From Gammaproteobacteria bacterium (GTDB taxonomy: Bacteria; Pseudomonadota; Gammaproteobacteria; Steroidobacterales; Steroidobacteraceae), in the NCBI GenBank assembly GCA_021323735.1, contig JAJPKM010000017.1:1-58762 (forward strand): a stretch of DNA of 58,762 nt, read 5' to 3'. The stretch's first letter is position 1; every line of letters begins with the position of its first letter. The position numbers and the translations under genes were made by a program. Of the stretch, positions 1-58,762 are shown piece by piece. The notes under the pieces are model-generated. The model had not been told where the DNA came from. It made no database searches and saw nothing but the letters and a program-made list of their open reading frames with translations.

Positions 1-1
1 G

Positions 2-148
2 CGTAACACCCGCGGCATCGTAGGTACTGACGGCATCGTCGGCACCGATAGCCTGCGTAACACCCGCGGCATCGTAGGTACTGACGGCATCGTCGGCACC
101 GATAGCGCGCGCAACACGCGCGGTGTGGTCGGCACCGATAGAATCGTG
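2..148 (+). repeat. 54-bp tandem repeat, two near-identical copies plus a degenerate partial copy
   Basis: Bases 2-55 and 56-109 differ only in their last codon (ctg versus gcg). A third copy starting at 110 keeps the RNTRG-VGTD coding pattern with several substitutions. Each unit is itself three 18-bp modules, two of which encode nearly the same hexapeptide. The array keeps the reading frame because its period is a multiple of three. More copies may lie left of the window. Confidence 0.85.
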
Positions 149-295
149 AATGCCGTTCGAAGTGCCTTGGGTATGAGCGTGCAGCACGCTTCGTCGCCAG
201 GGGTCCAGAGCGCGGGCCATTCAGGTGGTTCCTCTAGAACAGTGGAACGCCAGCAGTGCGAATTGGGCATGGATATGTTTTGCAGCCTTAACTAG
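2..295 (+). CDS. C-terminal part of a tandem-repeat protein (5' end outside window)
   Basis: The frame beginning at base 2 is open from the left edge to a TAG at 293-295. It encodes an 18-residue repeat made of three six-residue modules (RNTRGI, VGTDGI, VGTDSL or close variants). Copy one is 2-55, copy two is 56-109, and a degenerate third copy (RNTRGVVGTD) follows from 110. About 50 non-repetitive residues rich in Ser, Gly and Gln end the protein. I do not recognise the family. Gly-Ile-Val-Gly-Thr repeats like these suggest a fibrous or beta-structured surface protein, which is inference. The 5' end is not visible, so length and any signal peptide are unknown. Confidence is moderate because only about 97 codons are seen. 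Confidence 0.5.
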   Translation, partial: RNTRGIVGTDGIVGTDSLRNTRGIVGTDGIVGTDSARNTRGVVGTDRIVNAVRSALGMSVQHASSPGVQSAGHSGGSSRTVERQQCELGMDMFCSLN

Positions 296-499
296 GCTGC
301 GTTTCAGTCCCTTCGTATTACCGGGGCGGTCGGCCTTCGACCGCTCCGGATTCAGCACCCACCGATTCGCGAGATCATCGCAACACTTTGACCACGTACC
401 GATCTGTGGTCTTCAGTACTCCAGCTAAAGCCTTCAGCCGTTTCACGGGATAGCCGTTCGAGGATTGTATCCGGCGGCATCGGCCATGTTCATCTGACT

Positions 500-943
500 T
501 CAATACGTAGATGCCGGCGCAGGGAAGTGCGATTCGTGGCCCGCTACACACTGCCAGCGCCCATCGCGATAGACAAAAATATCCGTAAAGCGATTCTTAG
601 CAAGAACCTTTTTGTCATCACCCTTTGTCACACCCACCCCGCGTACGTACGCGAAATCGCCATATACATACGCATGCAAGTCCAGCAACTCGGTGTGGCC
701 GCTGCCAGGGTTTGCGGCACTGGCCAACATAGCGGACCGGTCGATGAGCGAGCCCGCAAAGTCAGCTTCTTCGAATTCATCGGCCAGAATGCACCCCAGC
801 GCAGCCACATCGTGCTGTTCCGCAGCTTGCAGCCACAAGTGTTCGGCCCGAACCAGAGTAGCTTGATCTTTTAGTTGGCCCGTCGGGCAAACTGCACCAT
901 GAGCCAATGGGCACAACAGCAATAGTGGAAGGGCGATTTTCAC
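500..943 (-). CDS. Secreted DUF4440/SnoaL-like (NTF2-fold) protein
   Basis: The frame is open up to an ATG at 1015, but the better start is GTG at 943. It is preceded by AGGAGA at good spacing and is followed directly by a hydrophobic signal peptide (VKIALPLLLLCPLAHG, then AVCP). The mature part has the SnoaL/DUF4440 pattern: an N-terminal helix (RAEHLWLQAAEQHD), ILADEF-EEADFAG, then the strands YVYGDFAYVRGVG and NRFTDIFVYRDGRWQCVAGHES. These small cone-shaped alpha+beta domains bind small hydrophobic ligands or act as isomerases, and the specific role cannot be read from sequence. It is transcribed alone, away from the lipoprotein gene at 1282. A perfect palindrome at 1031-1047 lies upstream. 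Confidence 0.7.
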   Translation of the reverse strand: MKIALPLLLLCPLAHGAVCPTGQLKDQATLVRAEHLWLQAAEQHDVAALGCILADEFEEADFAGSLIDRSAMLASAANPGSGHTELLDLHAYVYGDFAYVRGVGVTKGDDKKVLAKNRFTDIFVYRDGRWQCVAGHESHFPAPASTY

Positions 944-1030
944 TCGGGATCTCCTATGTCGAGGCGCTTGGCGGCAACCATCCGCCTCTTTTTGAATGCG
1001 GCAACGGTTGAACATTAACAGGTGGCACGT

Positions 1031-1047
1031 GCTAGTGGACCACTAGC
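1031..1047. promoter_or_regulatory. 17-bp perfect palindrome upstream of the DUF4440 gene
   Basis: GCTAGTGG-A-CCACTAGC has eight-base arms around one central base. It lies about 90 bp upstream of the preferred GTG start at 943 and 16 bp upstream of the alternative ATG at 1015. The near-absent loop favours a dimeric-repressor operator over an RNA hairpin. The cognate regulator is unknown. Confidence 0.4.
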
Positions 1048-1227
1048 CGCCCATGATAGGTTCTTTGCAACGATGGATTGATGCGCCGAGCAGCCCGGGA
1101 CAAGACCCATAAATGTAACGGACGGATAGGGGCCCCATTAGCCGGTCGATTCGGCTTGACGCGCCTTGACCAATCTTTACCCATACCGGGTATACCACCT
1201 CACTGAAAGTGCGTTACGGTGATAGGG

Positions 1228-1247
1228 CGATCTGAAGTGACAGATCG
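1228..1247. promoter_or_regulatory. Inverted repeat in the leader of the small lipoprotein gene
   Basis: CGATCTG and CAGATCG form perfect seven-base arms around AAGTGA, about 35 bp before the ATG at 1282. It could be an operator or a leader hairpin. Sequence alone cannot decide. Confidence 0.3.
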
Positions 1248-1281
1248 AGTCAAGGGCCTGTGACGGCCCAAGGAGCAACAA

Positions 1282-1566
1282 ATGAAAACCGTTGTGACTC
1301 TCGTGCTGGTTCTCTCCGTCATCACCGGATGCGCAACCCAGGGCGTGGTCGCGCGCGGTGTCGGAAGCGAGGCTCCCTCTCTCACGGGGACAGCGGCGGA
1401 CCCTTTTCCACCAATGGCGGCGCCATCTCAGGATCAAAACATGATGCCACGCGTAGTCATTCCAGTGACCGGCGGCGCCCCTGTGGTAGGTATCCCCGTG
1501 GGAGGCGGTCTATACGTACCTGTAACGGGCGGGGCGCCGATACCGGGGATTCTGACGGGGCCTTGA
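1282..1566 (+). CDS. Small lipoprotein with PVTGGAP repeats
   Basis: A 94-residue protein starts at an ATG preceded by AAGGAGCAACAA, a strong ribosome binding site. The N-terminus MKTVVTLVLVLSVITGC is a lipoprotein signal with lipobox ITGC and Cys17 as the predicted lipidated residue. The mature chain is low in charge and rich in Pro, Gly and Val. PVTGGAP occurs twice, around a related IPVGGG segment, suggesting internal duplication. No catalytic motif is visible. It lies 130 bp before a second lipoprotein gene, and the two may form an envelope operon. It is probably anchored to the inner leaflet of the outer membrane, inferred from the signal type. Confidence 0.65.
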   Translation: MKTVVTLVLVLSVITGCATQGVVARGVGSEAPSLTGTAADPFPPMAAPSQDQNMMPRVVIPVTGGAPVVGIPVGGGLYVPVTGGAPIPGILTGP

Positions 1567-1696
1567 GTGGCATGCAGGCCCTTTTGGCTCATGGTGCTAT
1601 CCAGCGCTGGCCGCTGCCGCAATTGTGAAGCGACGCACAGCCGGCAATGATGGCGAGTCGGACACTTGCCCATCCAAAACCACAGGGAGAGTGACG

Positions 1697-2176
1697 ATGT
1701 ATACGAAAATTGCGCAAACCACTATGTTGATCGGAATGGGCGCTTTGCTGACGACGGGCTGCGCGACGATCATTCATGGTACCCAGCAGAATGTTGGGAT
1801 ATCGAGCACGCCGACCGGCGCGTTCGTCACCATCGACAACCTCCAGTCGGGCACGACGCCAATTTTTGCGAAACTTCGGCGCAAGGAGAATCACGTCGTC
1901 AGGATTTCGCTACCTGGCTATCAGCCCAAGGATCTGACGCTCACGAGCGGCGTCAGCGGCTGGGTTTGGGGCAATATTGCCATCGGCGGATTGGTCGGGC
2001 TCGCGGTGGATGCGATCACCGGCGGAATGTACAAGCTCTCTCCCGAAGAGCTGTCAGCAGCGCTCGGCGCCACTTCTGCAGCAACGGTCACGAAGGGTGC
2101 GGATGGCATCTACGTGGTCGTGGTGCTCAAGCCGGAAGCGAATTGGGTTAGAGTCGCGCAGCTAGAACTCCAATAG
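1697..2176 (+). CDS. PEGA-domain lipoprotein
   Basis: The ATG at 1697 follows AGGGAGAGTG and gives about 159 residues. The signal MYTKIAQTTMLIGMGALLTTGC ends in a lipobox (TTGC), and the mature protein begins CATIIHGTQQ, a start common among PEGA-type lipoproteins. The segment VGISSTPTGAFVTIDN..SGTTP, followed by HVVRISLPGYQP, matches a PEGA domain, a small beta fold of surface and envelope proteins. A Gly-rich hydrophobic stretch (WGNIAIGGLVGLAVDAITGG) follows and resembles the second hydrophobic element seen in this lipoprotein type. Upstream in-frame ATGs would put a hydrophilic extension before the signal, so they are less likely. Confidence 0.75.
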   Translation: MYTKIAQTTMLIGMGALLTTGCATIIHGTQQNVGISSTPTGAFVTIDNLQSGTTPIFAKLRRKENHVVRISLPGYQPKDLTLTSGVSGWVWGNIAIGGLVGLAVDAITGGMYKLSPEELSAALGATSAATVTKGADGIYVVVVLKPEANWVRVAQLELQ

Positions 2177-2193
2177 GATCTATGGCTTTTCTG

Positions 2194-2217
2194 GTGCGCG
2201 CTCGGAGGAGCGCGCAC
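2194..2217. terminator. Strong GC hairpin after the PEGA lipoprotein gene
   Basis: GTGCGCGCTC and GAGCGCGCAC form a perfect ten-base stem with a GGAG loop, 18 bp past the stop at 2176. No T-run follows on either strand, so it is at best a factor-assisted terminator or an mRNA 3' stabiliser. It lies in the 305-bp stretch 2177-2481 between this gene and the convergent exbD. I see no convincing gene in the rest of that stretch. Confidence 0.45.
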
Positions 2218-2481
2218 GCGTCATTGCGTGCGACTTTTCTGCATCGTCGATGCCCTGACGATCACATCCATGCTGCCGGGCATCGAGCACACTATCGATG
2301 AGGTGCCCGACGGGAATCGTTCACGTCGGTCACGCTCACGAACGCAATATGTAACTGCACACGCCGCTCGAGTCTGATTCTTGTAGGGGTTTCCATGCAA
2401 AAATGCCGAATGCAACGTATGACACTTGAGCGACGTGGCAGTCTTCGCGAGCCACTGTTGATGGCTGGCGGCGCTCATGGG

Positions 2482-2892
2482 TTAGTAGAATTCCTGATTG
2501 ACGAAGCCTATCTTTTGCAGGCCGCGATGCTGCAAATCGGCGAGTGTCTGCGCCACAATTTGGTAGTTCGCGAATTTATCCACAGTGATATGCACCTCCG
2601 GCTGGGGTGACTTCTCGGCCTCGACGCTGATGAAATTCCGCATCGTCGCTCGATCCACCGTGGCCCTGTTCCACAACAGCGCGCCGTCGAAATCAATTTG
2701 CAAATCGATCACCTCAGGCGGTGTCGCCTGCTCATTGGGCTGGGGCGATGGGTTGTCGATCTTGATGGAGTGAGTCTGGCTGGGAAGCGTGATGATGAAA
2801 ATAACCAGCAATACCAACATCACGTCGATCAGCGGAGTCATGTTGATCTCGGAATAGGACTGTCCCGGGTTGCTGCCGGCCATAATTGCCAT
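2482..2892 (-). CDS. exbD: ExbD/TolR-family biopolymer transport protein
   Basis: A 136-residue protein has the ExbD layout: a short cytoplasmic N-terminus, one membrane helix (PLIDVMLVLLVIFIITLP, about 20-37) and a periplasmic domain ending in LADLQHRGLQKIGFVNQ. The membrane aspartate essential for proton-driven energy coupling is present (Asp23 in MTPLIDVML). Members work with ExbB and TonB in the inner membrane to energise outer-membrane transport. It is transcribed divergently from a padR-tonB pair, with 146 bp between starts, which suggests shared control. No exbB is in the window, so its motor partner must be elsewhere. Confidence 0.9.
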   Translation of the reverse strand: MAIMAGSNPGQSYSEINMTPLIDVMLVLLVIFIITLPSQTHSIKIDNPSPQPNEQATPPEVIDLQIDFDGALLWNRATVDRATMRNFISVEAEKSPQPEVHITVDKFANYQIVAQTLADLQHRGLQKIGFVNQEFY

Positions 2893-3016
2893 GGGTACTC
2901 TCCTTGAGTGTCTTGACGGTGCCTGACATCAATCGCCACAAGCTTTCCTCTTCATCGGGTTTCGCCATACCGCATGTTGAATTCGGCATGTTGCCTGGGC
3001 ACTTGTTTTTATTTTA

Positions 3017-3045
3017 TACCCTATGTAGAGTTACTACCATGGGTA
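3017..3045. promoter_or_regulatory. Inverted repeat overlapping the padR start codon (candidate PadR operator)
   Basis: TACCCTATGTAG (3017-3028) and CTACCATGGGTA (3034-3045) form an inverted repeat, with 9 of 12 arm positions complementary and a five-base spacer. The right arm covers the ATG at 3039. The left arm overlaps an AT-rich stretch (TTTTATA) that could be a -10 element. PadR proteins often repress their own promoters through such dyads. Binding here is inferred. Confidence 0.5.
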
Positions 3046-3344
3046 GCAAAGATACTCGAGTCCGAATGTCCCTGCAAACGTTGCGGGTACTGGAGACGTT
3101 CCTGGAAAACCCCGCCGAGCAGTTGGCCGGCGCGGAAGTGCACCAGCGTTGCGGAATCGCATCGGGAACCTTGTATCCAATCCTGCTCCGACTTGAATCG
3201 GCCGGCTGGTTCGTCAGCCAGTGGGAATCGATTGATCCCGCAAGCGCGGGTAGGCCGCGGCGTCGACTATATCGGCTGACCTCAACGGGCCTAAGACGAG
3301 CAAGTGAAGTGTTCGCAAGCTTTAACCGAGGAGTACTCGCATGA
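3039..3344 (+). CDS. PadR-family transcriptional regulator
   Basis: The ATG at 3039 gives 101 residues, typical of short PadR regulators. The winged-helix features are visible: an N-terminal helix (TLRVLETFLENP), LAGAEVHQRCGIASGTLYPILLRLESAGWFVSQWE as recognition helix and turn, and GRPRRRLYRLTSTGLRR as the wing with the conserved Arg-rich YxLT motif. PadR proteins are dimeric repressors often tuned to phenolics or envelope stress. The stop overlaps the start of the downstream TonB-like gene by four bases (ATGA), so the two are translationally coupled. Longer upstream starts would extend into the intergenic region and add residues without homology. Confidence 0.88.
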   Translation: MGSKDTRVRMSLQTLRVLETFLENPAEQLAGAEVHQRCGIASGTLYPILLRLESAGWFVSQWESIDPASAGRPRRRLYRLTSTGLRRASEVFASFNRGVLA

Positions 3345-4249
3345 GCCAGCGCTACGAACCATCCGGGCCCCCGAACTTGAGCCGAGCGACTCGCTGGCTG
3401 ATTCACCACTCTGCACACCGGGCGCCCGAGTCTTTATCCTCGAGGCTCGAGGAGGAGTGGCTCGCGGATGTCGCATCTCGATCCTCTGAGCTATCGAAGT
3501 TGCGCTTTGCGGTCGGCTGCTATTGGGCGAGCCTGGTGATTGGGAATGAATCCGCCCGAATCCCTGTCCCAGCAGCAAGTTCTGCGTTGTCGGCCGGCGG
3601 CATTGTCACGTTGACTGAGCGGAATTTTGGCTACCTCTCGCTTCGCTCCGCCACACTATTCTTGATCGCCGGGCTGCATGCTGCGCTTTTCTACGGAATG
3701 ATCACCACGCTCTCGCATACGCGCGCGACCACACCTCAATCCAACTTGGAGAATCACGCGCTCAAAGAGGTTCCTCCGGAGAGGGTACCTGTGCTCCAGC
3801 CTCTCTCAAGGGATTGGACGATCGCAGTGCCGAAACCGGATGCCGAGATTCCACCGCTGCTCATTCCAAGCGACAATGTCACGTCAGCGATCGAGGAAAA
3901 ATCCATCGAACCGGACTCGCCGCCAGCGGTGATTCCGCCGCGTGTGATCGCGCGGATTGCCGGGGGTCCTGGTGCCGGATTTCCGGATACGGCTGACTTC
4001 TATCCATCGCCCTCCATACGTATGGGCGAACAAGGCATTTCAACGGTGCAGGTGTGCGTCGATAGTCACGGTCGGCTGACCGCCGATCCGACGATCGTGC
4101 GAGGCAGCGGAAGCGCTCGGCTCGACCAAGGCGCGCTGAAGTTGGCACGAGCGGCATCGGGGCACTACCGCGCCTCCACTGAAGACGGGCAGCCGGTGGA
4201 TTCCTGTTATCCCTTGGGAATCCGATTCCAGCTCAGTAATTTGCGCTGA
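3341..4249 (+). CDS. TonB-family protein with an unusual N-terminal domain
   Basis: A 302-residue protein overlaps padR by four bases. Residues about 15-65 form a charged helical segment (RATRWLIHHSAHRAPE, RLEEEWLADV, LRFAVGCYWAS) resembling N-terminal extensions of some PadR-associated membrane proteins. One membrane helix follows near 100-120 (SATLFLIAGLHAALFYGMI), then a Pro-rich linker (about 125-205). The C-terminal TonB-like fold is ADFYPSPSIRMGEQGISTVQVCVDSHGRL to GIRFQL. TonB proteins span the periplasm and transmit proton-motive force to outer-membrane receptors. The C-terminal domain has two cysteines (VCVDS, DSCYPL) that could form a disulphide. With the divergent exbD this looks like part of a dedicated TonB system. 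Confidence 0.75.
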   Translation: MSQRYEPSGPPNLSRATRWLIHHSAHRAPESLSSRLEEEWLADVASRSSELSKLRFAVGCYWASLVIGNESARIPVPAASSALSAGGIVTLTERNFGYLSLRSATLFLIAGLHAALFYGMITTLSHTRATTPQSNLENHALKEVPPERVPVLQPLSRDWTIAVPKPDAEIPPLLIPSDNVTSAIEEKSIEPDSPPAVIPPRVIARIAGGPGAGFPDTADFYPSPSIRMGEQGISTVQVCVDSHGRLTADPTIVRGSGSARLDQGALKLARAASGHYRASTEDGQPVDSCYPLGIRFQLSNLR

Positions 4250-4375
4250 GGTTCGCGCTGCCGCAATTGGCCTATGCCCTAGGGCTTAGAATCCCGAGAC
4301 GCACATCACAATATGGTGTGCGCGCTGAACGCCGCAGCGCAATGTTGACCTACCATCCGGTTGGGAGGGTCAGGA

Positions 4376-4621
4376 ATGAATAAATTCGTACTCATCGTAC
4401 TCGCCACCTTCACGCTGATGGCATCAGGGTTGTCAGTCGCCGGCGACAAGACGACCGACGCCCCCGCGAAGTCTAGTTCCTTCGTCCCTCACCCTCATAC
4501 CAGCAGGCACGTCTACGGCACACCGATTCAACCGGCTGTCGTGAGTCATGCAAGGACCTCGCCTCACAAACAAACGTCTAAGAAGCGGTCTTCGAAAACC
4601 GCGAGCCGCGATAAGCGCTAG
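4376..4621 (+). CDS. Small secreted basic protein, function unknown
   Basis: The ATG at 4376 follows GGGAGGGTCAGGA and gives 81 residues. Residues 1-22 form a signal peptide (MNKFVLIVLATFTLMASGLSVAGDK). The mature part is hydrophilic and rich in His, Ser and Lys, with no cysteine and a strongly basic tail (KKRSSKTASRDKR). An in-frame ATG 15 bases upstream is also possible, but the chosen one has better spacing. The composition suggests binding to nucleic acid, phosphate or anionic cell-surface material, which is speculation. It sits 126 bp after the TonB-like gene and is convergent with the aminotransferase gene. Confidence 0.5.
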   Translation: MNKFVLIVLATFTLMASGLSVAGDKTTDAPAKSSSFVPHPHTSRHVYGTPIQPAVVSHARTSPHKQTSKKRSSKTASRDKR

Positions 4622-4663
4622 ACGTTACCTATTGAGGTGCAGCAGGAGGCGATCCCACCGGTC

Positions 4664-5824
4664 CTACGATGAGTGGCTACGACTCCGAGAGCCGAGAACA
4701 GCTTTTGTCGCGGCAACCACTCGTTCCACATCGGATTCGCCCATGGATGGAAAGAGCGGCAGAGTCACGATCTGTCGACAGACCCGTTCCGCCACGGGAA
4801 ACATTCCTATTTTAAAGCCACGCCGGCGATACAGAGTGAACAGGTGAATGGCGGCGTAGTGGTAGCCTAGTCCGATATTGCGGTCGAGCATTTGTTGCAT
4901 GAACGCTGCGCGCGCGATGTGGCTCGGCAGGACCAGATGGAACATGTGCCAATTGCTGTTCTGGAAATCGGCCATGGGCAATTCCGCGCCATATGATGCC
5001 TCGAAGTCGGCGCCGAAACAGTGGAAGTAGTGCCGGGCCAGCGCCAGCCGCTTGGCGTTGAATGCTTCCAGATGCGCCATTTGGCCAAGGCCGATGGCGG
5101 CCGCAATCTCCGTCATGTTGTACTTTCCGCCCAGTACATCGACGTCGATGCCATCCAGGCCGCTGCGGGTGACGCCTTGCAGGCGATACTTCTCCGCCAA
5201 TATCGCTTCCTCGGCATTGTTGACCACCAGGCAACCGCCCTCGGCGGTGGTGATGTTCTTGTTTACCTGAAAGCTGAACGACGCAAAATCGCCGAATGCG
5301 CCGATGCGCCTACCCTTCCACGTCGATCCGATGGCCTGTGCTGCATCCTCGACCACGCGCAGCGAGTGGGTCTTCGCGAGCGCATGCAGTTTGTCCATGT
5401 CACAGGGCAACCCGCACATATGAACAGGGATGATCGCTCTGGTACGGGGAGTGATGGCGGTCTCTACCTGGTCGAGATCGATATTGTGGGTGCGTGCGTC
5501 GATGTCGGCGAACACCGGCGTTGCGCCGACTTCGATGATCACGTTTGCCGTCGCGACCCATGAGTTGGGCGTCGTGATCACCTCATCGCCCCGACCAATG
5601 CCGGCAATCCGCAACGCGATTGCCATCGTGCAGGTGCCCGAGTTGTACGTCCGGACGGGTCGGCCGCCGAAATAGGCGGACAAAAGCGATTCGAAGGCCT
5701 GCACCTTGGGTCCGTTGCTGGTCAGCCAGCCGGATCGCAGCACGTCGCCGACCGCAGCTATGGTGGCTTCGTCAATGCTGGGCCTGGCAAATGGCAGGAA
5801 AGGCTGCACGGATGTTTGGGTCAT
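4664..5824 (-). CDS. DegT/DnrJ/EryC1/StrS-family PLP-dependent sugar aminotransferase
   Basis: A 386-residue protein of normal length for the family, which transfers an amino group from glutamate to keto-sugars for surface polysaccharide, O-antigen or amino-sugar synthesis. Recognisable parts are the N-terminal LPFARPSID, SGWLTSNGPKVQAFE, the PLP-binding YNSGTCTMAIAL, VVEDAAQAIGS (Asp160 and Gln163 positions) and SFQVNKNITTAEGG, where Lys189 should form the internal aldimine. The usual SFHPTKN is SFQVNKN here, a modest deviation. No glycosyltransferase or sugar-nucleotide genes are adjacent, so the substrate cannot be assigned. The gene is alone on its strand and divergent from the MHYT gene. 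Confidence 0.9.
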   Translation of the reverse strand: MTQTSVQPFLPFARPSIDEATIAAVGDVLRSGWLTSNGPKVQAFESLLSAYFGGRPVRTYNSGTCTMAIALRIAGIGRGDEVITTPNSWVATANVIIEVGATPVFADIDARTHNIDLDQVETAITPRTRAIIPVHMCGLPCDMDKLHALAKTHSLRVVEDAAQAIGSTWKGRRIGAFGDFASFSFQVNKNITTAEGGCLVVNNAEEAILAEKYRLQGVTRSGLDGIDVDVLGGKYNMTEIAAAIGLGQMAHLEAFNAKRLALARHYFHCFGADFEASYGAELPMADFQNSNWHMFHLVLPSHIARAAFMQQMLDRNIGLGYHYAAIHLFTLYRRRGFKIGMFPVAERVCRQIVTLPLFPSMGESDVERVVAATKAVLGSRSRSHSS

Positions 5825-6064
5825 GGGCGTACGTCAGAGCCGCTTTGGTACGGGTTTATGTCAACCACCTGGTGGACCATCCTGCGACGGCTGCTAAGAA
5901 GAACCATTCGAAGAAAATCCCCGGCACTACAGATTTCCCGGCCGCGAGATGACGCGCCCAGATTATTGTGATGCGCCTCTCGCATTTCTTCCAGCATTAC
6001 AGGGCGACCATACACACAATAGCGCCCACCGCAAGTGGTTGAGGCTAAACGAGTTGGTACGGGC

Positions 6065-8191
6065 ATGACTTCAGTTTACAACCATTGGCTTGTCGGACTC
6101 TCCGTCGTCGTGGCCATGCTCGTTTCGTACACCGCATTGCGGCTGGCCGCGCGAGTGGCGGCCAGCGAAGGGCGCGGGGCTCGGATCTGGCTTGCTATCG
6201 GTTCCGTCGCAATGGGCATTGGCATCTGGTCCATGCATTTCATCGGCATGCTGGCCTTCTCTTTGCCGATACCGCTGGCGTACGACGTGTCCACAACCTT
6301 GCTATCCCTGGCGGTGGCCATCGGCACCTCCGGTTTCGCTCTGGCGATCACCAGCGGTCAGCGGCTCACGATGCTGCGTCTCGGCTGCAGCGCCGTCGCG
6401 ATGGGCGCCGGCATTGCATCGATGCACTACATGGGAATGGCGGCGATCGAGGTGGTGCCGGCCATCGCGTATAGGCCGTGGTTGGTGGCGCTCTCCGTCG
6501 TGATCGCCGTGACGGCCTCGTTCGTTGCTCTTTGGCTGTTCTTTCGGCTGCGCGAGGGAAATTCCCCCTACCAGTGGCTGGCCCGAATCAGCGCCGCCGT
6601 GGTGATGGGCCTTGCCATCAGCGGCATGCACTACACGGGGATGGCTGCCTCCCGATTTTCCCTGGGGTCCATCTGCCGCGGCGGAGTGACCCTTCAAAGC
6701 GGCTGGCTTGCGGTGACCATTGGAGTATTCGCGCTCGGCCTTTTGGTCGTGACTCTGGTGACGGCAATCTACGACGCCCACCTGCAGACCCGCACCCGTA
6801 TCCAGTCGTTGCGGCTCGAGCAGGCCAACGCCGAACTGCAACACCAGGCAACCCACGATGCGCTCACCGGATTGCCGAATCGCACGCTGTTCCTGGACCG
6901 GTTGGGGCGCGAAATCGCCCACGCAGAGCGTGACGGTCACACCTTCGCCGTGATGGTCGTGGACCTCGACCGCTTCAAGGTGATCAACGATACGCTCGGG
7001 CATGGACCCGGAGATCGACTGCTGGTCGAAATCGCGCGTCGTTTGTCACTGGCCATTCGCGCCGTCGATACCGTGGCGCGAATCGGCGGGGATGAGTTCC
7101 TGCTGCTGGTCACGGATATCCGCGAGCCGGCGGATGCAGCAGTCATCGCGGCCAAGGTGGTCGAAGAAATCGATCGATCCGTCAGCATAGACGCGATGGA
7201 AGTGCACACCTCCGCGAGCGTCGGCATCAGCGTCTACCCGGCCGACGGGACAGACTCGGATTCACTCGTCGCGCACGCGGATGAAGCCATGTACTTTGCC
7301 AAGCAGTCCGGCCGGAATGGCTTTCAATTCTTCAGCGCCGACATGAGTGTGTTCTCCCGCGCGCGCCTCGATTTGGAGCGCGATCTGCGCCGCGCTCTGG
7401 CGCTGAAGCAATTCGAGGTGCACTACCAGCCGAAAATCGACATCGTCTCCGGCCGCATGAACAGCGTGGAGGCACTGTTGCGTTGGCGGCACCCCACGCG
7501 CGGGCTGGTCAGCCCGAACGAGTTCATACCGCTTGCAGAGGAAAGCGGGCTCATGTTTGCCATCGGCGAATGGGTGCTGCGCGAGGCATGCCATCAGGCG
7601 CGCCGATGGCAGCAAAGCGGGCTACCCTTCTTGCGAATCGCGGTCAACATCTCGCCCATCCAATTCCTGCAGCCCAAATTCCTGGACATCGTGCGAGCGG
7701 CGCTCGCCGAGCACGATGTGGATCCCCACTATCTGGAAATCGAGTTGACGGAAACGACCGTCATGGACCATGCCGAGAGCTCGATTCAAATTCTCGAGGA
7801 GCTCAGCCGCATGGGCGTGCTGGTATCGATTGATGACTTCGGAACGGGCTATTCAAGCATGAGCTACCTGCGCCGTTTCCCGGTGGACAAGCTCAAGATC
7901 GATCGAAGCTTCATCCATGATCTGACTCCGAATTCGGACGCAGCATCTATCGTCAAAGCGATTATTTCTCTCGCCCACAGTCTGCGGCTCAAAGTCGTCG
8001 CGGAGGGCGTCGAAACAGCGGAACAGCTGCAGCAATTGCGCGAGCTCGGTTGCGATCAGTTCCAAGGTTTCTATCGCAGCTCGGCGGTGCTTCCCGACGA
8101 GATCGAAAAGCTCGCGCAGCCGGACATCGAAGCCGACGAGCGGACCTACATCGAAACCCACAGCAAGCTGGCGGTCTTCAGACGTCGCTAA
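6065..8191 (+). CDS. MHYT-GGDEF-EAL membrane c-di-GMP enzyme
   Basis: Starting from ATG 6065 (a GTG at 6035 is possible) the protein has 708 residues. About 1-240 is an MHYT sensor of roughly seven helices with three motif copies (MHFIGM, MHYMGM, MHYTGM), proposed to bind a metal and sense a diatomic gas. The GGDEF domain has an intact GGDEF near residue 341 and the inhibitory RxxD site (RAVD) five residues before it. The EAL domain keeps EALLRW near 469, VNISP, ELTET, DDFGTG, KLKID and AEGVET, so both synthesis and breakdown look possible. The end of EAL is unusual: the common QGxLxSxP region reads QGFYRSSAVLP. It makes or hydrolyses c-di-GMP at the inner membrane. Confidence 0.93.
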   Translation: MTSVYNHWLVGLSVVVAMLVSYTALRLAARVAASEGRGARIWLAIGSVAMGIGIWSMHFIGMLAFSLPIPLAYDVSTTLLSLAVAIGTSGFALAITSGQRLTMLRLGCSAVAMGAGIASMHYMGMAAIEVVPAIAYRPWLVALSVVIAVTASFVALWLFFRLREGNSPYQWLARISAAVVMGLAISGMHYTGMAASRFSLGSICRGGVTLQSGWLAVTIGVFALGLLVVTLVTAIYDAHLQTRTRIQSLRLEQANAELQHQATHDALTGLPNRTLFLDRLGREIAHAERDGHTFAVMVVDLDRFKVINDTLGHGPGDRLLVEIARRLSLAIRAVDTVARIGGDEFLLLVTDIREPADAAVIAAKVVEEIDRSVSIDAMEVHTSASVGISVYPADGTDSDSLVAHADEAMYFAKQSGRNGFQFFSADMSVFSRARLDLERDLRRALALKQFEVHYQPKIDIVSGRMNSVEALLRWRHPTRGLVSPNEFIPLAEESGLMFAIGEWVLREACHQARRWQQSGLPFLRIAVNISPIQFLQPKFLDIVRAALAEHDVDPHYLEIELTETTVMDHAESSIQILEELSRMGVLVSIDDFGTGYSSMSYLRRFPVDKLKIDRSFIHDLTPNSDAASIVKAIISLAHSLRLKVVAEGVETAEQLQQLRELGCDQFQGFYRSSAVLPDEIEKLAQPDIEADERTYIETHSKLAVFRRR

Positions 8192-8339
8192 ATGCCGCCG
8201 GCCAACGCCGACATGGCGCAATTGAGGGTACGGCGCTCAGCGCGCCCCGGCGGATACCGCATTCCGACGGCGATTTTCACTTACACTGGGAGTCATTCGG
8301 AGAGGCATTTGGGGAATCTTCGTTCGTGATCCACTTGGC

Positions 8340-9203
8340 ATGATTCGTCCACTCGCTCCGGCCTTGTTCGTCTTCTTCTGGTCGACAGGTTTTATCGTGG
8401 CAAGGGCGGCGGCACCTCACGCCGACGTGCAGTTGTTTCTGCTGTGTCGTTTTGCCTCGGTGATTCTGCTGCTGGGCATCGCGGCGGTGGCCGCAGGAAT
8501 TTCATGGCCATCGCCACGCGAGCTGGCTCGGCACGTATTGGCGGGTGCCGTCATGATGGGGCTGTATCTGGTGTTGAGTTTTTGGGCGGTGGCACATGGC
8601 CTGCCCGCCGGCATCATGGCGCTACTGGGTGCGCTGCAGCCATTGTTTACCGCTGCCTGGATGCTGACGCGAGGCGATGGTCGGCCCTCAATGTCGATGT
8701 GGCTGGGACTCCTGGTCGGGTTCTCCGGCGTCGTGCTCGTTCTTCTGCCCAGGCTCGTGAATGCCGGTTTTGCGCTGGCGAGTTCCGCCAATGTCGCCGC
8801 AGGCATGCTGAGCATCGTGGCGCTGACCATCGGCACGCTGGCGCAAAAGCGGCTCAGTGGTGAAGATCTGCGTGTCGCCGGATGTCTGCAGAATCTGGGC
8901 GCGGCCATTGTCGCGGTACTCGCGATGTGCAGCATGGGCGGCACGCGATGGGACGGCAGCCCTGTTTTGTGGGGCGCATTGCTTTGGGCGGTGCTCATTT
9001 CCTCGATTGTCGCGCAAGGCATGCTGATGTGGATGTTGCGTCATGGCGAGGCGACGCGAGTCACGGCGCTGATGCTGTTGGTCCCGCCGCTCGCGGCGAT
9101 TTTGGCATACGCGGTGTTTCATGAAACGCTGAGGCCTTTGCAATTCGCGGGATTCGCGCTGGCGCTTGCCGGTGTCGTACTGGCAAGACGCGCGGTCACC
9201 TAG
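8340..9203 (+). CDS. EamA/DMT-superfamily transporter
   Basis: A 287-residue, highly hydrophobic protein with about ten predicted helices in two EamA repeats. It begins with the family signature APALFVFFWSTGFIVARAA, continues with LLCRFASVILLLGIA and FWAVAHGLPAGIMALLGALQPLFTA at the end of the first repeat, and finishes with MLLVPPLAAILAYAVFHETL and FAGFALALAGVVLARR in the second. Members usually export amino acids, nucleosides or other metabolites across the inner membrane. The substrate is not predictable. It lies 148 bp downstream of the MHYT gene and is convergent with the histidine phosphatase gene, so it is probably a single-gene unit. Confidence 0.9.
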   Translation: MIRPLAPALFVFFWSTGFIVARAAAPHADVQLFLLCRFASVILLLGIAAVAAGISWPSPRELARHVLAGAVMMGLYLVLSFWAVAHGLPAGIMALLGALQPLFTAAWMLTRGDGRPSMSMWLGLLVGFSGVVLVLLPRLVNAGFALASSANVAAGMLSIVALTIGTLAQKRLSGEDLRVAGCLQNLGAAIVAVLAMCSMGGTRWDGSPVLWGALLWAVLISSIVAQGMLMWMLRHGEATRVTALMLLVPPLAAILAYAVFHETLRPLQFAGFALALAGVVLARRAVT

Positions 9204-9258
9204 ATGTATTCTTCGGTGCGCCCCGCTGGCAGGTGCGCGGCCCTGAGCCGGCCTCGGC

Positions 9259-9831
9259 CTACCCTGGTGCCCCTTGCGGCGGCCGATAGACGCAGTATTG
9301 CCAGTACCGATGGGTGGGCCGCTTAGGACCCACCCACCCCGCTCGAACCAACTGCCTCGCGATCAATGCCGTCATGACGGCATGCCCCATGAGGAATACC
9401 GATTTGTGCTCTCGGGCGAGATCGATGAGCCTTTCGGCCGCACGCTGCGCTCGGTTCGTCGCCGTCGAATGCGACTCTGAATTGGCGGAGTAGCCGCAGA
9501 ACCACGCCACGCGGAATAGTACCGTCCACACCGACAGCGGCAGATGCGGGAATTTCCACATTGCATGAGGCAGCTCTGCCTCGCGGAAAACATCCTCGAT
9601 GCCGATGTCCCGTGTCGGAGCCAGGGCGTATGCAGACTGCACGCAGCGCGGTAACGGGCTGGCGATGATGCATCGAGACGTGACCGCCCGGGTCGCAGCA
9701 TGCTGTGGAAATTCCTCCGCGGAGATCTCGGCGGCATCGTAAGCGCGAAGCCAGTTTGCAATCTGCCGGGGAGCCATCCAAGTCCACTGATCGAGTCTCG
9801 GTCTGCCGTGACGTGCCAGCACAATCTCCAT
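9259..9831 (-). CDS. Histidine phosphatase-superfamily protein
   Basis: The start is set at the ATG at 9831, which gives the typical opening MEIVLARHGRP. An upstream in-frame ATG at 9888 would add 19 residues. The RHG motif supplies the phosphorylated histidine, and a second catalytic histidine is in LMGHAVMTALIARQL near the C-terminus. Between them are SPLPRCVQSA (the arginine after S-P-L is a family hallmark) and FREAELPH (acid position). At about 190 residues it is a normal small phosphoglycerate-mutase-like phosphatase. A C-terminal stretch rich in aromatic and basic residues follows the core. The physiological substrate is unknown. Confidence 0.78.
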   Translation of the reverse strand: MEIVLARHGRPRLDQWTWMAPRQIANWLRAYDAAEISAEEFPQHAATRAVTSRCIIASPLPRCVQSAYALAPTRDIGIEDVFREAELPHAMWKFPHLPLSVWTVLFRVAWFCGYSANSESHSTATNRAQRAAERLIDLAREHKSVFLMGHAVMTALIARQLVRAGWVGPKRPTHRYWQYCVYRPPQGAPG

Positions 9832-10020
9832 GCGCGCGATCTTGTCCTTGGGGGAAAAATGAAAGCGAAATATAGCATGCGTGGGCAACCCGGGCGAACG
9901 TCCGCACTCCCGCCTACCTCAAGCTCGCCCCATCGGGAGAGGGCTTTACCGGGATGAATCGGGTATATATGATGGAATATAACGCGCGTAACGATGATCG
10001 CCGGATTTGCTAGAGGGACA

Positions 10021-11580
10021 ATGGTGAAGAATTCAGTACTGGCATTGATAGTCGTGAGCACAATCGCAGGCATTGCCCACGCGGAGCCCACCGCCGATGT
10101 TCCGGCCGCCGAACCGATTCCGGCTGCTCCACCCAGCTCCGCGGGCTGCGGGAGTCTTCATGAGTTCGTCGCCACCGATTGCTCGCTGACCTGGAACGGC
10201 ATCACCGTGTACGGCGTGTATGACGTCGGCGTCGGCTGGGTCAGCCATGGCTTGCGGGAGAATGGCTTCAACTATGAGGGCGAATCGCTGATCAACCGCA
10301 ACGGCAATCACTCCCAATTCCTCATTGCACCGAATAACCTGCAGCAGACGGGTTTGGGCATCAAGGCCAAAGTGGAGTTCATGGATCACTGGTACGCGGT
10401 GTTCAATGCGTCGACCGGCTTCAATCCACAGTCCGGCGATCTCGCCAACATGGCAGCCACCAACACCACGAACAACGGCTTACCAAGGGGTAGCTATTCG
10501 GAAACCGGCGACGGCGCGCGCGCGGGTCAAACCTTCAACGACGAGGTCTATGGCGGCATATCGTCAACGTATCTCGGTACGCTGACCTTCGGCCGTCAGC
10601 GCGCCCTCGGCACGGATGCCATGCTCGCGTACGATCCCGCCGGCGGCGCCTACTCCTTCTCGTTCATCGGCTATAACGGTCTGACGGCCGGCGGTGGCGA
10701 CACCCAGGACACCCGTTGGGACGAGGCCATCAAATATCGCGTGAGTTACGGCCCGGTCCATTTCGGCGCGATGTATAAACTCGCCGACGGTTCGGGTGGC
10801 TGCTACTCAGCCTCCGCAACCTGGACTGCTGCCACCTGTACGCCGGAAGAGGCGCATAACACCGCCTATGCGTTCGACTTCGGCGCAGAGTACGCAAATT
10901 TCTCGGCGGACATCGTCTACCAGCACTACAACCAGGCGATCAGCGTACTCAACCCCCTGCTGGGGCCTGAGAGTCCGACGCAGCCCTATCAGTCGACCCT
11001 CAACAGCATCAATCAGCATCCCATCACCGGGGCCAATGTGATCGGCACGGACAACACAGAATATGGCATCGTGACCGACAACAGTGCCCTGATGCTCGCG
11101 GCAAAATATACCTGGGACCCGTTCAAGTTCTTTGCCGGCTACGAACACATCCGGCTGACCAACCCGTCCAGCCCATTGGGTATCGGCGCCTCGGCCCAGG
11201 GTGGTTATCTCCTGAGCGGCGTCGAAGACACCAATCTGGATTCTCCCAGGATCGTGCAGGTGTGGTGGACGGGTGTGAAATACGCATACGACGGCAAAAC
11301 CGACATCACCTTGTCTTGGTACCATCAGCTGCAGAACGACTTCCGTGTGCCGTCCGCGTGCTCGCCCGCCGCCGGTTTCCGTAGCTCCTGCGCAGGGACT
11401 CTCAATGAGGAGTCCCTCTATGTGGATCATCATTTCACCAAGCGATTCGATGTCTACGCAGGCATTGCGTATTCCAGCGTGAGCGGCGGTCTGGCCATTG
11501 CCATCCCTCACGGCCCCGGCGTCCCCTACAACTTCAACACCAACCTTGCGCCGACGATGGGTGGGCGTTTCGCCTTCTGA
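10021..11580 (+). CDS. Gram-negative general porin
   Basis: The ATG at 10021 follows AGAGGGACA and gives 519 residues. Residues 1-21 are a signal peptide (MVKNSVLALIVVSTIAGIAHA). After a Pro/Ala-rich linker the chain reads LTWNGITVYGVYDVGVGWVSHG, the typical first strand of trimeric porins, and then alternates strands and loops (GLGIKAKVEF, YGGISSTYLGTLTFGRQRA, VSYGPVHFGAMYKL). It ends in a strand closing with Phe (MGGRFAF), the usual outer-membrane insertion signal. It forms a diffusion channel for small hydrophilic solutes. At about 500 mature residues it is longer than most members (330-400), owing to extended loops such as the Cys-bearing GSGGCYSA and CSPAAGFRSSC. Confidence 0.88.
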   Translation: MVKNSVLALIVVSTIAGIAHAEPTADVPAAEPIPAAPPSSAGCGSLHEFVATDCSLTWNGITVYGVYDVGVGWVSHGLRENGFNYEGESLINRNGNHSQFLIAPNNLQQTGLGIKAKVEFMDHWYAVFNASTGFNPQSGDLANMAATNTTNNGLPRGSYSETGDGARAGQTFNDEVYGGISSTYLGTLTFGRQRALGTDAMLAYDPAGGAYSFSFIGYNGLTAGGGDTQDTRWDEAIKYRVSYGPVHFGAMYKLADGSGGCYSASATWTAATCTPEEAHNTAYAFDFGAEYANFSADIVYQHYNQAISVLNPLLGPESPTQPYQSTLNSINQHPITGANVIGTDNTEYGIVTDNSALMLAAKYTWDPFKFFAGYEHIRLTNPSSPLGIGASAQGGYLLSGVEDTNLDSPRIVQVWWTGVKYAYDGKTDITLSWYHQLQNDFRVPSACSPAAGFRSSCAGTLNEESLYVDHHFTKRFDVYAGIAYSSVSGGLAIAIPHGPGVPYNFNTNLAPTMGGRFAF

Positions 11581-11624
11581 GGCTTTTCCGCTACGATGGC
11601 CGGACCGATGCTCTGATCGAACCC

Positions 11625-11924
11625 ATGCCACATTCCCTAGTTTGCTGGCGCTGCGGCGCCTCCCTATCCGCGCTCAGCCTGCCTTTGCGGCGCCTCGATG
11701 TGTGCAAGGCCTGCAATGCGGAATTGCACGTGTGCAAGATGTGCGTCGAATACGACATCTCGTATGCCAAGCATTGCAAGGAACCTACGGCGGAGGAGGT
11801 TCGGAACAAGGAGGAGGCGAATTTTTGCGATCACTTCAAGCCCAGAGCCGGCGCCTACGTGGCGAAGAACGAGGTGGAAATCGCCAAGGCCAGGTCCGCT
11901 CTGGACGATTTATTTAGAAAGTGA
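11625..11924 (+). CDS. Small zinc-ribbon-like cysteine-rich protein
   Basis: A 99-residue cytoplasmic-looking protein with eight cysteines, six of them in three CxxC pairs: CWRC (7/10), CKAC (27/30) and CKMC (37/40). Single cysteines are at 51 and 67 (HCKEPTAEE, NFCDHFKPR). This spacing predicts two small zinc sites. The C-terminal third is helical and charged (NEVEIAKARSALDDLFRK). I recall unnamed proteobacterial proteins with this layout but cannot assign a function. Candidate roles are protein or nucleic-acid binding. It begins 44 bp after the porin stop and could be read through from it, although no dedicated promoter is obvious. Confidence 0.6.
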   Translation: MPHSLVCWRCGASLSALSLPLRRLDVCKACNAELHVCKMCVEYDISYAKHCKEPTAEEVRNKEEANFCDHFKPRAGAYVAKNEVEIAKARSALDDLFRK

Positions 11925-12043
11925 CTTCGGCCCCTTAACATCGCCGTCACTCCCGAACGACATAATATTTTTCGATCGTGAGGCGATTCACATGGCGGTG
12001 AGCGGCGCCTCAAGCTTTAGTCTCCTAGGCCGATGCGCTGCGC

Positions 12044-12517
12044 ATGCGAAACACCCCACGCGCAGACCGACCGCTACCCGAAAGCCCCGGCTTTCCCCTG
12101 GTCGAAGTGGTGGTCACGATCAGCTTGCTGGGTATCGTCGGCGCCTTCGCCTTGTCGCGATTTACCCGCCTCGCCAATACCGCGCGGGCGACCACGGTGG
12201 CGACCCTCGGTGCCAACCTTCGCCGTACCGCCGAGGCGGCGCATGCTCAATTTCTGGCGTCCGGGGCCCATCTGTCGGCGAGCACCATAGAGGGAAAAAG
12301 CATCCACCTGGAGAACGGCTACCCCGGCACCGGCCCCGACGGCATTCGCAATGTGGTGATCGAATCGGACGGCTTTACCGCCCACGAAGGTGCCGGATTT
12401 GTCACCTTCATCCGGGCGGGTGCGCCGGCCGCGCAACAATGCGCCGTCACCTATCGACATGCCCCTGCGCAAAGCCCCGTCCCCCCCGAGACCGATATCG
12501 ATGTCAGTGGCTGTTAG
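12044..12517 (+). CDS. Type IV pilin / type II pseudopilin-like protein
   Basis: A 157-residue protein with a class-III prepilin signal: a short charged leader, then Gly16-Phe17 as the cleavage site, Glu21 at the +5 position and a hydrophobic helix (VVVTISLLGIVGAFALSRF). The consensus GFTLxE appears as GFPLVE. The C-terminal region has two cysteines (133 and 157) that could close the D-region loop of type IVa pilins. Such proteins are processed by a prepilin peptidase and assemble into pili or secretion pseudopili. No assembly ATPase, secretin or peptidase gene is nearby, so it is an orphan that would use machinery encoded elsewhere. The ribosome binding site is poor. Confidence 0.75.
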   Translation: MRNTPRADRPLPESPGFPLVEVVVTISLLGIVGAFALSRFTRLANTARATTVATLGANLRRTAEAAHAQFLASGAHLSASTIEGKSIHLENGYPGTGPDGIRNVVIESDGFTAHEGAGFVTFIRAGAPAAQQCAVTYRHAPAQSPVPPETDIDVSGC

Positions 12518-12602
12518 GTTTAGGGGAATCCCGCATATTGGTTATCCGGGTATACGCCTAGAATTTGGGAGAGTATAAGGTAGTCCGGAGGTAGACTAAG
12601 AG

Positions 12603-15600
12603 TTGCCGGAGTTCCAACGGATGGCGACGTCTCCGGGTTTATTACGTCTCGCTGCCAATGCGCCCCGAGCCTTGGCTGACACTGCGTTGGACAGCCTGCG
12701 CGAGGCAGTGCTGGTGGTCGACGCACGCCACAAGCACCTGCCCATCGTTCTGGCCAATGCCTGCGCCCGCGCTGCGCTGAGCGTGCAAGGCGACACCGAT
12801 TTTCTTGAAACCCCACTGGCCCTGGTGCTCGATGCCGCGAGTGCCACCAGCATCGGCAATTTGTTGTCGTCCGTGTCCGAATCCGGCACGTCCTGCAACC
12901 GAGTCATCGCCTGGCGCTTCACCCAAGGCGAGCGCTCAGTGATGACCGACATCAAGCCGCTGCTCTCGGCCGGTCAGCGTCTGATCATGCTGAGTTTCTC
13001 GCCCCCGACTTTGCAGCCGGACCTGGCGTCGGCATTCGACCAGTTACCCTTCGACATCCTCATTCTGGATGCGGAATTCAAAGTCACCTACGCCAACGCG
13101 GGCGCCGTTCGCTCGGCAGGTCCCCTGCCGGGTGGATTGCTGGGCTGCTCGGCACTCATGCTGGCCCCGACGCGGTTGCTCAAGGCGGAAATCTTTGAGC
13201 GCGCATTGCAGGGTCATCCCTTCCACGAGGAGACCCTCGTCCTCGAGGAGGCGGGGCGGTCCGCGCGCCGTTTCGAGGTCGATGTGCAGCCCTTCAAGGT
13301 GGCCTCCGCCACGGCCGGCCTCGTGATCTGGTCCGTGGAAGTGACCGACCCGCGCAAGACTCATCGCGTCCAGGGCAGTGGCGACCGGCGTCTGCTCGCG
13401 CTTACCGCGCAGGCTCTGGACATCATCACCATCGGTGGGCCGGACGGCCGGGTGCAGTACGTGAGCGGCGGGCTGCAAAACTCCTTAGGCTTCACCGCGG
13501 AGGAGCGCGAATCGCATTTGGTGTTCGAGCTGGCGCATCCGGACGATCGCGCCGAGCTCCTCGCCAAGTATGGGCAATTGCTGGCGGGCGATATCAAGTC
13601 GTTTTCCCAGGAATTTCGCAGCCGCCACAAGGACGGCTCCTACCGCTGGCTGGAATCGCGCTGCGTCTCGGCGCTCGACAATCCCTTGATCGGCGGGGTG
13701 GTGATCAATTCGCGGGATATCACCGAGCGCAAACAGGCGGAGTTCAAGCTGGCGCAGCGCGAGGAGGTGTTCCGTCTGGCCGCCGAAGCCGTGGACGGTA
13801 TTATTTTCGAGTGGGATGTCGCCAAAGGCACGGTGAATCGCTCGCGCGCCGTGCAAGACGTGTTGGGCATCGACCCGGATGAACTCGATCCCACGATCAG
13901 CGGGTGGATGGAGCGCATCCATCCCCGCGATTTCATCGCCGCCAAGAAGGCCATCGGTGTCGGACTGATGAACGGCCGCGGATGGACCACGACCTATCGC
14001 ATTCGCGACGTCAAAGGCCGCTATAAGTCCATCCTCGATCGGGCGCTGGTGCAGCGCAATCCCGCCGGCGATCCGGTGCGCGTGATCGGCTGCGGCGTCG
14101 ATGTTTCGGAAATCAAACGCCTCACGGATATTCTGGACGAAACCCAGCGCACCGCCAATATCGGCGGCTGGGAATACAGCTATGCCACGCAGGATCTGAC
14201 CTGGACCGACGAGATGTATCGCATCTACGACGCGCGGCCAGAGGAATTCGCGCCATCCTGGGAATCGATGCTGGGGCAGTGCACCCGTGAGTCGGGTGAC
14301 TGGTTTCGCGAAGCTTTACGCCGTGCCGAAGCCGGCGAAGGCCATATCGATCTCGAGTTGGAGATCAATACGTTCCAGCATCAACGCATCTGGGTGCGGG
14401 TCATCGGTCATCTGGAAATGCTGGGCGGGCGCCCGTTCCGCTCCTTCGGCTCGGTACAGAATATCCAGGCGAAAAAGCTCGCGCAGATCGCGCTCGAGAG
14501 CAGCACCGGGTGGTTGAAACTTTCCATGGCCATGGCCAATATGCACGCCTGGCGCTGGGACCGGGCGCGAAATTCCTTCGAGTTCGCGAATTTGAAAGAT
14601 CCGCAGGCGCAGCTGTCCAGTGTCTATCCCGACATGGAGACCATGCTGGCGCGCGTGCATCCCAATGACCAAGACGCGGTCAAACGCGCCATCGACGATG
14701 CCTTGGCCGGGCATGTCGAGGTGCGCCAGGAATTCGAGCTCCTCGGCGTCGACGGGCGCTATCGAGCCTACGCCACCACCGCCAGGCCCCTATTCGAGGG
14801 CACGGTCCCTCGCGGACTGGTGGGCGTCATCCAAGACGTCACGGCACGGCGGGACTCGGAACGGCGCCTGCGCTGCTCGGAGGAATTGCTGCGGGCGACA
14901 ACCACCAACACGGCCGACACGCTGTTCCTGCTCGATACCGCCCTACATGTGCGTTTCGTGAACAAGAGTGTGAATGGTATCGCGACGGAGCAAATCATCG
15001 GACGCGATATCGGTACGCTGTTGCCCGAACCTGCGCGCGACGGGATGTTGCAAAAGCTGAGGCACATACTCAAGACCGGCGAGACGGCCACGTTCGAATT
15101 CGAATCCAGCGACGCGGGGCACGTGCAATATTTCGAGAACCGCGCCGTGCTGGTGCGCGACGACGGCGTGGCCACCGGCATTTCGATTTCGATGCGCGAC
15201 ATCACCGAACGCAAACGATTGGAGCAGGAAATCCTCGATGTATCGGCGCGCGAGCGCCAGAGCATCGGCCGAGATCTGCACGACGGTCTAGGCCAAGAGT
15301 TGACCGGTGTGGCGTTGATGATGCGCGGACTGGCGAGCCGAATCGCGGAGCGCTGCCCCGACGTCGTCGAGAACGTGAACGAAATCGTCGTTTATGTCAA
15401 TCAATCGATCGAAACGGCCCGTTCCCTCGCCCGAGGCCTCCTGCCGGTAAGCACCGAAACCGGCGGCCTGGCCTCGGCGTTGCGCGCGCTCGCCGCGCGC
15501 AGCCGCGACCTGTATGGCCTGGAAGTGACCTTCCGCGCCGAAGTCGGCGAGAAACTCACGCTTTCGGAGACCGGCGCCAGCCATCTCTACCGTATCGCCC

Positions 15601-15842
15601 AGGAGGCGCTGACCAATGCCGCGCGGCATGGACGCGCCACCTGCGTGCAGATCGTGCTCATCGCCACCGACTTAGGATTTTCATTGCGCATCATCGACAA
15701 CGGCATCGGCCTGGCACGCGCCATACCGTCCAGCGCGGGGATGGGCTTGAAGATCATGAGGTATCGGGCCGACATGATCGGTGCCCGATTCGACATTACG
15801 GCCAACACGCCGAACGGCGCCGTCATCACGGTGGTGGGGTAG
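12603..15842 (+). CDS. Seven-PAS sensor histidine kinase, NarL-type (HisKA_3)
   Basis: 1079 residues if the TTG at 12603 is used, which has GGAGG 11 bases upstream. ATG 12621 is an alternative. No membrane helix is evident, so it should sense in the cytoplasm. I count about seven PAS/PAC units (roughly 28-140, 145-260, 262-385, 388-505, 513-630, 640-755 and 760-875), two closing with the PAC signature DITERK. The kinase core follows: the HisKA_3 box with RQSIGRDLHDGLGQEL (His893), then HATPase_c with EALTNAARHG, DNGIGL and GMGLKIM. It would autophosphorylate and pass phosphate to the response regulator encoded 55 bp downstream. Signals and cofactors of the PAS domains cannot be assigned. Confidence 0.92.
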   Translation: MPEFQRMATSPGLLRLAANAPRALADTALDSLREAVLVVDARHKHLPIVLANACARAALSVQGDTDFLETPLALVLDAASATSIGNLLSSVSESGTSCNRVIAWRFTQGERSVMTDIKPLLSAGQRLIMLSFSPPTLQPDLASAFDQLPFDILILDAEFKVTYANAGAVRSAGPLPGGLLGCSALMLAPTRLLKAEIFERALQGHPFHEETLVLEEAGRSARRFEVDVQPFKVASATAGLVIWSVEVTDPRKTHRVQGSGDRRLLALTAQALDIITIGGPDGRVQYVSGGLQNSLGFTAEERESHLVFELAHPDDRAELLAKYGQLLAGDIKSFSQEFRSRHKDGSYRWLESRCVSALDNPLIGGVVINSRDITERKQAEFKLAQREEVFRLAAEAVDGIIFEWDVAKGTVNRSRAVQDVLGIDPDELDPTISGWMERIHPRDFIAAKKAIGVGLMNGRGWTTTYRIRDVKGRYKSILDRALVQRNPAGDPVRVIGCGVDVSEIKRLTDILDETQRTANIGGWEYSYATQDLTWTDEMYRIYDARPEEFAPSWESMLGQCTRESGDWFREALRRAEAGEGHIDLELEINTFQHQRIWVRVIGHLEMLGGRPFRSFGSVQNIQAKKLAQIALESSTGWLKLSMAMANMHAWRWDRARNSFEFANLKDPQAQLSSVYPDMETMLARVHPNDQDAVKRAIDDALAGHVEVRQEFELLGVDGRYRAYATTARPLFEGTVPRGLVGVIQDVTARRDSERRLRCSEELLRATTTNTADTLFLLDTALHVRFVNKSVNGIATEQIIGRDIGTLLPEPARDGMLQKLRHILKTGETATFEFESSDAGHVQYFENRAVLVRDDGVATGISISMRDITERKRLEQEILDVSARERQSIGRDLHDGLGQELTGVALMMRGLASRIAERCPDVVENVNEIVVYVNQSIETARSLARGLLPVSTETGGLASALRALAARSRDLYGLEVTFRAEVGEKLTLSETGASHLYRIAQEALTNAARHGRATCVQIVLIATDLGFSLRIIDNGIGLARAIPSSAGMGLKIMRYRADMIGARFDITANTPNGAVITVVG

Positions 15843-15897
15843 CGCAAGCCTAAGGTGAGATACACTACGAACAAGCCATTTCAAGGAGAATGCAAAC

Positions 15898-16656
15898 ATG
15901 GCAGCCAGCAATACATGGATCCGATCCTCGACATCGTCTGCGGGGGTCAACACGGGCAAGCGTCGGGTACGTCGCGTCCTCATCGTCGACGATCACCCCA
16001 TCGTGCGACAGGGACTCCGGCGCATCATGGAGAACGAAGAGGACTTGGTGGTTTGCGGCGAGGCCGAAACGGCGCGCGATGCGCGTATCGCCATCAAGGA
16101 ACTCAATCCGGACGTCATGATTGCGGACATCAGTCTCAAGCAAAGTGACGGCATCGAACTGGTGCGCGACGTGCGTGCTCACTATCCGCAGCTGCCGATC
16201 CTCGTCCTGTCGATGCACGACGAGACGATTTATGCGGAGCGTATGCTCTCGGCCGGCGCCAACGGCTACATCATGAAGCAGGCGGCAAGCGAGCAATTTC
16301 TCGTGTCCTTGCGCCGGGTACTGGACGGCGGGATCTATGTCTCCGAGGCCATCGGCAACAACATGATTCAGAAATTCGCGGCCGGCGGATCTTATATATC
16401 TGCCAATCCCATCGATCGGTTGAGCAATCGCGAACTGCAGATTCTGCACATGATCGGCAAGGGGAGGAGCACCCGGGAAACCGCCGAATCCTTGAATTTG
16501 AGCATAAAGACCGTGGAATCCCACCGTCAGCGCATCAAGCGCAAGCTGAATCTGACCACCGGTACGCAGCTGGTGCAGTATGCGGTGAACTGGTTCACCG
16601 GCCGCGAGGCGAATGCTGCGACGAACCCGTTACCCAGCGAGGAGGTAAGCCCCTAG
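15898..16656 (+). CDS. NarL/FixJ-family response regulator
   Basis: The ATG at 15898 follows AAGGAGAATGCAAAC, an excellent ribosome binding site. The 252-residue protein has a receiver domain (about 25-142: VLIVDDHPIVRQG acidic pair, phosphoacceptor Asp77 in VMIADISL, Ser in LVLSMHD, Lys in YIMKQA). A LuxR-type helix-turn-helix follows (about 172-230: LSNRELQILHMIGKG, ETAESLNLSIKTVESHRQRI). The N-terminal ~20 residues are an unusual Ser/Thr-rich extension. It is almost certainly the partner of the kinase immediately upstream. Target promoters are unknown, and no obvious LuxR-type binding sites could be chosen by eye. Confidence 0.93.
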   Translation: MAASNTWIRSSTSSAGVNTGKRRVRRVLIVDDHPIVRQGLRRIMENEEDLVVCGEAETARDARIAIKELNPDVMIADISLKQSDGIELVRDVRAHYPQLPILVLSMHDETIYAERMLSAGANGYIMKQAASEQFLVSLRRVLDGGIYVSEAIGNNMIQKFAAGGSYISANPIDRLSNRELQILHMIGKGRSTRETAESLNLSIKTVESHRQRIKRKLNLTTGTQLVQYAVNWFTGREANAATNPLPSEEVSP

Positions 16657-16914
16657 CCCCGGGGCCGGGTTGCGTTGATCGGGTATCGGGCGTTGAGGCT
16701 GTCATGCCCATGGGGCGGGAATCGCGACCCTGTCGGTGGGCCAGGCCTGCCTGAACGCCTTGATGAAGCGGCGCCGTTTGGCAGTTGGACCCAATTCGGG
16801 CTTTCTCTTAGCGTCAATGAGTGCCAGTGCCGAGATTTTCAACGATGGTTTGACCCATGATTCAGTCACCGGGCTCATGGCCGATATTTCGGACAGCCAT
16901 AGGGGTAAGCAGGG

Positions 16915-17916
16915 TTGACGATAGTGTCTGAGGAAACCGTGACGCCGATCACAGTCGACGAATCACCGGCCATTTTGCTGGCCGAGGATGATCCGGTTAC
17001 CCGGATGCTCATGACCCGCTTTCTCAAGAATGCCGGCTACGAAGTGGATGCCGTTGCCAATGGTTGCGAAGCGCTCGACCGGATGACCAAGCGCTACTAC
17101 CCCATGCTGGTCACCGATTGGGAAATGCCGCAGATGGACGGTATCGCCCTGTGCAAGGCGGTTCGCAACATGCAGCTCGACGGGTATGTGTATGCGCTGC
17201 TGCTTACCGCGCGCGATGCCAAGGAACACGTCATCGCCGGCTTGGAGGCGGGCGCCGACGATTACCTGGTCAAGCCCGTGCACGAGCCGGAGCTGATCGC
17301 GCGTCTCAATGCGGGACGGCGAATTCTGGCGCTCGAGCACTCGTTGCGCGTCGCCAATCAGCGCAACCGTATCCTGTCCATCACCGACGCCCTGACCGGT
17401 GCCTACAATCGCCGCTACCTCATGGAGCAGCTGCCGCGCGAGTTCGAGCGCTGCCGCCGCTACGGCTACCCGCTCTCGGTACTGATGTGCGATCTCGATC
17501 ATTTCAAACTCATCAACGATGAGCTCGGCCACGCGGCTGGCGACGATGTTCTACAGCAGTTCGCCTGCCGTGCCCAGAAATTCATCCGCTCCAACAGCGA
17601 TTGGATTGCGCGCTACGGCGGCGAGGAGTTTCTCATCGTGCTGCCGGAAACCAGCCACGACGAAGCCGTGGTGGTTGCGGAGAAAATCCGACTCCTGGTC
17701 GCTTCCATGCCGTTTTCGATCCACGGCGGCGATGCCGCCGTGACGGTGAGCTTCGGGATCGCCTCGACCGGGCCGACAGGTCCTGATCTTGGCCTCAAAG
17801 TCGATGCGATGATCCGGGCGGCGGATGAAAGTTTGTACAAGAGTAAATTGGCGGGGCGCAATTGCTCCACCGGCCAGCAAATGGGTGTGCCGCTGGCTCT
17901 TGCCGCGCACGCCTAG
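16915..17916 (+). CDS. Response regulator diguanylate cyclase (REC-GGDEF)
   Basis: 333 residues from the TTG at 16915, with GTG at 16924 a good alternative. The N-terminal receiver (about 17-135) has AEDDPVTR, phosphoacceptor Asp in LVTDWEMPQMDG, Thr in LLLTARD and Lys in LVKPVHEPE. A short helix (LEHSLRVANQRNRILSITDALTG) links it to a GGDEF domain with DLDHFKLINDELGH and active-site RYGGEEF. The product-inhibition RxxD site is not canonical, since the four residues at that position read SNSD. It makes c-di-GMP from GTP, probably as a phosphorylation-driven dimer like PleD or WspR. It lies 258 bp past the NarL-type regulator and may receive phosphate from a neighbouring kinase. Confidence 0.93.
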   Translation: MTIVSEETVTPITVDESPAILLAEDDPVTRMLMTRFLKNAGYEVDAVANGCEALDRMTKRYYPMLVTDWEMPQMDGIALCKAVRNMQLDGYVYALLLTARDAKEHVIAGLEAGADDYLVKPVHEPELIARLNAGRRILALEHSLRVANQRNRILSITDALTGAYNRRYLMEQLPREFERCRRYGYPLSVLMCDLDHFKLINDELGHAAGDDVLQQFACRAQKFIRSNSDWIARYGGEEFLIVLPETSHDEAVVVAEKIRLLVASMPFSIHGGDAAVTVSFGIASTGPTGPDLGLKVDAMIRAADESLYKSKLAGRNCSTGQQMGVPLALAAHA

Positions 17917-17938
17917 CGCGTTCCTGCCAGCCGCACGC

Positions 17939-20900
17939 TCAACCGACGCGGCGCAATTCCTCGTTCACCGCGGCCAGCTTCTCGCTGAGTTCCGCCACCA
18001 AGCCGCCGATGGCCGGCACGGATTGCTCGCGCACGGCATTCTCGAGGCGCGAGGCCGTGCGGCTCAAATCCAGCGCATGAATGTTGGCACTTGCCCCTTT
18101 CAATGAGTGGGCTCGCTTGCGCACGGTATCGAAGTCACTGACCTTCAGCGCCGCCAAGATCTCCGCGAGGCATTGATCGCCGCTGCTGACGAAGGTCTCC
18201 GCCAGTTCCCGCTCGAATTCCGCATCGCCGCCGGTCAGTTCGCGCAGCGCGTCGCGGTCGATTGCCGCCGCCGCCGGTTGCGCCTTCAGAAACCGGCTCA
18301 AGGCCTCGATCAGCTGCGCAGGCTCGATGGGTTTTCCAAGATGCGCATCCATGCCGGCGGCGATACATTTCGCCCTATCCTCGGTCATGACGTTGGCGGT
18401 GAGCGCGATGATGGGCAGGTGCTTGGCGCCCTGGGATTTTTCCCATTCGCGGATGCGCTGCGTCGCCGTGAATCCATCCATCACCGGCATCTGGCAATCC
18501 ATCAAGACCGCGTCGAAGGCGGCGGATGTGATGCGCTCCAGGGCCTCGGCCCCGTTGTTGGCTATGGTCACGTGGGCAGCCAAGTTCTCGAGTGTTTTTT
18601 GCGCCACGCGTTGATTGACAGGATTGTCCTCGACCAGCAGGATTCTGTTGCCGCGGAAAGCGGGCGGTGCCTGGCGGAAGGTCTTCGAGATCGGCGCGTG
18701 CGGTACCTTCCCGGTCAGCACCTGGTCGATGAGGCCCGCCAGGTCGGCAGCGCGAATGGGCTTCAGGCCGACGGCATTGGGCCGATGCTCGTGCTCGGCG
18801 GTGCTGCGTTCGGCGCCGAACAAACACATCAGAATCAGCGGCAGGCGCGCAAAGCGGCTATCGCTTCGCAGCGCGGTCAAGAGATCAAGTCCCCCGCGCA
18901 GGGGCATCAACTCATCGGCCAACACCAAGTCGAAGCGGTTCTCCGTGACCTGCGTCAGGGCGGCCTCGACGCTGTCCACGCACACCGTGTCGTAACCATA
19001 GCGTTTCAGCTTCAATTGCAAGCTGGCGCGCGCCGCGGGGATGTCATCGACGATGAGAACTTTCCGCCCCAGCCCCGTGGGCACGCGCGCCGGCTGCTCC
19101 TTCAGCACGTCGACCTCCACCCGGACCCAGAAGGTCGAGCCGCTGCCGACCTGGCTGCGTACCCCGACTTCGCCGCCCATCAATTCGGCCAGACTCTTGA
19201 CGATGGACAGTCCTAGGCCGGTGCCGCCGTAATGGCGCGTGGTGGAGGAATCGACTTGCGAGAAGGACTTGAACAGGCGATCGAGCCGGTCCGACGGGAC
19301 GCCTATGCCGGTGTCGGTGACCTCCAAGTTCAGCGAGGCTCGGTGGTCCGGGAGCGGCCGCATATCCAAGTGAACGGTGATGTGTCCCTCATGCGTGAAC
19401 TTGACCGCGTTGCTCAGCAGATTCAGGACCACCTGGCGCAACCGCCCCGGATCTGCACGGATCAATACCGGCACGTCCTCTTCGATGCTGACGATGAGTT
19501 CGATGCCCTTGGCGGCGGTTTGTAAGGCGGTGGCGGCGACGGTCTCGTACAGCAGATGAATCAGATCGAACTCGACATTCTCCAGTTCCAGCCGGTCCGC
19601 TTCGATTTTCGACAGGTCCAGCACGCCGTTGATGAGGGAGAGCAGCGCCTTGGCGCTGCCGCGGATGATGTCCAAGTACTCGCGCTGCGTGTCGTTAAGC
19701 GGCGTCTCGGCCAGAATTTGCGACATGCCGAGCACACCGTTCATGGGAGTGCGGATTTCATGGCTCAGGTTGGCGAGGAAGCTGCTTTTGGCTCGATTGG
19801 CAGCCTCCGCGGCCAGCTTGGCCTCGAGGGAGGCTTGTTCGGCGAGTTTTCGGTCGGTGACGAGTTGCATGGCGCCGGCCAAGCGCAGCGGCGTGCCATC
19901 CGCCGCGCGTTCGGCCTGGCCCCGCGCGCGCATCCACTCATAGTGCCCGGCCTTGTGACGCACGCGAAATTCCAGGTCGTACACCGCGCGATGCTGCAGA
20001 TGATTGTCCAGCGCGAGACCCACACGCTCCCGATCCTCCGGATGGACCAAGCTCACAAAATGTTCGTGGTTGGATCCCAGTTCCTCGACGCTGTAGCCCA
20101 GCAACTCGCCAAACTGCAGGCCGTACCAGGAAACATGGGTGAGAAGATCGATTTCCCAGAGGCCGTCCTGCGTGCCGCGCAGTGCCCGCTCCAAACGAAT
20201 CTCCACCGAGCCCAACGCCGCCTTGGTGTGTTTCAGGTCGCTGATGTCGACGATGGCACCGGTAATACGCTCGACATCCCCGGTCGGGCCGCGCGCGACC
20301 TTTGCCTTCTCGCCGAGCCAGCGTTCGGTGCCGTTGTCGAGCAGGACGCGGTACTCGCAGCGATAGTAAGGAGCCGCGGGCGTGGTTTCCAACGGTGCGC
20401 TGCGGACGCGGGCGAAATCATCCGGATGCACGCGGGACAGGGTGCGGTTCAGATCGTCGAGCGACATGGTCGCCGGGATGCCCAGCAGTTCATGGAAATT
20501 CTCGGAGCAGAAGCGGCTGTTGCGGCGAAAGTCGAAGTCGAAAGTGGCCACGCCCGCCGCGGTCTGCGCGATGTTGAGCGACTCGGTGGCATAGTGCAGC
20601 TTCTCTTCCAGTTCCTTGCGCTGGGTGACGTCGGTCACGGTGCCGATCGCGCGCGAATCGTAGCCCTCGCCGCCCAGCAGCACCTGCCCGCGACCGGCCA
20701 GCCAACGTGTTTCCCCCGACGCCGTCAGGGTCCGATATTCGGTTTCATACCCGCCGCCGGAGGCCACTGCGTGGTTCAGTGCATGAACCACCCCTTCCAG
20801 ATCTTCGGGGTGAATGGAGGCGAGCCACTCATCCCGCGTGAGGGTCATGTCACGGCATTCCAACCCGATCAGCTCGAAGAAGAGCGAGGTACCCCGAATG

Positions 20901-21112
20901 TGGCCGCTCGCGAGGTTCAGTTCGAAGACACCAAAGCCGCCTGCGGCCTGGGCAAACTCCAGAAACTCCGCGGAACTGCGCGACAGGCTGTTGGCAGCCG
21001 GAAGAGGGGCGGGCAATGCCTCGCCCGCGATCGCGCCTGCGTACGTCGGATCCTTAGCGTCGGAACGTCTTCGCAGCTTGCTGAGTAATGTGCTCTGAGT
21101 CGGCCAAGGCAT
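17939..21112 (-). CDS. Hybrid sensor histidine kinase: PAS x3, HisKA, HATPase, REC x2, HPt
   Basis: ATG 21112 is preferred because it leaves 92 bp to the divergent mutY. The frame is open to a GTG at 21172, and numbering here uses that longer form. Three PAS/PAC units (about 65-185, 195-315, 325-445) precede HisKA (FLANLSHEIRTPMNG, His471) and HATPase_c (LNLLSNAVKFT, GTGLGLSIV). Receiver one has LIVDDIPAAR and ADELMPLRGG, with Cys in LILMCLFG where Ser/Thr is usual. Receiver two is canonical (LVEDNPVN, LMDCQMPVMDG, LTANV, GKPIEP). The HPt domain has RAHSLKGASANI. This is a complete phosphorelay in one cytoplasmic chain, and the HPt could feed the REC-GGDEF protein encoded on the opposite strand 22 bp away. 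Confidence 0.92.
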   Translation of the reverse strand: MPWPTQSTLLSKLRRRSDAKDPTYAGAIAGEALPAPLPAANSLSRSSAEFLEFAQAAGGFGVFELNLASGHIRGTSLFFELIGLECRDMTLTRDEWLASIHPEDLEGVVHALNHAVASGGGYETEYRTLTASGETRWLAGRGQVLLGGEGYDSRAIGTVTDVTQRKELEEKLHYATESLNIAQTAAGVATFDFDFRRNSRFCSENFHELLGIPATMSLDDLNRTLSRVHPDDFARVRSAPLETTPAAPYYRCEYRVLLDNGTERWLGEKAKVARGPTGDVERITGAIVDISDLKHTKAALGSVEIRLERALRGTQDGLWEIDLLTHVSWYGLQFGELLGYSVEELGSNHEHFVSLVHPEDRERVGLALDNHLQHRAVYDLEFRVRHKAGHYEWMRARGQAERAADGTPLRLAGAMQLVTDRKLAEQASLEAKLAAEAANRAKSSFLANLSHEIRTPMNGVLGMSQILAETPLNDTQREYLDIIRGSAKALLSLINGVLDLSKIEADRLELENVEFDLIHLLYETVAATALQTAAKGIELIVSIEEDVPVLIRADPGRLRQVVLNLLSNAVKFTHEGHITVHLDMRPLPDHRASLNLEVTDTGIGVPSDRLDRLFKSFSQVDSSTTRHYGGTGLGLSIVKSLAELMGGEVGVRSQVGSGSTFWVRVEVDVLKEQPARVPTGLGRKVLIVDDIPAARASLQLKLKRYGYDTVCVDSVEAALTQVTENRFDLVLADELMPLRGGLDLLTALRSDSRFARLPLILMCLFGAERSTAEHEHRPNAVGLKPIRAADLAGLIDQVLTGKVPHAPISKTFRQAPPAFRGNRILLVEDNPVNQRVAQKTLENLAAHVTIANNGAEALERITSAAFDAVLMDCQMPVMDGFTATQRIREWEKSQGAKHLPIIALTANVMTEDRAKCIAAGMDAHLGKPIEPAQLIEALSRFLKAQPAAAAIDRDALRELTGGDAEFERELAETFVSSGDQCLAEILAALKVSDFDTVRKRAHSLKGASANIHALDLSRTASRLENAVREQSVPAIGGLVAELSEKLAAVNEELRRVG

Positions 21113-21204
21113 GCGGATAGCGTATCCCAGTGGGTTGCGCCCCATCTTAAGGGTATCGGCTGGAACGGGCACCGCTTGAGCTATGATCGATCTCTCAATC
21201 CCGT

Positions 21205-22335
21205 ATGAAACATGCGAAATCCGACGTTTTTGAAGCCATGGCAGGCATAGCCGCCGTCACGCCTACCGAGGGCGCGCAGGCCTTTGCCCGGGATCTGCTC
21301 GGCTGGTTCGGGGTGCATGGACGGCACAACTTGCCCTGGCAAGTCCATCCCACGGCGTATCGGGTGTGGGTGTCGGAGGTCATGCTGCAGCAGACGCAAG
21401 TGGCCACGGTCATTCCGTACTACGAACGCTTCATGGCGCGCTTCCCCGATATTGCCTCCTTGGCAGCAGCGCCGCTGGATGAGGTGTTGCACCTCTGGAC
21501 CGGCTTGGGGTATTACGCCCGCGCGCGCAATTTGCATGCCTGCGCCTCGAACGTCGTGGAGCAACACGGCGGCGAGTTTCCGCAACGAATCGAAGCCATG
21601 ATGGAACTCCCCGGTATCGGGCGCTCCACGGCGGGTGCGATTCTGGCCCTCGCGGCCGGGCAGCGTCACCCCATTCTCGACGGCAATGCCAAGCGGGTGC
21701 TCTCGCGGTTTTTTGGCATCGCCGGAGATCCCACCTCGGCCGCCGTGCTCGCGACCCTTTGGGCGCAGGCCGATGCCTGCACTCCAGAGCAGGCGGCTGC
21801 CGCCTACACGCAGGCCATCATGGACCTAGGCGCCACGGTGTGTACCCGGTCGAAACCCGCCTGCGAGCTATGTCCCCTGCGGGCCGGCTGTACGGCGATG
21901 CGCGAAGGGCGCCAGGCGCAATTGCCGGGTAAGAAGCATCGGCCGGTTCGGCCCTCGCGCGAGGCGACCGTCTTGATTGCCGAGGCGCAAACCCAGGGTT
22001 CGATCGCAGTACTGGTGGAGCGCCGGCCCCACTCGGGATTATGGGGCGGACTGTGGTCGCCTCCCCAGTTTGACAGCCCAGGAGAGGCGCTCGCCTGGTG
22101 CCGCAAGGAACTCGGCGGCTCAGCCGAGTCACATCGGCTGCCGCCGATCGATCACGCCTTTACGCATTTCGACCTGCGCTTGAATCCGCTGCGCGTGCGC
22201 TGCGAAACCACGGCGGGCGTGAGCGACGGCGAGGATCGGCGTTGGTACCGCCTCGACGCACCGCCACGCATCGGCCTGCCGCAACCCATCCGGCAGTTAT
22301 TCGAACGCCTGCGTACGAACCGGGCCATGGGTTAA
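21205..22335 (+). CDS. mutY: A/G-specific adenine DNA glycosylase MutY
   Basis: 376 residues. MutY removes adenine mispaired with 8-oxoguanine in base-excision repair. Diagnostic features are [24 protein letters not shown] (catalytic Glu in SEVML), the helix-hairpin-helix [12 protein letters not shown], the catalytic Asp in [16 protein letters not shown] and the [4Fe-4S] loop [17 protein letters not shown] with C-x6-C-x2-C-x5-C spacing. The C-terminal NUDIX-like 8-oxoG recognition domain ([40 protein letters not shown]) is complete. It runs 33 bp upstream of the first codon of yggX on the same strand, matching the mutY-yggX order of many gammaproteobacteria. Confidence 0.97.
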
Positions 22336-22343
22336 GATTCGCC

Positions 22344-22610
22344 ATGGCACGCAAGATCCACTGTGTATTGCTGAAGCGCGAGGCGGAAGGTCTCGACTAC
22401 TTGCCCTATCCCGGCGAGCTGGGAAAACGTATCTACGACAACATCTCGAAGGAAGCATGGGCGCAGTGGGTGGCCCACCAGACCATGCTGATCAACGAGA
22501 ATCGCCTGACGCCCATTGAACCTAAGGCGCGTGCCTTCTTAGTGGCGGAAATGGAGAAGTTTCTGTTCGGCGGCGGCTCCGATAAGCCCAAGGAGTACGT
22601 GCCGAAGTAA
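22344..22610 (+). CDS. yggX: Probable Fe(2+)-trafficking protein YggX
   Basis: The ATG at 22344, eight bases after the mutY stop, gives 88 residues, the usual YggX length. Family residues are clear: the N-terminal [30 protein letters not shown] with the single conserved Cys7, then [17 protein letters not shown] and EMEKFLFGG. YggX protects Fe-S proteins from oxidative damage and affects iron handling in the cytoplasm. It is cotranscribed with mutY, whose product carries a [4Fe-4S] cluster. A longer in-frame reading upstream overlaps mutY in another frame and is not used. Confidence 0.95.
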
Positions 22611-22638
22611 CAAGCCATGACACGAGCCGCCGGACGCA

Positions 22639-25080
22639 TCACCCGCCGCTGCGAACCGGCTCGGCCGGCTTCACGTAGGTATCGAGCCAGCGGTTCATTT
22701 CCCACAGCATGTGCGACAGGCTCTCATGCGCTTCGTAGCCATGGGCCTCGAGCGGCAGAAACACCAGCCGAACCGTGGCGCCGTGGCCCTTGAGCGCCAC
22801 GTAGAAGCGCTCGGATTGAATGGGAAAGGTGCCCTGATTGTCGTCCGCCTCGCCGTGGATGAGCAGGATGGGCGTCTTGATCTTGTCGGCGTAGCTGAAG
22901 GGTGAGGTCTTGAAGTACACCTCCGGAGCATCCCAGTAGGTGCGTTCCTAGGCCTGGAAGCCGAAGGGCGTGAGCGTGCGATTGTAGGCGCCGCTGCGCG
23001 CAATGCCGGCGCGGAACATGTCGCTGTGTGCCAGCAAATTCGCGGTCATGAATGCCCCGTAACTGTGACCCATGACGGCCACGCGCTTCGGGTCGACCAC
23101 ACCGAGCGACGCGCCGGCATCGATCGCTGCCTTGGCCCCAGCGATGAGCTGCTCCACGTAGGTGTCATTGGGCTGCGCATTGCCCTCACCCACGATGGGT
23201 ATGCTGGCATTCTCCAGCACCGCATAGCCGGTCTGTGTAAAGAAGACCGGAGAGCCCCAGCCGATGCGCGGAAACCGAAAGGGCGACCCGCTCACCTGGC
23301 CCGCGGCGGCGCGGGTTTTAAATTCCGCCGGATACGCTTCCATCAATGTCGGCAGTGGTCCCTGAGCTTTGTCGTAGCCGGCCGGAAGCCATAGCGTTGC
23401 CGTCAATTCCAAGCCGTCGGCGCGCTGGTATTTCAACAATTGCTTGGTCGGCAATTTCAGGTTCGCGTAGGGCGAGGGAAAGTCGGTCACCGGCTTCGGT
23501 GTCGCCCCCTCCGCCTGCTGCCGCAGCGTTGCGACGACGTAGTTGGGGGAGGTGCTCTGGCTTTCCTGGCGCACCAATACCTCGTCCTTACCCAATAGCG
23601 CGACCGGTTCCGCGTACATCTGCTTGGGCGAGCGCCATAGCACCTGTTCCGTACCGCCGCCGAGCGGCATCGCGCCGACAAAGGGCAGATCGCCCTCCGG
23701 CGTCGCACCCGGCGAGAGAAAATAAATCCCCTTGCCGTCAGGCGTCAGTTGCAGAACAGGGTAACCGCTGGCATTTAGAATGGATACCGCGCGGCCCGGG
23801 CTGTGATATCGATCCTGCGACGACCCCTCGTAGAGGGTGACACCTTTCGCGTTGCGGGCGCTCGGATCGAACGTGACCAGTGCGACTTTCCGGTCCGACC
23901 AGCGCCGTTCGGTGGCGAGGGCCAAATGATCGTGTCCCCATTCCACCCCGCGAAGCCGCAGCGGCGACTCCAGCAGAACCTCACCCGCACCCTCAAAGGG
24001 AGCCGCGAGTTGCATCAGCCGATCGCGCACGGCAGCCGTTACTTTCGGATCGCCGCCATCGCCGGCTTCCACCCAGACGAGCATGGCGGGCGCATCGCTG
24101 CGCCAGCCGTAATCACGCGGGCCGGTGGGAACCGCATCGAATGCGATTGGGATGGCATCCAGCAAGGGATGATCCGAGAGGTCCTTGATAGCTCCGGTCT
24201 TCAAATTGATGATCGAGGTCTTGGCGGGAAAGTTTTCCACCGGCAATGCATAGCTGAAGGGGCGGTGCACGCTTTCAATGAAGGCGAAGCGCCCATCGGG
24301 CGAGGGCTGTGCCTGCGCGATCAAACCCTTTGCCGGCAAGGTCCGGTGAGTCCCATCGAGAGACACGAGGACGAGGTCCGAGGTGGCATAGAACGCAAAG
24401 ACCGCTTCATCCGCCGGCGTTTTGAGCAGATCTTCGTAGGTGCGCGCCGGCGTCACCTTGCCCAGATTCTCTTCGACGTTGGGTCCTGTGGGAACCTCGG
24501 TGGCCCTTGGTGCGGCCCCGCGTGCCGCGGGCACGATCTTGCAGAGCAGTCCTTGCGAATCCGCCATCCACTCGCACGGTGTACCGAGCACCGCATTCAA
24601 TTTGAAGGTGCCCGTTCGGTGTGCCGACGCCATGGCCACATCGATAACCCACAGCTGCAGTTCATGGGGTTCTCTTTGGACAAAGGCCACATGCTTGGAA
24701 TCCGGCGACCAGGTCAGGTGGCTGGCCTTGAGCGTCGCAGGCAACGCCGCAATGGGCTGCCGCGCCCCGCCTGCCAGCGGCTGCAGCCAGATTTTCACCA
24801 CCGAGACTTCTCGGCTGGGGCCGTTGGTGGCGGGATTGAACCGAATGCCGGCGAGGCGATAGCGCGGCTGCGCCACCTCCGCAATGCTCGGGAAGGTCTG
24901 CGGCTGCAACACCAACAGCCGGGATCGATCCGGTGAGACGCTCACGACCGGTGTCGCCGGGGCATCCAGCAGTGCCTCAATCGCCGCTGGCGGCGTTTGG
25001 TACGTCAATGCCGACTGTGCGACCGCCCAACCTGCAAAGCCACACAGAGACAGCATGCCCACCGCAAGGATCTTCATCAT
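22639..25080 (-). pseudogene. S9 prolyl-oligopeptidase-family (glutamyl-endopeptidase-like) gene split by an in-frame TAG
   Basis: The frame is continuous from ATG 25080 to the stop near 22639 except for one TAG at 22950-22948. The 710-codon first part has a signal peptide (MMKILAVGMLSLCGFAGWAVAQ), a beta-propeller region (SPDSKHVAFV, SPDGRFAFIE), and the start of the hydrolase domain with nucleophile GHSYGAFM. The codons after TAG continue the same protein (ERTYWDAPEVYFK) and contain the catalytic Asp (IHGEADDN) and His (LEAHGYEAHES). GAG or CAG changed to TAG would explain it. Without readthrough the product lacks two of its three catalytic residues. It may be a recent pseudogene, a sequencing error or a suppressed stop. 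The intact form would be a periplasmic serine peptidase of about 813 residues. Confidence 0.85.
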
Positions 25081-25122
25081 TCGCTCCTGATCAGGCCCGG
25101 GCGGGCACTATACCAATGCCGA

Positions 25123-26400
25123 TCAGTGCGGTCGCGAGCGTTCGCGGGCGACCCAGGCTTCGACCTCCTCGAGCTTTCGCGGAATGGAGGAGGTCAGCAA
25201 CCGGTAGCCGCGATCCGCCATCACCACCTCGTCCTCGATACGTACCCCGAATCCTTGGGCGGGCAGGTAGACCCCAGGCTCGACCGTAAAGACCGCACCG
25301 GCCGGAATAGGTTTCTCAGCGTCGCCGGCGTCATGCACATCCAGACCGACGAAGTGACCGAAGCCGTGGATAAAATCCGCAAGATAGCCCGAACGTCGCA
25401 ACGACTCCTCGGCCACGTGCTGCAGTTCCGCCATCGAGACGCCCGGTTTGATCGCGGCGAAAATGTCCTCTTGCGCTTGGTATACCGCGTGATATACGCG
25501 AGCCTGCTCCGCGGTAAAGTGTCCCGATACCGGATAGGTGCGGGTGACATCCGAGGCATAGCGGCCGTAGTCGGCCGCCGCATCGACCACCACCAAGTCC
25601 CCGTTCTGCAAGATGCGGGAGTTCTTGTCCCAATGCAGCACCGCGCCGTTCGGACCGCTGCCCACGATGGAGGAATAGGATAGACCCGTGGCGCCGTTGG
25701 CAAAGAATGCATATTCGAGTTGCGTCTGCACGTCGCGCTCCGAAACGCCCGCGACCGTGGCGCGGGCGACGGCATTGTGTCCTATCGCAGTAATGGCAAT
25801 CGCGCGCTCCATGCGCTCCAGTTCCTCCGGCCCATGAGCTGAGCGCAGATCCGCCAGCAATCCGCGCTTGTAGATGACCTTGAGGCCGAAACGGCCGGCA
25901 ACGCGCAGCGCCAGCTCATCATCGTTGCGATCCGTTTTGGCCATGCTCGCCGGGGTGATCATGGCCACACAGTCGTGGTGCAACCCGGCGGCGGACAGCG
26001 CGGATTCAGGCGAGCCGCGCAGAACGCGGTCGACGCCGTATTTCTTCAGCAGCTCCGGCGATACCGCTTCGCGCGGACCGGTCCAGCGCTCCGCCTCCGG
26101 ATCCCGCGATTTCAAAAAGAGCAGGACTTTCCTGTAGGGCGACTTCGGCAGCAAGACCAGATGCGCATCCGGTTCATTGATGCCGGTGAGCCAGTAGAAG
26201 TTCGCATCCTGACGATAGTCCTCCGTGATGCCATTCACCTCACCCTGTGAGGAAATGATGGCTGCGCAATCACCGAGTTCTGCGAGTACGCGCGCTCTGC
26301 GCTGCTCATAGACGGCAACCGGCAGATCCGCCGGCGGCATTGGGTTGGGATGAACAAAGGCGCTCCCGATGGTCGAAGCGAGAACGAGGGCATGGAGCAT
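25123..26400 (-). CDS. Secreted M24 aminopeptidase P-like Xaa-Pro peptidase
   Basis: The ATG at 26400 follows AAGGATTCGAC and starts a signal-like segment (MLHALVLASTIGSAFVHP). Upstream starts would add about 59 residues with no homology. The AMP_N domain comes first (YEQRRARVLAELGDCAAIISSQGE, DFYW-like ANFYWLTGINEPDA). The pita-bread catalytic domain follows with all five metal ligands: Asp in VVVDAAADYG, Asp in ASDVTRTYP, His in HGFGHFVGLDVHD, Glu in FTVEPGVYL and Glu in VRIEDEVVM. It removes an N-terminal residue preceding proline using two metal ions. A putative export signal is unusual for PepP but common in periplasmic relatives. The gene lies 42 bp past the S9 peptidase start on the same strand, so the two may share a peptide-degrading operon. 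Confidence 0.9.
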   Translation of the reverse strand: MLHALVLASTIGSAFVHPNPMPPADLPVAVYEQRRARVLAELGDCAAIISSQGEVNGITEDYRQDANFYWLTGINEPDAHLVLLPKSPYRKVLLFLKSRDPEAERWTGPREAVSPELLKKYGVDRVLRGSPESALSAAGLHHDCVAMITPASMAKTDRNDDELALRVAGRFGLKVIYKRGLLADLRSAHGPEELERMERAIAITAIGHNAVARATVAGVSERDVQTQLEYAFFANGATGLSYSSIVGSGPNGAVLHWDKNSRILQNGDLVVVDAAADYGRYASDVTRTYPVSGHFTAEQARVYHAVYQAQEDIFAAIKPGVSMAELQHVAEESLRRSGYLADFIHGFGHFVGLDVHDAGDAEKPIPAGAVFTVEPGVYLPAQGFGVRIEDEVVMADRGYRLLTSSIPRKLEEVEAWVARERSRPH

Positions 26401-26666
26401 GTCGAATCCTTCAGTGGCCGCGGCTCGGGCGCCGTCTGGGCCGAATCCTACGTTGCGGGGAAAGCCAGTACAAGGACACAACAGCACGAACCAGCTCACA
26501 ATCGGCAACCCCTTGTTGGCGGCCCGTTGCTTGCGTTCCCCGATCGTGCCATCGAATTGCGGCGTTCGAGAGCTCACATTGTACGCGTCGGTGCCACCGA
26601 ATGTCTGAGCCGCGCCCGTCTCAGAATTTTTTGTGAATATTCCTCCGTCGAGCTAGGCTAGAAGGC

Positions 26667-28187
26667 ATGGATTCGCGTGTCATTTCCGCCAATCACATCG
26701 CGCGCACCGATGGATCTCTCCTAAACGTAATGACCGGCCGAGTACCCTTATCGGTAGTTTGGGCTCTTACGGCGCTTGGAGCGGCCTCATCCTTTGCGGC
26801 TGAGCAGGCTGTTGGTGCGAATCATGCCGAACGTGCGAGCCGGGATGCGATCCGATGCGCTTCTGGGAAACCGGAGGTCGCGATTGCTGCGTGCAGCAAC
26901 ATCATCGGCGACCAACGCGAGACTCCGGAGAATCGCGCAAGCGCCCTGCGCACCCGCGCGTCTTTCTATCAGCAGCAGGGCGACCTGGATCACGCCATCG
27001 ACGATTACACTACTGCGCTGAAAACGGTGGTAAAAACTGCAGAGCAGCAGGGAGTCCTCGCCAAGATCCATTTAAATCGCGGCTTGATGTTCTTCCGCAA
27101 GAACGACGAGGCCGAGGCGTTGGCGGATTACAACGAAGCCATCGCACTCGACCCGCAGCTCGCTTCGGCTTACCTCAATCGCGCCGCGATCTCGGCAAAT
27201 CGCCGGGACGATGACCGCGCCATCGCCGATCTCGACAAAGCGGCAACCATCAGTCCCAACGAGTCCGGGATATACCTTAGCCGTGGTTTCATCTACGCCC
27301 GCCGCGGGGAGAGCGCCCCGGCGCTCGCCGACTATTCGAAGGCCATTGAATTGAACCCGGCGGACGCAACGGCTTGGCGCGACCGCGCCTATGTGTACCG
27401 CGTGCTGGGCGACGATTCGAAGGCATCCGCCGACGCGGCCGAGGCAATTCGACTGGATCCCGATGCGACCAGCGCCCATCTGTATCTCGGGCTCAGCCTT
27501 CAGGCGGCCGGTAAGGCCGCGCAAGCCCTGGATGAGTTTGACCGAGCGATCAAGCTGAACCCTCGCGATGCTCATGCCTACATGGCGCGCGGCAATTACT
27601 ACCTCGCGCAACGGAATCTGGAGCGCTCGATTACTGACTTCACAGAAGCCATTCGTCTTAATGCCACCATGACCGCTGCCTATGTCAATCGCGGCACCGC
27701 CTTCTTCGGCAGGTCCGATTGGGACTTGGCGATCGCGGACTTCACCAGCGCCATCGCGCTTGATCCCAAGGAGGGCGCGGCCTACTTGAACCGCGGCCTG
27801 ACGTTCGGCGCCAAGCATGAGCGTGACCGCGCAATCGCGGATTATACTCAAGCGATCCGAATCGATTCCAATGCACTGGATGCATATCGGCACCGTGCCT
27901 TCTTACGTCAGCAAGAGGGAGATAGTCACGGCGCGCTCGAAGACTACGATCGGGTGATCAGCTCCAATCCGCGGGATGCCGAGGCGCTTCGCGGCCGTGG
28001 TTTCGTTCGGCTCAATCTGCATGAACCGGATGCGGCAATCGCCGATCTGACTGCCGCGATCTCACTCAACCCGACCGACGCCCTGGCCTTTGGCTTCAGA
28101 TCATTGGCTTATGCAGCCATAAAGGACTTCAAGCGCGCAGATAGTGATGACGCAGCAGCCCGAAAACTCAACCCGACGACCCGATAG
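26667..28187 (+). CDS. Tetratricopeptide-repeat protein, probably periplasmic
   Basis: 506 residues from ATG 26667, or 485 from ATG 26730, which is followed by a better-formed signal (VWALTALGAASSFAAE). From about residue 90 to the end the protein is a run of about twelve 34-residue TPR motifs (AYLNRAAISANRRDDDRAIADLDKA, AYVNRGTAFFGRSDWDLAIADFTSAI and similar), many ending in the ALDP/LNP turn. TPR arrays make scaffolds for protein-protein contacts. Two cysteines near the N-terminus (RCASG, AACSN) precede the array and could form a disulphide. It stands alone and is convergent with the phosphoesterase gene. No partner can be named. Confidence 0.88.
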   Translation: MDSRVISANHIARTDGSLLNVMTGRVPLSVVWALTALGAASSFAAEQAVGANHAERASRDAIRCASGKPEVAIAACSNIIGDQRETPENRASALRTRASFYQQQGDLDHAIDDYTTALKTVVKTAEQQGVLAKIHLNRGLMFFRKNDEAEALADYNEAIALDPQLASAYLNRAAISANRRDDDRAIADLDKAATISPNESGIYLSRGFIYARRGESAPALADYSKAIELNPADATAWRDRAYVYRVLGDDSKASADAAEAIRLDPDATSAHLYLGLSLQAAGKAAQALDEFDRAIKLNPRDAHAYMARGNYYLAQRNLERSITDFTEAIRLNATMTAAYVNRGTAFFGRSDWDLAIADFTSAIALDPKEGAAYLNRGLTFGAKHERDRAIADYTQAIRIDSNALDAYRHRAFLRQQEGDSHGALEDYDRVISSNPRDAEALRGRGFVRLNLHEPDAAIADLTAAISLNPTDALAFGFRSLAYAAIKDFKRADSDDAAARKLNPTTR

Positions 28188-28225
28188 GGTATGGCACTCT
28201 GTTGCCACCCTTGATTCGAGCTTAT

Positions 28226-28263
28226 AAAAAATGACGCCGACCGGGCTGCCCCGATCGGCGTCA
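28226..28263 (-). terminator. Rho-independent terminator of the phosphoesterase gene
   Basis: TGACGCCGA (28232-28240) and TCGGCGTCA (28255-28263) pair with further GC pairing toward the loop. On the minus strand the stem is followed by six T residues (A-run at 28226-28231). This is a textbook terminator about 40 bp after the minus-strand stop at 28305. The T-run faces the minus strand only, although the stem may also slow convergent transcription from the TPR gene. Confidence 0.85.
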
Positions 28264-28304
28264 CAGAGACCTCATAAAGAGAGTCAGTCGGTCAGTGCCG
28301 ATCC

Positions 28305-30539
28305 TTATCTCCGGTCCTTGCCGTCATCGCCGTCATGGTGATCCCGGTCATGCCGATCGAAATCGAACATGTCGAAGAGATCGCCGATCGCGGGTCCATT
28401 TACCGGGATGTAAGGCGCGGCGAAATCGTCGCCGTCATGATCGCCTTCCCTGCGGCGGGTTTCCGGGTTGGGCAGATTGTCGCGGCTGCGGCTGCTCAAC
28501 GTGCCCAGCTGCCAGTTCCTCTCGATGAACTTGGTGAGCGATGCATGATCGGTGTAGGTGTGATTCACGTGCCCACCCTTTGTGAAGGGCGATACCACGA
28601 TGAACGGAATGCGTGGTGCGTCACCGAAGAAGTCCAGCGGTTGGATGAAACCTGAGTCGTAGAAGCCGCCGGACTCGTCCCAGGTGATGATGATGGCCGT
28701 GTCTTTGGCCAACTCCGGCTTTGCCTGCACCGCATCGACGATGTTCTTCACGAAGGCTTCGAACAGGTCGAATTTCGAGGACTGAGGATGGCCGTCGACG
28801 AAGCCGCTCGGCTTGATGATGGACACCGAAGGCACGGTGCCGTTGTTGACGTCATCGAAGAAGTCCGTCACGTCCTTGTTGTTCGCGCGGCCGGCTGCCG
28901 AACCCATGATGCTGACGGAGTACTGCATGGGATTGCAGATGGGGCAGAACTGGTTCGGCAATCCCGCGGCGGCCGCATTGAAGCCATCGCCGTAGTAGTG
29001 CCAGCTGACATTCTTGGCCATCAAGGCATCGCCGATGGTCGGAATGGTTTGCGGGGGAATGAAGAACGTGTCGCTGCCGTCCGCGGCAGGCACTGCTGCG
29101 GTGCCGGCCTGCGTGCCATTCGGGTGGAAGCCCGGGAAGAAGTTATTGATGGCATAGAAGGTATTCGGCGCGCAGTTCGATTTCAGCTGCGACTGCGCCA
29201 GATAGTTCAGGATGGGTTGTACGCCCGGCTGCGTCGCGTCGAAGCAATTGACGTATTCGCCCAGCGCAGCGCCGACGTCGTTGGTGTAGAGGTTCGGGTC
29301 GACGATGGGCGCCGCATGCGCCGCTTGCAAGGTGGCGAGCGACTGTGCCCCGATCACGGGATTTGGATTGGCGACCAGCGAGATGGTGCCTAGAGCCTTC
29401 GGCAGGCCGGCAGCGGCCGCCGGGATCGCCGTCGGGGCGGGAATGGGAGTGCCCTTGCCGTCGCTGAAGAAGTACACATCGCCCGTGCCGAACATGATGT
29501 GGTTGGCACCGGTGCCGCCGATCACGGCTTGATGCATGTTGTCGCTGATCGTGTACTTGTCGGCCAGTTGCTTGAAGTAGGGAGCATCGCCCTGCTGCAT
29601 GTTGAAGAACGCCAGCGACGTGCCGCTGCCCTCTTCGGTGGGGCCGGTGTAGGTCGCGGCGAAAATCGGACCCAGCGCGCCCGGTGCCGCGAAGGCATTG
29701 GGGTTGATCGCGCCCGCGAAGGTGCTGGCGACGAAGGGCATGAGATCCAAGAGACATCCGCTGGGATTGGAGCGCGTGGCCTGCGACTTGTCGCAATCCA
29801 TCATCTGCCACATTTGGAAGAACCGATGGATGGTGTCTTCGGTGTACGAGTCATAGGGAAGGCCGGGCCCGCCATTCTGCGAATGTGCGGTCTGCTGGAA
29901 CGGGCCGTTGGGAAGGCCGGCCGCCGAATTGACGCCGAAGATGCGGAAATCCGGATTCCTGATCAGCGAGGTGGTTTCGGTAATGTCGGGTGCATCGGCG
30001 GCGAAACCCGTGGTCATGATTTCCAGCGCATGCTGTTGCTGCGCGAAATCCGTGGTCAGCGTCAGCTCCGGTTCAGCCAGAGCCGCCGCTTCGGTGGTTG
30101 CGAACGGCGAACCGGTGGCATCGCTGGGCGCCCGCGGCACGCGGTTCAAGTCCGGCGCCGGCAGGGGATTGACGGGGCTCTTGGTAGAGTTGTAGGCCGT
30201 CTTGCTGCCCGCGGGCGGGTGGATGTAGTACTGTGGCTGAGCGGCAACGGAAAATTGCTGAGCCTGTTGGAAATTCTCACCGGGCGTGCCGTCGGCATTG
30301 ACGATGCCACGCGACAGCAGGTTCCACACCCCTTCTTCGCGGTGCTTCGGCACATAGGTGGCGAAGGCGTGGTCGAAACTGCTGTTCTCACCAATAATGA
30401 TGATCACATGCTTGATGGGCGATGCGGTCTGTACGTCTTTGGCTGCATCCGCGGCACAAGCCAAGTCCGCGCCGGCCAGGGCCGCTACACACGCTCCCAG
30501 CGCCAATTTGTATTTAAGAGTTCCTATTGCCGAAAGCAT
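28305..30539 (-). CDS. Secreted phosphoesterase (phospholipase C / acid phosphatase family)
   Basis: 744 residues. A Sec signal peptide (KLALGACVAALAGADLACAAD) is followed by the PF04185 opening KHVIIIIGENSSFDHAF, whose Glu and Asn bind the catalytic metal. The family's downstream elements are near the C-terminus: SIIKPSGFVDGHPQSS, AIIITWDESGGFYDSG, IPFIVVSPFTKGGHVNHT and DHASLTKFIERNW. Members hydrolyse phosphodiesters or phosphomonoesters outside the inner membrane. The last ~15 residues are an unusual His/Asp-rich tail (HDRDHHDGDD), a possible metal-binding patch. There is no twin-arginine motif. The gene is monocistronic, with a clear terminator downstream. Confidence 0.9.
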   Translation of the reverse strand: MLSAIGTLKYKLALGACVAALAGADLACAADAAKDVQTASPIKHVIIIIGENSSFDHAFATYVPKHREEGVWNLLSRGIVNADGTPGENFQQAQQFSVAAQPQYYIHPPAGSKTAYNSTKSPVNPLPAPDLNRVPRAPSDATGSPFATTEAAALAEPELTLTTDFAQQQHALEIMTTGFAADAPDITETTSLIRNPDFRIFGVNSAAGLPNGPFQQTAHSQNGGPGLPYDSYTEDTIHRFFQMWQMMDCDKSQATRSNPSGCLLDLMPFVASTFAGAINPNAFAAPGALGPIFAATYTGPTEEGSGTSLAFFNMQQGDAPYFKQLADKYTISDNMHQAVIGGTGANHIMFGTGDVYFFSDGKGTPIPAPTAIPAAAAGLPKALGTISLVANPNPVIGAQSLATLQAAHAAPIVDPNLYTNDVGAALGEYVNCFDATQPGVQPILNYLAQSQLKSNCAPNTFYAINNFFPGFHPNGTQAGTAAVPAADGSDTFFIPPQTIPTIGDALMAKNVSWHYYGDGFNAAAAGLPNQFCPICNPMQYSVSIMGSAAGRANNKDVTDFFDDVNNGTVPSVSIIKPSGFVDGHPQSSKFDLFEAFVKNIVDAVQAKPELAKDTAIIITWDESGGFYDSGFIQPLDFFGDAPRIPFIVVSPFTKGGHVNHTYTDHASLTKFIERNWQLGTLSSRSRDNLPNPETRRREGDHDGDDFAAPYIPVNGPAIGDLFDMFDFDRHDRDHHDGDDGKDRR

Positions 30540-30663
30540 TCATCGCTCCTTACTAAGGGTTAACCATCGGGAAGGAGGCGCATGCTAGAGAAGGCCGATG
30601 TCACCCGTATGACATCAAGGTTAGGATTTGAGCATGTGGGCGCATTCACGGGTTATCCAGAAC

Positions 30664-30690
30664 TTGCCGATTACCGGGAAGCGGTATAGA
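30664..30690 (+). promoter_or_regulatory. Candidate promoter of higBA
   Basis: TTGCCG (30664-30669) and TATAGA (30685-30690) resemble -35 and -10 elements with a 15-bp spacer, slightly short. They lie just before the GTG start at 30699, leaving almost no leader, as often seen for autoregulated toxin-antitoxin promoters. Confidence 0.4.
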
Positions 30691-30698
30691 ATGCCGAT

Positions 30699-30983
30699 GT
30701 GGCAATTCAGGGATTCAAATGTAAGGATACCGAAGAGCTTTTCAGGACAGGGAAGTCGCGGCGTTTCGGCGCGATACGCAAGGTCGCTACTCGAAAGCTC
30801 ACGATGCTGGAGGCGGCAACCGTGCTTGAGGACCTGGAATCGCCGCCGGGTAATCGGCTCGAAGCGCTGGTACGTGATCGAGTGGGGCAGCACAGCATCC
30901 GCATTAACGATCAATTCCGTGCCTGCTTTGTTTGGACCGATTCAGGACCAACGGACGTTGAGATCACAAACCACTACGCGTGA
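30699..30983 (+). CDS. higB: HigB-family mRNA-interferase toxin
   Basis: GTG start at 30699 and 94 residues, the usual HigB length. Family features are the N-terminal GFKCKDTEELFRTGKSRRFG, LEAATVLEDLESPPGNRLEAL and the C-terminal core QHSIRINDQFRACFVWTDSG-VEITNHYA, which carries the Arg, Phe and Tyr/His positions of the RelE-like fold. HigB cleaves mRNA at the ribosome and is neutralised by HigA. The toxin gene precedes the antitoxin gene, the characteristic order of this family, with a 13-bp gap. Both products look complete. Confidence 0.93.
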   Translation: MAIQGFKCKDTEELFRTGKSRRFGAIRKVATRKLTMLEAATVLEDLESPPGNRLEALVRDRVGQHSIRINDQFRACFVWTDSGPTDVEITNHYA

Positions 30984-30996
30984 GGGGCAGGATTAT

Positions 30997-31314
30997 ATGA
31001 CTTTCAAGAACGGAATGCGTCCGGTTCACCCCGGCGAAGTGCTTCGTGAAGAGTACTTGAACCCATTGGAGCTGAGCGCAAATGCACTTGCCAAGGCTCT
31101 ACACCTGAGCCCGTCGCGCATTGGTGATATCGTTCTGGAGCGCCGGGGCATCACTGCCGATACCGCTATGCGACTCGCGCGCTACTTCGGCGGCACCGCG
31201 CAGTTCTGGCTGAACTTGCAATCTTTATACGATCTGCGAACGGCGGAGCGTTCTGCGGAAACGAAGCGCGCCATCCGGGAGATTGAACCCCTTGATCACG
31301 AGGCGGTAGCCTGA
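30997..31314 (+). CDS. higA: HigA-family antitoxin (XRE-type DNA-binding protein)
   Basis: The ATG at 30997 gives 105 residues, preceded by GGGGCAGGATT as a ribosome binding site. The HigA signature is clear: MRPVHPGEVLREEYLNPLELSANALAKALHLSPSRIGDI as first helices and helix-turn-helix, then AMRLARYFGGTAQFWLNLQ. It binds HigB and represses the higBA promoter as a dimer. The C-terminal tail (EIEPLDHEAVA) is short and acidic. The operon has no other obvious members. Confidence 0.95.
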   Translation: MTFKNGMRPVHPGEVLREEYLNPLELSANALAKALHLSPSRIGDIVLERRGITADTAMRLARYFGGTAQFWLNLQSLYDLRTAERSAETKRAIREIEPLDHEAVA

Positions 31315-31360
31315 AATCGCCCCGGGGGGCACCGCGTGCTTGCCATCGCGGCCTTCTAAG

Positions 31361-32005
31361 CTAGCTCCCTGCGCGACGCGCAGCGGCCACCGCGGCTTGC
31401 AAGCCTCCCAAGTCCGAGAGATTCGAGACCCGTTGCCGTCCGATCAACACGCCCGGTGTTCCGCGCATTCCCAAACCGCGCGCCTCGGCGTCATTGCGCA
31501 TCAGCAGTGCGTTGATGGGTGCATCATGCGCGGCCAAATCTTTCTTCAACCGATCCATGTCGATGCCGGCACCGCGCAACGCCGCATCAACTTGACTGTT
31601 TTCCGCCAGCCGTGGGGCGCTGATCAGGGCGTCGTGCGCCTGCAGGTACTTTCCCTGATAGGTGGCTGCCAAGGCTGATTGCGCCGCATAAATCGACACG
31701 CCGCCAAAGATAGGCCACTCCTTATATAGGACTGCCGCGGCATGATCATGTGCGATGAAGGGATGGAAGGCGGGCGCCAGCTCTTTGCAGAACGGGCAGT
31801 TGTAGTCGAAGTATTCCACGATGGTGATGTCGGCAGTGGTAGAGCCCAGCAAGGGAACACCGGGCTCATGGAGCAGGTGCTTTTGTACTTCTGCCGAAAT
31901 CGGCGGCGGATTCTGCGCGCCGGCCACGGTCGGTAGCGCCAAGCCAATCACTTGCGCGGCGAGCAATGAGACCAGGCCGCAATGGGTGAGAAATCCGCCT
32001 TTCAT
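31361..32005 (-). CDS. DsbA-family periplasmic thiol-disulphide oxidoreductase
   Basis: 214 residues with a signal peptide (LVSLLAAQVIGLALPTVAGAQ). The thioredoxin-fold active site is Cys70-Pro-Phe-Cys73 in VEYFDYNCPFCKEL, and the cis-proline loop is MRGTPGVLIG. The order and the DYNCPFC motif match the ScsC/BdbD/Com1-like branch of DsbA rather than E. coli DsbA (CPHC). Members oxidise or isomerise disulphides in the periplasm and some protect against copper. It is the last of four minus-strand genes starting with doxX at 33692, and the gene just upstream (32049-32819) also encodes a thioredoxin-like secreted protein with a CSSC motif. Confidence 0.9.
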   Translation of the reverse strand: MKGGFLTHCGLVSLLAAQVIGLALPTVAGAQNPPPISAEVQKHLLHEPGVPLLGSTTADITIVEYFDYNCPFCKELAPAFHPFIAHDHAAAVLYKEWPIFGGVSIYAAQSALAATYQGKYLQAHDALISAPRLAENSQVDAALRGAGIDMDRLKKDLAAHDAPINALLMRNDAEARGLGMRGTPGVLIGRQRVSNLSDLGGLQAAVAAARRAGS

Positions 32006-32048
32006 GATGTCCTCGCTGGCTGAGTCTCGATCAAACTAGTTCTTCAGT

Positions 32049-32819
32049 CTAATTCGTCTGGGTGCCCGGCGCAGCCGCAGCGCGCAGTGCGGCCACGGCG
32101 CTGCCAACGATACTCCCCTGGTTGCCACGCTGCAGCAAAACGGCCACTTGCGTTGCGTCGGCGGGAAACGAAGACAGCGGCACCCGCAGGACGCTCGGCT
32201 TACCGTCCCATGCCGCCACCCGGCGGAATTGCCGCACGATATTGTACTCCGTGAGAGTTCGGCCGGAATTCTCGCCTCTGCCCACCGCGGTAGTGGCCTG
32301 CGGAAGATAGGCGACCACGTTGAGGTCGCAACCATTCTGCGCGGCGCGTTCCGGCAGGCTCACGGTCAGCTCGCTGCCTGTGACCTCGACGCCGATCGGC
32401 ACGTCCTGCTGCCGCTCCGCCAGCGCAGCCAGGATCCGCCGGCGATCGGAGCCGACATAGCTGGCCCTGCCGTCGATCACGACCTGCGGCGTGAACGCCG
32501 ACGACAAATTGAGGGAATCTACATATCGAACTTGGCGTGGCGTGGCCGTGGGGATTTCATATCGGTCGCGCCATCCAATGTTGTCCCAGTAGTCCACATG
32601 GAATGCCAGCGCAATGACATTGGGGAGCCTCGCGATCTCGCCGAGCAGGGCGTCGGCGGGCGGACAGGAACTGCAGCCTTGAGAGGTAAACAATTCCACC
32701 ACCACCGGTTTGGCGGGCGCCGCAGTCTCCGCATGCCCCTGATACGTCGTACACAACGCGGCCATCGCGAACAGACTCGAAGAAAAGGCCATTTTATTGA
32801 GCCACATCATACGAATCAC
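32049..32819 (-). CDS. DUF1223 secreted thioredoxin-like protein
   Basis: 256 residues from ATG 32819, with ATG 32792 also possible. A signal-like segment (AFSSSLFAMAALCTTYQGHAET) precedes KPVVVELFTSQGCSSCPPADALL, the family opening with a CxxC pair at 49 and 52. DUF1223 continues with VIALAFHVDYWDNIGWRDRY, FTPQVVIDGRASYVGSDR and a C-terminal beta domain. The CxxC after a beta-strand and the FTPQVVIDG cis-proline-like loop suggest thiol redox or metal-thiol chemistry in the periplasm, though the biochemical role is unproven. It lies 43 bp upstream of the DsbA-like gene on the same strand and after the hairpin ending the bufferin-like gene. Confidence 0.85.
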   Translation of the reverse strand: MIRMMWLNKMAFSSSLFAMAALCTTYQGHAETAAPAKPVVVELFTSQGCSSCPPADALLGEIARLPNVIALAFHVDYWDNIGWRDRYEIPTATPRQVRYVDSLNLSSAFTPQVVIDGRASYVGSDRRRILAALAERQQDVPIGVEVTGSELTVSLPERAAQNGCDLNVVAYLPQATTAVGRGENSGRTLTEYNIVRQFRRVAAWDGKPSVLRVPLSSFPADATQVAVLLQRGNQGSIVGSAVAALRAAAAPGTQTN

Positions 32820-32867
32820 CGCCTTCCGAAGATTACCGACCCACTCTTACCGGCACGGAGGCCCAGG

Positions 32868-32893
32868 GAAAGGGAGGGGGCGTTCCCCCTCCC
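32868..32893 (-). terminator. Hairpin terminator or attenuator after the bufferin-like gene
   Basis: GGGAGGGGG and CCCCCTCCC (32872-32880 and 32885-32893) form a perfect nine-base stem with a four-base loop. On the minus strand it is followed by TTTCCC, a short T-rich tail. It lies 18 bp past the stop of the cysteine-rich gene and before the DUF1223 start. It may terminate much of the transcription so that the small peptide is made in excess over DUF1223. Confidence 0.6.
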
Positions 32894-32910
32894 AGGCCTT
32901 GATCGGCCGG

Positions 32911-33162
32911 TTACTTCTTCGCTTTCGCCGCGTCGCAGTCCTTCTGCGTCGTTTCCTTGAAGCCTTGTCCCTTGCAGGAGTTCTGGCCTTTGCAGGCGTT
33001 CTTCGCCGTCTTGCAGGACGACTGACCCTTGCAGGAATTGGCGCCATCGCAGTGCACTTTGGCCTCGTCGGCGGCGCTGGCGGTTCCAATGGAAGCAACA
33101 CTGAACAGGAGAGCGGCGGCCGTGGCAATCGCGGCGCCGGAGACGGACTTCGACATGAGCAT
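32911..33162 (-). CDS. bufA2: BufA2-like bufferin, periplasmic cysteine-rich peptide
   Basis: The ATG at 33162 follows GAGGAATTTACC and gives 83 residues. A signal peptide (about 1-30, SGAAIATAAALLFSVASIGTASA) precedes a short hydrophilic chain with six cysteines at 38, 44, 50, 57, 63 and 76 in the repeated pattern NSCKGQ-SSCK-NACKGQ-NSCKGQGF. This matches BufA2-type bufferins, ribosomally made peptides whose cysteines are converted to thiooxazoles by an MNIO (DUF692) enzyme with a DUF2063 partner and which bind copper in the periplasm. A DoxX gene, a usual operon member, lies directly upstream, but neither modifying enzyme is in the window. The family call rests on the motif, and modification is inference. 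Confidence 0.78.
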   Translation of the reverse strand: MLMSKSVSGAAIATAAALLFSVASIGTASAADEAKVHCDGANSCKGQSSCKTAKNACKGQNSCKGQGFKETTQKDCDAAKAKK

Positions 33163-33239
33163 GGTAAATTCCTCGTTGATGATGATGGCAATGAGGGATA
33201 TTCCCCTTGCCCGAAGAGAAGACCGGGGCAGGGCGTGGG

Positions 33240-33692
33240 CTATGACACGGACCGTCGGCGTCCGAGCACCCAGTCCAGGGATACGGTACCGGCACCGGCT
33301 ATGGCCAGCCACAGGAACAGCGCGAGATACTCGGTCTCGTCGAATCCGAGCAAGGTTTCCAGAGAATCCACGTCGTCCCACTTGGCGGCGAGAATGGCGA
33401 CGATCATCGTGACCCCTAGCGCACCGGCTGAGATGCGGGTGATGAGGCCAAGCAGCAGAAAGATGCCGCCGAAGAATTCAACGCCGGACACGAAGGGCGT
33501 CAGAATCTGGGGCGCCGGGATATGCCAGCTGGCAAAGTTCTCGGTAATGGCGGGCAGGTTGTGCAGCTTGCCCCAACCGCTCCACATGAATACCCATCCG
33601 ACCACGACGCGCGCGAACAGCGGAGCGAGCCAGGTGAGGTGTCGAGCGATCCGCTCGGGCCATGCGATCAACCAACCGTAGAGTGCGTTCAT
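33240..33692 (-). CDS. DoxX-family membrane protein
   Basis: The ATG at 33692 follows GAGGAATGAG, and an earlier in-frame start at 33731 lacks a site. The 150-residue protein has about four membrane helices, with the family features LAPLFARVVVGWVFMWSGWGKLHNL, FASWHIPAPQILTPFVSGVEFFGGIFLLLGLITRISAGAL and LALFLWLAIAGAGTVSLDWVLGRR. DoxX-like proteins are quinone-linked or accessory inner-membrane proteins, and one is a regular member of bufferin operons (BufD position). Here it lies 77 bp upstream of the bufferin-like gene and should be cotranscribed with it. Confidence 0.88.
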   Translation of the reverse strand: MNALYGWLIAWPERIARHLTWLAPLFARVVVGWVFMWSGWGKLHNLPAITENFASWHIPAPQILTPFVSGVEFFGGIFLLLGLITRISAGALGVTMIVAILAAKWDDVDSLETLLGFDETEYLALFLWLAIAGAGTVSLDWVLGRRRSVS

Positions 33693-33834
33693 CTCATTCC
33701 TCGTTTGTTCGGGTTGCATCCGCTCGATCACCGTGGCGGTACGCGTCGAGTATTGAAATCGTACCCACTAAAGACCGGGTTGCGTGGACAATTATTTCGC
33801 TGCGCGGACAGTGGCCAGGATGATCATTGACTGC

Positions 33835-34063
33835 TCAATACACAATCAGTACCTTGCCGGCACAGGCCGCCGGCCGGAATTCGACGAGGGGCGCTGATCG
33901 AGCGGGCCTGCGCCTGGCCGAAGGTCGCCAAGCGAGGCAGATTCCCGGCGACCTGAGGCGCGAGCCTGCCGCGTCTGATGGCGCCTGACAGCCGTTTGCT
34001 ACTGCGGGCAACCGGAGCGATGCCCTGACCCTGGTGGATCTGGTTGCAGGCCCGGCGCCGCAA
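33835..34063 (-). pseudogene. Possible remnant of a zinc-type dehydrogenase / quinone reductase C-terminus
   Basis: The 418-bp stretch between doxX and the GST gene has no intact gene. Minus-strand reading gives AIRRGRLAPQVAGNLPRLATF then QAQARSISAPR, and after a one-base frame change EFRPAACAGKVLIVY with a stop at 33837-33835. This resembles the end of medium-chain dehydrogenases (xGRLxPxV...AxxAHxxLExGxxxGKxVL). The helix residues are eroded and the N-terminal three quarters are missing. I read it as a decayed gene fragment, but the match is weak. Confidence 0.35.
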
Positions 34064-34110
34064 TTTTCATGTCGGAAGCCCCTACATTTTTAAACAAAGG
34101 AAATCGTTTC

Positions 34111-34791
34111 ATGATCAAGTTCTACTATCACCCCTCGCCGAACCCCGCCAAGGTCGCCTTGTTTCTCGAAGAAGCGGGACTGCCTTACGAAGTCGTTCCG
34201 GTCGACACCCGCAAGGGCGAGCAATTCACCCCCGAGTTCGTGGCGATCAATCCGAACAGCAAGACCCCGGCGATCACCGATGGCGATGTGCGGGTTTTCG
34301 ACAGTACGGCGATTCTCATGTATCTCGCCGAGAAGAGCGGAAAATTCCTGCCCGAGAATACGCCCAAGGCGCGCGGCGAATTGTTGTCGTGGCTCATGTT
34401 CGTAGCCACCGGCATCGGGCCGTACTCGGGACAGGCCGTGCACTTCAAGCACTTCGCGCCGAAGGGGCTGGACTACGCAGTCGATCGTTATCAATTCGAG
34501 GCGCGCCGGCACTACGGTATTTTGGATGCTCAGTTGGCAACCGGCCCGTACCTCTTGGGGAAGACCTATACCATTGCCGATATGTCGGCATGGGGCTGGG
34601 CGCGCGCGCTGCCTTTCATTCTGGGCGATGAGGCATGTGCGGCCATGCCGCACCTGAAGCGCTGGTTCGATCTGATCAGCGCGCGGCCGGCGGCGATTCG
34701 CGCCAATGCGCTCAAGGACAAGTACAGCTTCAAGACCGATATGGATGCCGAGGCTCGGCGTCACATGTTCCGCCACGTGGCGACCGCTTAA
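34111..34791 (+). CDS. Glutathione S-transferase family protein
   Basis: The ATG at 34111 follows AAAGGAAATCGTTTC and gives 226 residues. The N-terminal thioredoxin-like domain contains MIKFYYHPSPNPAKVALFLEE (Ser/Asn catalytic region), NPNSKTPAITDGDVRVFDSTAILMYLAEK with the cis-Pro and the Asp-Ser pair that binds the glutathione gamma-glutamyl group. The all-helical C-terminal domain has GPYLLGKTYTIADMSAWGWA, the conserved N-capping box and Asp. The sequence is nearest to the YfcG/Ure2p-like group with disulphide-bond reductase activity. It probably acts on oxidised or electrophilic substrates in the cytoplasm. The acyltransferase gene follows after about 20 bp. Confidence 0.92.
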   Translation: MIKFYYHPSPNPAKVALFLEEAGLPYEVVPVDTRKGEQFTPEFVAINPNSKTPAITDGDVRVFDSTAILMYLAEKSGKFLPENTPKARGELLSWLMFVATGIGPYSGQAVHFKHFAPKGLDYAVDRYQFEARRHYGILDAQLATGPYLLGKTYTIADMSAWGWARALPFILGDEACAAMPHLKRWFDLISARPAAIRANALKDKYSFKTDMDAEARRHMFRHVATA

Positions 34792-34810
34792 GTTACGGAA
34801 GATCTTGGGG

Positions 34811-36271
34811 TTGCGCTTCAAGCAAGCCGCCATTCTTGCGGTAACTGCCGTGGCCATCGCGGCAGTTACCGTATTCGCGGGCGCACGGCTCTTGCGCTCG
34901 CGCGCACCGGATCTGCATCGTCTCTACGCCAGCGGCATGGAACGCGCGCAAGTGCCGCCGGTGATTATCATCCCGGGCATCTTAGGATCGCGGCTGCGCG
35001 AACGCGGCAGTGGCCGCGAGCTCTGGCCGGGATCCATCTACAACCTGTTGTTCTCCGCGCGCTCATTGGCGCTCGATATAGACCCAAAGACGCTGGAGCC
35101 CCGTGCCGATGACGTCGAGGCCTACGATCTTTTCCGCGAAGCGCTGGGGAGCGATTACTACGGGGCGATCATCGACACCCTCGAGAGGCAGGGCGGCTAC
35201 GTGCGCGGTCAACCTGGACGCGCCGCCGACCCCGCAAAGCGCCGCTATTATATTTTCCCCTACGACTGGCGGCAGGACAACATCGTCACCGCGCGCAAGC
35301 TGGATGCGTTGATCGAACAGATTCGCTCGGACTACGCGGATCCAAAGCTCAAAGTCGACATCGTCGCGCACAGCATGGGCGGTCTCATCACCCGCTACTA
35401 CATCCAGTACGGCGTGGCCGACGTGCTCGACGGCAATGAGTTTCCGGCCAATTTCGCCGGTGCGAACAAGATTCGCACCGCCGTATTGCTCGGCACGCCC
35501 AACTTAGGTTCCGTGGGCGCTCTGCACAGTTTGCTCGCCGGCTACCAGGTCGGCAGACAGGCCATTCCCCCGGAAGCGCTGGCGACCATGCCGAGTGTTT
35601 ACGAACTGCTGCCGCACCCCATCACCGATTGGATCGTCGATACCAAGGGTCAAGTCCTGGAGAGGGATCTCTTCTTCGTCGGCACATGGATAGCGTACCA
35701 GTGGTCGGTGTTCGACCCTGCCGTCGAGAATCGCGTACGGGCGTCAGTCACGAGCGCCGCGGAAGGGCAGCAAAGGATCAACCTGCTGGGCGACTACTTC
35801 GCCAAGCGCATCGAGCGCGCAAGGCGATTCGTCTGGTCGCTGACTTACAACGTGTCCCAGAATGCACCGGTGCGGCTGGTCGTGTTTGGTGGGGATTGCA
35901 CGCTCACGCCCGCACGCGTGGTGGAAGAGCCGGGAGCCGCGCCGGACGGTCGCGCAGTCGTGCGGCTGCTGCCGAATGCCATCAAGTCCCCGCAGCCCGG
36001 CATCGACTACTCTCGCCTCATGCTTGAGCCGGGTGACGGCGAGGTCACCAAACCTTCGTTGCTCGCGCGCCAGTCCTTGGATCCCACGGTGTCGCGTTCC
36101 GATGACGTGTTCTTCCCGCTGGCTTATGCCTTTTTCCTGTGCGTCGATCATGAACATCTCGCCGGCAACATCAATTTCCAGGACAACCTGCTCAACGTCC
36201 TCTTGGAGCGCGGGCGGTCGTGGGAGAATACTTCGGTACCCGCTGCCAAGGAGCGCGGACGGAAGAACTGA
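34811..36271 (+). CDS. LCAT-like lipase/acyltransferase (alpha/beta hydrolase)
   Basis: No ATG lies at a sensible place. TTG 34811 has GGAAG about nine bases upstream, and TTG 34805 is an alternative. About 486 residues. A hydrophobic N-terminus (QAAILAVTAVAIAAVTVFAGARLL) is a signal anchor. The lecithin:cholesterol-acyltransferase motifs are present: oxyanion loop VIIIPGILGSRL, LWPGSIY, YYIFPYDWRQD, and nucleophile elbow IVAHSMGGLITRYY. A region TAVLLGTPNLGS follows, and late Asp and His positions are plausible (VFGGDCTLTP, VDHEHLAG). It likely hydrolyses or transfers fatty acyl chains of lipids at the envelope. It is convergent with a patatin-like lipase gene 43 bp away. Confidence 0.82.
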   Translation: MRFKQAAILAVTAVAIAAVTVFAGARLLRSRAPDLHRLYASGMERAQVPPVIIIPGILGSRLRERGSGRELWPGSIYNLLFSARSLALDIDPKTLEPRADDVEAYDLFREALGSDYYGAIIDTLERQGGYVRGQPGRAADPAKRRYYIFPYDWRQDNIVTARKLDALIEQIRSDYADPKLKVDIVAHSMGGLITRYYIQYGVADVLDGNEFPANFAGANKIRTAVLLGTPNLGSVGALHSLLAGYQVGRQAIPPEALATMPSVYELLPHPITDWIVDTKGQVLERDLFFVGTWIAYQWSVFDPAVENRVRASVTSAAEGQQRINLLGDYFAKRIERARRFVWSLTYNVSQNAPVRLVVFGGDCTLTPARVVEEPGAAPDGRAVVRLLPNAIKSPQPGIDYSRLMLEPGDGEVTKPSLLARQSLDPTVSRSDDVFFPLAYAFFLCVDHEHLAGNINFQDNLLNVLLERGRSWENTSVPAAKERGRKN

Positions 36272-36314
36272 TCTCGGGACCGGCTACTATTTCCCGACGC
36301 CGGTGGGATCGGAC

Positions 36315-37583
36315 CTATCGAGGTTCGGGGCAGGTGGGCGTCGATCCAGGCAGCGTCAACAAGGCCTGAGAGGAACGCTGCAGCAGTCCTTCCGGCGTGG
36401 TCCACAATTCGCCGCGCACTGCACAGTCGGCGCCGAAGTTGAACAAGGCGCGCATGCCTTCGGGTTTAAGATCCAGAATTCCGTTGAAGGGGTAGTCATC
36501 CGGGATGGCCGTGACGTTGAAGTTCATGTCGTTTCTCGTTGCAATGGCGTACGCGGCAAGAACCGCCCCTCGGGTACTGCTGTGCAACGCGGCCTGCACC
36601 CCGCGTTTGAGGATGGACGGTACTCTGACTCGCGTGGTGGCCGTCGTGGCGCCGTACTGCTCATTGGTCATGACGTAGAGATTGGCTCCGCGTAGACCCT
36701 GTAATCGATCGGGCAAGATGGACGCGATCTCCGGCGCGATGAACATCGACGCCGTGGTGCTGCCGTCCACGTGCATCTCGTCGAAGGTGGTTCCCATGGA
36801 ATCGACCGGAATCATGACGGGGGGAAAGACTCCGGGAATGCTGGCGGACGCGATCAGCACCTGACGGAACAGCTTGAGGGCGGCCGGGCCGCCCTGCAGG
36901 GCAATGGCGCTCATATCCCAGATCACCGTGCGTTCGCTGTCGAGGTCCGTGGTGGCGATCAGCAGGAGACGCCCTTTTGCAGCTTCCTGCGCGACGGCGC
37001 GCAGCATCTCCTCGGTCGCGTAATGGTTCACGAGGTCGGCGAGCGGCTTGCCGCGAAAGACGCTGGCGCCGAACAAGGTACCCGTGATACTGAATTGCAG
37101 CAGGTTCACCGACCGCTGGCCTGAGAAGGATTCGGTCAGCTGGTCATCCCAGGAGGCTCCTAGAAAGGCAAAAGGCGCGGTCAGCGCACCGGCGCTCACT
37201 CCCGTGACGACATGAAATTCGGGGCGGATTCCCGCCTTGCTGAGTCCGGTGAGTGCGCCGGCGCCGAAGGCGGCACCGGCACCGCCGCCCGACAAGGCCA
37301 GCACGTTGACCGGGCCTCCCGCCGCAGCTCTGCGGACCAAGGCTAGGTAGTGCGCCGTGTCCTTTTCGAACGCCGCGCGGTCCTCGGCGACGACGCGCAC
37401 GCCCTCTGGGAAGCCCACCGGTGTACCCGTCTCGTACCAATAACGCGGGTGCTCGCGCCGTGCGGGGCCTGAACATGCTGCCGAGCACAGCGTCGCCGCT
37501 ATCAAGCATGCCGCTTGCAGGCGTCTGCCGAACTGCTTGCCGACGCCGGAGCTGGCGCCCGATTTGCCGCCTGTCAGATCCAT
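36315..37583 (-). CDS. Patatin-like phospholipase, predicted lipoprotein
   Basis: The ATG at 37583 gives 422 residues. Upstream in-frame codons extend through an unlikely 91-residue segment. The N-terminus (RRLQAACLIAATLCSAAC) looks like a signal peptide with a possible lipobox at its end. The patatin domain begins at VNVLALSGGGAGAAFGAGALTGL (oxyanion loop), with nucleophile GVSAGAL and catalytic Asp in MHVDGSTTAS, a DGS variant of the usual DG(G/A). It is a Ser-Asp dyad acyl hydrolase acting on phospholipids, placed in the envelope. The C-terminal part (KRGVQAALHSSTRGAVLAAY, DYPFNGILDLKPEGMRALF) resembles outer-membrane-associated patatins. Confidence 0.85.
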   Translation of the reverse strand: MDLTGGKSGASSGVGKQFGRRLQAACLIAATLCSAACSGPARREHPRYWYETGTPVGFPEGVRVVAEDRAAFEKDTAHYLALVRRAAAGGPVNVLALSGGGAGAAFGAGALTGLSKAGIRPEFHVVTGVSAGALTAPFAFLGASWDDQLTESFSGQRSVNLLQFSITGTLFGASVFRGKPLADLVNHYATEEMLRAVAQEAAKGRLLLIATTDLDSERTVIWDMSAIALQGGPAALKLFRQVLIASASIPGVFPPVMIPVDSMGTTFDEMHVDGSTTASMFIAPEIASILPDRLQGLRGANLYVMTNEQYGATTATTRVRVPSILKRGVQAALHSSTRGAVLAAYAIATRNDMNFNVTAIPDDYPFNGILDLKPEGMRALFNFGADCAVRGELWTTPEGLLQRSSQALLTLPGSTPTCPEPR

Positions 37584-37770
37584 GTCACCAAAACAGCAGA
37601 GGTGGGCACGGTGGTCTCCTGCTGCCCGGGTTGGGCACTTACACCTATATGGTGCCTGCTTTACTTCCTTCAAGCCAAACAGTCCGTTGAGCGTGTGGGA
37701 TGGCTTGACCTTACCGGTACTCAGGGCGTATTTAGCCGCGTAGAGCCGCCATTCCCCATGGAGAATGTTC

Positions 37771-38166
37771 ATGTCCACGCCCGTCATTCGATTTAGGATC
37801 GATTTCACCCCCTCGGCATTCGTGGGGCCGGGAAAGATCGATCTGCTCGAGGCCATACGAGAGTCCGGCTCTCTGTCTCAGGCGGCGCGTGATCTGGGGA
37901 TGAGTTATCGGCGTGCGTGGCTGTTGGTGGACAGTCTGAAATCCTCATTCCGAGAACCGGTCACCTTGGCCAGCAAGGGCGGCAAGGGTGGCGGTGGTGT
38001 CGCCTTGACGAGATTTGGCGAGCGCCTGATCAGCAGCTATCGCGCCATCGAGACCGACATCGCGGAGGTGGCCGCGCGACGCCTGCAAAAAATCACTCCC
38101 GCGGTGACCGAACGCGCCCACGCCAAGTCGGCATCGCGCCGGCCGCTGGTGCGTAAGCGCGACTGA
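37771..38166 (+). CDS. ModE N-terminal-type winged-helix DNA-binding protein
   Basis: The ATG at 37771 has GGAG seven bases upstream, and ATG 37765 lies too close to it. The 131-residue protein matches the LysR-like N-terminal domain of ModE: GPGKIDLLEAIRESGSLSQAARDLGMSYRRAWLLVDSL as helix-turn-helix, then the Gly-rich wing GGKGGGGVALTRFGERLI. It lacks the C-terminal molybdate-binding domains of full ModE (about 260 residues), so it may bind DNA without sensing molybdate, or sense another way. The tail is basic (AHAKSASRRPLVRKRD). It precedes a TonB-dependent receptor gene by 240 bp on the same strand, which is its most likely target. Confidence 0.85.
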   Translation: MSTPVIRFRIDFTPSAFVGPGKIDLLEAIRESGSLSQAARDLGMSYRRAWLLVDSLKSSFREPVTLASKGGKGGGGVALTRFGERLISSYRAIETDIAEVAARRLQKITPAVTERAHAKSASRRPLVRKRD

Positions 38167-38215
38167 CCTCGGATATAGGTTCTAAACCAACGCTGGAAAT
38201 TCTTACTGGCGACAT

Positions 38216-38244
38216 GTGACGGCTCCGGCCGCCGCCTCCGTCAC
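38216..38244. promoter_or_regulatory. Inverted repeat between the ModE-like gene and the receptor gene
   Basis: GTGACGG (38216-38222) and CCGTCAC (38238-38244) are perfect seven-base arms around a GC-rich 15-base centre. It lies 50 bp after the ModE-like stop and about 165 bp before the receptor ATG at 38408. It could end the first transcript as a hairpin or serve as an operator. No T-run follows. Confidence 0.35.
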
Positions 38245-38407
38245 GCCGCTGAAAAGTTCACGCGCTTGTCGTGCAGCTGCGCCGTCACAATACCGCAAGA
38301 ATTCGCTGCCACACTTTGCGCCTCCAAAAGGCCATCAGGCACTGGGATGAAACCCTGCGGTCGCTGTTGACCTCGTGCCGATGTCCGCCGCCACAAAGTG
38401 AATATCC

Positions 38408-41158
38408 ATGAATCAAATCTCCCGTACATCGAATCCCTTCAAGCTTGCCGCGGCGATTACCTGCATTCTCGCAGGTACTGCGGCGCTCGCCGCAGCCGAT
38501 GGCGCGGCGGACTCGACCGACGTGGCATCCGGAGAGAAGCGCCGTGCCGATGACAAAGAGGATGCCCTGAAGGAAATCGTCGTTCTCGGCCAGCGCACCA
38601 CGCCGGAAATCGCGCGGCAGGCGCAGGAACAAGCGCTGAATCTCATCAACCTGACCACCGCAGAGGAAATGCAGAAGCTTCCCGACATCAATACCGGTGA
38701 GGCCGTTCGCCGCATTCCGGGAATTTCGTTGGAAACGGATACCGGCGAGGGACGCTATATCAACATTCGCGGCCTGGACGCCGATCTCAACAGCACCACC
38801 TTTGGCGGTCTGCGACTGCCGCCGACGAACAACAGCTCGCCCTCCGGCGCGGGCCGTGCGGTGGCATTCGACTCGATTCCCATCGGCTTTGTCGGCGCGA
38901 TCAAGGTTACGAAGTCCAACCTGCCGGAGCAAGACGCTGAGGCGCTGGGCGGCACCATCGACATCACGCCGAAAACAGCGCCTTCGGACGGCAAGCCGTT
39001 TGCCGACCTCAAGCTCGGTACCGGTGAAGAATTGTTGCGCCACACCTGGATCACCGATCTCGCGGGCACCGCGGGCACGCGCTTCGGTGGCGGCAACGGC
39101 GGCTACAATCCATTCAGCGTGCTCGTGACGGCATCGGTCTACACCGATCGCCGCGGCATCGACGATGCCGAAGCCGGATTCATCGACAATCAGCCGGCGG
39201 TGCCCGATAAGGCGATCGCAGCCTTCGAGCAGCGGTACTACAACTATCATCGCGAACGGCACGGGTATGGTGCCGATTTCGGTTTCGACCCGGACGAAGC
39301 CAATCACTACTTTCTGCGCTACTACGATGCCGGATATTCGGAATCGGTGTTACGCAACCGCCTGATTTGGAATTTCCCCCTTCCACCGACGGTTGACCCC
39401 AACAACCCGAACGGCCTCATCGGTATTGCCGGAAAGCCGGTCACTGTCGACAGCGGTGCCATGCCCGGCTTTACGAAAGCATTGCGTGATGAAAAAGAAT
39501 TTCTCGACTCAAGAGTTGCCGAAGTCGGCGGCAAGAATCTGTTTGGCGACAATACCTTCGACTACCACGTGGGCTATACCAAGGGCACGTTCACCAAACC
39601 CTACGACTTGAATTCGGGCTTCGACAATCCGGCGCTGGCAAATGTCGCCTATGACAACACCACGAACCCGAACTTTCCCGTGTTCCGAGTGCTGCCCGGT
39701 ACCCCAGCGAACGGCACCGTCACCGTTAATCCTGCCGACCCTGCCGGCTACCAGTTCGACTCGTTGGTAAACCAGTCCACACATTCCGACGACCATGAAT
39801 GGGGCATCGGCGCAAATCTTACTCTGCCGACGCATCTGACCGACAGATCGAACGAAGAGGTCAAGTTTGGTGTCAACGCGCGCCTTCGCAACAGAACGAC
39901 CGAGACCCCGACATTCTTTCTCGAGGTTTTTCCCAACTTGCCGCTGACAGCGGCGGTGCAGGGCAATAACATCAATTTCTATCAGGGCCACTATGCCAAC
40001 GGCCCGCAGATCGATGCGGGGATCCTGCGCAACATCTATAGCGCCGCATTGGCAGCCGGGAACATCGGCACCGATCCTGTCGCCAATGAGCTCAACAACC
40101 AAACCGACAAGGAAGATGTGTACGCGGCGTACGGGCAGTACCAGTTCGGCTTCGGAGCCCTTAACATCATTGCCGGTCTGCGCATCGAAAATACCCAGGC
40201 TACATACGGGGGCTTCGACGATTCGGGGACATCGGCCAACAACGCTACGTGCCCGATCTTGGATAACACCCATGTCTGCGCCGTATCCAACAAGAGAAGC
40301 TACACCAACTTCTTTCCGACCGCGCAGGCGCGCTACGAAATCGAGCCGGATCTCATCGCTCGCGCGGCCATTTCCTCCACCATCGCCCGCCCGGGCTTCC
40401 AGCAGGTGACGGCGGCGACCACGGCCGACACCGTTGGTGACGTCATCACCGGCAATCCCAACCTCAAGCCGACGACGGCGACGGGCTTGGATCTGGCGAT
40501 CGAGAAGTACCTGCCGCATGCCGGCATCGCCTCCTTGGGATTCTTCGCGAAAGACATCAAGGACTACATCGTCACCGATGCGGTTCAGGCCGTTGGCGGC
40601 CAGCAGAATACGGGCGGCACCCTCGGCATCATGAGACGCATCAGTTTCGGGAATGCTCCGACATCTCATCTGTTCGGAGTCGAAACCAACTACGTCCAGC
40701 ATTTCCAGGACATTCTGCCTGGCCCCTTGGGCGGCCTCGGCGTATCCGCGAACTGGACCTGGGTCGACTCGCGGTATACGGTTCCGGTGATCGATCCGAA
40801 CACGGGATTCAGCACGCTGTCGCGTGATTCCATACTGCCGTCGACGTCGCGCAACACAGCGAACGCCGAATTACTCTATGACATGTACGGCCTGAGCCTG
40901 ACGCTCGGTGCCTACTACACCAGCAAGAATATCTTCTCCGTGGGCGGTACCGCGGCGCTGGACATCTGGACCCAGGAGCGTTTCTCGGTGGACTTCGGCA
41001 GCCAGTACAAGGTTACCGATCCATTCAGCATCTATTTCAACGCGAAGAACTTGACCAATACGGCGCTCAAACTCACCGAAGGCCCGGGCGACAACCGCGT
41101 CATCCAACGCGAGTTCTACGGCATCACCTTGCAGGTTGGGGGTAACTACAAGTTTTGA
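38408..41158 (+). CDS. TonB-dependent outer-membrane receptor (TonB-Xanth-Caul type)
   Basis: 916 residues with a signal peptide (LAAAITCILAGTAALAAAD). The N-terminal linker has EDALKEIVVLGQRTT, a TonB-box-like segment. The plug domain contains LTTAEEMQKLPDINTGEAVRRIPGISLETDTGEGRYINIRGLD and DSIPIGFVGAIKVTKSNLPEQDAEALGGTIDI, the hallmark of the Xanthomonas/Caulobacter receptor family. A 22-strand barrel follows, ending in LQVGGNYKF with terminal Phe. These receptors import siderophores, sugars or other scarce ligands using TonB-ExbBD energy. The ligand is unknown. The upstream ModE-like gene hints at metal or oxyanion control, which is inference. Confidence 0.93.
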   Translation: MNQISRTSNPFKLAAAITCILAGTAALAAADGAADSTDVASGEKRRADDKEDALKEIVVLGQRTTPEIARQAQEQALNLINLTTAEEMQKLPDINTGEAVRRIPGISLETDTGEGRYINIRGLDADLNSTTFGGLRLPPTNNSSPSGAGRAVAFDSIPIGFVGAIKVTKSNLPEQDAEALGGTIDITPKTAPSDGKPFADLKLGTGEELLRHTWITDLAGTAGTRFGGGNGGYNPFSVLVTASVYTDRRGIDDAEAGFIDNQPAVPDKAIAAFEQRYYNYHRERHGYGADFGFDPDEANHYFLRYYDAGYSESVLRNRLIWNFPLPPTVDPNNPNGLIGIAGKPVTVDSGAMPGFTKALRDEKEFLDSRVAEVGGKNLFGDNTFDYHVGYTKGTFTKPYDLNSGFDNPALANVAYDNTTNPNFPVFRVLPGTPANGTVTVNPADPAGYQFDSLVNQSTHSDDHEWGIGANLTLPTHLTDRSNEEVKFGVNARLRNRTTETPTFFLEVFPNLPLTAAVQGNNINFYQGHYANGPQIDAGILRNIYSAALAAGNIGTDPVANELNNQTDKEDVYAAYGQYQFGFGALNIIAGLRIENTQATYGGFDDSGTSANNATCPILDNTHVCAVSNKRSYTNFFPTAQARYEIEPDLIARAAISSTIARPGFQQVTAATTADTVGDVITGNPNLKPTTATGLDLAIEKYLPHAGIASLGFFAKDIKDYIVTDAVQAVGGQQNTGGTLGIMRRISFGNAPTSHLFGVETNYVQHFQDILPGPLGGLGVSANWTWVDSRYTVPVIDPNTGFSTLSRDSILPSTSRNTANAELLYDMYGLSLTLGAYYTSKNIFSVGGTAALDIWTQERFSVDFGSQYKVTDPFSIYFNAKNLTNTALKLTEGPGDNRVIQREFYGITLQVGGNYKF

Positions 41159-41175
41159 TAGGGATTGCGCGGCGT

Positions 41176-41193
41176 GGCGGCCTCAGGGCCGCC
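41176..41193. terminator. Hairpin after the TonB-dependent receptor gene
   Basis: GGCGGCC and GGCCGCC form a perfect seven-base stem around TCAG, 18 bp past the receptor stop. No T-run follows on either strand, so it may be only a weak or factor-dependent terminator between this gene and the convergent methyltransferase gene. Confidence 0.4.
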
Positions 41194-41263
41194 GCCACCC
41201 GCGGCCGCAAGCTCGGGAAGCCGGCACCAACATCTCCTGGCGCTTTGGCTTTGAAGACCGAAG

Positions 41264-42085
41264 TCAATCGCTAACCTTCTGCGCGATGATTTCCATCACC
41301 ATGGGCGTCACGAGGATGGCGTCTGGGTTCGCCGCCAGTGTTTTGAATTCCCTCTGCAGGATGTCAGCCCAATGCTGGGACACTCGGCCTAGCTCCACGA
41401 GCCGCTGAGAATTGCTCTGCACAAAAGCCGCCGGCCACTGCCACATGAAGTCCGACGGATGTACCGCAAAAACCAGCGGTCTCGTCTCAACTAGTCTCAA
41501 GCCATGCGCCGCCAGCAAGGGAATGAGAGAGGGCGCGATATTAGGTTCGCCACCCGCGGCTCGCCAGCTCATCATGACTTCCTCGACAAAGCTCTCCAGT
41601 GGCGGGCATCTCGGAATCGCCCGCCACGTACCGTAGTCCTGATATTCGTGAAATACGGCGTTGCCGCCGATGCGCAACGAGGCAGCGATGTTCTGGACCA
41701 GTTTTGCCGGATGCGTAACGAACGAAGCGACCCAGCGGCACCAGGCGACATCGATACCCGAGAGTTCCCATGGGCCCTCGACCACATCACGCTCGACGAG
41801 CCGCACATTACGCACTCCGCGGCGTTCAATCTCGCTCCTGGCAAAGCTTGAGAAATTCACCGATCTTTCCAGCGCCACGACCTCGCCGCCGGCCCCAACA
41901 ATCTCCGCGGCGTCAAGGCTGGCGTATCCGGGACCTGCGCCGAAGTCCGCAACTTTTGAACCCGTCGTCATGCCCGCGCGCATCCAGGCATCCAGCACAT
42001 GGGGTCGCCAGACCCGGTGCTGCAGACCGAGACGGGCAATCTCATCCATGCGCGTGCCCAGGACATAGTCGTCAGCTTTATTCAT
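41264..42085 (-). CDS. Class I SAM-dependent methyltransferase
   Basis: The ATG at 42085 gives 273 residues (MNKADDYVLGTRMDEIARLGLQHRVW). An earlier in-frame start at 42211 adds an unsupported segment. Motif I is VADFGAGPGYASLDAAEIVG, followed by an acidic residue after strand two (VVALERS) and motif post-I. IDVAWCRWVASFV and LRIGGNAVFHEYQDYG fit motifs II and III. It transfers a methyl group from S-adenosylmethionine. The region after 150 (MMSWRAAGGEPNIAPSLIPLLAAHGLRLVETRP) is typical of small-molecule methyltransferases, but the substrate is not evident. It is the next gene after mrdA on the strand, 135 bp past it, and may be read from the same transcript. Confidence 0.85.
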   Translation of the reverse strand: MNKADDYVLGTRMDEIARLGLQHRVWRPHVLDAWMRAGMTTGSKVADFGAGPGYASLDAAEIVGAGGEVVALERSVNFSSFARSEIERRGVRNVRLVERDVVEGPWELSGIDVAWCRWVASFVTHPAKLVQNIAASLRIGGNAVFHEYQDYGTWRAIPRCPPLESFVEEVMMSWRAAGGEPNIAPSLIPLLAAHGLRLVETRPLVFAVHPSDFMWQWPAAFVQSNSQRLVELGRVSQHWADILQREFKTLAANPDAILVTPMVMEIIAQKVSD

Positions 42086-42220
42086 GATCTCGCCTGCCAT
42101 GCCAGGGGGCCCTGACCCTAAGCAATGTACATTCTCGCGATCCACCGAGTCTGGCCGTTTCCGGACCCCGAATTGAGGTCCGCATGTCGAATGTTCCCGC
42201 GTATGCGGCAACTCACGGGG

Positions 42221-44155
42221 CTATAGCGTGGCTTTCCTGGGTGTCTTCTTGGCATCCTCCACCGCGGCATCGGCGCCCAAGAGGTATGCATCGAGCACTT
42301 TTTGTGCGATGGGTGCTGCCGTCGCACCGCCGAACCCGCCATTTTCCACGAGAACGGCAATGGCAATCTTTGGACTCTCGACCGGGGCGAAGGCGATGAA
42401 CCACGCATGATCGCGCCGGCGCTCATCGACGATTTTCGCGCGGGTACTGTCGGTCTGCTTGATCGTGAATACCTGAGCCGTGCCGGTCTTGCCCGCCAGT
42501 GGGTAGCGAATGGGTTTGACCAAGGAGGGCGAGGCGGTACCGTAGGTGACCGCCCCGACCATGCCGTCGAAAACGACATCCCACTGCTCCGAGGTACCGA
42601 TATCGATGGGCTTGGTCAATTGCGGGCTGCGCCGCACGATGGTGTCCGATCCTGCGGCACGTGTTGCCGCGACCAGGCGCGGTGTGGCGATCAGCTGTCC
42701 TCTTTCGGCGATTTCGGCCGCAACGTGGGCCTGTTGCAGCGGAGTGACGGTAATGGGTCCCTGACCGATCCCCATGCTGATGACCTCGCCGGGGAACCAG
42801 ACCTGGTCGGCCGGGCGCTTGAAAGCGTGCTTTTTCCACTCAGGCGATGCGTACAGACCCGGCTTCTCACCGGGAATGTCGATGCCGGTCAACTCGCCGT
42901 ATCCGAAGGCCTTCATGAATTCATCCATCCGACCGATGCCCAGCTTCCAGGCCACCCTGAAGAAATAAACGTCGCAGGATTTGGCGATGGCCTTGCGCAT
43001 GTCCAGGAAGCCATGCTTTTCGTCGTCGCGATATTTATTGCTGTTGCCGGGCAGCTCGAAGAAGCCGCCACAGAACTCCTCCTGCTGCGGCGTCAGAATG
43101 TTGTATTTCTGAGCTGCGAGCGCTTCCAGGGGCTTCACCGTGGACCCGGGCGGATAGGCGCCGCGCAGCGCGCGGTTCAAGAGCGGGACGTCGATGTTAT
43201 TGGCCATGGCGCTGTATTCCGCCACGCTGAGGCCGCGCACGAATCCATTGGGGTCGAACCCTGGCGTGCTGGCCATGGCGATGACATCCCCGGTTTTCGG
43301 ATCGAGTGCGACTATGGACCCACGCTTGCCTGCCAACGCATCCTCGGCGACCTTTTGGACGCGCGCGTCCAAACTCAAGATCAAATCCTCGCCGGCGACT
43401 GGCGCTAGAGTATGTAGTCTCGGCGCGTACTCACCTGGCTTGTCGATGGGACGGCCCGCGGCATTGACCAAGATCTCTCTGAACCCCGGCTTGCCGTGCA
43501 GCAGGCTCTCGTAAGCCGCCTCGACGCCCAGTTTGCCGATGAGGCTGGTCCCGGCATACTCGGCGCTGTCGATTCGCTTCAGATCCTCTTCGTTGATGGC
43601 ACTGACATACCCGATGGCATGCACCCCCATTTCCTTGAACGGATAGTGGCGAGCCAGCCGGGCACGAATATCGATACCGGTGAATTGATATCGGTGGATG
43701 GCGAACCGCGCCATTTCCTCCTCGTTCAACTGCAGCTTGATCGGCACGCTCTCGTACACTTTGTGCGAGAGGATGGTGCGCCGGACGCCGCCGACCTCCT
43801 CGCCGCGCAACACACCGATGTCGACCAGCTGGGCCAAAGCGGCATCGACGCCCTTGATGTCACCGATCTGTTCGCGGACGAGTTCAAGATTGAAGGCCGG
43901 TTGGTTGTTGGCCAAAACGACGCCATTGCGATCCAGGATCAAACCGCGGCTCGGCGGGATCGGCTCGTTGCGCACGCTGTTGCCTTGCGACAGGGTTGAG
44001 TAATATTGGTACTTCAACACCTGCAGATAAAACAGCCGGCCGGCGACCGCCAGCAGCAGCGCACCCGCGATGATGCCCGCGACGATGCTGCGGATCGTAA
44101 ATAACCGATTCTCCGCGATGAAATTCTTGATCCGCGATTGGCGGCGTCTCACCAT
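42221..44155 (-). CDS. mrdA: Penicillin-binding protein 2 (cell-elongation transpeptidase)
   Basis: The ATG at 44155 gives 644 residues beginning MVRRRQSRIKNFIAENRLFTIRSI, then the membrane anchor (VAGIIAGALLLAVAGRLFYLQVL). The dimerisation domain (PIPPSRGLILDRNGVVLANNQPAFNLELVRE) precedes the transpeptidase: SxxK in YPPGSTVKPLEA, the second-motif position in AIAKSCDVYFF, and KTGT in PLAGKTGTAQVF. PBP2 cross-links lateral-wall peptidoglycan with RodA and MreBCD. Here it stands alone, with no mreC, mreD or rodA beside it, and could be a second copy. The tail (DAAVEDAKKTPRKATL) is short and charged. Confidence 0.95.
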   Translation of the reverse strand: MVRRRQSRIKNFIAENRLFTIRSIVAGIIAGALLLAVAGRLFYLQVLKYQYYSTLSQGNSVRNEPIPPSRGLILDRNGVVLANNQPAFNLELVREQIGDIKGVDAALAQLVDIGVLRGEEVGGVRRTILSHKVYESVPIKLQLNEEEMARFAIHRYQFTGIDIRARLARHYPFKEMGVHAIGYVSAINEEDLKRIDSAEYAGTSLIGKLGVEAAYESLLHGKPGFREILVNAAGRPIDKPGEYAPRLHTLAPVAGEDLILSLDARVQKVAEDALAGKRGSIVALDPKTGDVIAMASTPGFDPNGFVRGLSVAEYSAMANNIDVPLLNRALRGAYPPGSTVKPLEALAAQKYNILTPQQEEFCGGFFELPGNSNKYRDDEKHGFLDMRKAIAKSCDVYFFRVAWKLGIGRMDEFMKAFGYGELTGIDIPGEKPGLYASPEWKKHAFKRPADQVWFPGEVISMGIGQGPITVTPLQQAHVAAEIAERGQLIATPRLVAATRAAGSDTIVRRSPQLTKPIDIGTSEQWDVVFDGMVGAVTYGTASPSLVKPIRYPLAGKTGTAQVFTIKQTDSTRAKIVDERRRDHAWFIAFAPVESPKIAIAVLVENGGFGGATAAPIAQKVLDAYLLGADAAVEDAKKTPRKATL

Positions 44156-44398
44156 CTCGAGGACCCGGTTTTGTGCCCCATGGACATCGGCAGATTGTAG
44201 GGCATGCACGCTGAAAATCTGACAATTAAATGCGCGGCATCGCTCATTTCCCTGCAATGACGTCGACGGTAGCGTGGTGCACGCGACCCACGACATTGGG
44301 CTCATTCGGCTTCCGTTTGGACGGCGATTGGCGATCGCCCATGTAATAACACGGCCCCCCTCCCGGTCTGCTTTCCTTTGACAAAAAGGATGCAATTC

Positions 44399-44701
44399 AT
44401 GGTCAAGGTCGCATTGTTGGTTCGCCTGGAAGCCAAGCCGGGCAAGGAAAACGAGGTGGCGAAGTTTCTCGAGGCCGCGCTGCCCCTTGCGCAGCAGGAA
44501 AGTGCCACTCCCCTTTGGTTCGCGCTGCGTTTGGGACCTTCCACCTTCGGCATTTTCGATGCATTTGCCAACGACACCGACAGAAAGGCGCATTTGTCGG
44601 GCCCCATTGCCGCGGCTTTGATGGCGAACGCCTCGGCGCTGCTGGCAAAGCCTCCGCAGATCGAGCAAGTGGATCTGTTGGCGGTCAAAGTCGCCAAGTA
44701 G
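44399..44701 (+). CDS. Antibiotic-biosynthesis-monooxygenase (ABM)-domain protein
   Basis: The ATG at 44399 has AAAAAGGA eight bases upstream, and gives 100 residues. The ferredoxin-like ABM pattern is present: strand VKVALLVRLEAKPGKENEVAKFLEAALPLAQQE, then TPLWFALRLGPSTFGIFDAFANDTDRKAHLSGPIAAALM. These small dimeric proteins act as monooxygenases on quinones or aromatics, or as heme-degrading enzymes. The catalytic type is not decided by the sequence. It is divergent from mrdA and stands before a strong hairpin at 44722-44759. Confidence 0.82.
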   Translation: MVKVALLVRLEAKPGKENEVAKFLEAALPLAQQESATPLWFALRLGPSTFGIFDAFANDTDRKAHLSGPIAAALMANASALLAKPPQIEQVDLLAVKVAK

Positions 44702-44721
44702 GCGGAAGCCCTCCTCTCACA

Positions 44722-44759
44722 CCGGCAGAGCGATCGGTGCCCGCCGATCGCTCTGCCGG
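44722..44759. terminator. Perfect 16-bp hairpin after the ABM-domain gene
   Basis: Arms 44722-44737 and 44744-44759 are fully complementary (CCGGCAGAG...CGG and its inverse) around a six-base loop. It is 21 bp past the stop at 44701. No T-run follows, but the very stable stem could end transcription with help from NusG or Rho, or shield the 3' end. It also precedes the SDR gene start by about 90 bp, so it may separate two transcripts. Confidence 0.6.
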
Positions 44760-44846
44760 GAGAATTGCCCGGTGTACGACGCAGCGATCTGGTGACGCGC
44801 ACAACGCAGTGCTATGTTGGCGATCCGAAGGACTTGAGAATCATCA

Positions 44847-45617
44847 ATGGCTCACCCACTCTTCGATCTTTCCGGCCAAGTAGCACTCATTACCGGCTCG
44901 TCGCGCGGCATCGGCAAGGCCATTGCCGAAGAGATGGCGGCGGTGGGCGCCAAAGTCGTGATTTCGTCCCGTAAGCAAGAGGCCTGCGATGTGGTGCGCG
45001 GTGAGATCCGCGGGCGGGGTCGCGAGGCCATATCCATTGCCTGCAACATTGGCCGCAAGGAAGAAGTCGAAGCTCTCGTCAAGGGAACGCTGGACCAATG
45101 GGGCCGCATCGACATCGTGGTGTGCAATGCCGCGGTGAATCCGTTTTACGGTTCCCTGACCAAGCTCGACGATGAGTCTTGGGACAAGATCATGACATGC
45201 AATGTCAAGAGTAGCTGGTGGCTGACCAAGCTGGTGGCGCCGCATATGGTGGCCCGAGGCTCGGGCAACATCATTCTCATCTCCAGCATCGGTGCCTTCC
45301 GGGCGACCTCCGTCCTCGGTGCATACGGCATTTCCAAGGCCGCGGAATCTCAGCTGGCGCGAAATTTGGCGCTCGAACTCGGTCCGAAGGGTATTCGGGT
45401 CAACGCCATTGCCCCGGGGTTGGTCAAAACTGATTTCGCCAAGGCGCTGTGGTCAAATCCGGCCATTTTGCAGAATGTCGAACAGCGAGCGCCCCTGCGG
45501 CGCATCGGTCAACCCGTAGACATTGCCGGTGTTGCGGTGTTTCTGGCCTCAGCGGCGGCGAGCTTTGTCACCGGTCAGCTCATCGTCGCGGATGGCGGTT
45601 CCACCTTGAGCGAGTGA
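44847..45617 (+). CDS. Short-chain dehydrogenase/reductase
   Basis: 256 residues, a classical SDR. The NAD(P)-binding TGSSRGIG follows strand one (QVALITG). NAAVNP corresponds to the NAG motif, ISSIGAF holds the catalytic Ser, and YGISKAA provides the Tyr and Lys of the active site. VNAIAPGLVKTDF and the C-terminal GQLIVADGGST complete the fold. Arg42-Lys43 after strand two (VISSRKQ) suggests NADPH preference, an inference from charge. It catalyses reversible oxidoreduction of an alcohol or ketone. The substrate is not given by the neighbourhood, and the gene is probably monocistronic, convergent with the REC-EAL gene. Confidence 0.95.
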   Translation: MAHPLFDLSGQVALITGSSRGIGKAIAEEMAAVGAKVVISSRKQEACDVVRGEIRGRGREAISIACNIGRKEEVEALVKGTLDQWGRIDIVVCNAAVNPFYGSLTKLDDESWDKIMTCNVKSSWWLTKLVAPHMVARGSGNIILISSIGAFRATSVLGAYGISKAAESQLARNLALELGPKGIRVNAIAPGLVKTDFAKALWSNPAILQNVEQRAPLRRIGQPVDIAGVAVFLASAAASFVTGQLIVADGGSTLSE

Positions 45618-45647
45618 CCGGCAGTACAGTCGGTCATGTCGGATTCA

Positions 45648-46904
45648 TTACGCAATCAGGAGGCGCGTGACGCAGGTTCTTGCGCCCCAGGTTCCTATCC
45701 AGTCGCCTACCTCCGCAGCCGGCATGGGTCGCGAAATGAAATAGCCCTGGCCTACGTCGCATCCCAGCTGCGATAGGAAGTTCCAGTCGTCGCGGTCCTC
45801 GATCCCCTCTCCGACCACCTTCATTTGGAGCTGGTGCGCCATTTGCAGACTCGCACGACAAATGGCCTCGCGCGTTCCATCGGCGCATGCCCCATGCACG
45901 AAGCCGCGATCCACCTTGAGCTCATCGAACGGCAGGTCGCGCAGCTGCGCCAGGGAGGAGTGACCCGTACCAAAATCGTCGATCGACAGGCGGAAGCGCT
46001 TGAGCGACAGGCGACTCAGTACATCGAGTACGGTGCTCAGTTGACGCATGACTTGTCCCTCGGTCAATTCCAAGGTCAACAATTGAGGGTTGACGCCGAT
46101 TGAAGCAGCGAGGGCCACGGCCAGATCCGGAAAATCCAGCGCGATCAGGTCATCCATCGAAATATTGACGGCGACCGGTAAATGATGCCCCGCCTCCCAC
46201 CAGGCCTTTGCCTGCTTCATGGCTTCAGTGAGGACCACAGTGGTTATCTGAGTCAGGAGCCCCTGTTCCTCTGCCAAACCGAGAAATCGGTCCGGGAATA
46301 TCAGTCCATCCTCGGGGTGCTGCCATCGCACCAGGCACTCCAGGCCCACCACCGCACCCGTCGCCATGTCCACTTTAGGCTGATAGTGGTTGACCAATTG
46401 TCCGCCGGCGATGGCCGCACGAAGTTGCTCTCCACTGTACGATTGTTGACTGACGTGAGCGAGGCGGCGAGGGCCGATATTGGGTTTCAGGGTGCTCATC
46501 AAACGGGCCAATTCGTCCGGCTTCACGGGCTTCTGCAGACAGCCGAGCGCGATTAGCCGATGCGCCCCGATCAGTTTCTCGACGCTCTCCAGGATACGGC
46601 TGTTCTCGCCGCTGACCAGGATCACGCTGCCGCCGTACTGGCACTCCACGAGCCGGCGAATGAACTCAACGCCGTCCATCCCGGGCATGTTGATATCCAG
46701 AAAGATCAGGTCAACTACTTCGCGAGTCTCGCGGACCTGCGTCAGAGCCTTTTGGCCGCTGTCGCAGGCGGTGACCCGCGTGTAGCCGAGTTGCGCCAAC
46801 ATTTGGGTGAGGAGCTTGAGCATGAAAGGGTCATCATCCAGCAGGACAATCCCCGTGGTCCCCGGATCCTTTGCCTTCACGGATATCTCACGCACACTGT
46901 TCAA
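45648..46904 (-). CDS. Response regulator c-di-GMP phosphodiesterase (REC-EAL)
   Basis: 418 residues, first possible codon TTG 46904, with GTG 46895 or 46880 also possible. The receiver (about 18-140) has IVLLDDDPFMLK, phosphoacceptor Asp in LIFLDINMPGMDG, Ser in ILVSGEN and Lys in CLQKPVKP. The EAL domain (about 160-410) has ECL instead of EAL (GLECLVRWQHP) but keeps the metal-binding Glu, VNIS, ELTEGQVM, DDFGTGHSS, ELKVDRG, GEGIED and GQGYFISRP, so activity is likely. It hydrolyses c-di-GMP to pGpG. The start overlaps the end of the upstream hybrid kinase gene by 17 bases, so kinase and phosphodiesterase are very likely a signalling pair. Confidence 0.92.
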   Translation of the reverse strand: MNSVREISVKAKDPGTTGIVLLDDDPFMLKLLTQMLAQLGYTRVTACDSGQKALTQVRETREVVDLIFLDINMPGMDGVEFIRRLVECQYGGSVILVSGENSRILESVEKLIGAHRLIALGCLQKPVKPDELARLMSTLKPNIGPRRLAHVSQQSYSGEQLRAAIAGGQLVNHYQPKVDMATGAVVGLECLVRWQHPEDGLIFPDRFLGLAEEQGLLTQITTVVLTEAMKQAKAWWEAGHHLPVAVNISMDDLIALDFPDLAVALAASIGVNPQLLTLELTEGQVMRQLSTVLDVLSRLSLKRFRLSIDDFGTGHSSLAQLRDLPFDELKVDRGFVHGACADGTREAICRASLQMAHQLQMKVVGEGIEDRDDWNFLSQLGCDVGQGYFISRPMPAAEVGDWIGTWGARTCVTRLLIA

Positions 46905-49824
46905 CCGAGTTGCCGGGCGCTTGCAGCGAACGTAAGTAGCCTGTCACAGCGGCCATCTCTGTCTCAAAGCCCGGTGCCAGCTCGTTCAGTTTTGGTAAAT
47001 CACCCGCGGTCCCCGCAATCTCGATCGCAGCGCAAAGATCGGCGAGCCGTAAGGCGCCGACGGCGCGGGACGAAGACTTCAGCTTGTGGGCAATGGCAGC
47101 GGCGTCATGCACACGCTGCTCCGCATACGCCTCCGTGAACTCGGCGGCCAACTGTCCGGCGCTCACGCTGAAGGCTTGCAGGAACTCTCCGATGAGCTGT
47201 GGATCGGTACCGACCAGCGCCTCGAGTACGCTCACTTGCACCGGTACGGATGACAGGGCTTGCATGGCGTTGGGATCGGCCGCCGGGATCCACTTCGCCA
47301 ACATAGCCGCCAGGGCGGCGAGCGGCGCAGGCTTGCTCAAGTAACCGTCCATCCCCACGGCGAGGCAGCGTTCCGATTCGCCGCGCAAGGCATTCGCGGT
47401 CAACGCAATGATGGGCATTCGCGTACGGCCACCTTCGGCCCCACGGATTTTCAACGTCAGATCGTAGCCGTCCATTTCCGGCATATGCAGATCCGTCAAC
47501 AGCAATGCGTAGCGGCCGCTTTGGAAACGCTTCAACGCTTCACGACCGGTCGACGCCATATCTGCCGCGTAGCCGAGCAAATCCAGCTGTTGGCGGATGA
47601 CCTTTTGATTGATCTCATTGTCCTCGGCCACCAGAATCAGCCTGCGCTGCCTGAGTGCCTCGTCACGGGATGGTGCAGTGCCCCTGATCGTCCTATGATG
47701 ACCGGAGGCTACCTCCGGCTCCTCCGACGCGCGCCCCGCGGCGATCGCCACGGCTTTGGCCAGCGTATGGCGGTTGAGCGAATTGCCGTCGACCAAGATG
47801 ACGTCATCCCTTTCCGCGCGAGGACTACGCAGCTGGCCGCGCCCTACGACCACCAACACCACTCGCGGGTCCAGATCCGCGCGCCCCCCGGCGGCGGATT
47901 GCAGTTCGTCCACACCCGGTAGATCTTCACCGACATCGACGACCCACACGGCCGGCTCGCTTGAATCGGCCGGAGTCCATTCGCGAGCCGCCGCGAGATT
48001 CGGCACCCGCACCACCGAAGCCGTATCCGCCTCGAGGTAGGTCGCCAGGTCATCGGCAAGACCCGCATGTCCCCCGACGACAAGACAGGTGAGTCCCTTG
48101 ATCTCGGAAGGGCTTTGCGCGGTATCGGCCGGCACCGGCGTCAAATCGAACGGCACGCGCACAGTGAACGTGGATCCCACATTCAACTTGGTCTCGACGG
48201 TAATGCTTCCGCCCATCAGGCTGGCGAGTTGCTTGCAAATCACCAATCCTAGCCCGGTACCTCCGTACTTGCGTGTCGTGGAGGCGTCGGCCTGCGTGAA
48301 CGACGTGAAGACGCGCGCCAAAGTGTCCTCCTTCATGCCGATGCCGTTGTCGCTCACCCGAAACTCTACCACCGCATGGTCCGGTTGGCGGTCCACCAGC
48401 ACGGCGCGCACCGACACCCGGCCTGGATGCTCACGGCAGCTGGAGAATTTAATCGCGTTGTTGATGAGATTGATGAGTATCTGCCGCAGCCGCGATGCGT
48501 CCCCCAGGACCACGGCCGGTATCATCGGATCCGCGAACACCGTGAGTGTCCCCCCCTTGCGTTCCGCAAGCCGATTGACCAAGTTGCAACTCTTCTCCAC
48601 CACTTGGCACACGGACATGGGAAGGTGCTCAATATCCAACCGGCCGGCCTCGATCTTCGAAAAATCTAGAATGTCGTCGATAATGGTGAGCAGGGAATCG
48701 GCCGACTCGCGAATCAGATTGGCCAATTCGACCTGAGGAGCAGTCAGGCTGCTTTGGTGCAGGACCTCGAGCGCGCCAATGATGCCATTCATGGGCGTGC
48801 GTATCTCGTGACTCATGCTGGCCAAAAAGAGATCCTTTGCGCGATTGGCCAGCTTGGTTTCGCTTTCGCGTATCCGGCTCTGAGCGAGCTGCCAGCTCAA
48901 GCGGCCCAAGAGAGTCGTGAGCACGACGACAAGTATGCTGGCGACGCTCGCACGCCACAGGTAAGTGAGCGTGGCGCGATGCGCGGTCTCCAGCTGCTCA
49001 TCGACCGAGAGTCCAACGAGCACGGCAAGGGGAAAGCCGTAGAGCTTTCGGGCGCTCGTCCACCGCCGCACCCCGTCCCAGCTGCTGGTCGAGATCGTAG
49101 CGTTCGCGTCGGCGGCGTCGTGTTCCCCTACGACGGAGCTAAGATCGATCTCCTCGCCCGAGAACTGTGCATCTCCGGTACGCCCTACGCGCACGATCCC
49201 ATCGGTGCCGACGATGCCGATGACTCCGTGCTCGCCAAACCTCGAAGTTTCATAGCCGCTGACGAAATAGGCTGGGTCGACCGCGACGACCACCACGCCA
49301 TCAAACGAGCCGTCTGCCGCATTCATCCTGCGGCTGAAGTACAGATTTTTGTCGGCGGCCGGTTCCCGGCCGGGCTGTCCAATGAAGAACGTATTGCTCT
49401 CGCGTTGTATGCGAAAGTAACCCTCGTCGGCCACGTTTTTCTTTTGAAGCGTGTGAGTGCTGTCGGTAATGCTGCCCAGGCGATTGGCTATGCTCACATC
49501 GAAAAACAAATCCGGCAGCAACAACCCCTTGTCCCTGAGTTCCGCGAGCGCGTGGTGTCCATTGTCGCCTTCGTGCCAATACTTGACGAGATTCAAGGTT
49601 TGATCGATTTGGTGGAGAACGCGAGCTACCTGGGCTTGGTAGGTGCCCACCAGCTCAGTGCTCGATACCGACGCGACATGTTCAGCATCGGAGTACTTCA
49701 GCTTGATGAGTCCTAGGGTCGCTTCCCAAATTGCGGCGAGCACTAGGATGGCGATCAAGGGAAATAGTACGGCGGGATCGGTGGCCCGATTCAAAGCGCG
49801 ATGAAATGTGTCTGAGGTCGGCAC
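46888..49824 (-). CDS. Membrane hybrid histidine kinase: dCache-like sensor, HisKA, HATPase, degenerate REC, REC, HPt
   Basis: The GTG at 49824 with AAGGAAAGGCG before it is preferred (978 residues). The frame extends to 49896. A membrane helix (VLFPLIAILVLAAIWEATL) and another near 300 (SILVVVLTTLLGRLSWQL) flank a periplasmic sensor of about 240 residues with VVVVAVDPAYFVSGY and VIGIVGTDGIVRVG, like dCache domains. HisKA has ASMSHEIRTPMNG (His339), and HATPase_c has INNAIKF and GTGLGLVICK. The first receiver lacks its acidic pair (LVVGGHAGLADD), the second is complete (VAEDNEINQ, LLTDLHMPEMDG, LTANA, SKPAPL), and HPt has IAHKLKSSSRAVG (His913). Phosphate probably reaches the overlapping REC-EAL protein. 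Divergent from a porin and PstS-like pair. Confidence 0.92.
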   Translation of the reverse strand: MPTSDTFHRALNRATDPAVLFPLIAILVLAAIWEATLGLIKLKYSDAEHVASVSSTELVGTYQAQVARVLHQIDQTLNLVKYWHEGDNGHHALAELRDKGLLLPDLFFDVSIANRLGSITDSTHTLQKKNVADEGYFRIQRESNTFFIGQPGREPAADKNLYFSRRMNAADGSFDGVVVVAVDPAYFVSGYETSRFGEHGVIGIVGTDGIVRVGRTGDAQFSGEEIDLSSVVGEHDAADANATISTSSWDGVRRWTSARKLYGFPLAVLVGLSVDEQLETAHRATLTYLWRASVASILVVVLTTLLGRLSWQLAQSRIRESETKLANRAKDLFLASMSHEIRTPMNGIIGALEVLHQSSLTAPQVELANLIRESADSLLTIIDDILDFSKIEAGRLDIEHLPMSVCQVVEKSCNLVNRLAERKGGTLTVFADPMIPAVVLGDASRLRQILINLINNAIKFSSCREHPGRVSVRAVLVDRQPDHAVVEFRVSDNGIGMKEDTLARVFTSFTQADASTTRKYGGTGLGLVICKQLASLMGGSITVETKLNVGSTFTVRVPFDLTPVPADTAQSPSEIKGLTCLVVGGHAGLADDLATYLEADTASVVRVPNLAAAREWTPADSSEPAVWVVDVGEDLPGVDELQSAAGGRADLDPRVVLVVVGRGQLRSPRAERDDVILVDGNSLNRHTLAKAVAIAAGRASEEPEVASGHHRTIRGTAPSRDEALRQRRLILVAEDNEINQKVIRQQLDLLGYAADMASTGREALKRFQSGRYALLLTDLHMPEMDGYDLTLKIRGAEGGRTRMPIIALTANALRGESERCLAVGMDGYLSKPAPLAALAAMLAKWIPAADPNAMQALSSVPVQVSVLEALVGTDPQLIGEFLQAFSVSAGQLAAEFTEAYAEQRVHDAAAIAHKLKSSSRAVGALRLADLCAAIEIAGTAGDLPKLNELAPGFETEMAAVTGYLRSLQAPGNSVEQCA

Positions 49825-50068
49825 CGCCTTTCCTTGCTCGCCATTTGAGCGGCATCGGCAGTCCAGGAAAATCTTGGTCCTGCCAACGGGAACCAAGCTA
49901 ACACGATCTTGCTGCTTCGCCGTGAGCTACTTCTCACATCTAACAGCGGACCGGCAAGGCGTGGCTCCAAAGCGTGCGTCAGGTACGCATCTTAGGCGCC
50001 GATCAGCACATACTGTCTCGCATCTCAACCTAGCGGCCGCCCTCCTACTGTTCGCGACAGAGGTTCCC

Positions 50069-51166
50069 ATGGTTCTCAAAGTGAAGCCTACGGCCGCAGC
50101 CGCGATGCTTGCACTCGTCACGGTGGTGGGGCATGCCGAGAACACGATCGATACGCTTGACCGATATGTGACGTTCGGCGGATTCGGGACGCTGGGCGTC
50201 GTGCATTCCGACTACAGCCAGGCCGATTTCATCGCGAACGTGGTTCAACCCCGCGGCGTGGAATTTCGCAGCTGGAGCGCAACTCCCGACAGTGATTTGG
50301 GTGCTCAAGCCAAAGTCACCCTGACCGACTCCCTGAGCGGAGTGCTTCAAGTTCTCTCGCGCGAGGATGCGAACGGCCAATGGAAACCCACGGTCGAGTG
50401 GGCGAATCTGCAATACCAGGTCTCTGCGGACTTGAAAGTACGGGTTGGTCGCATGGTCTTACCGACTTACCAATACTCCGACACGCAGTACGTGGGATAC
50501 TCATTGCCCTGGGTTCGGATACCCATCGAAATCGCCTACACGGATGCCGGTCTTCACAGCGATGGACTCGACGTGCTCTACCGCGTAAAGACAGGCAGCC
50601 TCACCCAGAATCTGCAGCTTCAATGGGGGCGCACGATGGTGGACTTGCCGGGAGTGGAATTCACCTCCGCCCCGGCAACTGTCGCGGTGTTCAGCGACAC
50701 TCTGCAATACGGCGATGCGAGCTTGCGCCTGGTGTACCAGAAGTACAGCAGCTCGGGAAACCCGTCGGTTCAATTGCGAGTGACCGGTGCAGGGTTGACG
50801 TACGATCCGGGCGCTTGGTTCGTGACCGCGGACAGCAACTACAGCCAAGACAAATTCTTCGGTGATTTATTCGCGTGGTATGTCAGCGCCGGCGTGCGAC
50901 TAGGCCACGTCTCGCCTTACGCAATTTACTCCACCACGCACGCACAAAGTGTAGGCACGTCCGGACTGCGGGCACTGGGCAACGAGCATACCGTGACCGC
51001 AGGCGTCCGCTGGGACTTTGCCAAGAACCTCGACACCAAGCTACAGTTGCAGCAGGTGACCATCGACAGCGTGGATGACCCCGCTTCGTTTGCCGACCTC
51101 AGTCCCCGTGTCCGGGTCGGCGACAAGGCAAACGTACTGAGCTTGACGTTGGACTTCGTATTTTAA
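50069..51166 (+). CDS. Outer-membrane porin-like protein
   Basis: The ATG at 50069 follows AGAGGTTCCC and gives 365 residues. The signal peptide is MVLKVKPTAAAAMLALVTVVGHA. The mature chain alternates short strands, with DRYVTFGGFGTLGVVHSDYSQADF as first strand, GAQAKVTLTDSLSGVLQVLSRE, VEWANLQYQVSADLKVRVGRMVLP and a final strand closing in LSLTLDFVF. The Arg/Gly-rich VGRMVLPTYQYSD after the first third is typical of monomeric or trimeric channels related to DUF-type porins near sensor kinases. Residues 1-23 are removed on export. It should let a small solute into the periplasm, the probable ligand source for the neighbouring sensor. The PstS-like gene follows 12 bp later. Confidence 0.78.
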   Translation: MVLKVKPTAAAAMLALVTVVGHAENTIDTLDRYVTFGGFGTLGVVHSDYSQADFIANVVQPRGVEFRSWSATPDSDLGAQAKVTLTDSLSGVLQVLSREDANGQWKPTVEWANLQYQVSADLKVRVGRMVLPTYQYSDTQYVGYSLPWVRIPIEIAYTDAGLHSDGLDVLYRVKTGSLTQNLQLQWGRTMVDLPGVEFTSAPATVAVFSDTLQYGDASLRLVYQKYSSSGNPSVQLRVTGAGLTYDPGAWFVTADSNYSQDKFFGDLFAWYVSAGVRLGHVSPYAIYSTTHAQSVGTSGLRALGNEHTVTAGVRWDFAKNLDTKLQLQQVTIDSVDDPASFADLSPRVRVGDKANVLSLTLDFVF

Positions 51167-51178
51167 GACCACGCCGCA

Positions 51179-51592
51179 GTGAGCCGTCACATCAGATCCT
51201 TAGCTCTTAGCACCTTGATTTTCACGGCCATGGCCGTCGCCGACGTACGAGCGGAGGAACTCGTGGTCATCGTCAATCGCGCGGCACCACCGCTGAGCAA
51301 GGAACAGATTGCCGATCTTTATCTGGGAAGAACCGATGACTTCACCCCCATCGATCAGGTTGTAGGATCCGAAATCTACGTTGAGTTCTATAAGAAGGTA
51401 ACGGGCCGCGACAGTGCGCAGATCAAGGCCATCTGGTCACGGCTTGTCTTCACCGACCGTGGCGTCGCGCCGAAGCAACTCCCCAATTCGGCGGCAGTGA
51501 AGAAGGCGGTCGCCGCCAATCCGAAATCGGTGGGGTACATCGAGAAGTCCGCCGTAGATTCCTCGATCAAGGTTGTGCTGGCGGTCGATTGA
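51179..51592 (+). CDS. Small PstS-like phosphate-binding-family periplasmic protein
   Basis: GTG start at 51179, 12 bp after the porin stop and without its own clear ribosome binding site, which suggests coupling. 137 residues, much shorter than full PstS. The signal is LALSTLIFTAMAVADVRAEE. The mature chain resembles one lobe of a type-II periplasmic binding protein (VVIVNRAAPPLSKEQIADLYLGRTDDF, SEIYVEFYKKVTGRDSAQIKAIWSRLVFTDRG, KSVGYIEKSAVD). This is a known family of short PBP-like proteins. It probably binds a ligand delivered by the porin and may present it to the dCache sensor kinase encoded divergently. That chain is inference. Confidence 0.8.
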   Translation: MSRHIRSLALSTLIFTAMAVADVRAEELVVIVNRAAPPLSKEQIADLYLGRTDDFTPIDQVVGSEIYVEFYKKVTGRDSAQIKAIWSRLVFTDRGVAPKQLPNSAAVKKAVAANPKSVGYIEKSAVDSSIKVVLAVD

Positions 51593-51600
51593 CCAATCAT

Positions 51601-52758
51601 TCACTCGCCCACTCTCACGCTGACATCCTGGTTTTCCTTCGGCAGATGATCGACCAGGTATTCGTGCATGTCGTTGCGTACGGTTGGCGAGGTTGAAAAC
51701 TGGCTCTCCAGAAAACTATAGATCGCCAGCGTGACGAGGGTATGTTGCCGAGCGGGACGCATGGCGTGGGCAAACTCCGTGGCCTGGCAGGGCGGCGTGG
51801 AAGCCGTTGCATCCACACCGGCGCCACCGATCAGCTCACCGAGCGTGGGCAGGGGCTTGCCGCCGTTGGACTCCTGCGCAGACTTGAGTCCACGCATCAG
51901 TCCCGTACAGCCTAACTTGTCCGGATTGTCGAGCCACCGGAACACCGTGGGCGCCATATCGATGAATCCCACATGGCTGCCCGATTCCAGCGTGACGAGG
52001 ACGGCATTTTTGTCCTCCTTCGGAATCGGTTGCGCGTTTTCACGGTAAGGTACGATGGCATCCGCCGTACCGCCGATATACATGAAGGGAATGCCGTTGC
52101 CTGCGAAAAACTCCGGCGTAAAAAACTGACTCGGCCCCGCCATCGAGACGGCGGCACGGATTCTGGGGTCCTTGCGCTTGGCATCGAACGCCGCCAACTC
52201 CGTGCTCAGTCCGCCCAGCGACAATCCTACGACGGCGATGCGATCGCGGTCGACGCTGCCATGCAATGGGTTATCCGCTTGCTGGCTTCGCGCGAGCATC
52301 TGATCGATGAGGAAGGAAATGTCGCCGGGCTGATTGACGACGTCCGAGATGACCGCACCGCCCGGCGCCGACCCATTGGACAGCGGGAAATCGGCGCTGA
52401 CGGCCACATACCCATGGCTGGCCAGAAATTGCAGAATGTATTGCCCCTCTTTGTATTGGGACATGTAGCCGTGGCTATACACCACCAGCGGAAAAGGAGC
52501 GCCTTGTTTGTCGGCCGGAAACCAGATCCCGCCTTTCAGCTCGCGAACGCCAACGCCCTTGAATTCGCGATTGGCCGCCGTCGATCGGGAAGTATCTGCC
52601 CACCTGATGGATTGATAGGAAACCTCGTGAGGTCCGCGCCGATAGTTCTGTCGGCTGAACGCGCCGGCGGGCCGGTCCAAGGGAGGGTTCAGCACGACAT
52701 AGGCCGCGATGGCCAGCACGCCGAGAATTGACAAAGCGATTTTGAACAGCGGTCTCAT
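51601..52758 (-). CDS. Alpha/beta hydrolase, dienelactone-hydrolase/PAF-acetylhydrolase-like
   Basis: The ATG at 52758 gives 385 residues. An upstream in-frame ATG at 52833 lacks support. An N-terminal hydrophobic segment (FKIALSILGVLAIAAYVVL) anchors or exports the protein. The hydrolase core has FPLVVYSHGYMSQYKEGQY (oxyanion region), ASHGYVAVSADFPL, the nucleophile GLSLGGLSTE, an acid in IGGTADAIVPYR, and catalytic His in LESGSHVGFIDM. Cys in LGCTGLMRG and PPCQATEF may form a disulphide in the cap. It likely hydrolyses an ester or lipid in the envelope. Convergent with the PstS-like gene and divergent from the glycerophosphodiesterase gene. Confidence 0.85.
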   Translation of the reverse strand: MRPLFKIALSILGVLAIAAYVVLNPPLDRPAGAFSRQNYRRGPHEVSYQSIRWADTSRSTAANREFKGVGVRELKGGIWFPADKQGAPFPLVVYSHGYMSQYKEGQYILQFLASHGYVAVSADFPLSNGSAPGGAVISDVVNQPGDISFLIDQMLARSQQADNPLHGSVDRDRIAVVGLSLGGLSTELAAFDAKRKDPRIRAAVSMAGPSQFFTPEFFAGNGIPFMYIGGTADAIVPYRENAQPIPKEDKNAVLVTLESGSHVGFIDMAPTVFRWLDNPDKLGCTGLMRGLKSAQESNGGKPLPTLGELIGGAGVDATASTPPCQATEFAHAMRPARQHTLVTLAIYSFLESQFSTSPTVRNDMHEYLVDHLPKENQDVSVRVGE

Positions 52759-52927
52759 ATTGAATACAGCCGTATATTTGTCGAGTGAGAAGTGTACAAG
52801 AGTCTTAGGTGCAGGGCGCCGTCCATGGTACAAAAATTCAGGTCTCCACCCGTCGCGGCACCGGGGTGCAACCTAAGCGCCATGCAGGCGCGATAGACTT
52901 CGTTCCAAGAAATCTAAAAAAGGCAGT

Positions 52928-54124
52928 ATGAATACCAATTCAATGCGCATGCCGATGGGCCGCCGCTGGTGCGTAAGGGGAGTCGGCGTGGCGCTGGTCT
53001 TGAGCGCCTGCATCGGCCACGCCGGCATGGCGCCGAAGACACTGGACGGCAAGCCGCCCCTGATCATTGGACACCGGGGTTTGCCGGGCCTCTATCCGGA
53101 GGAGGTCATGGCGGGCTATCGGGCGGCGATCGCGGCGGGTACCGATGCGCTCGAACTGGACCTTCAATCTTCGAGCGATGGCGTGCTGTTCGCCTGCCAC
53201 AACGTCTTTCTGAGCGATACGACGGATGTTGCCAGTCATCCGGAATTCGCTTCGCGGCGCAAGTCCCGCATGGTTGATGGCGTGAGCACCGGACCGGACT
53301 GGTACATCAGCGACTTCAGTGCCGCGGAGCTGAAGTCGCTGCGGGTCAAGCAGCCGATTGCCACGCGCAGCAAACAGTATGACGGCTTGTACCCGATGGC
53401 GACGTTTCAGGAGATCATCGATCTGGCCAAGCACACCATGGCCAAGGACCCTGGGCGCAGGATCAACGTCTATCCTGAAACCAAGAATCCCCTTTATCAG
53501 CGGCAGCTGGGTCTGCCGTTGGAGGAGGCGCTGCTGGCCATGCTAGTCAAGGCCGGCTGGAACACCAAAGATTCCCCGGTGTTCGTCCAGTCATTCGATC
53601 CCGCCAGCCTGAAGCTCATGCGTAAGCTCGGTTTGAAAACCAAGGTCGTGCAGTTGATCGACGGGGCGGGCATCGACTATGCCACCGGTGCGATTACCTA
53701 CGAGTCGCCCGATAGTGCAAAGCCTTTCAGCTGGCTGCAAGCCGGCGATGCGCGGACTTTCGCGGCCATGGTCACCCCCGCGGGCCTCGCGGAAATCAAG
53801 ACCTACGCGGATGGCATTGGTCCGTGGAAATTCTATGTATTGCCGGCGCAAGGAGTGGATGCGAAAGGCAGGGCCGTGAGTGCTTTGGATCAGGCCTCGA
53901 ATGCCGCGCCCTCGTCATTGATCGGCGCGGCACACCAGGTGGGCCTGTTCGTTCATCTTTTTACTTTTCGCGACGAAGGCGAGCATTTGACAAAAACTTA
54001 CGGCGGCGATCCGATGGCGGAATACAAGGCGTACTTCGATTTGGGCGTCGACGGCGTGTTCAGCGATTTCTCGGGCACCGGCCGCGCCGCGCTGACGCAG
54101 TGGCTCAAGGCCCACGTGCGGTGA
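52928..54124 (+). CDS. Secreted glycerophosphodiester phosphodiesterase
   Basis: 398 residues with a signal peptide (RGVGVALVLSACIGHAGMAP). The GDPD family is recognised by LIIGHRGLPGLYPEE (catalytic His-Arg-Gly), ALELDLQSSSDGVLFACHN with the metal-binding Glu and Asp and the second catalytic His, and a C-terminal FVHLFTFRDEGEHL and GVDGVFSDFSGTG. It cleaves glycerophosphodiesters into glycerol 3-phosphate and an alcohol, using a divalent metal in the periplasm. With the LCAT-like, patatin-like and phosphoesterase genes elsewhere in the window it adds to a phospholipid-turnover theme. The in-frame Cys of the lipobox-like SAC may allow lipidation. Confidence 0.92.
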   Translation: MNTNSMRMPMGRRWCVRGVGVALVLSACIGHAGMAPKTLDGKPPLIIGHRGLPGLYPEEVMAGYRAAIAAGTDALELDLQSSSDGVLFACHNVFLSDTTDVASHPEFASRRKSRMVDGVSTGPDWYISDFSAAELKSLRVKQPIATRSKQYDGLYPMATFQEIIDLAKHTMAKDPGRRINVYPETKNPLYQRQLGLPLEEALLAMLVKAGWNTKDSPVFVQSFDPASLKLMRKLGLKTKVVQLIDGAGIDYATGAITYESPDSAKPFSWLQAGDARTFAAMVTPAGLAEIKTYADGIGPWKFYVLPAQGVDAKGRAVSALDQASNAAPSSLIGAAHQVGLFVHLFTFRDEGEHLTKTYGGDPMAEYKAYFDLGVDGVFSDFSGTGRAALTQWLKAHVR

Positions 54125-54285
54125 ACCACCTGACGGGCGAGGCTGCCGGTCAGTCACGCCCGATTCGGCGCTGACAATGCTGGGAACGGCCATGGGCATT
54201 GACGGCCGCGGGTGATGCAGGGAATGGCCGTGCCGCTGCAGTAAGCGGTCTGGTGCGGCAGGCGGCGCCCATTGATAATGACTCC

Positions 54286-54912
54286 ATGAAAACCACGACA
54301 CTTGCCTTGGCAGCCGGACTGATATTCACCTATTCGATCTCTCGCGGCGATTCGCCCGGAGTTCACACCCAGAGCCCGGCATACACCGCCGAGGGGCACC
54401 TGATCTTCCCCGCCGACTATCGAAGTTGGATATTCCTGAGCGCCGGTCTCGACATGAACTATTCGGAAGGCGGCATGCAGATGTCGCATCACATGCTGGA
54501 TAATGTGTTCGTCAATCCCGCCGCCTACAAGAGCTTCCTGGCCACCGGCACCTGGCCCGACGGCACCATTCTGGTGAAGGAAAACCGCCGCGCCGAGACT
54601 GAAGGCTCCATCAACAAGAGCGGTCAGTTTGAAACGACCGAGACCATGGGAATCGAAATCCACGTCAAGGATGTGGGACATCTGCCGGACCAGTGGGGGT
54701 TTTTCGCATTTGGCGATTCGCTCAAACCCGCGGCTATCCTTCCCCAGGCCGCCTCATGCTATTCCTGCCACGCCGCGCACGGTGCCGTAGACCGGACGTT
54801 CGTGCAGTTCTATCCGACCTTGTTGCCGATCGCAACCGCGAAGGGCACCCTGTCGGAGGAATATAAGCATGACGAGGCCGCGCGTAAGGCGACGCCCGGT
54901 CACGGCGCCTGA
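54286..54912 (+). CDS. Cytochrome P460-family monoheme protein
   Basis: The ATG at 54286 gives 208 residues. A short signal (TTTLALAAGLIFTYSISR) precedes FPADYRSWIFLSAGLDMNY, the family opening. The central MLDNVFVNPAAYKSFLATGTWPDGTILVKENRRAE precedes the heme site CYSCHAAHGAVDRTFVQFYPTL. P460 cytochromes bind heme through CxxCH and, in some, a Lys cross-link (a candidate is Lys in FLATGTWPDG...ILVKENRR). Members oxidise hydroxylamine to N2O or detoxify nitrogen oxides. Substrate here is inferred only from the family. The gene stands alone between the phosphodiesterase and the convergent MBL-fold gene. Confidence 0.9.
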   Translation: MKTTTLALAAGLIFTYSISRGDSPGVHTQSPAYTAEGHLIFPADYRSWIFLSAGLDMNYSEGGMQMSHHMLDNVFVNPAAYKSFLATGTWPDGTILVKENRRAETEGSINKSGQFETTETMGIEIHVKDVGHLPDQWGFFAFGDSLKPAAILPQAASCYSCHAAHGAVDRTFVQFYPTLLPIATAKGTLSEEYKHDEAARKATPGHGA

Positions 54913-55014
54913 AGTTCGCGCGGTACCGTCCGCGCGTTCGTCGTCTCGATTGCAGCGCTTAGATAGCGACGTAGGCCGGGCAGGGACTGCCGGGCCGCAG
55001 TAACTCCCGCTGAA

Positions 55015-55944
55015 TTACGGCTCCGGCCAGATGGTGAAGTCGCGCAGTGCCATGCGGCGGATCTGGCCGCTCATCCCCTTCAAGGCTTCGTTCAACTCGA
55101 GGAGCTGGGCGCGGCCCAGCTCCAGTGGATGTTCATCGGGTTGGTAGACCGTGCCGATCGCGTAGTCCAAGTACGGTGTCCGGGTTTGCTCGATGTGATT
55201 GCCCAAGACATGGGCAACGATCTTGCCGCGGCTGAAATCCACGAGACGCTGCACGCTGGACGCAAATGCTGCGGCATCGTGGACATACAGCCGCCCGGGG
55301 TACAAGGTGTCTCCGGTAAAAAGGATTGCCGTCTGGCGATCGTAAATCGCGATGGACGAGGGTTCGTGCCCGGGGATGGGAATGATGTCCAGCACTCGTT
55401 GCCCCAGATCGTACGTGGAAGCTTCCACCGGCCAGTTGTGAATGTTGAAAAAGGTTTGAACTGCTCCGGGGTTTGGCGCCACGACCGTCGTGCGTGGCAG
55501 CTTCGCCAGATCGGCATCGCCGGCGATATGATCCCCATGGGCATGAGTGTGGGCGACGATGAGCTCGATGGCATTGCGGCCGTTGCGCCGCAGCCACCCG
55601 TCGATGACCCCTTGGACGACTGGCGCCACATCGGTCTTTCCCGCTCCGGTGTCGAGCAGCAACGCCTTGTCCTTGCCGAAGAGGAGGAACAGAAATGGCT
55701 TTTCGTAATTCGAGCAGCCTGACTCGCGCAGGATGAAGAGATCATCGTTGTAGGCATTGATCTCGAATGCCGGTTTGTCTGCACAGCGAGGCCCGCTCGG
55801 GTGCCAGCTTCGGGGGAGAGTGCCCGCTCTTACACCCGCCCCGTTGGGCTCCGGCGCTTGTGCGCCGGCCGGGCAGATCGTGAGGCACAGGAATGCAGCG
55901 GCAGCGCCACTGCGGAATGACTTCATAGGCTCGAAAGATTTCAT
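55015..55944 (-). CDS. Secreted metallo-beta-lactamase-fold hydrolase
   Basis: 309 residues from ATG 55944, with ATG 55926 an alternative. A signal peptide (SGAAAAFLCLTICPAGAQA) is followed by a metallo-beta-lactamase fold: LLFGKDKALLLDTGAGK, the HxHxDH metal motif in VAHTHAHGDHIAG, ligands in IPIPGHEPSSIAIYD, LFTGDTLYPG, and a late His in HVLGNHIEQ. Two zinc ions would hydrolyse an ester, thioester or similar bond. The sequence is not a class-B antibiotic lactamase by motif order, and its substrate is unknown. Secreted by prediction, divergent from the DUF1330 gene. Confidence 0.9.
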   Translation of the reverse strand: MKSFEPMKSFRSGAAAAFLCLTICPAGAQAPEPNGAGVRAGTLPRSWHPSGPRCADKPAFEINAYNDDLFILRESGCSNYEKPFLFLLFGKDKALLLDTGAGKTDVAPVVQGVIDGWLRRNGRNAIELIVAHTHAHGDHIAGDADLAKLPRTTVVAPNPGAVQTFFNIHNWPVEASTYDLGQRVLDIIPIPGHEPSSIAIYDRQTAILFTGDTLYPGRLYVHDAAAFASSVQRLVDFSRGKIVAHVLGNHIEQTRTPYLDYAIGTVYQPDEHPLELGRAQLLELNEALKGMSGQIRRMALRDFTIWPEP

Positions 55945-56079
55945 GGGATGGCGAGTATACCGACAGAAGCCGTGCGGTAGCAGAGCGCTTCCGCGTTCGG
56001 CTCAGCGTTGTCGAGTACCATGCCCGCAGGCCGCTAGACTTGCTAGGATCCGGTTCTTAACCCTAGCGAGGACGGGACG

Positions 56080-56370
56080 ATGCCCAAGGCGTATTGGATT
56101 GCTCTGTACCGGGAGATTTCTGATCCAGCCAAGCTGGCCGGTTATGCAAAGTTGGCGGGTCCCGCCATTGAAGGCGGTGGCGGACGCTTCCTGGTGCGCG
56201 GAACTCCCGCACAGATATATGAGGCGGGACAGTCGGAACGGACGGTGGTGATCGAGTTCGATTCGGTGGAGCGGGCCATTGCCGTGTACGAGAGCGCGGC
56301 CTATCAACAGGCCCTGGCGGTACTGAAGGGCGGCGCCATACGAGATCTGCGCATCGTGCCCGGCGCCTGA
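56080..56370 (+). CDS. DUF1330 family protein
   Basis: 96 residues, the normal length for DUF1330. The family pattern runs from KAYWIALYREISDPAKLAGYAKLAGPAIEGGGGRFLVRG to TVVIEFDSVERAIAVYESAAYQQAL, with a closing RDLRIVPG. It forms a dimeric ferredoxin-like barrel related to ABM domains, with unknown function, and is usually cytoplasmic. No ribosome binding site stands out; AGCGAGGACGGGACG precedes the ATG. The next gene, DUF817, starts 32 bp later and may be cotranscribed. Confidence 0.9.
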   Translation: MPKAYWIALYREISDPAKLAGYAKLAGPAIEGGGGRFLVRGTPAQIYEAGQSERTVVIEFDSVERAIAVYESAAYQQALAVLKGGAIRDLRIVPGA

Positions 56371-56402
56371 AAGGTACGCCGATTAGTCCGCGGTTCTGAC
56401 CA

Positions 56403-57287
56403 ATGACAAACTCCACGCGCGTGCCCCTCAAGTCCGTTCCGCTATCCCTCGTGGCGCTCGACGGCCATCTCCTTGATTTCGGTCTACGCCCGAAGTTGAC
56501 CGGCATGCGCCGATTCACTGTGGAGTTCTTCTATTTCGGCGTCAAAGAGGCCCGTGCCTGTCTTTTCGTCGCGCTGTTCTTTACGGCGGTTTTCGCACTC
56601 CCGAGAAGCGGGCTTTTCGGGATACCGCGCTACGATGCGCTGTTGATCATCGCGATCGCAATTCAGTCGTGGATGATTTGGGCAAAGCTCGAAACATGGG
56701 ATGAATTGAAGGCTATTTGCCTGTTTCACGTCATTGGTTTCGTGCTTGAAGTTTTCAAGACTTCGGCAGGCGTTCAATCATGGGCCTATCCTGATTTCGC
56801 CTATTCGAAATTATTCGGCGTGCCTTTGTTCTCCGGATTCATGTACGCAGCGGTGGGAAGCTACGTCATTCAGGCATGGCGCCTGCTGGATGTTCGCATT
56901 CGCCATCACCCTCCTTACTGGATGGCAGGGCTCAATGCGCTGGTGATCTACGGTAATTTTTTCACCCACCACTACATCGGCGACTATCGGGGATACATCG
57001 CAGCGTGCACCTTGGGGCTGTACGCGCGCGCATCCGTGGTCTTTAGGCCGCTCGACCGGGATCGAAATATGCCGCTACTGCTGGCGTTTGTGCTGATCGG
57101 ATTTTTCATCTGGCTGGCCGAGAACGTCAGCACATTCTTCAGCGTCTGGAGCTATCCGAACCAGATCGGCGCCTGGGCAGTCGTGCATCTTGGGAAGTGG
57201 AGTTCGTGGTCACTGCTAGTGATTATGACCTTCACCATCGTGGCGAACCTGAAGCATATTAAGGAGCGCATCCATATTCCGCCCTGA
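56403..57287 (+). CDS. DUF817 family membrane protein
   Basis: 294 residues and about seven membrane helices. The DUF817 signature FFYFGVKEARACLFVALFFTAVF opens the membrane part, and ELKAICLFHVIGFVLEVFKTSAGVQSWAYPD, FSGFMYAAVGSYVIQAWRL, GNFFTHHYIGDYRGYI and FFIWLAENVSTFFSVWSYPNQ follow. Such proteins (YoaT-like in Bacillus) are integral inner-membrane proteins of unknown function. The conserved His pair in FTHHYIGD and acidic residues in helices could bind a metal or act in transfer chemistry, which is speculation. Confidence 0.9.
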   Translation: MTNSTRVPLKSVPLSLVALDGHLLDFGLRPKLTGMRRFTVEFFYFGVKEARACLFVALFFTAVFALPRSGLFGIPRYDALLIIAIAIQSWMIWAKLETWDELKAICLFHVIGFVLEVFKTSAGVQSWAYPDFAYSKLFGVPLFSGFMYAAVGSYVIQAWRLLDVRIRHHPPYWMAGLNALVIYGNFFTHHYIGDYRGYIAACTLGLYARASVVFRPLDRDRNMPLLLAFVLIGFFIWLAENVSTFFSVWSYPNQIGAWAVVHLGKWSSWSLLVIMTFTIVANLKHIKERIHIPP

Positions 57288-57485
57288 TGCGAGAGGGCAA
57301 TATTGGTGGCACCACGGGGGCGAAACAGCCATCGAGAGGCATGGGATTGTCTTTCGAAACGGTCTCACGCCCCGCGGCGCCTGTCACTACTGTATTCCTT
57401 TGCGGTCATACTACCAATGAATCTCGGTGCGAATTTGCATGTCAAATCCGTATGGCGGAGGCGAGTGCACGAGATCACGGTTTAG

Positions 57486-57500
57486 CCTGAACTGTTCAGG
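57486..57500. promoter_or_regulatory. 15-bp perfect palindrome between DUF817 and the cytochrome c gene
   Basis: CCTGAA-CTG-TTCAGG. It lies 84 bp past the cytochrome c stop in the minus direction and 199 bp past the DUF817 stop. The 296-bp stretch 57288-57583 has no convincing gene otherwise. The short three-base centre is too tight for a transcription-terminating hairpin loop, so an operator is the more likely reading. Confidence 0.3.
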
Positions 57501-57583
57501 AACGATCGGCACATTCGTGCACGTTTCGTTGTGCATGAATTGTGCAAGCTAGACTGCACGACGAGAGCCCAAGAATGGGTTCG

Positions 57584-58216
57584 TCAATGCTCGCTCTTCG
57601 ACGAGAGATGCGCCAAGTAGTAGGCCAGGTCCGCGATCTCTGCATCCGTCACCGGCTGCAGGACCTCGGACATGGTGCCATCGTACCCGGCACGGGTATT
57701 GTTCTTGTACTCCCGCAGTGTCTTGGCGAGATAGTCCTCCCGCTGACCGGCCAGCCGCGGAATGTTGTCGCGGCCCGAAAAGTCCGCATTGTGACAGGAA
57801 TTGCAATGCTCCTTTTGCGCGAGCACCTGCGCCCGCTGCATGCGATCGATTGCCCCATTCTCCGCCGCTTGCGGCTTCGGCAAGGCGGCGAGGTAATCCG
57901 AGACCGTGCGCAGATCATCGTCGGTGAAGTCCTTGGCCATTTGATTCATGATTTCGGACTTGCGCAATTTCTCCCGAAACATGAACAGTTGAATCAGGGT
58001 ATATGCCGGCTGTTGGGCGCCAAGCGACGGCGTATTCTCGATCCGCGATTGTCCGGTCTCTCCGTGGCATGCAAGACAGGGGACCATGCGCTCCTGGGTG
58101 CTCGCCGCCATGACCGGCGGCGCCGCAAGACCGGCCGCTAACATCAGTGCGGCCCACCCATGCCCGAGCAGGCCGCGGATACCCCATCGATCCATCAACT
58201 CAAGTTGCGACGGCAT
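57584..58216 (-). CDS. Diheme cytochrome c (c4-like)
   Basis: 210 residues. The ATG at 58216 directly follows the stop of the upstream gene (TAA at 58219-58217), so translation is coupled. A signal peptide ([18 protein letters not shown]) leads to two class-I cytochrome domains with CLACH (47-51, in [13 protein letters not shown]) and CNSCH (138-142, in [14 protein letters not shown]). Axial Met candidates are in [16 protein letters not shown] and [16 protein letters not shown], typical of c4 lobes. It carries electrons in the periplasm, probably from the sorbosone-dehydrogenase-type enzyme encoded upstream to a terminal oxidase. Confidence 0.93.
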
Positions 58217-58762
58217 TTACCGATGCGCGCGGCGCGGGTTACCGTAGGTGATCCGGTACACCGCGCCATTCCAATCATCAGACACCAGCAGCGAGCCATC
58301 CTCGAGCGGCTGCACGTCCACGGGCCGTCCCAGATAGTTGTTGTTTTCAATAAACCCGGTCAGGAAGGGCTGCACGGATTTCACGGTGCCATCCGGATTC
58401 AACTTGACCACCACGACGTCGCCACCCAGTTTCTTCGTGCGATTCCAGGAACCATGGCGGGCGATGAAAATGGCATTGCGGTACTCTTTGGGGAACATCG
58501 AGCCTAAGTAGAAGCGCATGCCAAGTGCCGCGGTATGCGCTCCCATCAGCGCGACGGGCGGCGTGTACTGGCTGCAAGAGTGGCCCCATCCAAACTCTGG
58601 GTCCGCGATGTTCCCCTGGTAGCAATAAGGCACGCCAAAATCTTCGCCGACCTTGCTCAACCGGTTGAGTTTGTCCTCAGGCACATCTTCCGACATCCAG
58701 TCGCGGCCGTTGTCCGTAAAGTACATCTGCTTATTGAGCGGATTCCAATCGAACCCGACGGA
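58217..58762 (-). CDS. Sorbosone/glucose dehydrogenase-type (PQQ beta-propeller) enzyme, 3' part
   Basis: 182 codons are visible, and the frame runs off the right edge, so the N-terminus is missing. The visible end has propeller motifs typical of sorbosone dehydrogenases: FDWNPLNKQMYFTDNGRDWMSED, PEFGWGHSCSQYTPPVALMGAHTAALGMRFY, FIARHGSWNRTKKLGGDVVVV, YLGRPVDVQPLEDGSLLVSDDWNGAVYRITY. The enzyme class uses PQQ to oxidise sugars or aldehydes in the periplasm and passes electrons to cytochrome c. Direct abutment with the diheme cytochrome gene fits that. The PQQ-site residues cannot all be checked here. Confidence 0.88.
   Translation of the reverse strand, partial: SVGFDWNPLNKQMYFTDNGRDWMSEDVPEDKLNRLSKVGEDFGVPYCYQGNIADPEFGWGHSCSQYTPPVALMGAHTAALGMRFYLGSMFPKEYRNAIFIARHGSWNRTKKLGGDVVVVKLNPDGTVKSVQPFLTGFIENNNYLGRPVDVQPLEDGSLLVSDDWNGAVYRITYGNPRRAHR

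Follow-up and report, generated by a model that had tools for sequence, protein, structure and literature searches.

Gene Organization of the Locus

The window, by which we mean the complete stretch of 58,762 nucleotides analysed here, is contig C11 of a draft genome that is 95.9% complete and assembled in 58 contigs. It carries a cluster of four genes on the minus strand, in the order doxX, bufA2, DUF1223 gene and dsbA-like gene, separated by gaps of 77, 91 and 43 bases. The features are the following, in the direction of reading:

33240..33692 (-): doxX, first gene of the cluster, coding a DoxX-family membrane protein (PF07681)
32911..33162 (-): bufA2, coding a BufA2-type bufferin precursor of 83 amino acids with six cysteines (NF050166)
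32872..32893 (-): G+C-rich hairpin (GGGAGGGGG/CCCCCTCCC), from the fold of 32815-32935(-)
32049..32819 (-): gene of a DUF1223 protein with a CSSC motif (PF06764; solved homologue 2axo)
31361..32005 (-): gene of a DsbA-like protein with a CPFC motif (PF01323)

The doxX product, scanned as the longer frame 33240-33731, scores 78.1 bits with PF07681, above the Pfam cut-off, and 61.6 bits with the NF050144 HvfX model, whose cut-off is 80; it passes as DoxX by Pfam but falls short of the HvfX model. The DUF1223 protein is above the cut-off of PF06764 (193.5 bits) and matches the solved homologue 2axo with an E value of 8.9e-36. The DsbA-like protein, whose leader reads as a signal peptide on inspection, is above the Pfam cut-off of PF01323 (54.9 bits) and matches the solved structures 3gyk (E 1.9e-29), 4gxz (2.6e-13) and 6nen (6.9e-13). 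An initial annotation had described a doxX gene preceding a BufA2 peptide with a repeated NSCKGQ pattern, and DUF1223 (CSSC) and DsbA-like (CPFC) genes downstream. The model matches bear this out, with doxX 77 bases upstream of bufA2 on the same strand and the DsbA-like gene at 31361-32005, outside the interval 32049-33692 then given for the cluster.

The hairpin begins 17 bases past the end of bufA2, lacks a T run and was not called by the terminator scan. The whole stretch 32815-32935(-) folds at -56.3 kcal/mol (z -2.11), a value reached by 9 of 200 shuffles. A role as an attenuator or as a stabiliser of the 3′ end is possible. No promoter-like site came out of the sigma-70 scan, against a mean of 1.0 in shuffles; terminator-like sites numbered two (shuffles mean 2.9). 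A HigB-like toxin gene and its helix-turn-helix partner adjoin the cluster on the + strand (30699-31314). The only tRNA gene that ARAGORN finds in the window codes tRNA-Cys (41976-42054, - strand).

Identity and Conservation of the BufA2 Peptide

A bufferin HMM, the check suggested with the initial annotation, does match the 83-residue peptide: it reaches 89.7 bits with NF050166 (Cu_RiPP_BufA2), for which the curated cut-off is 60. The peptide has NSCKGQ twice and six cysteines with a spacing of 6, 6, 7, 6 and 13, as found in most members linked to an MNIO gene. Its N-terminus reads on inspection as a Sec signal peptide, similar to those of the other sequences in a 42-sequence alignment (A2), in which both leader and cysteines are conserved as in the MNIO-linked peptides. 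A structure prediction from 42 sequences had a mean pLDDT of 51.6 and was set aside. Comparison with the MNIO-linked bufA2 of genome G053 gives a dN of 0.10 and a dS of 1.31, thus a dN/dS of about 0.08, a ratio obtained from a gene of 83 codons with dS nearly saturated and blind to recent loss of function. It shows that the window bufA2 is under purifying selection.

Maturation Enzymes Elsewhere in the Genome

A tblastn search of the window with the genome's own MNIO and DUF2063 proteins gave no match (E 1e-3), in agreement with the initial annotation, which had noted both as missing. A PF05114 search of the genome identified two MNIOs, on contigs C45 (378.1 bits) and C4 (137.5 bits), and none on C11. 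On C45 the genes are ordered bufA2, MNIO, DUF2063. The C45 MNIO passes the NF050167 BufB maturase model (390.9 bits, cut-off 310). Its DUF2063 partner scores 75.9 bits with Pfam DUF2063 (cut-off 27.2) and is far under the NCBIfam HvfC cut-off (40.6 versus 142 bits), a point against modification of the window peptide in trans. The C45 bufA2 reaches 91.2 bits with the BufA2 model. At E values up to 0.01 this model matches the genome twice, once on C45 and once in the window. The two peptides are 56% identical, with all six cysteines in common at the same spacing. No DoxX gene was found near the C45 operon within the 16 kb examined, and a CcdA-like sequence is present at one place in the genome (C34, 30% identity).

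The window gene is a second, stand-alone bufA2 paired with doxX, whose peptide is most likely modified in trans by the C45 MNIO (BufB) and DUF2063 protein. Two options had been put forward initially, enzymes acting in trans and a reduced, unmodified module. The first is favoured by the MNIO, DUF2063 and second bufA2 genes of C45; the second we discard as main reading, given that the genome has the enzymes. That the enzymes cluster with another bufA2 on C45 is also an outcome which the initial annotation had itself named as counting against its proposal.

A second RiPP-type cluster is found in the same genome, at 7593-15481 of L140 (G000:C4:56000-74000). It has a divergent MNIO, a TglI-like partner (54.4 bits, cut-off 450), an aKG-HExxH peptide beta-hydroxylase (TIGR04267, 84.8 bits, cut-off 40) and ABC export genes with a likeness, under the cut-off, to the darobactin exporter. 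Genes for Trb conjugation proteins lie next to it (TrbF scores 378.3 bits, cut-off 152), and no precursor was recognised in it.

Orphan and MNIO-Linked bufA2 Genes across Genomes

BufA2 matches over the cut-off were found at 19 places in 17 of 98 genomes, own genome included, most of the compared genomes being draft or metagenome assemblies. An MNIO match adjoins 17 of the 19 places, counting G028:C201 where the MNIO is only partial; the exceptions are the window and G048:C4. Among 45 BufA2 loci in the genome_contigs set MNIO is present in 30 and absent in 15 within the DNA examined for each locus. MNIO-less bufA2 loci are common. Four of the 15 were set aside (L033, which ends just past the gene; L041, divergent; L042, with N stretches and DUF2063 nearby; L049, the truncated G017 copy), leaving 11 clear intact orphans in 10 genomes (L029 and L036 share one). 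Nine of these 10 genomes have an MNIO elsewhere, the exception being G101.

A search of 16 genomes found MNIO in 13 and not in G006, G048 and G101. Two of the latter, G048 (82% complete) and G101, have an orphan BufA2 with no MNIO detected, and this counts against modification in trans; so does G006, from the same genus as the source, with a weak match to the BufA2 model (28.6 bits) and no MNIO. Six of the 10 clear-orphan genomes (G102-G107) have further BufA2 beside MNIO, and in G107 seven BufA2 matches coexist with one MNIO.

Three genomes, G098, G099 and G100, have no BufA2 detected besides the orphan. The MNIO of G098 and of G100 is found at a separate locus, flanked by two genes, one for an ECF sigma factor and one for a DUF3379 protein (identified by HMM for G098 and by tblastn for both). 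No precursor was recognised beside it: some small frames with at least four cysteines are present, none of them bufferin-like on inspection. The search of G098 and G100 covered three kinds of precursor; besides the one BufA2, neither DUF2282 nor the exact EGKCG codon pattern gave a match (the G100 contig stops inside DUF2063). The only detected precursor and maturase are thus at separate loci in these two genomes. A stretch of N before the MNIO of G099 could hide a precursor.

The pair of ECF sigma factor and DUF3379 genes, besides flanking the split MNIO of G098 and G100, also occurs in the vicinity of Buf2 genes, in the genomes G016, G035 and G054 (L116 1884-3235, L119 6120-7315, L120 3633-4810, L112 3358-4613, L114 1331-2568). 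In G035 and G054 a weaker match to the BufA2 model with its own MNIO is on the other side of the pair, which may belong to that operon.

DUF1223, DsbA-Like and Other Neighbours in Relatives

Of the 98 genomes, 14 have DUF1223. The flanks inspected were about 1.5 kb on each side and, contigs permitting, wider in G001, G004, G014, G017, G024, G030, G032 and G053. An intact bufA2 beside DUF1223 is seen only in the window and a truncated one in G017; within the wider flanks of G001, G004, G024, G030, G032 and G053 there is neither bufA2 nor DoxX, and short flanks only were covered in G027, G065, G067, G080 and G085. In G017, a member of the same genus, the DUF1223 gene (60% identical) adjoins the truncated bufA2, beyond which come genes for CcdA, thioredoxin and DoxX. 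This bufA2 remnant (L100 5167-5667; G017:C265) retains the leader and the first cysteine, continuing into unrelated sequence. A gene cut to one cysteine appears dispensable, which counts against the trans-modification reading. The G014 contig that carries a DUF1223 gene (68% identical) is 3,969 bases long; the gene adjoins a fragment of CcdA and the gene of an HExxH protein. Because the two nearest DUF1223 relatives adjoin either a bufA2 remnant or CcdA/HExxH genes, the DUF1223-bufA2 link may be real though loose. Within the texts covered, a literature search returned no paper tying DUF1223 to copper, and the main text of PMC12452194 does not mention the domain.

A survey of 60 genomes that included the source genome, but not G040, G048, G053 and G054, gave matches to the DsbA-like protein in 29. 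In the ten others of these 29 that have an over-cut-off BufA2, its gene is located on contigs other than those of BufA2. The order doxX-bufA2-DUF1223-dsbA, whose recurrence in relatives the initial annotation had made a touchstone of its proposal, was found in no relative examined, and a conserved four-gene operon was rejected.

An HExxH-motif protein is encoded near bufA2 in 5 of the 45 genome_contigs loci (L006, L010, L018, L042 and L043, with gamma-, alpha- and delta/myxobacterial titles) and also beside DUF1223 in G014. Its coordinates are L116 5378-6412, L010 6039-7214, L018 8743-9732, L042 4650-5633, L043 8061-8414 (cut by the contig end) and L101 1673-2608. The three copies scanned had no Pfam match at E 0.1. 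The source genome has a copy on C50, away from bufA2.

The thiol-redox genes adjoining bufA2, the window without detected MNIO, the CcdA and thioredoxin genes close to the related doxX/bufA2 loci of G016 and G017, and the orphan genomes G048 and G101 without detected MNIO would all suit a peptide that buffers thiols or copper independently of MNIO, with plain cysteines that its DUF1223 and DsbA-like neighbours keep reduced or shuffle. We consider this unlikely, as the genome encodes MNIO and DUF2063, nine of the 10 clear-orphan genomes have MNIO, leader and cysteines are kept as in MNIO-linked peptides and the DUF1223/DsbA neighbours are not conserved. Table 3 of PMC12452194 also gives Buf2 without MNIO in 0 of 864 genomes.

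DoxX Association and Descent of the Locus

The BufA2 tree has 58 rows (14 orphan, 43 MNIO-linked, one at a contig end); it leaves out the matches of L041-L049, which diverge, are truncated or are interrupted by N, and those of L111 and L063, whose peptides are the same as in L031 and L006, respectively. The tree requires seven changes between orphan and linked labels, and its well-supported branches demand at least four. Orphans also group together on it (0 of 500 shuffles gave as low a count). The window peptide is nearest to the MNIO-linked row of G053 (83%) and to two orphans, L005 and L010; together with the window and with G034, G016 and G048 they form the window clade, whose support is weak (84/45, few columns).

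All seven members of this clade, three with MNIO and four without, have a DoxX homologue no more than about 3 kb from bufA2. None was found at the nine clear orphan loci outside the clade, nor at eight C45-type loci (G000, G003, G008, G013, G017, G020, G021 and G024), of which the flanks are unequal and the G024 locus is only 2.7 kb. The DoxX link is therefore a property of the clade and not a general trait of orphans. A DoxX tree of 11 rows resolved nothing. In the MNIO tree the enzymes of G016, G053 and G034 group together with good support (96/100), apart from those of C45, G098 and G100. They are 61-62% identical to the C45 enzyme, which is thus not the cognate of the window peptide by descent, and this counts against modification in trans. 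With DoxX kept across the window clade and the C45 MNIO outside the clade of kin MNIOs, it would seem that doxX stayed with bufA2 when the maturase was lost, moved or replaced, a hint that DoxX goes with the peptide rather than with the maturase.

Absence from the source genome of the MNIO clade found in the nearest MNIO-linked kin could also mean that doxX-bufA2 is the decaying remainder of a former or acquired operon that lost MNIO and DUF2063. The bufA2 of same-genus G017, truncated past its first cysteine between DUF1223 and CcdA-thioredoxin-doxX, gives an example of such a fate. The window frame is open, with six cysteines and a low dN/dS relative to G053 (dS nearly saturated), and we hold decay to be distinctly improbable. 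A mis-joined or mis-binned contig falsely parting bufA2 from its enzymes, conceivable in a draft of 58 contigs, is scarcely credible for a gene in mid-contig with other genes on both sides and a G+C content of 0.607 (0.606 in the window), and separate loci recur in other genomes, mostly metagenome assemblies too.

Proposed Maturation in Trans

A BufA2 family member with intact cysteines, under purifying selection and sharing its genome with the enzymes, the window peptide would be modified in the cytoplasm by the MNIO-DUF2063 pair encoded in trans. The modified peptide would be exported and would bind copper in the periplasm. This supposes that the C45 enzymes accept the 56%-identical window precursor, that its cysteines become thiooxazoles as in the characterised bufferins and that its function is copper buffering. 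The DUF1223 and DsbA-like proteins would be helpers in periplasmic thiol chemistry at most, or mere neighbours: they might assist in making the outer disulfide or maintain thiols in the reduced state, in a neighbourhood that is not conserved.

If modification in trans is true, surveys of bufferins that start from MNIO neighbourhoods overlook some of the peptides, and a single maturase acts on several divergent substrates; G098 and G100 would then be clean test cases offered by nature. Where bufA2 genes of the window clade lack the enzymes, doxX still persists beside them, which suggests that DoxX serves to handle the peptide or to transfer copper, not in maturation. More speculatively, and as a rather improbable reading, doxX and bufA2 might constitute a portable module served by a distant maturase. 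DoxX would act with the finished peptide in the envelope, and in this lineage local thiol-redox proteins (DUF1223; CcdA-thioredoxin in G016 and G017) would recycle bufferin thiols or the outer disulfide, coupling copper buffering to periplasmic redox control.

Comparison with Known Systems

The solved relatives of the window DsbA-like protein include ScsC proteins, linked to copper. The protein is distantly related by sequence to the ScsC/Scs copper-tolerance proteins and its leader likewise reads as a signal peptide, but no ScsB-like gene was recognised in the window cluster and the genus homologues of the DsbA-like protein are found away from bufA2.

The closer likeness is to the BufA2 bufferins (Buf2, Buf_6/12Cys; NF050166), matured by the MNIO BufB and a DUF2063 protein: the window precursor passes the family model and has six cysteines at the family spacing, doxX is nearby, and maturase and partner are encoded in the same genome. 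MNIO and DUF2063 are usually in the same cluster as the precursor, whereas here they are on C45 with another bufA2. In PMC13097082 bufferins are grouped with other thiooxazole metallophores, and DoxX is named solely as a factor that might also contribute to copper binding. An involvement of the signal peptide in recognition is described as preliminary, for Buf1, in PMC12452194; the window peptide has such a leader. PMC12452194 counts precursors that are not MNIO-associated as bufferin precursors, so that clustering with MNIO is usual and not required, and proposes that stand-alone precursors are modified by an MNIO at another locus, or not at all. The window bufA2 locus belongs to this already reported kind. 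Like the stand-alone Buf2 precursors described there, it is a precursor gene without associated MNIO genes; unlike them, it keeps doxX, with the DUF1223 and dsbA-like genes in line.
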